A stretch of DNA of 46,854 nt. Source: Epulopiscium sp. Nele67-Bin005 (GTDB lineage: Bacteria > Bacillota > Clostridia > Lachnospirales > Cellulosilyticaceae). Every line of letters starts with the position of its first letter. Position 1 is the first letter of the stretch. The position numbers were made by a program, and so were the translations under genes. Location: assembly GCA_002007365.1 (NCBI GenBank), contig LNZR01000006.1:1-46854 (forward strand), read 5' to 3'. The notes under the pieces were generated by a model. The model was not told the DNA's origin. It saw nothing but the letters and a program-made list of their open reading frames with translations, and did no database searches. Below, in pieces: positions 1 to 46,854 of the stretch.

Positions 1-476
1 CAATAACAATAGTACGACCATTTAACACATATGGGCCACGTCAATCAGCAAGAGCTGTAATCCCAACGATTATAATGCAACTTTTAGCAGGTGAAACAGA
101 AATCAAACTTGGGGCATTAAGTCCAACACGTGATTTTAACTATGTAAAAGATACGGCAAATGGATTTATAGAAATTGCAAAAAGCTTAAATACAATAGGC
201 GAAGAAATTAATATTGCCACAGGGAAAGAAGTTAGTATCGGTGAGCTTGCAAATTCGCTTATTCATCAAATTAATCCAAACGCAAAAATTATTTGTGAAA
301 ATGAAAGAATTCGTCCAGATAAAAGTGAAGTTGAGAGGCTATTAGGTTGCAATAAAAAAATAACTGCCATGACTAATTGGAAACCAAATTATACTTTAGA
401 AGATGGTCTTTATGAAACAATCGAATGGATACGCCACAACTTACACACATACAAAACTGATATTTACAATATTTAA
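1..476 (+). CDS. legB: NAD-dependent sugar-nucleotide 4,6-dehydratase, 3' part (LegB-like)
   Basis: This is the C-terminal part of an extended short-chain dehydrogenase/reductase acting on a nucleotide sugar; the 5' end lies outside the window. The open frame runs from base 3 and reads RPFNTYGPRQSARAVIP, the substrate-binding segment usual in NDP-sugar dehydratases and epimerases. The later RPDKSEVERLLGCNKK stretch and the final Y-E-T-I-E-W segment also fit. LegB makes the 4-keto-6-deoxy sugar from GDP- (or UDP-) GlcNAc, the first committed step to legionaminic acid. The specific call rests on the downstream legC, ptmE-like, legH, legI, legG and legF genes. A PseB-like or other epimerase cannot be excluded because the Rossmann half is missing. 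Confidence 0.75.
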   Translation, partial: ITIVRPFNTYGPRQSARAVIPTIIMQLLAGETEIKLGALSPTRDFNYVKDTANGFIEIAKSLNTIGEEINIATGKEVSIGELANSLIHQINPNAKIICENERIRPDKSEVERLLGCNKKITAMTNWKPNYTLEDGLYETIEWIRHNLHTYKTDIYNI

Positions 477-483
477 ATAAGAT

Positions 484-513
484 TTCCTATCTTGAAATGA
501 GATAGGAATTTTT
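484..513 (+). terminator. Hairpin with short T-run between legB and legC
   Basis: A 9-bp stem (TTCCTATCT / AGATAGGAA, loop TGAAATG) is followed by five T residues. It looks like a weak intrinsic terminator. As legC follows with its own strong site (TTTTTGGAGGTG), it may set the relative expression of legB and the downstream genes rather than end the operon. Confidence 0.6.
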
Positions 514-537
514 ATTAAACTTTTTGGAGGTGAAGAG

Positions 538-1671
538 ATGATACCATTATCAGTTCCTAATTTAAAAGGAAATGAAGAAAAATATGTTCTTGATGCAGTT
601 CGTACAGAGTGGGTTTCGACTGGAGGAGGGTATATAAATCAATTTGAGAAAAATATTGCAAAATACTTGAATGTTGAGCAGGCTGTAGCTTGTCAAAGTG
701 GAACAGCAGGTTTGCATTTAGCATTAATTGCGTGTGATGTAACTTGTGAAGATGAGGTGATTGTACCAACATTAACTTTTATAGCGGCTGTGAACCCTAT
801 AAAATATTTAGGAGCAACCCCTATTTTTATGGATTGCGATAATTCACTTTGTATGGATATGGAAAAGCTTGAAGATTTTTTGCAAACACAATGTGATATA
901 CAAAATGATAAGTTAGTTAACAAAGCTACAGGAAAAATTATTAAAGCAGTAGTAGTGGTTCATGTATTTGGAAATTTGGCAAACATGGAAAAGTTAGTTG
1001 AGTTATCCAAAAAATTTGGCTTCAAGATTATAGAAGATGCAACCGAAGCGTTAGGAACTTATCAACTTAATAATAAAAAGTTTGCAGGAACATTTGGAGA
1101 TTTTGGAGTATTTTCTTTTAATGGAAATAAAATAATAACTACAGGTGGAGGGGGAATGATAGTTTCTAACGACACCAAAAAATTAAATTATATAAAATAT
1201 TTATCAACACAAGCAAAAGACGATGAACTAAATTATATCCACAATGATGTGGGGTACAATTATCGCATGACAAATTTACAAGCAGCATTAGGAGTAGCAC
1301 AGCTTGAGCAACTTGAAAATTTTATTGCTACAAAGAAAAATAATTATGCTATATATAAGGAAGAAACTCGTACAAGTTCTGAAATTAAATTGCTAAATTT
1401 TAGAGAAGATATTAGACCAAACTATTGGTTTTATAGTTTACTTTTAGAAAATGAAACTCCAACAAACATGATAAATATTTGCCAACAAAATAAAATTCAG
1501 GTGCGTCCAATTTGGGGGCTTATCCATGAGCAAAAGCCGTATAAAAATTGTGAGGCTTACAAAATTGAAAAAGCTAAATATTATCAAAAAAAAATAATCA
1601 ACATTCCATGTAGTAGTAATTTAACTAAAGAAGAAGTTTTATTGGTTGTGCAAGTTTTGGTGAAGGGGTGA
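538..1671 (+). CDS. legC: LegC-family PLP-dependent sugar aminotransferase
   Basis: This 377-residue protein belongs to the DegT/DnrJ/EryC1/StrS fold-type I aminotransferases. It probably moves an amino group to C4 of the 4-keto sugar made by LegB. SGTAGLHLAL (54-63) is the PLP-phosphate loop. Asp167 in IIEDATEALG should contact the pyridine nitrogen, and Lys198 in FSFNGNKIITTGGGG is the expected Schiff-base lysine. The length matches the family. It starts at ATG 538 after GGAGGTG. Its stop overlaps the GTGATG run ahead of the next gene, so the two are translationally close. PseC-type aminotransferases are the main alternative, but the NeuB/NeuC/NeuA set downstream favours legionaminic acid. 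Confidence 0.88.
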   Translation: MIPLSVPNLKGNEEKYVLDAVRTEWVSTGGGYINQFEKNIAKYLNVEQAVACQSGTAGLHLALIACDVTCEDEVIVPTLTFIAAVNPIKYLGATPIFMDCDNSLCMDMEKLEDFLQTQCDIQNDKLVNKATGKIIKAVVVVHVFGNLANMEKLVELSKKFGFKIIEDATEALGTYQLNNKKFAGTFGDFGVFSFNGNKIITTGGGGMIVSNDTKKLNYIKYLSTQAKDDELNYIHNDVGYNYRMTNLQAALGVAQLEQLENFIATKKNNYAIYKEETRTSSEIKLLNFREDIRPNYWFYSLLLENETPTNMINICQQNKIQVRPIWGLIHEQKPYKNCEAYKIEKAKYYQKKIINIPCSSNLTKEEVLLVVQVLVKG

Positions 1672-1676
1672 TGATA

Positions 1677-2726
1677 ATGGAAGATATAATAATTTCTCCA
1701 ACTATGACTATTAAACAAAGTATAAAAAAGCTTGATGAAACAGCAAAAAAAATATTGTTGGTTGCAGAAGAAAATATATTAGTAGGTGTTATTACTGATG
1801 GAGATATTAGACGTTGGATTTTGAAAAATGGAGATTTTGATAACTCAGTTTCTGAGATGATGCACAAAACTCCTATAGTAATATTTGAAAAAAATCGTAA
1901 AAATGCAAGTAAAATTATGAAGGAAAAACACATTTATGCTATTCCTGTTGTAACAAAAAAATATGAGCTTGTGGATATAATTTTTTGGGAAGAAACTTTT
2001 GAAGAAGATTATTTAGTAAAGCAAAATATAAATATTCCAGTTGTAGTTATGGCAGGAGGAAAAGGAACACGCCTATATCCATATACAAAAATCTTGCCAA
2101 AGCCACTAATTCCAATCGGTGAACAAACTATTTTGGAGAGAATAATGAATAAGTTTGGGCAGGTAGGTTGTATAGATTTTTTTCTAACTGTAAATCATAA
2201 AAAGAATATGATTAAAGCATATGTGGAAGAAACATTAAGTCATTATAATGTTAGGTATGTGGAAGAGGAAGATTTTTTGGGGACAGCAGGAAGCTTAAAT
2301 TTGCTAAAGGGTCAAATCAAGGAAACTTTTTTTGTAACTAACTGTGATATTTTGGTGGAAGCAAATTATGAAAAACTATTGAAGTTTCATAAGGAAAATA
2401 AATATAAAATTACACTTGTAACAACGCTCAAAAATTATGCAATTCCTTATGGGGTAATCCGTACAAATTCTGAAGGTTGTGTTGAGAAATTGGAGGAAAA
2501 ACCAGAATATAATTTTCAAATTAATACAGGGTTATATATTTTAGAACCAGAAGTGTTAGATGATATTCCCCAAAATGAGTTTTACCACATTACAGATTTG
2601 ATAGAGAAGTATATTTCGCAAAATGAAAAAGTTGGAGTATATCCTATATTAGAAAATGCTTGGATGGATATGGGAGAAATTCAAGAGATGCAAAGTATGT
2701 TAAAAAAATTGGGGATAGAAAGTTAG
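1677..2726 (+). CDS. ptmE: CBS-domain sugar-phosphate nucleotidyltransferase (PtmE-like)
   Basis: The N-terminal ~115 residues form a CBS pair (GVITDGDIRRWILK, then KEKHIYAIPVV). The rest is a nucleotidyltransferase with the signature VVVMAGGKGTRLYPYTKILPKP, a central NCDILV metal/substrate motif and a C-terminal NAWMDMGEIQ motif. This architecture matches Campylobacter PtmE, which charges glucosamine-1-phosphate with GMP for the GDP-linked legionaminic route. Its place directly after legC supports that role, with the CBS pair as a likely regulatory sensor. ATG 1677 was chosen because AAGGGG lies 8 bases upstream; GTG 1668 and ATG 1671 are in frame but too close to that site. Nucleotide specificity is inferred. 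Confidence 0.8.
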   Translation: MEDIIISPTMTIKQSIKKLDETAKKILLVAEENILVGVITDGDIRRWILKNGDFDNSVSEMMHKTPIVIFEKNRKNASKIMKEKHIYAIPVVTKKYELVDIIFWEETFEEDYLVKQNINIPVVVMAGGKGTRLYPYTKILPKPLIPIGEQTILERIMNKFGQVGCIDFFLTVNHKKNMIKAYVEETLSHYNVRYVEEEDFLGTAGSLNLLKGQIKETFFVTNCDILVEANYEKLLKFHKENKYKITLVTTLKNYAIPYGVIRTNSEGCVEKLEEKPEYNFQINTGLYILEPEVLDDIPQNEFYHITDLIEKYISQNEKVGVYPILENAWMDMGEIQEMQSMLKKLGIES

Positions 2727-2734
2727 GGTGAAAG

Positions 2735-4246
2735 ATGGAAAAAGAATATTTAGCATTGCTAGAAAAAGCTAAAACTAACGTTAATGGAAAGGATTATAGA
2801 TTACTGTTAGAAAATTATAATATGGATTTGGAAACAGTTAAATTTATAAAAGATGTAAAACTTTATTTAAAGGAGTTTCCTAAACTTCAAGTGATGCTTG
2901 TATCATATGTGTGTGTAGAAAATTATAGAAAAGAATTTATAGATTTTTTTTTAGATTTAGTAAGAGATAAGCGGTTGGAGTTTGATTATTGTAGATATCT
3001 CTATTATCAAGTATGGGCAATGGCTTTTAGGCTTAATATTAAAGTTGAATATAAAAAATTATATCAAAGTTATAAGAAATTATATATGAACTTTACTTCT
3101 AATATGGAGATAACTTTAGCTGAGCCAGAAAAATGTATTGTGATAATTACTGTTCAAATGCTAAATGATAAACATGGACCCACTAGAAATACATTAGACC
3201 ATGCGTATATATTGCAAGAAGTTTTTGGATATAAGGTAATGATAATTTCTACTTTGGAAATACCTATTAAAGATAATTTTAGTATGGTAACATCTTTTAC
3301 TTTAAATTATAATAAGCATATTGAGGGAGCAAAGTTAATTAGGTATCAGGGGATAGAACTAATGTGTTATCAGCCTTTGGGAGAAAACTATACTCAAAAA
3401 ACAATGTATAAACTTGTTGGGTTAATTTATAATCAAAAGCCCTGTTTAGTTTATAATATGGGTGGGAATAGTTTAGTTGCAGATGCTTGTAGTAAATTTA
3501 CCCAAGTCATGACATTGCCGTTTGGATATCATTTTCCAGTATCTATGGCTAAAAATTTAATTTTACCAAGAAGTATAACTGAAGCAGATGAGAATGAAGT
3601 ATCTTTTTATAAAAAGAGGGGGCATAATATCTTAGAGAGTAACTTTATGTTTAAATTAAAGGAAGTGGATAGGTATAACACTAGAAAAGATTTTAATATT
3701 CCAGAAGATAAATATGTAGTGGCAATAGTTGGGACAAGATTACAAGCAGAAATAAAAGAAGAGTTTGTAGAAATTTTAAATAGGATTATAGAGTTAGTGC
3801 CAGCTATATTAATTGTATTTATAGGAGAATTTAAATTATATGAAGAAAGAATACAACAATATCCTATATTGGAGGCTAGTTCTAAGTATTTAGGAATGCA
3901 AGATAACTTAAAAGAAGTTTTTCCAATATGCGATTTATATATAAATCCAATTAGACGAGGTGGAGGAACTTCTGCAGTAGAGGCATTATCAGAAGGGGTA
4001 CCAGTTGTTACATTTGGAAATTGTGATGTTGCATTTGCTTGTGGAAGTGATTTTGTTTGTGAAGATGAGGAACAATATATTGAGAAAGTTATAAAATATA
4101 GAACTGATAAATCTTTTTATGAAGAGCAGAAGCAAAATGCATTAAGAAGAGCAAATACGTTATTTGACACAGAGGGTATGTTGCGAGATTTATTACTTCA
4201 AGTAGAAACTAAATATTTTAACCAAGGAGAAAATTATGAAAAATAA
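2735..4246 (+). CDS. GT-B fold glycosyltransferase, probable flagellin glycosylation
   Basis: This 503-residue protein has a C-terminal GT4-like domain. It holds a KYVVAIVGTRL nucleotide-binding strand near residue 330 and the donor-site motif INPIRRGGGTSAVEALSEG near 408-425, typical of retaining GT-B enzymes. The N-terminal ~140 residues are helical, Lys/Tyr-rich and not recognised. It lies in the nonulosonic-acid cluster immediately before the flagellar cap genes, so transfer of a sugar to flagellin is a reasonable inference; the acceptor and sugar cannot be read from sequence. It ends 11 bases into the next gene, indicating coupled translation. No signal peptide or membrane segment is evident. 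Confidence 0.7.
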   Translation: MEKEYLALLEKAKTNVNGKDYRLLLENYNMDLETVKFIKDVKLYLKEFPKLQVMLVSYVCVENYRKEFIDFFLDLVRDKRLEFDYCRYLYYQVWAMAFRLNIKVEYKKLYQSYKKLYMNFTSNMEITLAEPEKCIVIITVQMLNDKHGPTRNTLDHAYILQEVFGYKVMIISTLEIPIKDNFSMVTSFTLNYNKHIEGAKLIRYQGIELMCYQPLGENYTQKTMYKLVGLIYNQKPCLVYNMGGNSLVADACSKFTQVMTLPFGYHFPVSMAKNLILPRSITEADENEVSFYKKRGHNILESNFMFKLKEVDRYNTRKDFNIPEDKYVVAIVGTRLQAEIKEEFVEILNRIIELVPAILIVFIGEFKLYEERIQQYPILEASSKYLGMQDNLKEVFPICDLYINPIRRGGGTSAVEALSEGVPVVTFGNCDVAFACGSDFVCEDEEQYIEKVIKYRTDKSFYEEQKQNALRRANTLFDTEGMLRDLLLQVETKYFNQGENYEK

Positions 4247-4847
4247 TTCACCAAAACATTTATTAGAAAGAATTGTTTTAGATAAGCAAATGGTAGATGA
4301 AATTGAAATGGAGATGTTAATTAGAAGACATATTGAAAGATATGCTTTAGTTCGTCAATATGCATTTGGGAATGTATTAGATGTGGCTTGTGGTGTTGGA
4401 TATGGTTCGTATTTAGTTGCCAAAAATCCGGATGTAAATTTTATTCAGGGTGTAGATGCTGATAAAGAAAGTGTGGAGCTTGCTAATGAAAATTTTGCTT
4501 CTGATAAAATAAAGTTTTGTTGTGATAAAATTGAAAATATTACTGGAGACTTTGATGTACTTTTGAGCTTAGAAACTATCGAGCATTTGCCAGAGCCAAA
4601 GATATTAGCTGATTTAGCAAATAGGTGTAATGTAAAAGAAGTTATTGTTTCTTTTCCACATAAGAAAACAACACACTATAACCCATATCACTTGTGGGAT
4701 ATTGAAGAAGCGGACATAAAATTTTTGTTTAAAAATTATGAGTGTATAAATAAAATTTTTAATGGAGATTCTACATTTATGCATTTAATTATGAGAACTA
4801 AATCGGTAAATGTACCAAAATCTTACTTAGGAAGCCTAGTTAAATAA
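4236..4847 (+). CDS. Class I SAM-dependent methyltransferase
   Basis: This 203-residue protein carries motif I of Rossmann methyltransferases (GNVLDVACGVGYGSYL, about 45-60). An acidic strand end follows (GVDADKESVELA), then a motif IV-like stretch (FDVLLSLETIEHLPEP). It overlaps the glycosyltransferase by 11 bases and is the last gene before the flagellar sigma-28-type promoter. O- or N-methylation of the flagellar glycan or of flagellin is plausible but only inferred. The enzyme is compact, as is usual for stand-alone sugar methyltransferases. The start is ATG 4236 after GGAGAAA. Confidence 0.72.
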   Translation: MKNNSPKHLLERIVLDKQMVDEIEMEMLIRRHIERYALVRQYAFGNVLDVACGVGYGSYLVAKNPDVNFIQGVDADKESVELANENFASDKIKFCCDKIENITGDFDVLLSLETIEHLPEPKILADLANRCNVKEVIVSFPHKKTTHYNPYHLWDIEEADIKFLFKNYECINKIFNGDSTFMHLIMRTKSVNVPKSYLGSLVK

Positions 4848-4878
4848 CAAAAATAGAAAAAAATATAAAGGAAAGCTT

Positions 4879-4904
4879 TAAAATAGTAAAATAAAATCCG
4901 ATAT
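4879..4904 (+). promoter_or_regulatory. Sigma-28 (SigD/FliA)-type flagellar promoter for flaG operon
   Basis: TAAA at 4879-4882, a 14-base spacer and TCCGATAT at 4897-4904 match the sigma-28 consensus TAAA-N14/15-GCCGATAT at all but the first base of the -10. It lies 38 bases before flaG in the gap after the methyltransferase. Confidence 0.75.
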
Positions 4905-4941
4905 ATATAACATAAGATAATTTATTTAGGAGGTTTTTACT

Positions 4942-5403
4942 ATGACAAATGGAGTAAGTGGAGCAATGAAAATGCCAGAATTTCAACAATCCACTATTAA
5001 AGAAAACAAACAAGTTGTTAAAGAGCAAACACAAATTTCTAAGGAGCAAGACATTACAGCGGTTAAACAGGCTGAAGTAACTCAACAAAAAAATGTTACA
5101 GCTGGGGATAGTAACCATGCGCAAAATCAGCACAAAGAAAAGGATCAGAATGGGCAAAGCCAACAACAACCAAAATTTGAACCACAAGAATTACAATCAA
5201 CAATTAATAAGGCTAATAGCCAACTTAAAAACACAAATAGTGAGCTTTCTTTTTCAATTAACGAAAAAACTCAACAAGTGTTAGTTAAACTAGTAGATAG
5301 TGAAACTAAAGAACTTATTAGAGAGATTCCACCTGAAAAAATCGTTAATATGATGGCAGAAATGCGTGAAAATGCTGGTCTATTTGTAAATGAAACAATT
5401 TAA
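4942..5403 (+). CDS. flaG: Flagellar protein FlaG
   Basis: The C-terminal ~70 residues match FlaG: LSFSINEKTQQVLVKLVDSE is followed by KELIREIPPEKIVNMMAEM and a terminal GLFVNE. The N-terminal half is Gln/Lys-rich, low complexity and probably disordered, and is longer than usual (153 residues against about 110-130). FlaG is encoded next to FliD in many bacteria and affects filament length; its biochemical role is poorly defined. It is the first gene after the sigma-28-type promoter, with AGGAGG before ATG 4942. Confidence 0.9.
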   Translation: MTNGVSGAMKMPEFQQSTIKENKQVVKEQTQISKEQDITAVKQAEVTQQKNVTAGDSNHAQNQHKEKDQNGQSQQQPKFEPQELQSTINKANSQLKNTNSELSFSINEKTQQVLVKLVDSETKELIREIPPEKIVNMMAEMRENAGLFVNETI

Positions 5404-5423
5404 CTTACAAGTAAATTAGAATG

Positions 5424-5454
5424 ATATAACTATAACATTAGGTTATAGTTATAT
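5424..5454 (+). other. Perfect 13-bp hairpin between flaG and fliD
   Basis: ATATAACTATAAC and its exact reverse complement flank a 5-base ATTAG loop. It is AT-only apart from two pairs per arm and has no true T-run. It is more likely an mRNA stability or processing element between flaG and fliD than a terminator, and it ends 7 bases before the AGGAGG of fliD. Confidence 0.6.
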
Positions 5455-5472
5455 TTATATAGGAGGTAAAAA

Positions 5473-7698
5473 ATGAGTACTATTCAATTTAGTGGTCTAG
5501 CTTCAGGGATTGATACAGATGCAGTAGTAGCGGCTATGGTAAGTACGTATCAATATAAGATAGATAATTATGAAAGAGAGCAAACTCTTTTACAATGGAA
5601 ACAAGAAGCATGGACAGAGATGAACTCTCAAATTTTTAGTTTTTATGATACGTATTTAAATCAAATGCGTCTTGAGAGTACATTTAATCAAAAAACAGTT
5701 TCAGTTTCTGATAGTAGTGTAATTGAGGTAGGTTCTAGCCAAACATTACCAGAAGGAACACATACTATTGATTATGTGGAGTCCTTAGCACAAAATGCAA
5801 GTATTACAACAAGTGCTTTAACTACTGAAAGTGGAGCTAGTGTTGATAGTTCAACAACTATAAGTGAATTATCAGACTCTCCATTAGCACCAGGGGAATC
5901 GATAACAGTTAGTGTTTCAGACTCTGTTGATGCTAATGGAAATCCAGTGTATACGGAAATCACTTTAACTGGTGACATGACAATGTCAGAGTTACGTAAT
6001 ACATTAAATAGTGCTTTATCAAATACAAGTGTAACATTTGATTCAAATGCAGGAGCATTCTTTATAAGTAGTAGTAAGACTGGAGAAAGTCAGTTTATTA
6101 ATATTGCTGGAGATGATGCTGATAAACTTTATCAAATATTAGGTTCAGAAGTCCCAGCAACAAGTACAACAGGAACAGTATCTAGTGCGATTACATATCA
6201 GGATGCAGTAGAAGCAACTGGTAGCACAACTTTAAGTTCTTTACTAAGTTCACATGATGCAACTCTTAATGATGGGGATACATTAACATTAGAGATCGAA
6301 GGAAAGACAGTAACAGTTGAATTAAGTTCTTCAATGACAATGGATGAGATTGCTGATGCAGTTCAAGCTAAAATTGATGCAAGTGGAGATATTACAAATT
6401 CATCTATAGCTTTTGATGCTGATAGTGCGTCTTTTGTAGTTACAACAACTGATGAAGATGGAAATGAAACTACGGAAAATGCTGATTTTACGGTAACAAA
6501 TGTAGATACAGGAGAAAATTCTGCAGTAGCTTCAGCATTAAATGGAAAAGTTCGTATTTGGGAAGACCAAAAAGCAAATGCTGATACAACTTTAGGTGAA
6601 TTAGGATTTACTGATGGAGTAGATTTAGAACTTAGATTTACAACAGCAGATGGAGAAGTTATTACAAGCGTTTTATCTAATATGGGAGAAAATACAACAT
6701 TAGAATCTATTGCTAATGCTATGCAAAGAGACGAAGCTTTAATTGCGGCAGGTGTAACGATTAGCTTTGATGAAACTAATGGATATTTTAGTTTCTCAGA
6801 GGGTGTAGAGCTTAATTTTACAGACCAATATGGATTTTCATTAAATGAAGATTTTGGTATTCAAGAAAATGTAACAATTTATAATACTCAAGGGTCTAAC
6901 GCAGTTTTAAGTTATAACGGAGTAGAAATTTCTTCAGAGTCTAATAATATTAGTGTAAATGGATTTAACTTTACTGTAAAATCAACTACAGACCAAGCTG
7001 TTACAGCTGTAGCAAGTATTGATGTTGATGCAATAGTAGATTATGTAACAGATTTTGTTGACGCATATAATACTTTAATTGCTGACATAATAACTAAGAT
7101 AGCAAGTTCAGGTTCTGGGTATGATCCATTAACTGCAGAAGAAAAAGCTACTATGTCAGATTCAGAAATTGAAGCATGGGAAAATTCAATTAAAGCGGGA
7201 TTATTCTATGGTGATGATGATTTACAAAGTATTTTAACTATGATGAGAACAACTTTAAACTCAGTAGTTGATGGAAACGAGTTTGGAACATTATCAAATA
7301 TTGGTATTTCAACTCAGAGTTGGGAAGAGAAAGGTATTCTTTATATTGATGAAGATAAATTACGTGCAGCAATTTCTACTAATCTTGATGCTGTAACTCA
7401 GCTTTTTGCAGGAAACGGAAGTGGAACAACTAATTCTATGGGAGTTATTGATCAGCTATATAATAATATTTCAAATTTAACTAAATCATCTGATTTAAAG
7501 TCTGCATTCTCATTTTATAATGATAAAGTGTTAGATACAAAAATTGATACTGCGTCAGATAATATATCTAAGTGGGAAGATCGTATGGCTGCGATGGAAG
7601 CTATTTACTATGCTAGGTTTACAGCTATGGAAACTATGTTAGCAGCATTAAATAACCAGAGTTCATATTTAGCTCAACTTAGTGCAGGAACAACTTAA
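5473..7698 (+). CDS. fliD: Flagellar hook-associated protein 2 (filament cap) FliD
   Basis: FliD caps the filament and inserts flagellin subunits. The N-terminus reads FSGLASGIDTDAVVAAMVS, the FliD_N signature, followed by a coiled region (YEREQTLLQWKQEAW). The C-terminus holds the FliD_C features: GTLSNIGISTQSWEEKG, LYIDEDKLRAAISTNLDAV and a final helical region for export and cap assembly. At 741 residues it is clearly longer than common FliD (about 450-550). The extra length is a Thr/Ser/Asp-rich middle (roughly 90-450), probably surface-exposed D2/D3 domains. Repeats of a TTLSSLL / TTLGELGF / TMSELRN type suggest duplicated small beta domains there. AGGAGG precedes ATG 5473. Confidence 0.95.
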   Translation: MSTIQFSGLASGIDTDAVVAAMVSTYQYKIDNYEREQTLLQWKQEAWTEMNSQIFSFYDTYLNQMRLESTFNQKTVSVSDSSVIEVGSSQTLPEGTHTIDYVESLAQNASITTSALTTESGASVDSSTTISELSDSPLAPGESITVSVSDSVDANGNPVYTEITLTGDMTMSELRNTLNSALSNTSVTFDSNAGAFFISSSKTGESQFINIAGDDADKLYQILGSEVPATSTTGTVSSAITYQDAVEATGSTTLSSLLSSHDATLNDGDTLTLEIEGKTVTVELSSSMTMDEIADAVQAKIDASGDITNSSIAFDADSASFVVTTTDEDGNETTENADFTVTNVDTGENSAVASALNGKVRIWEDQKANADTTLGELGFTDGVDLELRFTTADGEVITSVLSNMGENTTLESIANAMQRDEALIAAGVTISFDETNGYFSFSEGVELNFTDQYGFSLNEDFGIQENVTIYNTQGSNAVLSYNGVEISSESNNISVNGFNFTVKSTTDQAVTAVASIDVDAIVDYVTDFVDAYNTLIADIITKIASSGSGYDPLTAEEKATMSDSEIEAWENSIKAGLFYGDDDLQSILTMMRTTLNSVVDGNEFGTLSNIGISTQSWEEKGILYIDEDKLRAAISTNLDAVTQLFAGNGSGTTNSMGVIDQLYNNISNLTKSSDLKSAFSFYNDKVLDTKIDTASDNISKWEDRMAAMEAIYYARFTAMETMLAALNNQSSYLAQLSAGTT

Positions 7699-7719
7699 AA
7701 ATAATAGGAGGCATATTCA

Positions 7720-8091
7720 ATGTATAATCCATACAATCAATATCAAAGTAATGCAGTTATGACATCAAGTCCAGGGGAACTTACATTGATGCTTTATAAT
7801 GGAGCAATCAAATTTATTAACTTAGGAATTGAAGCAATTGAAAAGAAAAATATTTCAGCCGCTCATACAAACATTGTTAAAGCACAAAATATTATTTCTG
7901 AGTTAAGAGCTACTTTGGACGAGAAATATGAAATTTCAAAGCAGATGGATGCACTTTATGAGTATGTGTATGATACCTTACTACAAGCTAATATGCATAA
8001 AGACGTTGAGAAGCTTCAAGATGCATTAAAGATAGTAAGAGAATTTAGGGATATGTGGCAAGAGGTTTTGAAGAAGACAAAAACACAATAG
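7720..8091 (+). CDS. fliS: Flagellin export chaperone FliS
   Basis: FliS binds the C-terminal helices of flagellin and keeps it monomeric until export. This 123-residue protein has the family landmarks: an N-terminal Tyr/Asn-rich YNPYNQYQSNAV, then SSPGELTLMLYNGAIKFI, a central helix pair and C-terminal REFRDMWQEVL. It sits 21 bases after fliD with AGGAGG before ATG, in the usual flaG-fliD-fliS order. Confidence 0.95.
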   Translation: MYNPYNQYQSNAVMTSSPGELTLMLYNGAIKFINLGIEAIEKKNISAAHTNIVKAQNIISELRATLDEKYEISKQMDALYEYVYDTLLQANMHKDVEKLQDALKIVREFRDMWQEVLKKTKTQ

Positions 8092-8106
8092 ATAAGGGGA
8101 ACAACC

Positions 8107-8292
8107 GTGGATATAGCATCATTATCAATGGCAATGAGTCAACAAAACGTAGGAATGCAGCTTTCAACAGCTCTAACAAAAATGGTGTTAGATACTCAAG
8201 AAATTTCGGCAGATGTGATGACAGATATGATGAAAAGTATGGAATTATCAGTTAATCCGAATTTGGGTAGTAACATTGATGTACTTTTGTAA
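8107..8292 (+). CDS. yjfB: YjfB-family putative motility protein
   Basis: This small 61-residue protein starts at GTG 8107 after AAGGGGA. It has the pattern of the YjfB motility family: an MDIASLSMAMSQ opening, a Gln/Val/Leu helix and an acidic middle. Function is unknown, though the family is found in flagellar operons. It is the last gene before a strong terminator, so it probably belongs to the sigma-28 flaG-fliD-fliS transcript. An overlapping frame starting inside fliS at 8055 is a shadow. Confidence 0.8.
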   Translation: MDIASLSMAMSQQNVGMQLSTALTKMVLDTQEISADVMTDMMKSMELSVNPNLGSNIDVLL

Positions 8293-8296
8293 TATA

Positions 8297-8337
8297 AAAA
8301 GTAGAGGCTTATTTTAAGGCTCTACTTTTATTTTTTT
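8297..8337 (+). terminator. Intrinsic terminator of the flaG-fliD-fliS-yjfB operon
   Basis: A perfect 10-bp stem AAAAGTAGAG / CTCTACTTTT is followed by A and seven T residues. It separates the flagellar transcript from legH. Confidence 0.88.
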
Positions 8338-8359
8338 GTCAAAAAATAGGAGGGAGTTT

Positions 8360-9004
8360 ATGAAAAAGAAGTTGGTTTTGGTAGGTGGGGGTGGACATGC
8401 AAAAAGTGTTATTGATACAATTAAATCTGGAGAAGAATATGATATAATTGGAATTGTTGATATGCCCGAAAATATTGGCAAAACTATTGAGGGGATAAAA
8501 ATTATTGGGACTGATGAAAATTTGAGTACCTATTATAAGGAAGAAACTCGTTACGCTTTTATTAGTTTGGGGAGTATTGGCAATCCTCAAAGTAGGATTA
8601 GAATTTATAATTTTATAAAAAATATGGGCTTTGAAATTCCAAATATAATTGATAGAACTGCTATTTTGGGAGAAAATATTATTATGGGGGAGGGGTGTTT
8701 TGTTGGAAAGGGAGCTATAATTAACACTTCTGTTAAAATTGGAAACAATGTAATTGTTAATACAGGAGTTGTAGTTGAACATGATTGTAGTATAAATAAT
8801 TTTGTTCATATAGCACCAAGTACAACTTTATGTGGAGGTGTAAAAATAGGGGAGAATTCACATATTGGGGCAGGAACAACAATTATTCAAAATATTTCTG
8901 TGGGAAAAAATTGTATAATAGGAGCAGGAAGTGTAGTTTTATCTGATGTGGAAAAAAATTATTTGGCGTATGGTGTGCCTGCAATGAGAAAGACAAAATT
9001 ATAA
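8360..9004 (+). CDS. legH: Sugar O/N-acetyltransferase, NeuD/PglD type (LegH-like)
   Basis: The N-terminal ~70 residues are the PglD/NeuD nucleotide-sugar-binding domain (LVLVGGGGHAKSVIDTIKS). The rest is a left-handed beta-helix of hexapeptide repeats (IIMGEGCFVGKGAIINTSV onward). His141 in VVVEHDCSI is the likely catalytic base of this family, with His150 in NNFVHIAPS nearby. In the legionaminic pathway LegH acetylates the C4 amine of the LegC product. Surrounding leg genes support that, though a NeuD-like O-acetyltransferase is possible. ATG 8360 is preferred (AGGAGGG 5 bases upstream); an in-frame TTG at 8336 lies in the preceding terminator. Confidence 0.82.
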   Translation: MKKKLVLVGGGGHAKSVIDTIKSGEEYDIIGIVDMPENIGKTIEGIKIIGTDENLSTYYKEETRYAFISLGSIGNPQSRIRIYNFIKNMGFEIPNIIDRTAILGENIIMGEGCFVGKGAIINTSVKIGNNVIVNTGVVVEHDCSINNFVHIAPSTTLCGGVKIGENSHIGAGTTIIQNISVGKNCIIGAGSVVLSDVEKNYLAYGVPAMRKTKL

Positions 9005-9098
9005 TTGATTTTAGTCTAAAAAAATTTTACTCAAAAATAGGATTTAGAATTGTAAATTTGAGATAATACCAAAAATATTTGTATTAAGGAGTGATATA

Positions 9099-10094
9099 AT
9101 GAATAAAACTTTTATCATAGCAGAAGTTGGAGTAAATCACAATGGCAATATTGAATTAGCGAAAAAATTAATTGATGTGGCCACTGAGGCAGGGGCTGAT
9201 GCAGTTAAATTTCAAACGTTCAAAACGGAAAAGCTAGTCTCGGCAACGGCTCAAAAAGCAGAATATCAAAAGCAAACTACTGATATAGACGAAAGTCAGT
9301 TTGATATGATTAAGAAATTGGAATTGGATTTGGAGACACATCATGCACTTATTGATTATTGTGCGAAAAAGAAAATTATGTTTTTATCGAGTCCATTTGA
9401 TTTGGAAAGCGTAGTTTTGCTAGATGAATTAGGGTTACAAATTTTCAAAATACCTTCAGGAGAAATTACTAATTTGCCATATCTTGAACAGATAGCTAAA
9501 ACTAATAAAGAGTTAATTTTATCTACAGGTATGTGTAATTTGGGGGAAATTGAGCAGGCTTTAAATGTTCTGAGAAAATATAATTCAAACAAAATAACAA
9601 TTTTGCATTGTAATACAGAGTATCCAACTCCAATGGAAGATGTAAATTTACGGGCAATGTTAACTATAAAAGAGGCTTTTAAGTGTGAAGTTGGGTATTC
9701 TGACCATACTTTAGGGGTTGAAGTTGCGATTTCGGCAGTTGCTTTGGGTGCTGTAATGATTGAAAAACATATAACTTTGGACAAAACGATGGAAGGGCCT
9801 GACCATAGGGCAAGTTTAGAGCCAGCCGAATTAAAATCTATGGTTTTAGCCATTAGAAATATTGAAAAAGCATTGGGAACAGGTATAAAACAGCCTTCAA
9901 AATCAGAAACTAAAAATATAGAAATTGCAAGAAAAAGTATAGTTGCATCTAAATTTATACAAGAAGGTGAAAAGTTTACCGAAGAAAATTTGACTGCAAA
10001 GCGTCCAGCTACAGGGATTTCGCCAATGAGTTGGTATGATATCATTGGTAAAGTTGCTACAAAAAACTATGAAGAAGATGAGATAATTTTATGA
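9099..10094 (+). CDS. legI: N,N'-diacetyllegionaminate synthase (NeuB family)
   Basis: A NeuB-type synthase condenses phosphoenolpyruvate with a 6-deoxy-mannosamine derivative to give the nine-carbon acid. The TIM barrel starts with IIAEVGVNHNGNIELAKK and continues with ADAVKFQTFK, FKIPSGEITNLPYL, ILSTGMCNLGEI, LHCNTEYPTPMEDVNL, GYSDHTLG and EKHITLDKTMEGPDHRASL, all diagnostic. The last ~60 residues (RKSIVASKFIQEGEKF onward) form the antifreeze-like SAF domain. Its length of 331 is typical. It overlaps legG by four bases (ATGA), so translation is coupled. Sialic acid or pseudaminic acid synthase would share these motifs; the gene set favours legionaminic acid. Confidence 0.9.
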   Translation: MNKTFIIAEVGVNHNGNIELAKKLIDVATEAGADAVKFQTFKTEKLVSATAQKAEYQKQTTDIDESQFDMIKKLELDLETHHALIDYCAKKKIMFLSSPFDLESVVLLDELGLQIFKIPSGEITNLPYLEQIAKTNKELILSTGMCNLGEIEQALNVLRKYNSNKITILHCNTEYPTPMEDVNLRAMLTIKEAFKCEVGYSDHTLGVEVAISAVALGAVMIEKHITLDKTMEGPDHRASLEPAELKSMVLAIRNIEKALGTGIKQPSKSETKNIEIARKSIVASKFIQEGEKFTEENLTAKRPATGISPMSWYDIIGKVATKNYEEDEIIL

Positions 10095-11248
10095 AAAATG
10101 TATGCGTAGTAACTGGAACTCGTGCTGAATATGGGCTTTTGAAACCTATTTTACAAAAAATAAATTTAGATAAAGATTTAAATTTACAATTAGTTGTTAC
10201 TGGAATGCATTTATGCCCAGAATTTGGACTGACGTATAAAGAAATAGAAGCTGATGGATTTGTTATTGAAGAAAAAATAGATGTAGTGTTAAGTTCTGAT
10301 GCTCAAAATGCAATGACCAAGTCTATTGGGCTTGCGATGGTAAGTTTTGCAGATTATTTTGCGAGGAGTAAACCAGATTTGGTGATAGTTTTGGGGGATA
10401 GATATGAAATTTTTGCAGTGGCTACAACCGTTGCAATTGCAGGTATTCCCCTCGCTCATCTTTGTGGAGGGGATACTACAGAAGGTGCAGTTGATGAATT
10501 TTTTAGGCATTCTATTACAAAGATGAGTTATTTGCACTTTACTACAACTTTGGAATATAAAAAAAGAGTTGAGCAACTAGGAGAAGCTCCCGATAGAGTT
10601 TTTTGCGTAGGAGCTACTGGCGTGGAAAATATTTTAAATGTTAAATTGATGGATTTAGAACAAATATCAAAGAGTTTAAAATTTGATTTGAGTAAACCAT
10701 TTTCGTTGGTAACTTTTCACCCAGCAACAATGGAAAATAATTGTGTAGAAACTCAAGTAAATCAACTGTTTCAGGCGTTAGATAGTTTTTCAGAGATGAA
10801 TTTTATTTTTACAAAGGCTAATTCTGATGCAAATGGTCGCATAATAAATGAATTGGTGGATAAGTATGTTGAAGGAGCAAAAAATTGTGTGGTCTACACT
10901 TCTTTAGGTTTGATTAGATATTTGAGTGCGATGAAATATTGTACTATGGTAATTGGAAATTCATCTAGTGGAATTTATGAAGCTCCTTCTTTTAAAGTTC
11001 CAACAATTAATATTGGGGATAGGCAAAAGGGCAGATTGCAGGCTAAAAGCGTTATAAATTGTGAGGCTGAAAGAGATGAAATTGTTTCGGCAATTAAGTA
11101 CGCTATGTCGACGGAGTTTTTAGAAAATTTAACTGATGTTCAAAATCCCTATGAGGGGGTTAATCCTTCGGGTGATATTGTGAGGATAATTAAAGAATTT
11201 TTATTGGAGGATAAAATTGATATTAAGAAAAAATTTTATGATTTATAA
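10091..11248 (+). CDS. legG: Hydrolysing NDP-N-acetylglucosamine 2-epimerase type enzyme (NeuC/LegG)
   Basis: This GT-B-like hydrolysing epimerase removes the nucleotide and inverts C2 to supply the mannosamine-type substrate of LegI. Motifs in order are VVTGTRAEYGLLKPIL (residues 6-21), VIVLGDRYEIFAVA, HLCGGDTTEGAVDE and, toward the C-terminus, IGNSSSGIYEAP and INIGDRQKGR, which contact the nucleotide. The length of 385 is usual. Whether the substrate is the UDP- or GDP-linked bacillosamine-type sugar cannot be read directly; the PtmE-like gene suggests GDP. It starts four bases inside legI. Confidence 0.9.
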   Translation: MKNVCVVTGTRAEYGLLKPILQKINLDKDLNLQLVVTGMHLCPEFGLTYKEIEADGFVIEEKIDVVLSSDAQNAMTKSIGLAMVSFADYFARSKPDLVIVLGDRYEIFAVATTVAIAGIPLAHLCGGDTTEGAVDEFFRHSITKMSYLHFTTTLEYKKRVEQLGEAPDRVFCVGATGVENILNVKLMDLEQISKSLKFDLSKPFSLVTFHPATMENNCVETQVNQLFQALDSFSEMNFIFTKANSDANGRIINELVDKYVEGAKNCVVYTSLGLIRYLSAMKYCTMVIGNSSSGIYEAPSFKVPTINIGDRQKGRLQAKSVINCEAERDEIVSAIKYAMSTEFLENLTDVQNPYEGVNPSGDIVRIIKEFLLEDKIDIKKKFYDL

Positions 11249-11257
11249 GGAGAGAAT

Positions 11258-11959
11258 ATGTTTATAGATAAAAAAATTTTAGCAATTATTCCTGCAAGAA
11301 GTGGCTCTAAAGGACTTAAAGATAAAAATATTAAATTATTAAATAAAAAACCAATGTTAACTTATAGTATAGAAAGTGCTTTGCAATCTAATGTAATTGA
11401 TGAAATTTATGTTTCGACAGATAGTGTTGAATATGCTGATATTGCTAGAAAGTATGGAGCAAATGTGCCTTTTTTACGTAGTACAAATAATGCTACTGAT
11501 ACGGCAGGAACTTTTGATGTAGTGAGGGAAGCACTATTAAACTACAAGGAAATTGGAAAAAAGTTTGATTGGTGTATTATTTTGCAACCCACTTCACCGT
11601 TAAGGAGTTGTGAAGATATAATTAGCAGTTTAAATTTAATGTGGAATAAAGAAGCTGTGTCTGTGGTAGGGGTTTGTGAGTGTGAACATTCACCTTTATG
11701 GAGCAATATTTTATCAGAAAATCAATGCTTAAAGGGATTTTTGAGGGAAGATTTGGCGAGTCAACGACAGCTTTTGAATACGTATTATAGAATAAATGGA
11801 GCAATGTATATTGTTGATGTGAAGTATATTTTAGAAAATGATAATATGTACACAGATAAAAGTTTTGCTTATGTGATGCCCAAAGAGCGTTCAGTAGATA
11901 TTGATGATATTTATGATTTTTGTGTGGCAGAAGCTTTTTTAAAAATGGAAAGAGAATAA
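11258..11959 (+). CDS. legF: CMP-nonulosonate cytidylyltransferase (NeuA/LegF)
   Basis: This enzyme activates the nonulosonic acid with CTP. The N-terminal IIPARSGSKGLKDKNIK is the cytidylyltransferase signature. VSTDSVEYADIARKYGA, ILQPTSPLRSCEDI and the C-terminal RSVDIDDIYDFCVAEAFL complete the family pattern. At 233 residues it is the single-domain form. AAGGAGAG precedes ATG 11258, nine bases after legG. It is the last recognised gene of the pathway and gives the donor for a flagellar transferase. The microORF repeat begins immediately after its stop. Confidence 0.9.
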   Translation: MFIDKKILAIIPARSGSKGLKDKNIKLLNKKPMLTYSIESALQSNVIDEIYVSTDSVEYADIARKYGANVPFLRSTNNATDTAGTFDVVREALLNYKEIGKKFDWCIILQPTSPLRSCEDIISSLNLMWNKEAVSVVGVCECEHSPLWSNILSENQCLKGFLREDLASQRQLLNTYYRINGAMYIVDVKYILENDNMYTDKSFAYVMPKERSVDIDDIYDFCVAEAFLKMERE

Positions 11960-11989
11960 ACTAATAATTTTTTAACTTTTGGAGGCAGA

Positions 11990-12025
11990 ATGAAAAAGGT
12001 AAAATTCAAAAATCGTGATGACTGA
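11990..12025 (+). pseudogene. MicroORF copy 1, truncated by an in-frame stop
   Basis: The copy has the same GGAGG-N4-ATG start and the same first ten codons as copies 2 and 3. At 12022-12024 the triplet CTG replaces GGT of the other copies. This changes GAG-GTA to GAC-TGA and stops translation after 11 residues (MKKVKFKNRDD). The remaining frame downstream of the stop is otherwise intact, so the break looks recent. Confidence 0.6.
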
Positions 12026-12124
12026 ACTTTTTTGTCGCCTTGTTTGAAGTTAAGAAGTAAAATTTTAAATTGAAGCAAATATATGTCAGCAATTTATTAA
12101 TAATTTTTAACTTTTGGAGGTAGA

Positions 12125-12208
12125 ATGAAAAAGGTAAAATTCAAAAATCGTGATGAGGTAACTTTTTTGTCGCCTTGTTTGAAGTTAAGAAGTAAAATTT
12201 TAAATTGA
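12125..12208 (+). CDS. 27-residue microprotein, repeat copy 2 (unknown function)
   Basis: A strong site TTTTGGAGGTAGA precedes ATG 12125. The product begins MKKVKFKNRDEVTF, has one Cys in LSPCLK and ends KLRSKILN; it is short, basic and partly amphipathic. No family is recognised. Support for translation is the ribosome-binding site plus the fact that all three differences from copy 3 within the frame are synonymous (GTA/GTG, TTA/TTG, TTA/TTG). A toxin-like or regulatory peptide is possible, but nothing in the sequence proves it. Confidence 0.5.
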   Translation: MKKVKFKNRDEVTFLSPCLKLRSKILN

Positions 12209-12260
12209 GGCAAATATATGTCAGCAATTTGCCAATAATTTTTTAACTTTTGGAGGCAGA

Positions 12261-12344
12261 ATGAAAAAGGTGAAATTCAAAAATCGTGATGAGGTAACTT
12301 TTTTGTCGCCTTGTTTGAAGTTGAGAAGTAAAATTTTGAATTGA
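12261..12344 (+). CDS. 27-residue microprotein, repeat copy 3 (unknown function)
   Basis: The protein sequence is identical to copy 2 although the DNA differs at three third-codon positions. CTTTTGGAGGCAGA precedes ATG 12261. The unit ends in TGAGGCAAATATATTAG without the inverted repeat that follows copy 2, so the array probably ends here. The next landmark downstream is the sigma-28-type promoter at 12403. Confidence 0.5.
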   Translation: MKKVKFKNRDEVTFLSPCLKLRSKILN

Positions 12345-12402
12345 GGCAAATATATTAGAAGTTAAAGTTTGTGAAATATAGGTGATTTTTGGTAGATTTA
12401 TC

Positions 12403-12429
12403 TAAACTTTTTGAGGTGGTTGACGATTA
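12403..12429 (+). promoter_or_regulatory. Sigma-28-type promoter for the flagellar chaperone pair
   Basis: TAAA at 12403-12406, 15 bases, then GACGATTA at 12422-12429, a 6 of 8 match to GCCGATAA. It lies 43 bases before the chaperone start. An overlapping sigma-A reading (TTGACG at 12420, TAGAAT 19 bases on) is weaker in spacing. Confidence 0.55.
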
Positions 12430-12471
12430 ATTTATTAAAGTGTTTAGAATAAAATGAAAAGAGGGTTTGAG

Positions 12472-12834
12472 ATGGCAGTAACAAAAAAGCAGTTATTAAT
12501 TCAGATTTTGGGATTAACAGAGCGTCAGTCTGTTGAGCTTGAAAAGGAAGATTTAGGAGAATTTGAGTCGCTATTAAATAGGAAAGAACGCCTTTTTGCT
12601 AAAATGAAGCGTCTTGGAAAGGATAAGGCTGGCGAGAGAGAGGAGTACCTTCCAATTTTAACCGAGTTAATAGCCCTTGATGAAGCTAATAATGAGCGTT
12701 ATCATGAAGTATATGAAGAATTACGAGCTAGAGTAAAAGGGGTTCGTGTTCAGCAAAATGCTGTAAAGGCGTACAATAACCCTTATATGTCAGCTCCACA
12801 AGGAGGGATACTTTTTGACAAAACAAGTAAGTAA
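12472..12834 (+). CDS. FlgN-like flagellar export chaperone
   Basis: This 120-residue helical protein has leucine/glutamate heptads (LLIQILGLTERQSVELEKEDLGEFESLL), an RKERLF motif and a C-terminal tail YNNPYMSAPQGGILFDK. This resembles FlgN proteins, which guard the hook-filament junction proteins FlgK and FlgL before export. No flgK or flgL is present in the window. ATG 12472 is preferred over the in-frame ATG 12454 because AAGAGGG lies 6 bases upstream of the former. It overlaps the next gene by 20 bases. The call rests on pattern, length and the flagellar-type promoter. Confidence 0.55.
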   Translation: MAVTKKQLLIQILGLTERQSVELEKEDLGEFESLLNRKERLFAKMKRLGKDKAGEREEYLPILTELIALDEANNERYHEVYEELRARVKGVRVQQNAVKAYNNPYMSAPQGGILFDKTSK

Positions 12835-13252
12835 ATTAGATGAATTACAGCTTATTTTGAAGGAAGTTATAGAACAATTAAAAGATATTGAAGGAATAAC
12901 TTTAAATCAACATCAAATTTTACTTAGTGATATGACTCAAGATGAGAAGTTAAAAATTTTGGAGGAAATGGCAAACTATAAAAATGAGATGACTCTAAAA
13001 ATTGAGGCTGAGGAAGATAAATTTCAGGACTTATATAAGGAAGTAAGACCTCAACTTACAAGTAAAAGTTATGTTGCTGAACTCCAGAGCAAAATTAAAG
13101 AATTGTTGGATTTGAAAGATGTGATAATTAAAATGGAAACAACTAGTGTAGAAATTATGGATAAACAGGTGAAAAATGTACTTGGAAAGCTTAATATTCC
13201 AATGAATTCCAATCAGGCACTGAGTCAATACAAAAAATTCGAGAAAAATTAG
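12815..13252 (+). CDS. Coiled-coil protein, possible FliT-like flagellar chaperone
   Basis: This 145-residue protein is predicted to be almost wholly helical, with heptads such as LDELQLILKEVIEQLKDI and LQSKIKELLDLKDVIIKME. It starts at TTG 12815 with AGGAGGG 8 bases upstream, and its first 20 bases lie inside the previous gene, which implies coupled translation. No catalytic motif or membrane segment is seen. Location under a sigma-28-type promoter behind a FlgN-like gene suggests a FliT-like export chaperone, but sequence alone does not establish it. Confidence 0.45.
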   Translation: MTKQVSKLDELQLILKEVIEQLKDIEGITLNQHQILLSDMTQDEKLKILEEMANYKNEMTLKIEAEEDKFQDLYKEVRPQLTSKSYVAELQSKIKELLDLKDVIIKMETTSVEIMDKQVKNVLGKLNIPMNSNQALSQYKKFEKN

Positions 13253-13274
13253 CATAAATATGGATAAATAATGC

Positions 13275-13304
13275 TTGACGACTTATTTTAAGGTATGGTA
13301 TAGT
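13275..13304 (+). promoter_or_regulatory. Sigma-A promoter for rpmG-secE-nusG
   Basis: TTGACG at 13275-13280, an 18-base spacer and TATAGT at 13299-13304. It is followed by a leader of about 75 bases to rpmG that contains ACCTAAATAGGT and a T8 run, possibly a weak pause site. Confidence 0.7.
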
Positions 13305-13379
13305 GGACTTGTACCTAAATAGGTCTTTTTTTTATGGCAAATTTTAAGAGCTTTAAATTAATGTGGAGGTGTCAAGAAC

Positions 13380-13532
13380 GTGAGAGTACAAATTACACTT
13401 GCTTGCGAAGAATGTAAGCGTAGAAATTATACTACTACAAAGGATAAGAAATCTCATCCTGACCGTATGGAAACTAAGAAATACTGTAAGTTTTGTAGAA
13501 AACATATGCCACACAAAGAAACTAAAAAGTAA
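13380..13532 (+). CDS. rpmG: 50S ribosomal protein L33
   Basis: This 50-residue ribosomal protein starts at GTG 13380 (TGGAGGTG upstream). It carries two zinc-ribbon CxxC pairs, C9-x2-C12 (LACEECK) and C36-x2-C39 (YCKFCRKH), so it is the zinc-binding (C+) form of L33. The [11 protein letters not shown] segment is typical. Its position directly before secE-nusG is the standard Firmicutes arrangement. Confidence 0.95.
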
Positions 13533-13574
13533 ATTTGTGTAAATAGGCATACGAAACCAGGGAGGAAGTGAATT

Positions 13575-13757
13575 ATGGGCGAGTTTTTTAAAGACTTTAT
13601 AGCAGAAAGTAAAAGAATAATTTGGCCTAGTAGACAAGAACTGTTATCCAAAACGGGAATAGTAATTACTACTTGTGTGGTTACAGCCTGTATTTTATTT
13701 GGAATGGATCTATTTTTTAGTCAAGGGATATCACTAATATATCAACTTGTAAGATAA
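13575..13757 (+). CDS. secE: Preprotein translocase subunit SecE
   Basis: This 60-residue short form of SecE has one transmembrane helix (about 28-50, GIVITTCVVTACILFGMDLFF). Before it lies the amphipathic helix with the conserved FIAESKRIIWPSRQEL, whose W-P pair is the family hallmark. SecE clamps SecY in the Sec translocon. GGGAGGAAG precedes ATG 13575. nusG follows after 15 bases. Confidence 0.95.
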   Translation: MGEFFKDFIAESKRIIWPSRQELLSKTGIVITTCVVTACILFGMDLFFSQGISLIYQLVR

Positions 13758-13772
13758 TTGGAGGAACTTTAA

Positions 13773-14294
13773 ATGGATGAAGCTAAGTGGTATGTGGTTC
13801 ACACATATTCTGGTTATGAAAATAAAGTAAAAGTAAATATTGAAAAAGCAATTAAAAACCGTAGCATGCAAGACCTAATCCATGTGGTTGAAGTTCCTTT
13901 ACAAGATGAAGTAGAGGAGAAGAACGGGACTAAAAAGACAGTACAACGTAAAATATTCCCTGGATATGTGCTAATTAAAATGGTGATGACAGATGATACG
14001 TGGTATGTCGTAAGAAATACACGTGGAGTTACTGGGTTTGTAGGACCTGATTCTAAACCTGTACCGTTATCACCACATGAAATCGAATGTATGGGAATTG
14101 ATATGAAAATCTTTAAATCTAGCTTTGCTGTGGGTGATAGAGTTAAAATGCTTGTTGGCCCTTTTGCAGACCAAGAAGGTGTTATTGAAGAAATTCAAGA
14201 AGCAAAAGATGTTGTGGTTGTTAGATTTAGTGGTTTTGGTAGAGAGTTCCCTGTAGAAGTAGGTTTTGATGCAATTGTAGCTTGCATTGATTAA
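13773..14294 (+). CDS. nusG: Transcription termination/antitermination factor NusG
   Basis: NusG (173 residues) couples RNA polymerase to the ribosome or to pausing signals. The NGN domain (WYVVHTYSGYENKVKVNIE, later RKIFPGYVLIKM and RNTRGVTGFVGP) is followed by a KOW domain (GDRVKMLVGPFADQEGVIEE). The length matches bacterial NusG without an insert. TTGGAGGAAC precedes ATG 13773. The ribosomal L11 operon follows after 109 bases. Confidence 0.97.
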   Translation: MDEAKWYVVHTYSGYENKVKVNIEKAIKNRSMQDLIHVVEVPLQDEVEEKNGTKKTVQRKIFPGYVLIKMVMTDDTWYVVRNTRGVTGFVGPDSKPVPLSPHEIECMGIDMKIFKSSFAVGDRVKMLVGPFADQEGVIEEIQEAKDVVVVRFSGFGREFPVEVGFDAIVACID

Positions 14295-14352
14295 TAATCA
14301 AATGCCGATATGCATACTAAAGTCTAAATAAATTTTTAATATCAACGCGCGA

Positions 14353-14380
14353 GTGGGAGGGCTTCCCCCGTGAATACCAC
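14353..14380 (+). promoter_or_regulatory. L1-binding leader element upstream of rplK (23S rRNA mimic)
   Basis: GTGGGAGGG (14353-14361), CTTC, then CCCCG and TGAATACCAC (to 14380) fold as GTGG/CCAC enclosing GGG/CCC. This copies the 23S rRNA L1-stalk sequence GGTGGGAGGC...TTGAAATACCACC. It is the classic autoregulatory target of L1. It lies 9 bases before the rplK AGGAGG, so L1 binding could block initiation. Confidence 0.8.
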
Positions 14381-14403
14381 ATTTTTTAGGAGGTGCCGAG
14401 TCA

Positions 14404-14829
14404 ATGGCAAAAAAAGTTACAGGAATGATAAAGTTGCAAATTCCAGCTGGTAAGGCAACGCCAGCTCCACCAGTAGGTCCAGCATTAGGACAACATGGTG
14501 TGAACATTGTTCAGTTTACAAAAGAATTTAATGAAAGAACTGCAAAAGATGCTGGATTAATTATTCCAGTTGTTATTACAGTGTATCAAGATAGAAGTTT
14601 CTCTTTTATCACAAAAACACCACCAGCTGCAGTACTTTTAAAGAAAGCAGCAAACCTTAAATCTGGTTCAGCTGTTCCAAACAAAACAAAAGTAGCTACA
14701 ATTTCTTCAGCTGAAATTCAAAAAATTGCAGAACTTAAAATGCCTGATTTAAATGCAGGAAGTTTAGAAGCTGCTATGAGTATGATTTCAGGAACTGCTC
14801 GTTCTATGGGAATTGTTGTTAAAGACTAA
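14404..14829 (+). CDS. rplK: 50S ribosomal protein L11
   Basis: L11 (141 residues) forms part of the GTPase-associated centre. Family features are [20 protein letters not shown] (residues 10-29, the thiopeptide-contact segment), [14 protein letters not shown] and the C-terminal rRNA-binding domain ending SMGIVV. AGGAGGTG precedes ATG 14404. Together with rplA it forms the L11-L1 pair, with an L1 site before each gene. Confidence 0.97.
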
Positions 14830-14861
14830 TAAAAAATTATTATAATGCGCGTATATATTAC

Positions 14862-14891
14862 GTGGGAGGGCATAGACCCCGATAATACCAC
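14862..14891 (+). promoter_or_regulatory. Second L1-binding leader element, between rplK and rplA
   Basis: GTGGGAGGG (14862-14870) and ACCCCGATAATACCAC (14876-14891) repeat the fold of the element before rplK, with a different loop (CATAG) and base changes inside the arms. It ends immediately before the rplA site AAGGAGG, so it should control rplA initiation directly. Confidence 0.78.
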
Positions 14892-14905
14892 AAGGAGGTA
14901 ACATA

Positions 14906-15598
14906 ATGAAAAGAGGAAAGAAGTATATCGAGGCTGCTAAACAGGTAGATCGTAATAACCTGTATGATGTAGCCGATGCATTTGGAGTGTTAGGAAAAAC
15001 TGCTACTGCAAAATTTGATGAAACAGTTGAAGCACATATTAAACTAGGTGTTGACAGTCGTCACGCAGATCAACAAGTGCGTGGAGCTGTAGTACTTCCA
15101 CACGGAACTGGTAAAACTGTAAGAGTTTTAGTATTTGCAAAAGGTGCAAAAGCTGATGAAGCTACTGCTGCTGGTGCAGATCATGTTGGGGCTGAAGATT
15201 TAATTCCAAGAATTCAAAATGAAGGTTGGTTAGATTTTGATGTTGTTGTTGCAACACCTGACATGATGGGGGTAGTTGGACGTTTAGGTCGTGTACTTGG
15301 GCCAAAAGGTTTAATGCCAAATCCTAAAGCTGGAACAGTAACTATGGACGTTACAAAAGCTATTAATGATATTAAAGCTGGTAAAATTGAGTATCGTCTT
15401 GATAAAACAAACATTATTCACGTTCCAATTGGAAAAGTTTCTTTTGGTGAAGAAAAATTACAAGACAACTTCCAAACATTAATCGGAGCTATTGTAAAAG
15501 CTAAACCAGCTGCTGCAAAAGGACAATATTTAAAAAGCGTTTCTATTTCATCAACAATGGGACCTGGAATTAAATTAAATCCTGCAAAACTTGGTTAG
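14906..15598 (+). CDS. rplA: 50S ribosomal protein L1
   Basis: L1 (230 residues) binds the L1 stalk of 23S rRNA and in many bacteria represses its own operon. [18 protein letters not shown], the conserved [21 protein letters not shown] (about 130-150) and a C-terminal [14 protein letters not shown] identify it. AAGGAGG precedes ATG 14906. Two sites copying its rRNA target lie upstream in the same transcript, so autoregulation is strongly suggested. Confidence 0.97.
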
Positions 15599-15626
15599 GC
15601 AATATATAGATTTTTTGTCAAATAAC

Positions 15627-15655
15627 TTGACAAGCTTATTTTATAGTGTTAATAT
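15627..15655 (+). promoter_or_regulatory. Sigma-A promoter for the L10 leader and rplJ-rplL
   Basis: TTGACA (15627-15632), 17 bases, TAATAT (15650-15655). It sits just after rplA and before the L10 leader, so rplJ-rplL can be transcribed separately from rplK-rplA. Confidence 0.8.
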
Positions 15656-15670
15656 ACATTATAAATAAAT

Positions 15671-15800
15671 ACTGTACCGCAGACAGTAGGTGCGTTAGCA
15701 TAACGTATACAACCTACCGAGGTCTTAAGATAAATGGACGGATCGTATAGTCACTTTGCCTGCGGAGAAGAATTAGCAAAGTGACTTTTTGTTTTACAAA
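15671..15800 (+). ncRNA. Ribosomal protein L10 leader with attenuator
   Basis: The leader holds the conserved ACCGCAGACAGTAGGTGCG start and the AACCTACCGAGG arm that pairs with AGTAGGTG, as in known L10 leaders. It ends in an intrinsic terminator (AGTCACTTTGC at 15749-15759, GCAAAGTGACT at 15776-15786, then T-run). The CTGCGG in the terminator loop (15760-15765) is complementary to CCGCAG at 15677-15682. The long-range closing stem and the terminator therefore compete, fitting L10(L12)4-dependent attenuation. Confidence 0.88.
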
Positions 15801-15816
15801 TTTTTAGGGAGGTGAA

Positions 15817-16308
15817 ATGATGGCTAATATTGATGCTAAAAAAGGCGTAGTAGAAGAGATTAAAGGTAAAATTGATGGTGCTTCTTCGATTGCATTAGTT
15901 GACTATAGAGGGTTGACAGTTGAACAAGATACTCAGTTACGTAGAGAAATGCGTGCTGCTGGTGTTGAGTACAAAGTTTACAAAAATACTATGGTAAATT
16001 TTGCAATTAAAGGAACTGAATTTGAAGAACTTTCAAAACATCTTGAAGGTCCTACTGCTATTGCGATTAGTTATAGTGATGCAACAGCAGGTCCTAGAGT
16101 TTTAGCTAACGTTGCTAAATCTAATGACAAATTAGAATTTAAAGCAGGTGTTGTAGAAGGCACTTATTACGATGCAAAAGGAATTGAAGCAATTGGTAAC
16201 ATTGCTCCAAGAGAAGAATTACTTGGACGTTTACTTGGAAGCTTCAAATCACCAATTTCAAGCTTTGCTCGTGTTATTAAACAAATCGCAGAAAAAGACG
16301 CTGAATAA
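15817..16308 (+). CDS. rplJ: 50S ribosomal protein L10
   Basis: L10 anchors the L7/L12 stalk. The 163-residue product has the family pattern: SSIALVDYRGLTVEQDTQLR, EYKVYKNTMVNFAI, LEGPTAIAIS and a C-terminal helix (EELLGRLLGSFKSPISSFARVI) that binds L12 dimers. GGGAGGTGAA lies before two consecutive in-frame ATGs (15817 and 15820); either may start the protein. It is preceded by the L10 leader, its expected autoregulatory site. Confidence 0.96.
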   Translation: MMANIDAKKGVVEEIKGKIDGASSIALVDYRGLTVEQDTQLRREMRAAGVEYKVYKNTMVNFAIKGTEFEELSKHLEGPTAIAISYSDATAGPRVLANVAKSNDKLEFKAGVVEGTYYDAKGIEAIGNIAPREELLGRLLGSFKSPISSFARVIKQIAEKDAE

Positions 16309-16357
16309 TTGTGCTTAGCGTTCATACAAAATTAATTAAAATTACGGAGGTGCTATA

Positions 16358-16729
16358 ATGGCAAAATTATCAATTAATGAAATTATTGATGCAGTTAAAG
16401 AATTAACTATTTTAGAATTAAACGAACTTGTAACAGCTTGTGAAGAAGAGTTTGGAGTATCAGCAGCAGCAGGTGTTATGGTTGCAGCAGGTCCTGGAGG
16501 TGGAGCAGCAGAAGAAAAAACTGAATTTGACGTTGAGTTAACTGAAGCTGGTTCAGAAAAAATCAAAGTAATCAAAGTTGTTCGTGAATTAACTGGATTA
16601 GGATTAAAAGAAGCTAAAGAAGTAGTTGAAAGTACTCCTAAAGTAGTTAAAGAAGGTTTAAGCAAAGAAGATGCTGAAGCTATTAAAACTAAACTGGAAG
16701 AAGTAGGAGCTAAAGTAACTTTAAAATAA
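16358..16729 (+). CDS. rplL: 50S ribosomal protein L7/L12
   Basis: This 123-residue stalk protein has an N-terminal dimerisation domain ([20 protein letters not shown]), an Ala/Gly-rich hinge (about 40-55) and a C-terminal factor-binding domain. The last holds [21 protein letters not shown] and [14 protein letters not shown]-type sequence. It starts at ATG 16358 after ACGGAGGTG. It is followed by a terminator, so rpoB mostly depends on its own promoter or on read-through. Confidence 0.97.
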
Positions 16730-16743
16730 GTTATATTTAGTTT

Positions 16744-16781
16744 AGGGTGAGTTCCTTAGTTTGTGCTTTGGGACAAGCCCT
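16744..16781 (+). other. Imperfect stem-loop downstream of rplL
   Basis: AGGGT..GTTCC (16744-16755) can pair with GGGAC..GCCCT (16770-16781), with a two-base internal mismatch and G-U pairs. It lies at the place where many bacteria have an RNA-processing or attenuation hairpin between rplL and rpoB. There is no T-run. Confidence 0.35.
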
Positions 16782-16800
16782 TATTAGTTAATAGCAAAAA

Positions 16801-16850
16801 AAGACTGTTATTCAGGCAATAAACTTGTCTAAATAGCAGTCTTTTTTTGT
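16801..16850 (+). terminator. Intrinsic terminator between rplL and rpoB
   Basis: AAGACTGTTA (16801-16810) pairs with TAGCAGTCTT (16834-16843, one G-U). An inner AGGCAA/TTGTCT stem extends it, and seven T follow. It probably reduces rather than abolishes read-through into rpoB. The remaining gap to rpoB is AT-rich leader with one promoter. Confidence 0.85.
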
Positions 16851-16975
16851 ATAAAAATAAAATAACCCCTTGATTTGGTTATTTTAAAAGTGGTATATTA
16901 ATTTTATATCAAATTATTTAGTATATCTTAAAACAACGAAAATTATGTAAGATTAGATAAAATGTCTAAAAAGGG

Positions 16976-17004
16976 TTGACTTACCTTTTTTTTTCTGATA
17001 GCAT
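16976..17004 (+). promoter_or_regulatory. Probable sigma-A promoter for rpoB-rpoC
   Basis: TTGACT (16976-16981), 17 bases, TAGCAT (16999-17004). The -10 is a 4 of 6 match. The transcript would carry a leader of about 140 bases that is AT-rich and shows no clear riboregulator. Confidence 0.55.
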
Positions 17005-17150
17005 AAAGCAATGCGTCTATATATAATTATTTGGTTCTAATATTATATCATAGAAGTACATTATTTACAATACGTAATCGTAAAAGATTGTGAACTGTTG
17101 TATAAACAATACCATATGATTTATAAATTTTGCAAGGGGTGAGAGTGCAC

Positions 17151-20100
17151 ATGCAAAAATCTAAAATTAGCCCAATAGAAACGGGCAGACAAATTCGTAT
17201 GAGCTACGCAATGACGGATGAGATTTTTGAAATACCAAACTTAATTGAAGTACAAAAAAATTCTTATGATTGGTTTTTAAGAGAAGGATTAAGAGAAGTT
17301 TTTGAGGATATTTCTCCTATAACAGATTTTAATGGAAACTTAATGTTGGATTTTGTTGACTTCGTATTAGAAAGTAAGCCTAAGTATACAGTAGAAGAAG
17401 CTAGAGAAAAAGATGCAAATTACGCAACAGCATTAAAAGTAAAGGTTCGATTACACAATAAGGAAACTAATGAATCTATTGATAATGATGTATTTATGGG
17501 TGAGTTTCCACTTATGACTACAAATGGAACTTTTATTATTAATGGTGCTGAACGTGTTATTGTTAGTCAATTGGTGCGTTCACCAGGTATTTACTATGGT
17601 GTAGAATTTGATAAAGTTGGAAAACGTCTATTCTCAGCTACTGTAATTCCAAATCGTGGAGCTTGGTTAGAGTATGAAACGGATTCTAACGACATTTTTT
17701 ATGTTAGAGTAGACCGTACACGTAAAGTGCCTGTAACGGTGTTAATTCGTGCGTTAGGGCTTGGGACTGATTCAGAGATTTTAGAGATGTTTGGAGAAGA
17801 ACCCAAAATTTTAGAAACAATTGAAAAAGACGCAACAAAAACATATGAGGAAGGTCTTATTGAAATTTATAAAAGAATTAGACCAGGAGAGCCTCCAACT
17901 GTTGAGAGTGCCCAAACATTACTTAACAATATGTTTTATGATCCAAGAAGATACGACCTTGCTAAAGTTGGTCGATATAAATTTAATAAAAAATTAGCTC
18001 TTAGAAATCGTGTAACTGGATTTAGATTGGCTGAAGATGTAGTTGATATGTTTACGGGTGAGGTTGTGGCAGAGGCTGGTCAAAAGATTACAGTAGCTTT
18101 GGCAGACCAAATTCAAAATACAGGTGTGGCATATGTTTTAATTGATATGTCTGATATAGATAGAACGATGGAGAGAGCTGTAAAAGTTCTTACAAATCAA
18201 ACTGTTGATATTACTCACTTTATTGATATTGACCCAGCAGAGCTTGGAATTAAAGATACTGTTTATTATCCTGTTTTGGTGGATATACTGGAAAAATATG
18301 ATGATTTAGATGATATTAAAAGGGAAATTAAGCAAAGAATTAGCGAATTAGTACCAAAACATATCACTTTAGAAGATATTTTAGCATCAATTAATTATAC
18401 TATTCATCTTCAATATAATATTGGATATAAAGATGATATAGATCATCTTGGAAACCGTCGTATTCGTGCTGTTGGGGAGTTATTACAAAACCAATTTAGA
18501 ATAGGTTTATCAAGAATGGAAAGAGTTGTTCGTGAGAGAATGACAATTCAAGATGCAGAATCAATAAGTCCACAGACATTTATTAATATTCGTCCTGTAA
18601 CAGCTGCAATTAAAGAGTTTTTTGGAAGTTCACAACTTTCTCAGTTTATGGATCAAAATAATCCATTAGCAGAATTAACTCACAAAAGAAGATTGTCAGC
18701 ATTAGGACCTGGGGGTCTTTCGAGAGAGCGTGCTGGTTTCGATGTTCGAGACGTTCACTCGTCGCATTATGGGCGTATGTGTCCGATAGAAACGCCTGAG
18801 GGACCAAACATTGGTCTTATCAACTCATTGGCAACATTTGCAAGAATTAACGAGTATGGATTTATCGAAGCACCTTATAGAAAGATTGATAAATCTGGAG
18901 AAGTTCCAAGAGTTACAAATGAGTTTGCGTATTTGACTGCTGATGAAGAAGAAAATTATACAGTTTGTCAAGCTACAGAGCCATTAACTGATGACATGGA
19001 ATTTGTAAATAAAAAGGTTGCTGCTCGTAGAAGAGATGAAATTTTGGAATTTGATTACACAGAAATTGATTTGATGGATATTTCTCCAAAACAAATCGTA
19101 TCTGTAGCCACTGCTATGATACCTTTCCTTGAAAATGATGATGCCAACCGTGCCTTAATGGGTGCGAACATGCAACGTCAGGCTGTTCCTTTGCTTCGTA
19201 CAAATAGCCCAATTGTTGGGACTGGTATGGAACATAAAGCAGCTAGGGACTCAGGAGTTTTAGTAATTGCAAAGTCTGCAGGAACTGTAGAAAAAGTTAC
19301 GGCTAAAGAAATTGTAATTAAAACTGAAGAAGGCAAAAAAGATGTTTATAAATTAACTAAATTCACAAGAAGTAACCAAGGAACTTGTATTAATCAGCGT
19401 CCATTAGTTGCAAAAGGTGATGTAGTTAAAGTGAATGAAATTTTGGCTGATGGTCCATCAACTGATAATGGAGAACTAGCTTTAGGGCAAAATCCTTTAA
19501 TTGGGTTTATGACTTGGGAAGGGTATAACTTTGAGGACGCTATCTTATTAAGTGAAAGATTGGTTCGTGAAGATATTTATACTTCTGTTCATATTGAAGA
19601 ATATGAAGTTGAGTCAAGAGATACTAAAGTTGGACCTGAGGAAATTACTAGAGATATTCCAAATGTAGGTGAAGAAGCGCTTAAGGACCTTGATGAAAGA
19701 GGAATTATTCGTATTGGAGCTGAAGTTCGTTCTGGTGATATTTTGGTTGGTAGAGTAACTCCAAAAGGTGAAACTGAATTGACTGCTGAAGAGAGATTAT
19801 TAAGAGCAATCTTTGGGGAAAAAGTGCGTGAAGTTAGAGATACATCGCTTCGTGTACCTCATGGAGAAGCTGGAATTATCGTTGATGTTAAGGTGTTTAC
19901 TCGTGAAAATGGAGATGAATTATCGCCTGGAGTTAACCGTATGGTTCGCTGTTATATAGCTCAAAAAAGAAAAATTTCTGTTGGGGATAAAATGGCTGGA
20001 CGACATGGTAATAAAGGGGTTATCTCAAGAGTTTTACCAGAAGAAGATATGCCATTTTTACCAAATGGAAGACCTCTTGATATCGTGTTAAATCCTCTTG

Positions 20101-21056
20101 GTGTACCATCTCGTATGAATATTGGACAGGTACTTGAAGTCCATTTAGGATTGGCAGCAAAAGCGTTAGGATTTAAAGTTGCAACACCAGTTTTTGATGG
20201 TGCAAATGAGCAAGATATCATGCAAACACTTGAAATGGCTAACGATTATGTTAATAAAGAATGGGAAGAATTTAAAGAAACTTGGGCAGAAAAATTAAAG
20301 CCTAATGCATTAGAATACCTTGAAGAAAATTTAGATCATCGTTCAGAGTGGTCGGGTGTACCTATGAATGCAACGGGTAAAATTTATTTACGTGATGGTC
20401 GTTCAGGTGAAGAGTTTGATAATCCAGTAACTGTGGGATATATGCACTATTTAAAACTGCATCACTTAGTTGATGATAAAATGCATGCACGTTCAACAGG
20501 GCCTTATGCTACAATTACGCAACAACCACTTGGAGGTAAGGCGCAATTTGGAGGTCAACGTTTTGGAGAGATGGAGGTTTGGGCGCTTGAAGCATATGGA
20601 GCAGCTTATACTTTACAAGAAATCTTAACAATTAAATCTGATGATGTTGTTGGTCGTGTTAAAACTTATGAGTCAATTGTAAAAGGTGAAAATATTCCTG
20701 AGCCTGGAATTCCTGAGTCATTTAAAGTACTTCTAAAAGAGTTACAATCTTTAGGATTAGATATTAGAGTAATGACTCAAGATTCAGAAATTGAAATTAA
20801 AGAAAGTATTGATGATGGAACAGGTCTTGCTATTCATATTGATGGAATTGAAGATGTTACTTCAGAGCCTCAATACGGAGATGATATTGAAGATTTCCAT
20901 GAAGTTTCGATTGATGAAGAAGGAAATATGGAGTTTGAGGAAGAAGTTGAAGAAGATATTGATGATTTAGAGCCTAATGAAGAAGATTTGTATGAGGATA
21001 ATTTATCACTATTAGAACCGTTTGAAACTGATACAGATGAATTTACTCAAGAATAA
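17151..21056 (+). CDS. rpoB: DNA-directed RNA polymerase beta subunit
   Basis: This 1301-residue beta subunit is of Firmicutes length. Landmarks in order are [14 protein letters not shown] near the start, the rifampicin region ([20 protein letters not shown], then [18 protein letters not shown]), [18 protein letters not shown], and near the C-terminus [20 protein letters not shown]. The cluster I residues match rifampicin-sensitive enzymes as far as can be judged. The tail after about residue 1230 is very acidic, rich in Glu and Asp, and longer than the common core. ATG 17151 is chosen (AAGGGGTGAG 7 bases upstream); a TTG at 17130 is in frame but lacks a site. Confidence 0.97.
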
Positions 21057-21088
21057 TTTATATACAATTAATGAAAAATAGTGATTTG

Positions 21089-21114
21089 GTGGCTTCATAT
21101 TTGTGTGAGGCCAC
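21089..21114 (+). other. Intercistronic hairpin between rpoB and rpoC
   Basis: GTGGCTTC (21089-21096) pairs with GAGGCCAC (21107-21114) with one G-U pair and a 10-base loop, followed by TAAAAAAC. There is no T-run, so an mRNA processing or stability role is likelier than termination. Confidence 0.5.
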
Positions 21115-21178
21115 TAAAAAACGGGTATTGGGTTGTGCCTAAAAACAACTTAGAGCTATGGAAGGGAGTATATGTCAG

Positions 21179-24100
21179 ATGAATATGGATCAATCCATCT
21201 TATTTGAAAGTATTAAAATAGGGTTAGCTTCACCTGATAAAATTCGTGAGTGGTCAAGAGGAGAGGTAAAAAAGCCAGAAACGATTAATTATCGTACTCA
21301 AAGACCAGAACGAGATGGGCTATTTTGTGAGAAAATCTTTGGACCTAGCAAAGACTGGGAGTGCCATTGTGGAAAATACAAACGCATTAGATATAAAGGT
21401 GTAGTTTGTGATAGATGTGGGGTTGAAGTTACAAAGGCAAAAGTGCGTCGTGAAAGAATGGGGCATATTGAACTTGCAGCTCCAGTATCTCATATTTGGT
21501 ATTTCAAAGGAATTCCAAGTAGAATGGGGCTAATTTTAAATATTTCTCCAAGATTATTAGAAAAAATTCTTTATTTTGCTTCATATGTTGTAACTGACCA
21601 AAAGGAAACTGGCTTATCTTATAAAGAAATTCTTTCTGAAAAAGAATATAGAGAAGCTGAAGAAAAATATGGATATGGTTCTTTTGTTGCAGAAATGGGT
21701 GCTGAGGCCGTTAAAAAGCTTTTGGAAGATATTGATTTAGAGGGTGAAAGTGTTGAGCTTAAAGAGCAACTTAAAGAAGCAACAGGTCAAAAGCGTATTA
21801 GAATTATTAAGCGCCTTGAAGTAATTGAAGCTTTTAGAGTATCACTAAATAAACCAGAATGGATGATTTTAGATGCTATTCCAGTTTTGCCACCAGATTT
21901 ACGACCAATGATACAATTAGATGGTGGAAGATTTGCAACATCTGATTTAAATGACCTTTATAGAAGGGTAATCAACCGTAATAACCGTTTGAAAAGATTG
22001 TTAGACCTTGGTGCACCAAATATTATTGTACGTAATGAAAAACGTATGTTGCAAGAAGCAGTTGATGCATTAATTGATAACGGTAGACGTGGTAGACCTG
22101 TAACAGGGCCTGGAAATCGTGCATTAAAATCATTATCTGATATGTTAAAAGGAAAAGCAGGGCGTTTTAGACAAAACTTACTTGGAAAACGTGTTGACTA
22201 TTCAGGGCGTTCAGTAATTGTAGTAGGGCCATATTTGAAAATTTACCAATGTGGTTTACCAAAAGAAATGGCTATTGAGTTATTTAAGCCGTTTGTAATG
22301 AAAAAACTTGTTTCTGATGGATTAGCTCATAATATTAAAAATGCAAAACACATGATAGAACGTTTGCACCCAGAAGTATGGGACGTTTTGGAAGAAGTTA
22401 TTAGCGAGCACCCTGTAATGTTAAACCGTGCGCCTACTCTTCACCGTCTTGGAATTCAAGCATTTGAGCCAACATTAGTAGAAGGGCGTGCATTAAAATT
22501 ACACCCTCTAGTATGTGCTGCTTATAATGCCGATTTTGATGGTGACCAGATGGCTGTACACGTTCCGTTGTCTGTAGAAGCTCAAACAGAATGTCGTTTC
22601 TTACTACTTGCACCAAACAACTTACTAAAACCATCAGATGGAGCACCAGTTGCTGTACCTTCTCAGGATATGGTTCTTGGAACTTATTATTTAACTCTTG
22701 ATAAAGAAGGTGAAGTTGGAGAAGGCAAGTGTTTTAGAAATGAAAACGAAGCAATTTTAGCATATGATAATAAGGAAATAACTCTTCATGCTAATATTAA
22801 AGTTCGCAGATTTTTGAATACTTCAAAAGGTGAAATTTCTGCAATTGTAGATACTACAGTTGGGCGTATTATTTTTAATGAAGCAATTCCACAAGATTTA
22901 GGATTTGTAAAACGTCATATGCCAGCTAATTTTGATGAATTAAGTGATGAAGAGCAAAAGGAAATTGCAAAACGTGTACTTCAGTATGAAATTGAATTCT
23001 TGGTTGGTAAAAAAGAACTTGGTAAAATTATCAAAAAATGTATTAATACTCATGGAGCTACTGATACTGCAATTTTATTAGATAATATCAAAGATTTAGG
23101 ATTTAAATTCTCGACTCGTGGGGCATTAACCGTTTCTGTATCTGATATGGTTATTCCAAAAGAGAAGCCAGAATATTTAGCAGAAGCTGAAAAGGCTGTT
23201 GAGAAAATTACTAAATTATTTAAGCGTGGGCTTATGACTGATGAAGAGCGTTATGAAAAAGTTATTAAAACTTGGACATTAGCTAATGAAAAAATTACAG
23301 AAAAACTGTTAGCTGGACTTGGAAAATATAATAATATTTATATGATGGCTCATTCAGGTGCGAGGGGTTCTAACAACCAAATTAAGCAACTTGCAGGTAT
23401 GCGTGGACTTATGGCATCACCATCTGGGCGTATTATTGAACTTCCAATTAAAGCCAATTTCCGTGAAGGATTAACAGTTCTTGAGTATTTCAACTCTGCC
23501 CATGGAGCTAGAAAAGGTCTTGCCGATACTGCCTTAAAAACAGCTGACTCGGGATATTTAACAAGACGTTTGGTTGATGTTTCTCAAGATGTAATTATTC
23601 GTGAAACTGATTGTTGTCATGACCATTCTAAAACAGAAATTCCAGGAATGTGGGTAAAAGCGTTTAAAGATGGTACAGAAATGATTGAACCTCTTAGCGA
23701 AAGAATTTCAGGAAGATTTGTAGCTGAGACTGTGCTTGATCCAGAAACGAATGAAGTTTTAGTTGAAGTTGATAGAATGGTATCTCCAAATATGGCAGAA
23801 CATATTGATGCTTTAGGTATTGAAAATGTTAAAATTCGTAATGCTCTTTCTTGTAAATCTAAAGTTGGAGTTTGTGTAAAATGTTATGGTGCTAATATGT
23901 CTTCAGGAAATGAGGTTCGTGTTGGTGAGTCGGTTGGAATTATTGCCGCTCAATCTATTGGTGAGCCAGGGACACAATTAACGATGCGTACTTTCCATAC
24001 AGGAGGTATTGCAGGAGATGATATTACGCAAGGTCTTCCACGTATCGAGGAGTTATTTGAAGCTCGTAAACCAAAAGGGCTTGCGATTATTACGGAATTT

Positions 24101-24748
24101 GAAGGAACTGTAGCTATTACAGAAGCTAAAAAGAAGCGTGAAATTACTATTACAAATTCTGCAAGTGGGGAATCGAAAGCTTATTTAATTCCTTATGGTT
24201 CAAGAATTAAAGTTAAAGAAGGCGACTTTATTCAGGCTGGAGATGAGCTTACAGAAGGTAGTATTAATCCTCATGATATCCTAAAAATTAAAGGGATTAG
24301 AGGGGTGCAAGATTATATGCTACAAGAAGTACAAAGAGTATACCGTCTTCAAGGGGTAGATATTAATGATAAGCATATTGAAGTTATTGTGCGTCAAATG
24401 CTTAAAAAGATTAAGATTGAAGAAAATGGTGATACTAATTTATTACCAGGAAGCTTGGTTGATGTGCTTGATTTTGAGTCAATCAATGAAGATATTGTTG
24501 CGGCAGGCAAAGAGCCAGCAGATGGAAAACATACGTTACTAGGGATTACAAAAGCATCTCTTGCAACGGAATCTTTCTTATCAGCTGCATCATTCCAAGA
24601 AACAACACGTGTTCTTACAGAAGCTGCAATTAAAGGAAAAGTTGACCCACTTATTGGTCTTAAAGAAAATGTTATCATTGGTAAACTTATTCCTGCAGGA
24701 ACTGGTATGGATCGTTATAGAAAAATTGATGTTATTACAGAAGACTAA
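21179..24748 (+). CDS. rpoC: DNA-directed RNA polymerase beta' subunit
   Basis: This 1189-residue catalytic subunit carries the N-terminal zinc site ([20 protein letters not shown]) and the clamp/lid region ([20 protein letters not shown]). [16 protein letters not shown] holds the three Asp that bind catalytic magnesium. Further landmarks are the second zinc site (CCHDHS, then [15 protein letters not shown]) and the trigger-loop region [24 protein letters not shown] 21179 fits AAGGGAG 10 bases upstream; the upstream in-frame ATG 21158 has no ribosome-binding site. It is co-transcribed with rpoB and ends at a strong terminator. Confidence 0.97.
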
Positions 24749-24750
24749 TA

Positions 24751-24785
24751 AAAAACCTTTCTCAGTATATTGGGAAAGGTTTTTT
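24751..24785 (+). terminator. Intrinsic terminator after rpoC
   Basis: AAAAACCTTTC and GAAAGGTTTTTT form an 11-bp stem with a loop of about 12 bases and a T-run. It ends the rpoB-rpoC transcript. Confidence 0.9.
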
Positions 24786-25072
24786 GTAAATTGAAAATTA
24801 TATTGAAAATTTGTAACTTTTTTATGAAATCCAATACGTAAATTTAATTTAATAAGGAAGGAGCTAAATTTACATATTAATTTAAAAATCAATAAATTAT
24901 CCTAAAAACCTAGATATTTATCCAAAGTCTAGGTTATTTTTTATGAATAAAATTTAATATATGAACTATTTCTACATAATTAGTTACGAAAAACATTTTT
25001 AGGCAAAAATTTCCTTCCCATTTTAGCATTATTTTATACATAAACTCAAAAAAATAAATATTTAGGAATTCC
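24786..25072 (+). other. AT-rich gap with inverted repeat, orphan SD and second terminator
   Basis: No gene is seen. GTAAATTT (24838-24845) and AAATTTAC (24866-24873) flank a loop holding AAGGAAGGAG, a good Shine-Dalgarno match with no ATG, GTG or TTG behind it. AACCTAGA (24907-24914) and TCTAGGTT (24928-24935) followed by ATTTTTT form a second intrinsic terminator. The rest up to the rpsL promoter is AT-rich and featureless. Confidence 0.5.
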
Positions 25073-25101
25073 TTGACAACCTATGAAGTAAGTGGTACAA
25101 T
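25073..25101 (+). promoter_or_regulatory. Sigma-A promoter of the rpsL-rpsG-fusA operon
   Basis: TTGACA (25073-25078), 17 bases, TACAAT (25096-25101), close to consensus. The leader to rpsL is about 110 bases. Confidence 0.9.
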
Positions 25102-25218
25102 CGTTCCGTGTGTTGCATATTTATAGTAGATTATACCAAAAGGAAATATCGCTTGAATGTAACTAGAAAGACACAATTATTTGAGATAAAATTATAGATT
25201 AAGCAAGGAGGTGCCTAA

Positions 25219-25638
25219 ATGCCTACATTTAACCAGTTAGTGCGTAAGGGAAGAAAAAGTGTTAAAAAGAAATCAACTGCACCAGCTTTACAAAAAGGGT
25301 TTAACTCTTTACAGAAAAAGTCTACAGATATTTCTTCACCTCAAAAAAGAGGTGTTTGTACAGCAGTTAAAACAGCTACTCCAAAAAAGCCAAACTCAGC
25401 ATTACGTAAAATTGCCAGAGTTCGTCTTACAAACGGAATTGAAGTAACAGCTTATATTCCAGGAGAAGGTCACAATTTACAAGAACACAGCGTTGTATTA
25501 ATTCGTGGTGGAAGGGTAAAAGATTTACCTGGTACACGTTACCACATCGTTCGTGGAACACTTGATACTGCAGGTGTTGCAAAAAGAAATCAATCTCGTT
25601 CTAAATATGGAACAAAGAAACCAAAAGCATCAAAATAG
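25219..25638 (+). CDS. rpsL: 30S ribosomal protein S12
   Basis: S12 (139 residues) lies at the decoding centre. The sequence has the universal [20 protein letters not shown] and [20 protein letters not shown] motifs. The lysines in TPKKPN and GGRVKDLPG, where streptomycin-resistance changes occur in other bacteria, are the wild-type residues. AAGGAGGTG precedes ATG 25219. It heads the str operon. Confidence 0.97.
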
Positions 25639-25676
25639 GTAGTACACTATTTGTGCCCACACTAACAAATACTTAA

Positions 25677-26252
<576 letters not shown>

Positions 26253-26277
26253 GAAAATAGCCTAGAGGAGGAAAACC

Positions 26278-28359
26278 ATGTCAGGAAGAGAATATCCGCT
26301 TGAACGTACTCGTAATATTGGGATTATGGCACACATTGACGCAGGGAAAACAACACTTACAGAGCGTATCCTATTTTACACTGGTAGAAATCACAAAATT
26401 GGGGAAACTCATGAAGGTGGAGCTACTATGGACTGGATGGAACAAGAACAAGAGCGTGGGATTACAATTACATCTGCCGCTACAACTTGTTTCTGGACAG
26501 ACAACCGTATTAACATTATTGATACTCCAGGACACGTTGACTTTACAGTAGAAGTTGAGCGTTCTTTAAGAGTACTTGACTCTGCAGTAGGTGTATTCTG
26601 TGCTAAAGGTGGGGTTGAGCCTCAATCTGAAACAGTTTGGAGACAAGCAGATAAATACAACGTTCCACGTATGGCGTTTGTAAATAAAATGGACATCATG
26701 GGAGCTGATTTTTATAATGCAGTTGATATGATGAGAGATCGTCTTGCTGCAAATGCAGTTCCAATGCAATTACCAATTGGAGCAGAAGATGATTTCATTG
26801 GTATCATTGACTTATTAGAAAATCAAGCTTATATCTACAAAGATGACCTTGGAAAAGAAATTGAACAAGTTGAAATTCCAGCAGATATGGCAGATAAAGC
26901 AGAAGAATATAGAAATGCAGCTATTGAAGCAATCGCTGAGTCTGATGAAGACTTAATGATGAAATATCTTGAAGGAGAAGAGTTAACTCTTGAAGAACTA
27001 AAAGCAGGTTTACGTAAAGCTGTTATTGGTGTTCAAGTTATCCCAGTATTTTGTGGTTCAGCTTACAAAAATAAAGGGGTACAAAGACTGTTAGATGCAG
27101 TAATTGAGTATATGCCAGCTCCAACAGATATCGAAGCTATTAAAGGTGTTCACCCAGACACTGGAGAAGAAATGTCAAGACAATCTTCTGATGAAGAACC
27201 ATTCTCGGCATTAGCTTTCAAAATTATGACTGATAAATTCGTAGGAACACTTGCGTTCTTTAGAGTTTATTCAGGAACTTTAAATTCGGGTTCATATGTA
27301 TATAACTCGACTAAAGGGAAAAAAGAAAGAATTGGACGTATCGTTCAGATGCACGCAAATGCTCGTCAAGATATTGATAAAGTATATGCAGGGGACATCG
27401 CAGCTGGAGTTGGTTTAAAAGGAACTACTACTGGAGATACACTTTGTGATGAAAATAATCCAGTAATCCTTGAGTCAATGGTATTCCCAGAGCCTGTTAT
27501 TTCTGTTGCTATTGAACCAAAAACAAAAGCAGCTCAAGAAAAAATGGGAGTTGGTTTATCAAAACTTGCTGATGAAGATCCAACATTTAGAGCGTTTACA
27601 GATAAAGAAACTGGTCAAACAATTATTGCTGGTATGGGTGAACTTCACCTTGATATCATCGTTGACCGTTTAAAAAGAGAATTCGGTGTTGAAGCGAATG
27701 TTGGTGCTCCTCAAGTAGCATACAAAGAAACATTAGGGAAAGACGTTGATGTTGACTCTAAATTCGTTCGTCAATCTGGTGGTAGTGGTCAATACGGACA
27801 TTGTAAAGTTCGTTTCTCAAGACTTGACCCTAACTCAGAACACACTTATGAATTCAAAAGTTCAGTTGTTGGTGGTTCTATTCCAAGAGAATATATCCCA
27901 GCAGTTGATAAAGGTATTCAAGAAGCAATGACAAGTGGTCCATTAGCAGGGTTTGAGGTACTTGGAGTACTTGCAGATTGTTATGATGGTTCTTACCATG
28001 ACGTTGACTCATCTGAGATGGCGTTTAAAATTGCTGGTTCAATGGCATTTAAAGATGCTATGAAAAAAGCAGGAGGAATTCTTCTTGAGCCAATTATGAA
28101 AGTTATTGTTATCGTTCCTGATGATTACATGGGAGATGTTATTGGAGATATTAACTCTCGTCGTGGACGTATTGAAGGAATGGAAGCACGTTCAGGAGCT
28201 CAAGAAATTAGAGCATTTGTACCACTTTCAGAAATGTTTGGATATGCAACAGACCTACGTTCTAGAACTCAAGGTCGTGGAAACTATTCTATGGAATTTG
28301 ATCACTATGAGCAATGTCCAAAAACTATTCAAGAAAAAGTTATTGCAGAAGGAAAATAA
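26278..28359 (+). CDS. fusA: Elongation factor G
   Basis: EF-G (693 residues) drives ribosomal translocation with GTP. The G domain shows [13 protein letters not shown] (G1), [10 protein letters not shown] (switch I), DTPGHVDF (G3) and NKMD (G4). Domains II-V follow, with [15 protein letters not shown] and the terminal [16 protein letters not shown]. Length and order are normal. TAGAGGAGG precedes ATG 26278, 25 bases after rpsG, so it belongs to the rpsL operon. Confidence 0.97.
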
Positions 28360-28398
28360 ATTTTTTTGCAAATTAATGAAAAATTATTTTGTAGCTAC

Positions 28399-28427
28399 TT
28401 GAAAAAGGGCTACAATTTAAATATAAT
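28399..28427 (+). promoter_or_regulatory. Sigma-A promoter for tuf
   Basis: TTGAAA (28399-28404), 17 bases, TATAAT (28422-28427). The leader contains a small TGAGC/GCTCA hairpin. It allows tuf to be expressed above fusA. Confidence 0.85.
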
Positions 28428-28482
28428 TGTATTAATCTGAGCATAAAAAACTGGCTCAGTTATTAAAAGGAGGATTTTTAAA

Positions 28483-29676
28483 ATGGCTAAAGCTAAATTT
28501 GAACGTAATAAGCCACACGTTAATATTGGAACAATTGGACACGTTGACCATGGTAAAACTACTTTAACAGCGGCAATTACAAAAACACTTCACGAAAGAT
28601 ATGGATTTGGTGAAGCAGTAGACTTTGAAAACATCGATAAAGCACCTGAAGAGAGAGAGCGTGGAATTACTATTTCAACTGCACACGTTGAATACGAAAC
28701 TCCAGCTCGTCACTACGCACACGTTGACTGTCCAGGACATGCTGACTACGTTAAAAACATGATTACAGGAGCTGCTCAAATGGACGGAACTATCCTTGTT
28801 TGTGCTGCAACTGATGGTCCAATGGCTCAAACTCGTGAGCATATCTTACTTTCTCGTCAAGTTGGTGTACCATACATCGTTGTTTTCTTAAACAAATGTG
28901 ATATGGTTGATGATGAAGAGTTAATCGAATTAGTAGAAATGGAAATTCGTGAATTATTAAGCGAATATGAATTCCCAGGTGATGATACTCCAATCGTTCA
29001 CGGTTCAGCTTTACAAGCTCTTAACGATCCAATGGGTCCTTGGGGAGATAAAATCGTTGAATTATTTGAAATCATTGATGAGTATATCCCAACTCCAGAG
29101 CGTGATGTTGACAAACCATTCCTTATGCCAGTAGAGGACGTTTTCTCTATTACAGGACGTGGAACAGTTGCTACAGGACGTATCGAGTCTGGAATTCTTA
29201 AAGTTCAAGATGAAATCGAAATCGTTGGTATCCAAGAAGAAACTCGTAAAGTAGTTTGTACTGGAGTTGAGATGTTCCGTAAACTTCTTGATGAAGGTCA
29301 AGCAGGAGATAACATTGGAGCACTTCTTCGTGGTGTTCAAAGAACTGATATCGAGCGTGGTCAAGTATTATGTAAACCAGGTTCAATCACTCCTCATACT
29401 AAGTTCAAAGCTCAAGTATACGTTCTTAAAAAAGAAGAGGGTGGTCGTCACAAACCATTCTTCTCAAACTACAGACCTCAGTTCTACTTCCGTACAACTG
29501 ACGTAACTGGTGTTATCAACTTACCAGAAGGTACAGAAATGTGTATGCCTGGAGATAATATCGAAATGGAAATCGAATTAATTCACCCAATTGCGATGGC
29601 TCAAGGTTTACGTTTCGCTATCCGTGAAGGTGGACGTACAGTAGGTTCTGGTGCAGTAGCACAAATCATTGAGTAA
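28483..29676 (+). CDS. tuf: Elongation factor Tu
   Basis: EF-Tu (397 residues) delivers aminoacyl-tRNA. [14 protein letters not shown] (G1), [10 protein letters not shown] (switch I), [20 protein letters not shown] (G3) and NKCD (G4) are all present, followed by beta-barrel domains II and III ending [12 protein letters not shown]. The codons are markedly C-ending in places, compared with the AT-rich accessory genes, as expected for a highly expressed gene. AAAGGAGG precedes ATG 28483. Confidence 0.98.
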
Positions 29677-29685
29677 TCTCAATTT

Positions 29686-29715
29686 AAAAAACACGCTTTC
29701 GGGCGTGTTTTTTTT
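29686..29715 (+). terminator. Intrinsic terminator after tuf
   Basis: AAAACACGC / GCGTGTTTT, a tight TTTCGG-type loop and eight T residues. It ends the str operon. Confidence 0.92.
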
Positions 29716-29763
29716 ATCCAATTTTAGGATTATAAAGTGGAAATTAGTTTTTTGATTTGAAAA

Positions 29764-29844
29764 GTGAAATCCAAAAATCGTGATGATATTAAAAAAGTAG
29801 ACGTTCTATTCCAGTATGTGTTGCAGATACTAAAATTACCCTAA
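29764..29844 (+). repeat. Dispersed element related to the microORF core (AAAAATCGTGATGA)
   Basis: The core AAAAATCGTGATGA is identical to that in the tandem repeat behind legF, and the following GATATTAAAAA is shared with an element at 45090. Read in the same frame as the microORFs, an open frame from GTG 29764 gives KSKNRDDIKKVDV and ends ILKLP after 26 residues. No ribosome-binding site is seen, so it may be a decayed copy or a DNA or RNA motif. Confidence 0.4.
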
Positions 29845-29868
29845 GTTAATGGCTTAGGATAATTTTAG
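29830..29868. terminator. Long inverted repeat between tuf and the convergent gene
   Basis: CTAAAATTACCCTAAG (29830-29845) and CTTAGGATAATTTTAG (29853-29868) form a 16-bp stem with one mismatch and a 7-base loop. It overlaps the stop of the minus-strand gene and lies between convergent transcripts, so it may end both. T-runs are poor on both sides. Confidence 0.55.
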
Positions 29869-30356
29869 TAGTATAATTTATTTTTAATTGAATAGTTGAT
29901 ATCAGTAATTTCACCAAAAGGTGTACTGATTGATATTGTTTGTGCCTCTTCGGCTAATGCATCAAATCCATCAAAAAAATTAACAAGTTCTATTGTAAGT
30001 TTATTTTCTTCATTGGAATTTTGAGTAATACTTCCACTAAGATAATAACTTCTATTATCTACATTTAAAAAATAATCCTGAGTCAGCCATTCGTTTAGTG
30101 TGCCTTTTGAAGTATTAAATTTAACCTTTACGATGTCGTGTTCTATAATAAATTCTTCTAATATCAGTGGTTCATTATTTAAGCTAACAAGTAAATCAGT
30201 TTCTTTAATTGCAAATTCTTCACTAAATGTAATAGGAGTCAGGTCTATAGAACTATTAACTTCAACAGCAGGTTGAACTGGTGCGTTGGTTGATACAATG
30301 ATAATAGTTGTACACAAGATGGATAAACCTACAGTAATATAAATATATGGTTTCAT
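29865..30356 (-). CDS. Hypothetical protein with N-terminal signal anchor
   Basis: This 163-residue protein is not recognised. Residues 4-22 (YIYITVGLSILCTTIIIVS) are a hydrophobic signal or anchor segment without a lipobox cysteine at a clear cleavage site. The rest is predicted beta-rich with alternating polar and hydrophobic residues, so an extracytoplasmic domain anchored at the membrane is likely. AAAGGAG lies before the ATG. It is monocistronic with its own promoter and ends in the inverted repeat at 29830-29868. Confidence 0.65.
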   Translation of the reverse strand: MKPYIYITVGLSILCTTIIIVSTNAPVQPAVEVNSSIDLTPITFSEEFAIKETDLLVSLNNEPLILEEFIIEHDIVKVKFNTSKGTLNEWLTQDYFLNVDNRSYYLSGSITQNSNEENKLTIELVNFFDGFDALAEEAQTISISTPFGEITDINYSIKNKLYY

Positions 30357-30393
30357 AAATTCTCCTTTTACTTTACTTGAAAATTATGTATTG

Positions 30394-30422
30394 ATATTAC
30401 CATATTTAGAAAATATTGTCAA
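30394..30422 (-). promoter_or_regulatory. Sigma-A promoter for the minus-strand hypothetical gene
   Basis: On the minus strand TTGACA (30422-30417), 17 bases, TAATAT (30399-30394), 38 bases before the start codon. Confidence 0.8.
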
Positions 30423-30446
30423 ATAAAATCGTAATTTCTTATAACT

Positions 30447-30477
30447 CAAAAAAGGTATAGCTAAAAAACTATACCTT
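30447..30477 (-). terminator. Intrinsic terminator of the three-gene minus-strand operon
   Basis: AAGGTATAG / CTATACCTT (30452-30460 and 30469-30477), followed on the minus strand by a T-run. It begins at the stop codon of the membrane protein gene. Confidence 0.85.
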
Positions 30478-31015
30478 AAATGCGTGAAAACTTTTTATAA
30501 TATTCGTCAATTAATAAGTTTATGGCATAATCGAATACTAAAAATATAACTTGTAAAATAGCCCATATAATTAATAAGTGCATTGATAATCCTAGGCTTG
30601 GGGCTAGCCCAGAAAGCGTAATTAATATTCCGTCAAAAATTGTATAGCCAAACAAAGTATATGTTAAGTATAAATCCAAAAATCCTACTACATTAAAATA
30701 AATAAGCTTTAATATATACTCAAGTAAATATTTGTTTTGGCTTTCAATAAATGATTTTACTATTCCATAATTTCCAAAAAATAACACATAAACAATTGTA
30801 ACTTGAAGAGGAATTAGCAAGAAACAAAGTAAACTTGTGGATAAATATATCAAAGTTGCAGTTTTGAGTGAGCCTCTAATATATCCCAAAATTACTACAA
30901 AGGTAGCAAGGGCAAACATTGTAAGTTGACTTGTGGGTAAAATATAACTAATATATAAAATTACCACACTTAAGGCTGTAAGTATACCCCCTAGAGCTAA
31001 ATCTTTTGTTCGCAT
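30476..31015 (-). CDS. Multi-pass membrane protein, possible ECF-type S component
   Basis: This 179-residue protein has five or six hydrophobic segments. It opens RTKDLALGGILTALSVVILYI, which resembles the start of ECF transporter substrate-binding (S) subunits and related small membrane proteins. No ATPase or T component lies nearby, and no substrate can be assigned. It is the last gene of the operon with the DUF5685-like protein, which it overlaps by 19 bases, so the two are probably made together. GGAGA precedes the ATG. Confidence 0.55.
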   Translation of the reverse strand: MRTKDLALGGILTALSVVILYISYILPTSQLTMFALATFVVILGYIRGSLKTATLIYLSTSLLCFLLIPLQVTIVYVLFFGNYGIVKSFIESQNKYLLEYILKLIYFNVVGFLDLYLTYTLFGYTIFDGILITLSGLAPSLGLSMHLLIIWAILQVIFLVFDYAINLLIDEYYKKFSRI

Positions 31016-31926
31016 TTTTTTCTCCTACATTTTTTGCAGGTACAACCAATCGAAGAATATTTTGCCATCATACCCAAAGTTACTATATTTGTTAGAATAT
31101 TTCGGTTGCGTTGTAGGGGTAGAGATAACAAAATTTCTTCGCAAGTTGCTCCACAGCTTAATAATGTAAATTCTACTTCTTTTTTTATATATCTAAAATT
31201 TTCATCTAGCGTTTTAGTTTCGTCTAAATAAATTTCAGCTAGAGGATTAAACTTGTTATGGGCAATATCTTTTTTAAAATCATCTAATGCATCAATTACA
31301 TAAATCCATTTTCCTAAAGAATATCCAAAATTATAAAGCTGTTTTCGTAAATGTTGACTATCATGTGTTAGTTTATATGGATAATATTTTAAAATATTAC
31401 CTACTAAAGTTGCAAATGGATTAGCAATTTCATCAATATTTATTTTAGTTTTATTATTAGAAGTTGTACATAAATTTGCTTCCAAAGCTGATAATTCATC
31501 TAAAGAATGCTTAATTTTATACTGGACTTTATTATATTTTGGGTCTATTTTTTGTAGGTAAGGTTGAAGACTGTAGCTTAAAACCTTGCCTTTTAGACTA
31601 TTATCATCATTAACATCATCAATCGCTTTATAATACGCAAGTATAACATTTATAGCTGAAGTATATTTTAAAGCTTGATTAGAGTTAATTATGCGTTTAT
31701 TTTTTATTGGATTTGTAATGCACCCCTGATTTTTGTAGTAAGTTTTTGTGGGGCTAAGTGCATCTAATAAAATTGCCATCGCTGTTAAATCATAGTTTAG
31801 AGCTACTCTTGGCATATGTCCAAAGTCTTGTTTTATATGGCAACAAAGCCCACAATAATAACTGCGAAAAGTTTCAAATTCTCGTATTTTTAATTCTTGT
31901 TTTAGAGGGATAACATATCCAAACAT
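30997..31926 (-). CDS. DUF5685-like protein with Asp-rich motifs and Cys clusters
   Basis: This 309-residue protein begins MFGYVIPLKQELKIREFETF. It has an N-terminal Cys pair (YYCGLCCHIK, about 24-33) and a C-terminal Cys cluster (GCTCKKCRRKKC). This pattern matches the DUF5685 family of uncharacterised Firmicutes proteins. Two Asp-rich motifs (AIDDVNDD near 103 and VIDALDDFKKD near 215) sit in helical context and recall metal/pyrophosphate motifs of isoprenoid-synthase-fold enzymes; that link is only suggestive. The Cys sets could bind zinc or an Fe-S cluster. It lies 10 bases after the His/Cys-rich gene in one operon. Confidence 0.65.
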   Translation of the reverse strand: MFGYVIPLKQELKIREFETFRSYYCGLCCHIKQDFGHMPRVALNYDLTAMAILLDALSPTKTYYKNQGCITNPIKNKRIINSNQALKYTSAINVILAYYKAIDDVNDDNSLKGKVLSYSLQPYLQKIDPKYNKVQYKIKHSLDELSALEANLCTTSNNKTKINIDEIANPFATLVGNILKYYPYKLTHDSQHLRKQLYNFGYSLGKWIYVIDALDDFKKDIAHNKFNPLAEIYLDETKTLDENFRYIKKEVEFTLLSCGATCEEILLSLPLQRNRNILTNIVTLGMMAKYSSIGCTCKKCRRKKCEQKI

Positions 31927-31936
31927 TTTTTTCTCC

Positions 31937-32389
31937 TTAGATACATTTTATCAGGTCGCCACCCATACATTCACACATCGAATCAAGACAGATTAGGTCA
32001 CAACAACTTAATCTACAAGCGCAACAATCGCAACAATCACAGCACCCTCCACTATTTCTGTGGTGGTGATGATGATGGTGGTGGTGATGTTGATTATTTG
32101 GGCGGCCATTTTGCGGGGGGTGTGGAGCGTGTGCCTTATATTGTTGGTTTCTACCCACTAATTTTAGGTGAAAATTCTCATATACTCCATTTCCTGGGGC
32201 CATAGTTCTTGCAATTTCTATGTGCTTTTTGGCAGTATCAAACCAAGACTGTTTGTAAGCAAGTAGTGCAGTTAAATAGTGCCAAGATGCATCATGATTT
32301 TTTGTTCTATCTAGTATTGCTTTTGCTTTGTAAATTTGTTCGTCAAAAATAAGTTTTTGAATATCTTTTTCGCTATAATAAACGTTCAT
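31937..32389 (-). CDS. TPR-like protein with decahistidine stretch and Cys-rich tail
   Basis: In this 150-residue protein the first ~75 residues look like one or two TPR helices (AKAILDRTKNHDASWHYLTALLAYKQ, then WFDTAKKHIEIARTMAPGN). A linker containing ten consecutive His (about 101-110) leads to a Cys-rich tail (CCDCCDCCACRLSCC) ending CECMGGDLIKCI. The CECMGGD ending resembles tails seen on some clostridial J-domain proteins, but no J domain is present here. Metal or Fe-S handling is a reasonable inference. It is the first gene of the operon; AAAGGAGA lies before the ATG at 32389. Confidence 0.6.
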   Translation of the reverse strand: MNVYYSEKDIQKLIFDEQIYKAKAILDRTKNHDASWHYLTALLAYKQSWFDTAKKHIEIARTMAPGNGVYENFHLKLVGRNQQYKAHAPHPPQNGRPNNQHHHHHHHHHHRNSGGCCDCCDCCACRLSCCDLICLDSMCECMGGDLIKCI

Positions 32390-32493
32390 TGCATTCTCCT
32401 TTCTCTGGATTTGTTAATAGTTAACAGCTCCAAAAATAAATTGATTTATCTTATTATACGCCAAAAAATCAAATTTTAATAGTATCTAAATCC

Positions 32494-32522
32494 TTGTTTT
32501 GTCAAATTTTATGAGATATAAT
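32494..32522 (+). promoter_or_regulatory. Sigma-A promoter for trpS
   Basis: TTGTTT (32494-32499), 17 bases, TATAAT (32517-32522). The leader is only about 40 bases, too short for a T-box. Confidence 0.7.
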
Positions 32523-32565
32523 GTTTGGGTGAACATATGAAAAGTTTAGAAAGAGAGTAAATTTT

Positions 32566-33567
32566 ATGGATAAAAAAATTATTTTTAGTGGAATGCAACC
32601 GTCTGGAGTTTTAACTTTGGGGAATTATTTGGGCGCACTCAAAAATTGGACTAACTTGCAAGATGAATACCAGTGCCTATATTGTATTGTAGATATGCAC
32701 GCAATTACTGTTAGGCAAGACCCTGCCCAGCTTAGAAAACAGTCAAGAGAAATGTTAATTCAGTATATTGCTGCTGGTCTTGACCCAGAAAAAAATGTTA
32801 TTTATTACCAATCTCATGTGCCAGCTCATGCTGAACTCGCTTGGATTTTGAATTGTTATACTTATATGGGTGAGCTTAATCGTATGACTCAATTTAAGGA
32901 CAAATCTCAAAAGCACAATGAAAATATTAACGCTGGTCTATTTGTATACCCAACTTTAATGGCTGCAGATATTTTGTTGTTCCAAACGAATTTAGTGCCT
33001 GTTGGGGTTGACCAAAAGCAACATCTTGAGCTTAGTCGTGATATTGCAAATAGGTTTAATGGGATTTATGGTGATGTATTTACTGTGCCAGAGCCTTTTA
33101 TTCCAAAGGTTGGTGCAAAAATTATGAGTTTGCAAGAGCCAACTAAAAAAATGTCAAAGTCTGATGAAGATATTAATGCTACTATAAATTTGACTGATAC
33201 TCCAGAAACTATAATTCGTAAATTAAAAAGAGCTGTTACAGACTCTTTGGCAGTTGTGCGTTTTGATGAAGAAAACCAAGCTGGGATAAGCAATTTGATG
33301 ACTATTTATAGTGCGATAACTGGTTATAGTATGAGTAGTATTGAGAATGAATTTGATGGTAAGGGGTATGGAGATTTTAAGTTGAGAGTTGCAGATGCTA
33401 TAGTTGAGGAGTTGCGTCCTTTGCAAGAAAAGTATACCGAACTTTCAAAAGATAAATCGTATATTGATAATATCATTAAAGATAATAGTCAAAAAGCTAA
33501 TTATATGGCTACAAAAACTTTGCGTAAAGTCCAGAAAAAAGTTGGATTTCCACCTATTATTAGGTAA
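32566..33567 (+). CDS. trpS: Tryptophan--tRNA ligase
   Basis: This class Ic aminoacyl-tRNA synthetase charges tRNA-Trp. The N-terminal SGMQPSGVLTLGNYLGAL contains the HIGH-equivalent. KKMSKSDED (about 193-201) is the KMSKS loop, and VDMHAITVRQDP and GVDQKQHLELSRDIA are family features. Length 333 is typical. AGAAAGAGAG lies before ATG 32566. It appears monocistronic between its own promoter and a terminator. Confidence 0.96.
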   Translation: MDKKIIFSGMQPSGVLTLGNYLGALKNWTNLQDEYQCLYCIVDMHAITVRQDPAQLRKQSREMLIQYIAAGLDPEKNVIYYQSHVPAHAELAWILNCYTYMGELNRMTQFKDKSQKHNENINAGLFVYPTLMAADILLFQTNLVPVGVDQKQHLELSRDIANRFNGIYGDVFTVPEPFIPKVGAKIMSLQEPTKKMSKSDEDINATINLTDTPETIIRKLKRAVTDSLAVVRFDEENQAGISNLMTIYSAITGYSMSSIENEFDGKGYGDFKLRVADAIVEELRPLQEKYTELSKDKSYIDNIIKDNSQKANYMATKTLRKVQKKVGFPPIIR

Positions 33568-33569
33568 TA

Positions 33570-33602
33570 AAAAAGCTTTGAGAGTGCCTCAAAGCTTTTT
33601 TT
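33570..33602. terminator. Bidirectional terminator between trpS and the YitT gene
   Basis: AAAAGCTTTGAG / CTCAAAGCTTTT is a near-perfect stem with T-runs readable in both directions. It lies between convergent genes. Confidence 0.9.
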
Positions 33603-33603
33603 G

Positions 33604-34476
33604 TTATTCAATTTCTTGAGAATGGATAAATCCTTTACCACGTCCAATAACTTGTGATGCTTCAGAAATAGACATAAATGCATTTTTATCATGAGCTACA
33701 ACAATTCGTTTAACTTTGGCGATTTCACGTTGTCCAACTGTCATATATAAAATAAATTTATTTTGCTTTGAGTATGCTCCAATTGCAGGAATTATTGTAA
33801 TTCCTCGAGCCAAATCATGCATTAAGTGGTCAGAAATTTTTTCGTAATATTGTTCGTCAGTAACGATAAATACAGTCTTTTTGTGGTTTACCCCATCAAT
33901 AACTAAATTTACAACTCGGCTACTTATAAAAATTGTTGAAAGTGTTAAAACTGCTGGGTCAATTCCAAAAGATAGAAATGAGGCAAAAATTATAACACCG
34001 TTTAAAGCAAGGCTAGCAGTTGCCATACTAAGTGAGAAGTATTTATTTAAGATTTTTATAACGATATCAATTCCACCTGTTGAACCTTCGGCCTTAAAAA
34101 TAATTCCTGAACCTATACCGTGTAAAAATCCTCCAACTACAACGATTGAGAGAATATTTCCAACTGGTAAAATTACATCATGGGTAACTTCAATCCAAAA
34201 TGAAAGCATTAGCATTCCAAATAAACTGTAGGCTAGGAAGCTTTTTTTGAGATAAAATAACCCGACTAAAAAAAGTGGTACGTTAATTGCAATAATCATA
34301 AAACTGATGTTTGACCCCATCAGAAGGTTACAAAGCATAGCAATACCAGTTACTCCTCCAGATAGTAATTGGTTTGGGATAAAGACCCCATTGGTAGCAA
34401 TTGATAATAAAAATGTACCAACTACTATTGAAATAATGCATTTGATGTGTCTTGATGTAACTTTAACATTCTTCAT
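33604..34476 (-). CDS. YitT family membrane protein
   Basis: This 290-residue protein has about five transmembrane helices in the first ~200 residues. Typical segments include GTFLLSIATNGVFIPNQLLSGG, LHGIGSGIIFKAEGSTGGID and the C-terminal DUF2179 cytosolic domain (KTVFIVTDEQYYEKISDHL, then GRGKGFIHSQEIE). The family (DUF161 plus DUF2179) is widespread in Firmicutes. Its transport function is not settled, and one related protein has been linked to regulated export. It is convergent with trpS and divergent from the PHP hydrolase gene. Confidence 0.9.
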   Translation of the reverse strand: MKNVKVTSRHIKCIISIVVGTFLLSIATNGVFIPNQLLSGGVTGIAMLCNLLMGSNISFMIIAINVPLFLVGLFYLKKSFLAYSLFGMLMLSFWIEVTHDVILPVGNILSIVVVGGFLHGIGSGIIFKAEGSTGGIDIVIKILNKYFSLSMATASLALNGVIIFASFLSFGIDPAVLTLSTIFISSRVVNLVIDGVNHKKTVFIVTDEQYYEKISDHLMHDLARGITIIPAIGAYSKQNKFILYMTVGQREIAKVKRIVVAHDKNAFMSISEASQVIGRGKGFIHSQEIE

Positions 34477-34529
34477 ACTTACACTGCCTTTCTCATTACC
34501 TATGTAGGGTTTTAGAGTAATATTTTACC

Positions 34530-34558
34530 TTGAATTTTGATTATAAAAATCGTATAAT
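34530..34558 (+). promoter_or_regulatory. Sigma-A promoter upstream of the PHP hydrolase
   Basis: TTGAAT (34530-34535), 17 bases, TATAAT (34553-34558). It lies about 170 bases before the start codon; the leader is AT-rich without a recognised element. Confidence 0.65.
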
Positions 34559-34726
34559 TAATAATTAAACATATTGGAGATTATGTCTAATTGAAATTAC
34601 TAAAGCTTGGTAAATTTTATATATATAACTTATTATTATAGAGCTATCTCCAAAAAATGCAAGTGTTTTTAAAAAATATTTATTGTAAAAATTTGGGTTA
34701 TTATTTATTTGAAGGAGTGGGTATTT

Positions 34727-35452
34727 ATGGAATTTTATACAGATTTACACGTTCACACAGTTTCTAGTGGTCATGCTTATAGTACGATTGATGAAAATTT
34801 GAGGGTTGCAAGTAGTATTGGGCTAAAGATTTTAGGGATTTCTGACCATACAGAAGGGTTACCTTGGGGTGCTGGGCTTTATCACTTTAATAATATGAAA
34901 ATTTTGCCAAGAGAAAAATATGGGGTTACGTTACTTAGAGGTGCAGAAACAAATATTGTTGATTATAATGGAACGATTGATATTCCTGAGAGTTCAACAA
35001 GAAGTCTTGATTATATAATTGCGAGTTTGCACGTGCCTTGTATTGAGCCAAATTCTGATAAAGCTTTGGTTACTCGTGGAATTATTGGTGCTATGGAAAA
35101 TCCGTTGGTAAAAATTATTGGTCACCCTGGGGATACTCAATACCCTATGGATTTTGAAATTTTGGCCAAAAAATCGAGAGAAACCAATACTTTGCTTGAG
35201 CTTAACAATTCTTCATTAAAGCCAACTAGTTCAAGAAAAGGTGCTGTTGAAAATTTAACTGAGATGTTAAAGGTATGCAATAAGCATGATTTGCCAATAA
35301 TCTTAAATACTGATGCGCATTGGGCTGATGAAGTTGGAGATTTTACAGAGGCTACTAAATTGGTTGAAGCTGTTGGGTTTCCTAAGGATTTAATTATTAA
35401 TACACAGCCTGAGAAGTTGTTAGAATTTTTGAATGTTGATTTATCTAAATAA
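34727..35452 (+). CDS. PHP-domain metal-dependent phosphatase (YcdX-like)
   Basis: This 241-residue PHP-domain protein carries DLHVHTVSSGHAYSTI (residues 6-21), GISDHTEG, RGAETNIVDYNG, ASLHVPC, GHPGDTQYP and LNTDAHWADEVG. Together these supply the His/Asp/Glu set that binds three metal ions. The closest named group is YcdX-type phosphatases; the substrate is unknown. ATG 34727 is chosen (GAAGGAGTGG upstream); the in-frame TTG at 34709 overlaps that site. pcrA follows 92 bases later and may be co-transcribed. Confidence 0.85.
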   Translation: MEFYTDLHVHTVSSGHAYSTIDENLRVASSIGLKILGISDHTEGLPWGAGLYHFNNMKILPREKYGVTLLRGAETNIVDYNGTIDIPESSTRSLDYIIASLHVPCIEPNSDKALVTRGIIGAMENPLVKIIGHPGDTQYPMDFEILAKKSRETNTLLELNNSSLKPTSSRKGAVENLTEMLKVCNKHDLPIILNTDAHWADEVGDFTEATKLVEAVGFPKDLIINTQPEKLLEFLNVDLSK

Positions 35453-35455
35453 AAA

Positions 35456-35512
35456 ATGTTGTGGTTCTTTCCTTTATTAATGGGGTTACTGTTTTTGGAA
35501 AGTTTGCAACAT
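35456..35512 (+). other. Nested inverted repeat before pcrA
   Basis: ATGTTG/CAACAT (35456-35461, 35507-35512) encloses CTTTCC/GGAAAG (35467-35472, 35497-35502) with a loop of 24 bases. It lies between the PHP gene and the pcrA ribosome-binding site and has no T-run directly after it. Confidence 0.4.
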
Positions 35513-35544
35513 AAGAAGTTTTGGTTTGTGGTAAAGGAGTAATA

Positions 35545-37737
35545 ATGAATTTTGTAGAAGGACTTAATGAAATGCAAAAAGAGGCCGTTCTTTATAAAGA
35601 TGGTCCAATGCTTATTTTGGCAGGAGCAGGCTCAGGAAAAACCAGAGTTTTGACTCATAGAATTGCTCATCTTATTGAAAATGAAGGGGTGAAACCATGG
35701 TCGATATTGGCCATTACATTTACAAATAAGGCTGCTAAAGAGATGAGAGAACGTCTTGAAAAGTTGGTTGATGAACAAGCGTCTAAAGATATGTGGGTGA
35801 GTACTTTTCATTCGATGTGTGTTAGAATTTTGAGAAGAGATGCTGATAAATTGGGATATGAAAAATATTTTACAATTTATGATACTTCTGATCAAAAAGC
35901 TGTTATCAAAGAGGCTATCAAAATTAAAAATGTAAATGAGAAAAATTTTGCAGTTGGTGATATGCTTGGTGCTATTAGTAGTATGAAAAACCAACTTATT
36001 TTCCCAAAGAAAGCTTTGCAACAGGCGACGGATTATAGGGAAAGAGTGATTGCTGAAATTTATGATATTTATCAGAAGAAATTGTATGAAAATGGAGTTA
36101 TGGATTTTGATGATTTGTTGGTAAATACGTGCAAATTATTTCAAAATTACCCAGAAACTTTGGAATATTATCATAAAAAGTTTAGATATATTTTGGTTGA
36201 TGAATATCAAGATACAAACTTAGTGCAGTATTGGCTTGTTAAAAAGTTGGCTATGGTTCATCAAAATTTGTGTGTTGTTGGTGATGATGACCAGTCAATT
36301 TATGGTTGGCGTGGTGCTGATATTCGTAATATTTTGGGGTTTGAGGAGGATTTTGCTGGGGTAAAAGTTATTAAACTTGAGCAAAATTATCGTTCAACCA
36401 AAAATATTTTGGAGGCTGCAAATAATGTGGTTGCAAACAATATGGGCAGAAAATCTAAGCAGTTATGGACTCAAAAAGATGCTGGTGAATTAATTAGTAT
36501 TTTGCAGGTGGATAATGAATATCGTGAAGCTGATACTATAATCCAGCTTATAAATCATCAGCAAAATAAAAATAATCGTGGGTTTAATGATTTTGCTGTT
36601 TTGTATAGAACAAACGCCCAATCTCGTGCTATTGAGGAGAAGATGATACAAAATTCTATTCCTTATAGACTTTTGGGAGGGGTAAGGTTTTATGAGCGTA
36701 AAGAAATTAAAGATTTGATTGCATATTTGAGGGTTATTTCAAATATTAAAGATGAGGTTGCTATTAAGAGAATTATTAATGTTCCAAAAAGAGGAATTGG
36801 TGCAACTACTGTAGAAAATATTTCGGCTTATGCTCTTGAGTTTGGAATGGATTTTTTTGAGGTTGCAAAGATTTGTAAGGAGATGGGTGTTCTTGGGAAT
36901 GCTCCTGCTACAAAGGTTTTGGGCTTTGTATATATGATAGAAACTCTTAGAGATGTTGCAAAATCTAACGATGTAAAGTTAATTTTGGAAACTTTAATTC
37001 AACAAGTTGGTTACATTGAATATATTAACCTTGAATATAAAGATGAAGAGAAAGATAAACTTAAAGATAGGTTGGATAATATTTCAGAGTTAATTAATAA
37101 GACTGCTGGATATATGAAAAATACGGACGAGCCTTCATTAGATGGATTTTTGGAGGAAGTTGCGTTGGTGGCTGATGTTGATAATTATGACCAAGAGAGT
37201 AATTCTGTAGTTTTGATGACGCTTCATAGTGCCAAAGGTCTTGAGTTTCCTGTAGTTTTTATGCCGGGTGTTGAAGAAGGAATTTTCCCAAGTAATAGAA
37301 GTGTGCAGGATAATGATTTGGAGGAAGAACGTCGTCTGATGTATGTTGGGATTACTAGAGCTGAGGAGCAATTATACATTTTGCATACAAATGAGAGAAC
37401 TCTTTATGGAAATAGGAAATCCGTTGAAGCTTCTAGGTTTATAAAAGAAATTCCTGAACATCTTACAAACTTGCAAAAATTAAATGTTCGTGAAAAAACA
37501 AAAACCTCATCTTACCAATCATCTCCCAAAAGACCTACTCCGTTTCAACAAAAATCTCCAATTGGAAAGCAAGTTGAGGTACAAAGTTTTGATGTTGGGG
37601 AGAAGATTAAGCATATGAAGTTTGGAGTTGGAATTATTGCAGAAGTTAGTGGGGAGAATGTTTCTATTAATTTTGAAAGTGGCGAAACTCGCAAGCTAAA
37701 TACCAAGTTTGCACCACTAAAAAAGATTGCTAATTAA
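35545..37737 (+). CDS. pcrA: ATP-dependent DNA helicase PcrA (UvrD/Rep family)
   Basis: PcrA unwinds DNA 3' to 5' in repair and plasmid replication and removes RecA or RNA polymerase. This 730-residue product has all SF1A motifs: AGAGSGKTRVLTHRI (Walker A), ITFTNKAAKEMRERL, LVDEYQDTN (Walker B), VGDDDQSIYGWRGADI, LEQNYRSTKNI, TLHSAKGLEFPVVFMPG and GITRAEEQLYI. The C-terminal KHMKFGVGIIAEVSGE is the Tudor-like domain. ATG 35545 has AAAGGAG 5 bases upstream. A strong terminator follows. Confidence 0.96.
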   Translation: MNFVEGLNEMQKEAVLYKDGPMLILAGAGSGKTRVLTHRIAHLIENEGVKPWSILAITFTNKAAKEMRERLEKLVDEQASKDMWVSTFHSMCVRILRRDADKLGYEKYFTIYDTSDQKAVIKEAIKIKNVNEKNFAVGDMLGAISSMKNQLIFPKKALQQATDYRERVIAEIYDIYQKKLYENGVMDFDDLLVNTCKLFQNYPETLEYYHKKFRYILVDEYQDTNLVQYWLVKKLAMVHQNLCVVGDDDQSIYGWRGADIRNILGFEEDFAGVKVIKLEQNYRSTKNILEAANNVVANNMGRKSKQLWTQKDAGELISILQVDNEYREADTIIQLINHQQNKNNRGFNDFAVLYRTNAQSRAIEEKMIQNSIPYRLLGGVRFYERKEIKDLIAYLRVISNIKDEVAIKRIINVPKRGIGATTVENISAYALEFGMDFFEVAKICKEMGVLGNAPATKVLGFVYMIETLRDVAKSNDVKLILETLIQQVGYIEYINLEYKDEEKDKLKDRLDNISELINKTAGYMKNTDEPSLDGFLEEVALVADVDNYDQESNSVVLMTLHSAKGLEFPVVFMPGVEEGIFPSNRSVQDNDLEEERRLMYVGITRAEEQLYILHTNERTLYGNRKSVEASRFIKEIPEHLTNLQKLNVREKTKTSSYQSSPKRPTPFQQKSPIGKQVEVQSFDVGEKIKHMKFGVGIIAEVSGENVSINFESGETRKLNTKFAPLKKIAN

Positions 37738-37747
37738 ATAGTTTTGA

Positions 37748-37784
37748 AAAACTACCATTTATTTTGATTGTGGTAGTTTTTTTT
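37748..37784 (+). terminator. Intrinsic terminator after pcrA
   Basis: AAAACTACCA / TGGTAGTTTT, followed by further T. The 309 bases from here to the first chemoreceptor gene hold a promoter and a long leader. Confidence 0.9.
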
Positions 37785-37829
37785 GGGGGCTTTAAGTTAA
37801 ATATTATAATAAAGTCGAAAAATAAAGAC

Positions 37830-37857
37830 TTGAATATTTTATCAGTAATGTTATAAT
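37830..37857 (+). promoter_or_regulatory. Sigma-A-like promoter for chemoreceptor 1
   Basis: TTGAAT (37830-37835), 16 bases, TATAAT (37852-37857). It lacks the TTGTATACAA palindrome present in the promoters of receptors 2 and 3. The leader is about 230 bases; its first part contains CCTC/GAGG in a small hairpin (ACCTCGAAAAAAGAGG). Confidence 0.6.
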
Positions 37858-38036
37858 GAAATTATACTAAACCTCGAAAAAAGAGGAATAAGTTACCTTA
37901 CAAAAAAATAGGAATTTTATGGAAAAGTTATGAAGGCTAAATGATGGGAAGTGTTACATATCAAAAAGGGAAAGTTACTTGTCTGAAACTAAGAATTTTC
38001 AAGTAAATATGAAGAATTCGCAAAAATTTATATCAA

Positions 38037-38096
38037 AAGGAGGGGCTACTAGGCAAATTAATTTGTCCTTATTTTTAGTAGCAAATTAAATTAATG
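38037..38096 (+). promoter_or_regulatory. SD-hairpin-AUG translation initiation region of chemoreceptor 1
   Basis: AAGGAGGGG (38037-38045) is a strong Shine-Dalgarno but lies about 50 bases before ATG 38094. Between them GCTACTA (38045-38051) pairs with TAGTAGC (38076-38082), and an inner GGCAAA/TTTGTCC stem sits in the loop. Eleven bases follow before ATG. An in-frame TAG at the end of the outer arm rules out an upstream start, so initiation at 38094 must use the distant site or a very weak one. Confidence 0.6.
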
Positions 38097-40064
38097 AAAA
38101 ACACTAAAACTTTAAGTAAGCAAATGAAGTTTACTATGAATATGATGATGGGCATTATATTAGTGTGCATAACATCTTTTCAAGTTGTAAAATTAGTAGT
38201 AGATACAAGAGCTAACAGTCTTACAATACTTCAAAAAAATACAAATTTAGCAACAACAACTTTTAATGGTTGGTTAGGTGAGAGAGCTGCTATTGTGGAT
38301 ACTCTTGCTCGTGATATTGCTATTGGGGAAACGTATAACAATTTGCCAGACCTAAAAAAATATTTGTCAGAGCAAGTTAAGGATAGACAATTTATTGATG
38401 CATTTTATTTTGGAACTCCAGATAATCAAATTGTGCATTCAGGAAATTGGACAGCTACTCCTGATTTTGATGTAACACAACGTATCTGGTGGCAAGGGGC
38501 ATTGGAGACAGATGGGGCCTATGTAACTGATGTATATTCTTTTGATGCAATAACTGGTGAATTAGTTATTATTATTGCTCAAAAAGTTATAGTAAATTCT
38601 CGAGTTGTAGGGGTATTGGCGGCCAACGTTACTGTATCTACACTAGAAAATTTTGTTGAAGAATTGTCTGAAGGGGATAAGAGTAAAATTTTTATTGTTA
38701 ATAATGATAACAATATATTAATTCACCCTGATACAAATGTAAACTCAACTATAGATAGTATTACACATATTTTGGAGTTAGGTCCAGAATATCAAAAAAT
38801 GATTAATGCACAACCAGGAGAAGTAGTTAAGATTGAGGTAAAAAACTTTGGTGACACATACACTACTTATAATCAGATAGATGGGACAGGCTGGAAGATT
38901 GTGGCAAGCCAAGTAAATGACACGTGGTATAATATTTGGGTGCATGTAGCAACTAGTGTAATTATTGTGTGTATTGCACAACTAATTATAGGAATATTTA
39001 TAAATATACTTGCAAAACGTATGTTTGACCCTATTCAACAAGTGTCTGAGTCACTTGGAGAGGTGGCAAAAGGAAATATGAAAGTTAACGTTAATCATAT
39101 TCCAAGACAAAGTCAAGAAGTTGCATTTTTGGTGCAATCAACGGATACACTCTCTACAAATTTAGATGCATACATCAAAGAGATTGCAGATATTTTGGAG
39201 AATTACGCAGATGGTAATTTTACAAAGCTACCAACCATAAAATACCTTGGGGATTTTGAGAGAATTTATCATTCATTATTTAATATTTCAGATAGTCTAA
39301 AGGGAGTATTAGGTCATACGATTAATTCTTCTCATGAAGTTGATACGATATCTAGCCAATTGGCAGCTTCGGCAGAACAATTAGCAAATGTTACGACTGA
39401 CCAAACTGTTTTGGTTGAAGAATTTAAACAAGCTACAACAGATGTTGCAGATAAGATTTTAGATGATATTGATCAAATTTCAAAAAGTTATGAAATCAAT
39501 TTGGACATGGCTAAAAAAGCTGAAGATGGAAAAATCTTGGTTGTGGAAATGGTTGAGACTATGGAAAAAGTAACTAATTCTACACAACAAATTTCTGAGA
39601 TTATTTCTTCGATTGATGATATTGCAACTCAAACCAATTTATTAGCCCTAAATGCAGCAATAGAAGCAGCAAGAGCTGGAGAAAGTGGAAAAGGTTTTGC
39701 GATTGTAGCAGGAGAAGTTCGTGAACTTTCTATTAAGACAACAGAAATTGTTAAGCAGATTTATGAGATGTTAAAAGTAAATGTGGATACTGTTTCTCAA
39801 AGTGAGCAAATTGTATCTCAAACGACAAATGCCCTTGATGAAATCGTTAAAACTACTGCTGAAGGTGCTGAAGTTTCTAAGGCAATCAAAGACCATGCAC
39901 TAGACCAAAAACACGCGCTTGAAAATATCATTAAAGGTACAAATCGACTGGTTGATAGAGTTAGTCGTGTATCTGGTATTTCTGAAGAAAATTTGGCAGT
40001 GAGTCAAGAGCTTTCTGGGCAAGTTTCAGAATTACGTGAGCAAATTGATAAATTTACAATTTAA
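38094..40064 (+). CDS. Methyl-accepting chemotaxis protein 1 (dCache-HAMP-MCP)
   Basis: This 656-residue transmembrane chemoreceptor has TM1 near 13-32, an extracellular double-Cache domain (about 35-280, including [20 protein letters not shown]), TM2 near 281-305 and a HAMP domain. The signalling domain carries the hairpin tip [36 protein letters not shown] (about 508-545, broken here as one region). It should signal to CheA/CheW; the ligand is unknown, although dCache domains often bind amino acids. No C-terminal CheR-tethering pentapeptide is seen. Receptors 2 and 3 are paralogues. ATG 38094 is supported by alignment of their N-termini. Confidence 0.92.
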
Positions 40065-40077
40065 TAATATATTGTTT

Positions 40078-40108
40078 AGTTCCTAGTCATAAAGGCTAGG
40101 GGCTTTTT
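40078..40108 (+). terminator. Intrinsic terminator after chemoreceptor 1
   Basis: AGTTCCTAG / CTAGGGGCT (with two G-U pairs) followed by TTTTA. It separates receptor 1 from receptor 2. Confidence 0.8.
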
Positions 40109-40115
40109 ATTGTAT

Positions 40116-40164
40116 TTGTATACAAGTTTATGATAAAATTAACGAGTGTATAAAATGTACACAA
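40116..40164 (+). promoter_or_regulatory. Upstream operator-like palindromes of chemoreceptor 2
   Basis: TTGTATACAA at 40116-40125 is a perfect 10-bp palindrome. ATGTACACAA at 40155-40164 is a near copy with a TGTACA core. The second lies exactly 52 bp from the equivalent site inside the promoter (40207). The core equals that of the B. subtilis GntR operator (CTTGTATACAAG), so a GntR-family regulator is a candidate; none is encoded in this window. Confidence 0.55.
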
Positions 40165-40197
40165 TAGATATTTTTATAATTTATGTCATATATTTAC

Positions 40198-40225
40198 TTG
40201 AACATTTTGTACACAATGATATAAT
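40198..40225 (+). promoter_or_regulatory. Promoter of chemoreceptor 2 with operator in the spacer
   Basis: TTGAAC (40198-40203), 16 bases, TATAAT (40220-40225). The spacer contains TTGTACACAA (40207-40216), so a protein bound there would occupy the polymerase site. A leader of about 185 bases follows, AT-rich apart from a GGGGGG/CCCTC stretch. Confidence 0.7.
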
Positions 40226-40409
40226 AATAGAGATTAGTTTGGGGTGATACTATATATGGAGAGGGGGAAAAGATTATTTAATATGAATATGTGAGAAATT
40301 GATTTGGGGGGGTTATCCCTCTTGTTGAGATACATATTTTTTTAGAGTTTAACAATATGACAAAATTAATTTATAGTTTAGAAAAGGGTTAACGTTAAAG
40401 GAGGAGTTT

Positions 40410-42383
40410 ATGAAAAGGTTTCATAGTATTAGTTTGCGTCGTCAAACACGGGGTATGTTTAACATTTTGATGGCGACAATGCTAATTGTAACAACATTAT
40501 TTCAAATTATTAATTTAACATTGAGTACTTCAAAGGGGAGTCTTGCACTGCTTGCCAAAAATACAAATTTGGTATCAACAAAATTTTCGGGGTGGATACA
40601 AGATAATTTGACAGTATTAGATACATTAAAAAGAGAAATTGTAATTAGCAAACGGTATAGCACCTTAAATTCATTAAAAACTTACTTAAATCTACAAAGT
40701 CAAGATAGAAAATATATTCAATCTATGTATTTTGCAGATGTAAATGGTAATGTTATTCATTCTGGAACTTGGACACCACCAGCAAATTTTGATGTAAAGA
40801 CTCGTGATTGGTGGCAAGGAGCAATGAATTCCGATGGACCATATATTACAGATACTTACGCAGATTCAGAAACTGGGGACTTAGTAATAATAATGGCTGA
40901 GAAAGTGTATGATGGAAATAATCTTGTAGGGGTATTAGCTATAAATGTTGATATTTCATCATTACAAGGGTTTATTGCAGACTTATCATCAGAAACTAGA
41001 GTTTTTGTGCTGAATGAAGATAATAATATTTTAATTCACCCAAATGATACAATTCAAACAGATTATTATGAGCATAAAGTTCATGTTACAGAGCTTGAGC
41101 CAAAATACATTAATTTGATTAATGCTAATGAGGGAGATATCGTTAAGATTAGTCATAGTGAGTTAGGCAGAATTTATACTTCATACAACTATATTGAAGG
41201 AACAAATTGGAAAATTATAACGACTGAACCACATCAAATATTTAAACAAGTTTCAATCCATATATTTGCGAGTTTAATAATTATGTTGGTGGCCCAAGTA
41301 GTTACAACAATTACAACAAACAGATTTACAAAACGTTTATTAGGACCTGTAAAAGAAGTTTCTGTAATTTTGGATCAGATTTCTAAGGGGACACTCAAAG
41401 TAAACACATTAAATATTCCTGTTGAGAGTGAGGACCTTGCTCTTTTGGTATGTTCAGCAAACACATTATCAATCAACTTGCAAGATTATATTAATGAGAT
41501 TGACACAATATTAGATGCATTTGCAAACGGAGATTTTACTCCAGAGCCAACCAAAGAATATTTTGGGGATTTTGAGAAAATCCATGACTCATTAGTGGAG
41601 ATTTCTGGAGGATTAAAAAACTTGATTGGTTCTACAATTTATGCAGCAGAAGAAGTTGATGATGCGGCACAACTTTTGGCTTCATCAGCTATAAGCCTTG
41701 CAGACCTTACGATGGATAAACAGACATTAATTAAAGAATTTAGAGAAGTGGCATTGGCTGTTTCTGATAGGATTGATAGAGATATTGAAAGTGTGAATGT
41801 AAGTTCTTTGATTACAAAAGATATGACCAAAAAAGCAGCAGATGGAAAAGAATTAGTGCTTGAGATGGTTGATGCTATGCATGATATAACTCATTCTACA
41901 CAACAGATTTCTTCTGTAATTACAGCAATTGATGAAATTGCAACTCAAACCAATTTATTAGCCCTAAATGCAGCAATAGAAGCCGCAAGAGCTGGGGAAA
42001 ATGGAAAAGGATTTTCGATTGTAGCAGCAGAAGTTAGAGACCTTGCAACAAAGACCAGCGATATTGTAAAAGGCATTTATGATATGTTAAATCTGAATTA
42101 TGATAGTGTACAAAAAGGGGAGAGAGTGGTTGAGGCTACAGCAACAGCACTAGAAACTATAGTTGAGTCAACAAGTGAGAGCGCACAACTTTCAGAAACT
42201 ATACGTATGCACTCATTGGAGCAGAAAAAGTCTATTGATAAAATGGTAAATACAACAGGAAGATTAGTTGAGTCATTAGGAAATGTTTCTGGGATTTCGC
42301 AAGAGAATGTAGCAATTAGTGAGGAGTTAGCAGGCCAATCTGATGAGCTTCGAGATAGAGTAAGTAAGTTTAATATAGAATAG
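40410..42383 (+). CDS. Methyl-accepting chemotaxis protein 2 (dCache-HAMP-MCP)
   Basis: A 657-residue paralogue of receptor 1 with the same plan: TM1 (about 17-36), dCache ectodomain with [21 protein letters not shown]2 near 283-305, HAMP and signalling domain with [19 protein letters not shown] and [18 protein letters not shown]. Unlike receptors 1 and 3 its start region is conventional (AAAGGAGGAGTTT-ATG). It resembles receptor 3 more closely: both share SLRRQT near the start, TTNRF/DRF-type HAMP entry and an operator-type promoter. Ligand unknown. Confidence 0.93.
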
Positions 42384-42393
42384 GAAATTTAAA

Positions 42394-42432
42394 AATAGGT
42401 TGTAAATTAAAAAGTTTACAACCTATTTTTTT
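42394..42432 (+). terminator. Intrinsic terminator after chemoreceptor 2 (repeat family copy 1)
   Basis: AATAGGTTGTAAA (42394-42406) and TTTACAACCTATT (42415-42427) form a 13-bp stem followed by T. The same terminator recurs at 43737 and 44969 behind the two HTH-nuclease genes. Confidence 0.9.
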
Positions 42433-42450
42433 GCAAATAGTTATTTTTGA

Positions 42451-42490
42451 TGAGAGGGTGGAGGGGTTTACCCCTCCAAGGAACGCAGTT
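42451..42490 (+). other. GC-rich perfect hairpin inserted before the HTH-nuclease pair
   Basis: GGAGGGG (42460-42466), TTTA, CCCCTCC (42471-42477), then AAGGAACGCAG. The stem is strikingly GC-rich for this AT-rich region. It lies where the left arm of the terminator would be if the upstream flank of copy 1 matched that of copy 2, so it may be an inserted or residual mobile fragment. Confidence 0.4.
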
Positions 42491-42525
42491 TCTTAACCAT
42501 ATAAAAACATATGATTTTAAAAAAG

Positions 42526-42555
42526 TTTACAGCCTATTTTTGGGTGTGATATACT
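42526..42555 (+). promoter_or_regulatory. Promoter of HTH-nuclease gene copy 1
   Basis: TTTACA (42526-42531), 18 bases, TATACT (42550-42555). The -35 lies in a lone copy of the terminator 3' arm (AAAGTTTACAGCC), which is unpaired here because the 5' arm is absent. Confidence 0.6.
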
Positions 42556-42578
42556 AAAATAAAACTGAGGGGGTTAGT

Positions 42579-43724
42579 ATGGTTAGCGAAAGACTAAAGT
42601 TTCTTAGAGAAAAGAAAGATTTAACTAAAAAGGATATGGCACAATATTTGGGTGTATCTGATAGAAAATATGGATTGTTGGAAAGTGGAAGCAACCATTT
42701 AAATGAGGAGCAAATTAGAAGTTTGGCAAAATATTTTGAGGTAAACGCTGACTATTTGTTGGGAATGAGTGATACTCCAAATCATGAACGCCAAATAGTT
42801 GACTCAACAAGAAATATTTTTTCAAATAGACAAGTAAAGGATACGTTGTTAAAGGCATTGTTATCGACAAAAGAAGCAAGGCTTGAGTTGTATAATGCGC
42901 TAAATGGTACAAGCTATACGATGGAAGATGAATTAATAGACATGACATTAGATGATGTAATATTTTTGCAAATTAAAAATGATGTGTCGTTTTTGATAGC
43001 GAATACACTAAATTTATATGAGCATCAATCTTCTTACAATCCAAATATGCCACTTAGAAATTTGTTTTATTATGTAAAACAGTTGGAACAACTTGTTAGA
43101 GGGAAAAATATGTTTAGTTCAAAATTAATAGAACTAGATACCCCGATTTTTGTTGAGCTATATAATGGCAAAAGGAAAAGACCAGAAGTATCAACAGTAA
43201 AATTGTCAGATGCATTTAAGGCAAAAGGAGAAAAGGGAGAAAATATTGGAGGATTGGAACTAACGGTAACAGTCTATAATATTAACAAAGGGTATAATCA
43301 AAATTTGATGAAGAGTTGTGAAATATTAGATGGATACTCATTTTTAGTAGATAGATTAAGACATTACGAAAGTAAAGGATATGATAAGGTAGAAGCAGTA
43401 AAAGGAGCTATTCATGATACTATTTCAGAAGATAAAATAGCAGAGTTTTTAAAGAAGAAAGGAAGTGAAGCAATGGAATTTATTTTGGCAGAGTATGACG
43501 CACTATCAGTACAAGAAGATTTTATTGCAGAAGGAATTGAGATTGGAAGAGAGCAAGGAAGAGAAGAAGGGAGAGAAGAAGGGATAGATATTGGAATAGA
43601 ACGAGGTAAGCTTTTGGCAGCAAAAAATCTGCTGGATATACTTGATGATAAAACAATTGCTGAACGAATGGAGTTACCAATAGAAATAGTGGCTGAGATT
43701 AGAAAACAAAATAGCAAAATATAA
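42579..43724 (+). CDS. HTH (XRE)-PD-(D/E)XK nuclease protein, Rpn-like, copy 1
   Basis: This 381-residue protein begins with an XRE helix-turn-helix (about 1-62: LKFLREKKDLTKKDMAQYLG, then LNEEQIRSLAKYFEVNADYLLG). A Rpn/PDDEXK-type domain follows, with a family-typical KNDVSFLIANTLNLYEHQSS: Asp135 and Glu148-x-Gln150 fit the metal site. NPNMPLRNLFYYVKQLE follows. The C-terminus is a charged GREQGREEGREEG repeat and helix, as in Rpn proteins. E. coli Rpn nucleases degrade DNA and act in phage defence, held in check by a small product from an internal start. The N-terminal HTH fusion is unusual and suggests autoregulation. GAGGGGG precedes ATG 42579. Confidence 0.75.
   Translation: MVSERLKFLREKKDLTKKDMAQYLGVSDRKYGLLESGSNHLNEEQIRSLAKYFEVNADYLLGMSDTPNHERQIVDSTRNIFSNRQVKDTLLKALLSTKEARLELYNALNGTSYTMEDELIDMTLDDVIFLQIKNDVSFLIANTLNLYEHQSSYNPNMPLRNLFYYVKQLEQLVRGKNMFSSKLIELDTPIFVELYNGKRKRPEVSTVKLSDAFKAKGEKGENIGGLELTVTVYNINKGYNQNLMKSCEILDGYSFLVDRLRHYESKGYDKVEAVKGAIHDTISEDKIAEFLKKKGSEAMEFILAEYDALSVQEDFIAEGIEIGREQGREEGREEGIDIGIERGKLLAAKNLLDILDDKTIAERMELPIEIVAEIRKQNSKI
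43473..43724 (+). CDS. Possible internal-start C-terminal product of copy 1
   Basis: An in-frame ATG at codon 299 has AAAGGAAG 8-9 bases upstream (43458-43465). It would give 83 residues covering MEFILAEYDALSVQ and the GREEG repeat region to the C-terminus. By analogy with intragenic Rpn small proteins it could be an oligomerisation-domain antitoxin. The purine-rich site could also be coding sequence only, so this is an inference. Confidence 0.3.
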   Translation: MEFILAEYDALSVQEDFIAEGIEIGREQGREEGREEGIDIGIERGKLLAAKNLLDILDDKTIAERMELPIEIVAEIRKQNSKI

Positions 43725-43736
43725 TAATTATATAGA

Positions 43737-43787
43737 AATAGGTTGTAAATTAAAAAGTTTACAGCCTATTTTTTGGTGTGATATACT
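43737..43787 (+). promoter_or_regulatory. Terminator of copy 1 overlapping the promoter of copy 2
   Basis: AATAGGTTGTAAA (43737-43749) pairs with TTTACAGCCTATT (43758-43770, one G-U), followed by four T: a terminator. Its 3' arm TTTACA (43758-43763), 18 bases and TATACT (43782-43787) also make a promoter identical in layout to that of copy 1. The two functions share DNA. Confidence 0.65.
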
Positions 43788-43810
43788 AAAATAAAACAGA
43801 GGGGGTTAGT

Positions 43811-44956
43811 ATGGTTAGCGAAAGACTAAAGTTTCTTAGAGAAAAGAAAGATTTAACTAAAAAGGATATGGCACAATATTTGGGTGTATCTGATAGAAAA
43901 TATGGATTGTTGGAAAGTGGAAGCAACCATTTAAATGAGGAGCAAATTAGAAGTTTGGCAAAATATTTTGAGGTAAACGCTGATTATTTGTTGGGAATGA
44001 GTGATACTCCAAATTATGAACGCCAAATAGTTGACTCAACAAGAAATATTTTTTCAAATAGACAAGTAAAAGATACGTTGTTAAAGGCATTGTTATCGAC
44101 AAAAGAAGCAAGGCTTGAGTTGTATAATGCGCTAAATGGTACAAGCTATACGATGGAAGATGAATTAATAGACATGACATTAGATGATGTAATATTTTTG
44201 CAAATTAAAAATGATGTGTCGTTTTTGATAGCGAATACACTAAATTTATATGAGCATCAATCTTCTTACAATCCAAATATGCCACTTAGAAATTTGTTTT
44301 ATTATGTAAAACAGTTGGAGCAACTTGTTAGAGGGAAAAATATGTTTAGTTCAAAATTAATAGAACTAGATACCCCGATTTTTGTTGAGCTATATAATGG
44401 CAAAAGGCAAAGACCAGAAGTATCAACAGTAAAATTGTCAGATGCATTTAAGGCAAAAGGAGAAAAGGGAGAAAATATTGGAGGATTGGAACTAACGGTA
44501 ACAGTCTATAATATTAACAAAGGGTATAATCAAAATTTGATGAAGAGTTGTGAAATATTAGATGGATACTCATTTTTGGTAGATAGATTAAGACATTACG
44601 AAAGTAAAGGATATGATAAAGTAGAAGCAGTAAAAGGAGCTATTCATGATACTATTTCAGAAGATAAAATAGCAGAGTTTTTAAAGAAGAAAGGAAGTGA
44701 AGCAATGGAATTTATTTTGGCAGAGTATGACGCACTATTAGTACAAGAAGATTTTATTGCAGAAGGAATTGAGATTGGAAGAGAGCAAGGAAGAGAAGAA
44801 GGAAGAGAAGAAGGGAAGGACATTGGGAGAGAAGAAATGAAACTTTCTATGATAAAAAACTTGCTGGATATACTTGATGATAGTAAAATTGCAGAAATAG
44901 CAGAGTTACCAATAGAAATAGTGGCTGAAATTAGAAAACAAAATAGCAAAATATAA
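43811..44956 (+). CDS. HTH (XRE)-PD-(D/E)XK nuclease protein, Rpn-like, copy 2
   Basis: This gene is a tandem duplicate of copy 1 at an offset of exactly 1232 bases for promoter, start and terminator. The HTH and nuclease domains are nearly identical (changes such as NHERQ to NYERQ, KRKRP to KRQRP and DALSVQ to DALLVQ). Differences are concentrated after the GREEG repeat: IDIGIERGKLLAAKNLL in copy 1 is KDIGREEMKLSMIKNLL here, and TIAERMELPIE is KIAEIAELPIE. The internal ATG equivalent is at 44705. Catalytic residues are retained. A strong GAGGGGG site precedes ATG 43811. Confidence 0.75.
   Translation: MVSERLKFLREKKDLTKKDMAQYLGVSDRKYGLLESGSNHLNEEQIRSLAKYFEVNADYLLGMSDTPNYERQIVDSTRNIFSNRQVKDTLLKALLSTKEARLELYNALNGTSYTMEDELIDMTLDDVIFLQIKNDVSFLIANTLNLYEHQSSYNPNMPLRNLFYYVKQLEQLVRGKNMFSSKLIELDTPIFVELYNGKRQRPEVSTVKLSDAFKAKGEKGENIGGLELTVTVYNINKGYNQNLMKSCEILDGYSFLVDRLRHYESKGYDKVEAVKGAIHDTISEDKIAEFLKKKGSEAMEFILAEYDALLVQEDFIAEGIEIGREQGREEGREEGKDIGREEMKLSMIKNLLDILDDSKIAEIAELPIEIVAEIRKQNSKI
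44705..44956 (+). CDS. Possible internal-start C-terminal product of copy 2
   Basis: The ATG matches that at 43473 of copy 1, with the same AAAGGAAG upstream. The 83-residue product would contain most of the copy-specific residues, including the KDIGREEMKLSMIKN segment. Whether it is translated is not shown by sequence. Confidence 0.3.
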   Translation: MEFILAEYDALLVQEDFIAEGIEIGREQGREEGREEGKDIGREEMKLSMIKNLLDILDDSKIAEIAELPIEIVAEIRKQNSKI

Positions 44957-44968
44957 TCATTATATAGA

Positions 44969-45006
44969 AATAGGTTGTAAATTAAAAAGTTTACAACCTA
45001 TTTTTT
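44969..45006 (+). terminator. Intrinsic terminator after HTH-nuclease copy 2
   Basis: AATAGGTTGTAAA (44969-44981) and TTTACAACCTATT (44990-45002), then T to 45006. It is the third member of the terminator family. No -10 follows at the position used in copies 1 and 2. From here to 45240 the sequence is AT-rich with only the dispersed element at 45087. Confidence 0.9.
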
Positions 45007-45086
45007 ATGCAAAAATTAGAAAGAAAACTATGAAAGTAAAATTGCTTCTAGGTAACGTTTGAGATATAGAAATAGAAAACTAGATT

Positions 45087-45173
45087 TTGAAAAATCGTGG
45101 AGATATTAAAAATTTGTCAAGTTGCCATTTTTTTAGGTGGCTAGATAAATTTAATAATTTGGAAGCTTATTAA
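45087..45173 (+). repeat. Second dispersed element related to the microORF core
   Basis: AAAAATCGTG at 45090 followed by GAGATATTAAAAA matches the element behind tuf at 21 of 23 positions (45090-45112). The frame used by the microORFs stays open for 28 codons from TTG 45087, giving KNRGDIKNLSSC and ending NNLEAY. No ribosome-binding site is seen. Confidence 0.4.
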
Positions 45174-45240
45174 ATTTATAAAATGACAGTTGAAGCACTG
45201 AAAAAACAAATTTCCAAATAGTTATGATTTGTTCGTATTA

Positions 45241-45250
45241 TTGTATACAA
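45241..45250 (+). promoter_or_regulatory. Upstream operator-like palindrome of chemoreceptor 3
   Basis: TTGTATACAA, perfect palindrome extended to ATTGTATACAAT. It lies exactly 52 bp upstream of the identical site in the promoter spacer (45293), the same spacing as in front of receptor 2. Confidence 0.6.
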
Positions 45251-45283
45251 TACCTATTTAGCTTGCAAATCATATATATCTAC

Positions 45284-45311
45284 TTGAATAATTTGTATAC
45301 AATGATATAAT
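45284..45311 (+). promoter_or_regulatory. Promoter of chemoreceptor 3 with operator in the spacer
   Basis: TTGAAT (45284-45289), 16 bases, TATAAT (45306-45311), with TTGTATACAA (45293-45302) inside the spacer. The layout repeats that of receptor 2. The leader to the start codon is about 225 bases. Confidence 0.75.
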
Positions 45312-45494
45312 TATAGAATAGGTGATAAATAGGATTTGATATAAATACTATTACTTATATTCAGAAAAGAGATATAGGCATATTTTTTTGGTATGGCTAG
45401 GAAGGATTTAGGGGTTATCTACATATCAGCAGTATGAAAGTTGCATTATATCGATTTTCAAAATATGATATTTCACACCACACACTTATAAAAA

Positions 45495-45538
45495 GGAGGA
45501 AGACTACTATAGGAATTAGTAGTTATGAAGGGAATATG
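45495..45538 (+). promoter_or_regulatory. SD-hairpin-AUG translation initiation region of chemoreceptor 3
   Basis: GGAGG (45495-45499) is followed by ACTACTA (45503-45509), a 7-base loop TAGGAAT and TAGTAGT (45517-45523), then 12 bases and ATG 45536. The outer pair is A-T where receptor 1 has G-C. An ATG at 45525 is out of frame and stops after 23 codons. The loop holds AGGAA, which could also attract a CsrA-type protein. Confidence 0.6.
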
Positions 45539-46854
45539 GAGTATTCTAAAAAGGTTAGTTTGCGCCGTCAGACAAACAAAATGTTTAATATATTGATGGC
45601 ATGTGTATTAATTGTAACAACAACATTACAAATTGGGACTTCTGTGTACAATAGACATGAGAATGCACTTGGTTTATTATCAAAAAATACTCAATTAGTA
45701 GCAACAAAGTTTTCGGGCTGGGTAAATGAAAGTTTGGCAGTCCTAGATACTATTAGCCGAGAAATCATCATTGGTAATAGGTATGATGATTTGGAGGAAC
45801 TAAAGAAATATTTATCTTTACAGGTACAAAATAGAGAATATATTGAGTCTATGTATTTTGCAGATGCAAGAGGAACAGTGGTTCATTCTGGGGCTTGGAC
45901 TCCTCCTTCGGGATTTGATGTATCAACTCGTGATTGGTGGATAGGAGCAATGAATAGTGTTGGGCAACATGTTACAGATACGTATTCAGACTCGGTAACA
46001 GGAAACTTAGTAATTATTATGTCGCAAAAAGTTTATATTGGGTTAGAGTGTGTTGGAGTATTAGCGATTAATGTTGGTATTTCATCATTAGAAAGTTTTG
46101 TATCAGATTTATCATATGGAGATAATACAAAAGTTTGTGTTATAAATGAGCAAAATAATGTACTAATTCACCCAGACCCTGCAGTACAAACAGATTTTTA
46201 TGAAGAAAAAGTTCATATTACAGCACTTGGAGAAGATTATAGCAAATTAATGGAAAAAAGAGAGGGAGAAGTAATTACAATTACCCACCCCGACTTAGGA
46301 AGAACGTTTACTTCTTATAATTATATTGATGGAACTAATTGGAAAATTGTTGCATCAGAAACTTCAAATGTATTTAACGAAGTTTTACTTCATATTGGGT
46401 TAAGTTTAGTAATGATGGTTACTGTTCAGCTAATTACAAGCTACATAACAGATAGGTTTACACGCAGATTATTAGAGCCAGTAAAAATAGTTTCGCAAAC
46501 ATTAAATAATATTGCAGAAGGAAAGTTACAAATTGATATTTTAGATGGAATTAGTGTTGAGAGTGAGGACGTTGATATTTTAATAACATCAGCAAATTTA
46601 TTATCAACAAATCTAAAAGATTATATGAAAGAAATTAGTTATATTTTGTCACAATTTTCGGTCGGAGATTTTACACCAACTCCAACAAAAGATTATCATG
46701 GGGATTTTATTATAATTCATGACTCATTGATGGTAATTTCTGAAGGTCTAACAAATTTGGTGGGAGCAACAGTGTATGCAGCAGAAGAGGTTGATACAGC
46801 AGCCCAACAATTATCATCATCAGCGATATATCTTGCAGATTTAACTATGAAGCA
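45536..46854 (+). CDS. Methyl-accepting chemotaxis protein 3, 5' part
   Basis: The frame is open from 45536 to the window end, giving about 440 residues of a third dCache-HAMP receptor. It starts MEYSKKVSLRRQTNKMFNIL, so SLRRQT sits at the same residue number as in receptor 2, which supports this start. TM1 (about 16-36), the ectodomain with TRDWWIGAMNSVGQHVTDTYS, TM2 and HAMP are present; the signalling domain lies beyond the window. It is nearest to receptor 2. Translation start control is unusual (see the leader feature). Confidence 0.9.
   Translation, partial: MEYSKKVSLRRQTNKMFNILMACVLIVTTTLQIGTSVYNRHENALGLLSKNTQLVATKFSGWVNESLAVLDTISREIIIGNRYDDLEELKKYLSLQVQNREYIESMYFADARGTVVHSGAWTPPSGFDVSTRDWWIGAMNSVGQHVTDTYSDSVTGNLVIIMSQKVYIGLECVGVLAINVGISSLESFVSDLSYGDNTKVCVINEQNNVLIHPDPAVQTDFYEEKVHITALGEDYSKLMEKREGEVITITHPDLGRTFTSYNYIDGTNWKIVASETSNVFNEVLLHIGLSLVMMVTVQLITSYITDRFTRRLLEPVKIVSQTLNNIAEGKLQIDILDGISVESEDVDILITSANLLSTNLKDYMKEISYILSQFSVGDFTPTPTKDYHGDFIIIHDSLMVISEGLTNLVGATVYAAEEVDTAAQQLSSSAIYLADLTMK

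Follow-up and report, generated by a model that had tools for sequence, protein, structure and literature searches.

Two adjacent genes of Epulopiscium sp. Nele67-Bin005, here called HTH-Rpn, most probably represent a tandem-duplicated, XRE-fused Rpn toxin–antitoxin unit of the gene-within-gene type, in which an 87-bp block of the tail would have been exchanged; judged from sequence comparison and from analogy to published Rpn systems, this reading has a probability of roughly two in three. In Escherichia coli, RpnL is a toxic nuclease, and RpnS, a C-terminal piece of RpnL made from an internal start, blocks its own RpnL, with the specificity set by four-residue repeats; RpnS also occurs as a separate gene, Rpn arrays arise through tandem duplication, and a C. 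difficile Rpn makes a small protein too (Zhong et al. 2023, PMC10327210). Most of what the initial annotation proposed is an application of this published system.

Tandem gene pair and its surroundings

The window, i.e. the whole stretch of 46,854 nucleotides that was analysed (contig LNZR01000006.1), belongs to a draft genome of 90 contigs and 89% completeness, and carries the two open reading frames of 381 codons each on the forward strand at an exact offset of 1232 bases (Table 1). The homologous unit spans 42520–43774 for copy 1 and 43752–45006 for copy 2, with a repeated hairpin at the bounds. The proposed tandem duplication is thereby borne out, tandem Rpn arrays being published as well. 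The hairpin with its T run was absent from the output of a terminator scan. Its exact matches in the genome are confined to the HTH-Rpn locus, and a dispersed element was therefore ruled out. The right arm of the hairpin before each copy coincides with the first promoter hexamer of that copy.

Table 1. Positions of the features of the HTH-Rpn pair in the window
Feature	Copy	Position	Strand	Basis
HTH-Rpn (RpnL-like), 381 aa	1	42579–43724	+	
HTH-Rpn (RpnL-like), 381 aa	2	43811–44956	+	
Promoter-like TTTACA-18-TATACT	1	42526–42555	+	Consensus match only
Promoter-like TTTACA-18-TATACT	2	43758–43787	+	Consensus match only
XRE-type helix-turn-helix, residues 4–61	1	42588–42761	+	Pfam HTH_19 E 2e-9, above cut-off
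XRE-type helix-turn-helix	2	43820–43993	+	
Putative PD-(D/E)XK-type nuclease region, residues 85–253	1	42831–43337	+	Invariant D135/E148, EHQS motif versus RpnA, predicted fold
Shine-Dalgarno-like AAAGGAAG	1	43458–43465	+	Duplex energy -6.3 kcal/mol
Shine-Dalgarno-like AAAGGAAG	2	44690–44697	+	Duplex energy -6.3 kcal/mol
Putative internal gene, 83-residue RpnS-like product	1	43473–43724	+	Start position conserved in relatives, stand-alone cassettes
Putative internal gene, 83-residue RpnS-like product	2	44705–44956	+	As copy 1
12-nt/four-residue repeat tract GIEI GREQ GREE GREE G	1	43533–43583	+	
Divergent (putatively exchanged) stretch, codons 336–364	1	43584–43670	+	29/87 nt differ; pS 0.50, pN 0.29
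Divergent (putatively exchanged) stretch, codons 336–364	2	44816–44902	+	
Hairpin and T run; likely terminator and duplication boundary	behind 1	43736–43771	+	
Same hairpin	behind 2	44968–45003	+	
Same hairpin, behind upstream chemotaxis receptor gene		42391–42430	+	

With bodies about 99% identical in a draft genome of this completeness, one gene present in two strain variants could have been assembled into a chimeric tandem; the unit bounds, however, lie cleanly in the repeated hairpins, the copies form a direct tandem in which each has its own promoter-like site, and such arrays, besides being published, are present in relatives (e.g. L039 and G005:C96), so that we consider a chimera very unlikely. 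The neighbouring genes encode EF-G, EF-Tu, a class I tRNA synthetase, UvrD/PcrA, and chemotaxis receptors, and no defence genes adjoin the pair. The surroundings of the locus are not a defence island; a role in defence, as first suggested, is a candidate function.

XRE helix-turn-helix domain

As indicated by the Pfam matches of HTH_19 (37.6 bits; cut-off, 30.2) and HTH_3 (33.8; cut-off, 23), the N-terminus of both long products is a complete XRE/Cro-type repressor domain. Autoregulation by this domain through the promoter of the unit is plausible as a candidate function, because a promoter-like site precedes each copy, with its first hexamer overlapping the hairpin.

The fusion of a complete XRE repressor domain in front of Rpn seems unusual. 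None of the homologues retrieved at E up to 1e-30 from 392 genomes of the order together with class and phylum samples (~1,300 genomes in all) had an unbroken alignment across the HTH; two of the frames are long (G228:C117, 780 codons; G299:C25, 409 codons) and might carry N-terminal domains of other kinds. A match in G220 to query residues 3–368 was discarded as a second fusion, as it crosses four stop codons and its open reading frame is without an HTH. In the plasmids and phages searched, the Rpn body and the HTH were matched only separately, and among viral contigs no close relative was found with the window protein as query, while a search with the family profile gave one distant match to the body. 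PADLOC returned generic HTH models and no Rpn match for the HTH-Rpn proteins, and no literature on an HTH-Rpn fusion was found. As a separate observation, one contig region (L018/L028, G058:C89:104-3568) contains a tandem series of six or more genes for small XRE repressors, each ending in DYL.GRSDNP.

Nuclease body and Rpn family membership

Body and tail of HTH-Rpn belong, by sequence comparison, to the Rpn family (COG5464/TIGR01784), in agreement with the initial annotation. The direct match of TIGR01784 to the tail of the window protein is weak (22.2; curated cut-off, 52.1), and the same model matches 24 of the 46 sequences of our alignment (44 relatives and both window copies) at E up to 0.001, with the best at 2.2e-13. 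PDDEXK_2 matches two relatives, one of which, L006, stays just under the cut-off (25.1 vs 27.4 bits). When the profile of the 46 sequences was compared with E. coli RpnA, a match was obtained (E 5.7e-7; probability, 92%) that took in EHQS and the final two helices. The predicted structure has a pLDDT of about 90 across most of the nuclease region, and the fold comparison of residues 85–253 retrieved mainly PD-(D/E)XK nucleases (McrC, EndoMS, Can2, and Shedu), although weakly (Z up to 5.6). From the TIGR01784 and PDDEXK_2 matches, the RpnA profile match, and the predicted fold, we infer that the full-length HTH-Rpn is a PD-(D/E)XK-type DNA nuclease. The PD-(D/E)XK domain named at the outset can thus be retained by way of the relatives, the RpnA profile, and the predicted fold, but not as a direct finding, since a Pfam search of both window proteins found no nuclease domain.

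Asp135 and Glu148 are invariant in the alignment, and E148-H-Q150 aligns with the EHQ of RpnA, making the motif a variant of the type E-x-Q, not E-x-K; D135 and E148-x-Q150 likely constitute the active site. A fusion acting mainly as a DNA-binding regulator, in which the nuclease-like domain would serve dimerization or effector sensing without cleavage, is favored by the confident XRE domain, but the invariance of the two acidic residues in all 46 sequences renders it highly improbable. Apart from the pair, a single rpn-like gene was found in the genome of the window (L003, G000:C22, 797–1660); it is frame-broken within its 12-nt repeat tract, and its tail continues in another frame, a break that may be real, phase-variable, or a sequencing error.

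C-terminal tail module

Three tail helices are predicted at residues 288–350 (long), 357–364, and 368–380, and the repeats begin at residue 319, 20 residues past Met299. HTH-Rpn hence has the arrangement characteristic of Rpn, namely a C-terminal three-helix module with the repeats in the first helix, 8–20 residues after the internal start, and the C-terminal module with four-residue repeats described in the initial annotation is recognized in the repeat tract and these helices. The predicted tail is in line with the three-helix crystal structure of RpnAS (PMC10327210); a direct sequence match of the tail to the solved structure of the RpnA small protein was not obtained. In the fold comparison, residues 335–380 resembled DNA-binding helix-turn-helix domains, a likeness that has been noted for RpnS by the authors of PMC10327210. 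In L034 (2–1270), a single open reading frame contains the tail module duplicated in the same reading frame.

Internal start for a putative small protein

Both copies contain the in-frame ATG anticipated earlier, with AAAGGAAG ending 7 nt upstream, and an 83-residue product would be made from each. The strength of anti-Shine-Dalgarno pairing ahead of boundary-region start codons was evaluated for the 46 sequences. The mean pairing energy there was -9.65 kcal/mol, as compared with -1.8 for 236 ATGs in the body, and a pairing of -5 kcal/mol or better preceded a boundary start codon in 45 of the 46 (98%) vs 10% of the body ATGs. When the best candidate of each scanned interval was considered, 40 of the 46 genes had no other interval equally good. 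Across the family, the site also surpassed synonymous shuffles (combined p 5e-16, a value overstated by the relatedness of the sequences). For the window genes taken alone, the pairing of -6.3 is unremarkable relative to synonymous shuffles (p 0.2–0.3), is equalled in 16% of the other intervals, and is reached by 7.5% of the in-frame internal ATGs in the genes of the window; the median at neighbouring gene starts is -10.75, and the proven internal site of RpnA amounts to -8.5 on the same scale. The support for the internal start therefore comes from the relatives more than from the modest Shine-Dalgarno site of the window itself, and it is as a position conserved family-wide that the proposed start gains weight. 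Copy 2 has, in addition, a second in-frame ATG at 44837 (codon 343), absent in copy 1, with a stronger Shine-Dalgarno pairing (-7.3), which would give a 39-residue product.

Further evidence is provided by tails that stand alone. Behind L004 (G005:C96), the closest relative without the HTH (48% identity), two extra tail-only copies are arranged head to tail, and each of them opens with AAAGGAAGYGTTACWRTG, corresponding to the internal start site (AAAGGAAG..RTG), and closes at a stop codon. In L032 and L023, a tail gene lies just behind rpnL with the Shine-Dalgarno sequence and start kept, and in L029 it lies upstream; the tail is also matched by numerous short open frames from the same family, several of them at contig ends. 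Since these stand-alone tails of relatives open at the predicted internal start, they show the tail, on comparative grounds, to be an independent unit beginning there. No stand-alone tail cassette adjoins the window pair itself. In the L004 region (G005:C96:30533-34351), another rpnL, with a broken frame, lies behind the two tandem tails at 2449–2973. Another subfamily has four tail modules on one strand within ~14 kb (L105, G015:C15:18500-35500), and in three of these a strong GGAGG precedes an ATG located shortly ahead of the repeats.

It is conceivable that the internal ATG is unused in a plain Rpn duplication, the tail being an oligomerization module only and the mosaic of the copies neutral. 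The Shine-Dalgarno site in the window is indeed no better than the amino acids predict, and purine-rich repeats readily yield such sites. We regard this explanation as unlikely, given that the position and the Shine-Dalgarno sequence are conserved in the 46 sequences, that the stand-alone genes of relatives start there, and that the C. difficile Rpn makes a small protein. The conservation and the analogy to RpnS suggest that an antidote gene is probably nested within the gene of each nuclease copy.

Divergent block and its origin

The copies differ at 39 of 1146 coding positions, with 29 of the differences falling in 43584–43670 and 10 in the other 1059 positions (Fisher p = 9e-27); in 5000 random placements of 39 differences, the densest 87-bp interval held at most 14. 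The divergent stretch begins directly after GREQ-GREE-GREE-G, which confirms the initial observation of near-identical copies that differ behind the GREE repeats. The proposed divergence of the tail module applies to its middle, but not to the first 37 and last 17 codons of the small protein, which are nearly identical.

Silent sites in the block are about 15 times more divergent than elsewhere (pS, 0.50 vs 0.034), and codons with silent differences make up 6 of 29 in the block vs 7 of 352 outside (p = 1e-4). Because silent differences are concentrated in codons 336–364, the block has a history different from the rest, which points to its exchange by recombination, introducing an older or foreign segment, or to the homogenization of everything else. 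The remainder of the coding sequence shows a deficit of nonsynonymous changes (3, vs 7 synonymous; p = 7e-4), from which the bodies of both copies are judged to be under purifying selection and kept working.

It had been supposed that the modules diverged in place under diversifying selection, separating two pairs so that each small protein recognizes only its own nuclease. A high pN in the stretch (0.29 vs 0.0035 elsewhere) agrees with this supposition, as does the published behavior of RpnA/RpnB and of repeat-number variants, which are neutralized by their own small protein only (PMC10327210). The silent sites, however, are equally concentrated, pN/pS in the block is 0.57 and not above 1, and the start of the first helix and the repeat number are alike in both copies. 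Since the silent sites diverge too, the block was judged not to have been caused by in-place selection, and divergence in place as a whole is quite improbable. With recombination as the preferred origin, the persistence of individual exchanges may depend on selection at the protein level, which leaves the silent sites unexplained.

A donor of the block was not found in the same genome, the other rpn tail of which (G000:C22) is only 48% identical. Comparable mosaics occur as paralogue pairs: L017 and L027 are identical, including silent sites, over about 170 codons and unrelated behind the REEG repeats, and L011 and L024 have bodies 98% and tails 53% identical. The location of the junction at the repeat tract in both the window pair and L017/L027 suggests that the 12-nt repeats are the recombination point.

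Proposed mechanism and implications

In the proposed mechanism, the long product would combine the XRE repressor domain with a PD-(D/E)XK-type DNA nuclease, and its last 83 residues would also be made alone from the internal Shine-Dalgarno/ATG site. By analogy to RpnL/RpnS, the 83-residue form would attach to the tail of the long protein and hold the nuclease inactive, and the promoter of the unit may be a binding site for the XRE domain. The tail is a modular cassette, copied head to tail in relatives as stand-alone genes from the Shine-Dalgarno/start site; in the window pair, recombination would have exchanged 87 bp of it, reaching from where the repeat tract ends to the second tail helix inclusive, the rest being young or homogenized. 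Because the long and short forms share sequence, a single exchange would alter the toxin tail and the antitoxin together, and might create a new matched pair in one step.

Toxin–antitoxin evolution poses the open question of how toxin and antidote can change and yet avoid a lethal mismatch; where one gene is nested in the other, both would change together. Natural pairs that agree in the body but have exchanged tails, together with tail cassettes that begin at the internal start codon, make a one-step origin of new independent pairs testable, and with the XRE fusion there would also be a nuclease that potentially controls its own promoter. As a tentative generalization, antitoxin tails might be exchangeable cassettes bounded by the internal start and the repeat tract, with stand-alone tail genes arising as copies behind rpnL and entering it by recombination while the pair stays matched; the XRE-fused pair would have originated in this way and would have self-regulation in addition.

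Comparison with known systems

HTH-Rpn shares with E. coli RpnA–E and RpnP2 the EHQS nuclease motif, the C-terminal three-helix tail with four-residue repeats (predicted in HTH-Rpn), the internal Shine-Dalgarno/ATG site ahead of the repeats (seen in HTH-Rpn at the sequence level), and tandem duplication. Second tail copies stand alone in some E. coli strains, as in the relatives of HTH-Rpn. Unlike the E. coli proteins, HTH-Rpn has the XRE domain in front, and its putative small product comprises 83 residues vs 49 in RpnA (from Met244); furthermore, the HTH-Rpn copies differ by a swapped internal block, whereas the E. coli variants differ by repeat number. Among the related full-length Rpn proteins (L004 of G005:C96 and 40-odd others), L004 is 48% identical to HTH-Rpn over residues 83–347 of the latter and has the internal start site (AAAGGAAG..ATG) in common with it; these proteins are without the XRE domain, and L004 has its two additional stand-alone tail cassettes, both in contrast to the window pair. 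With the small XRE repressors (RstR-like, NF041951; PezA-type antitoxins), residues 1–73 of HTH-Rpn match over the whole repressor, including its usual end DYLLG.SD.P, with a score of 41.8 for the RstR family NF041951, under the cut-off of 80; in HTH-Rpn, unlike in these repressors, the domain is fused to a nuclease body.
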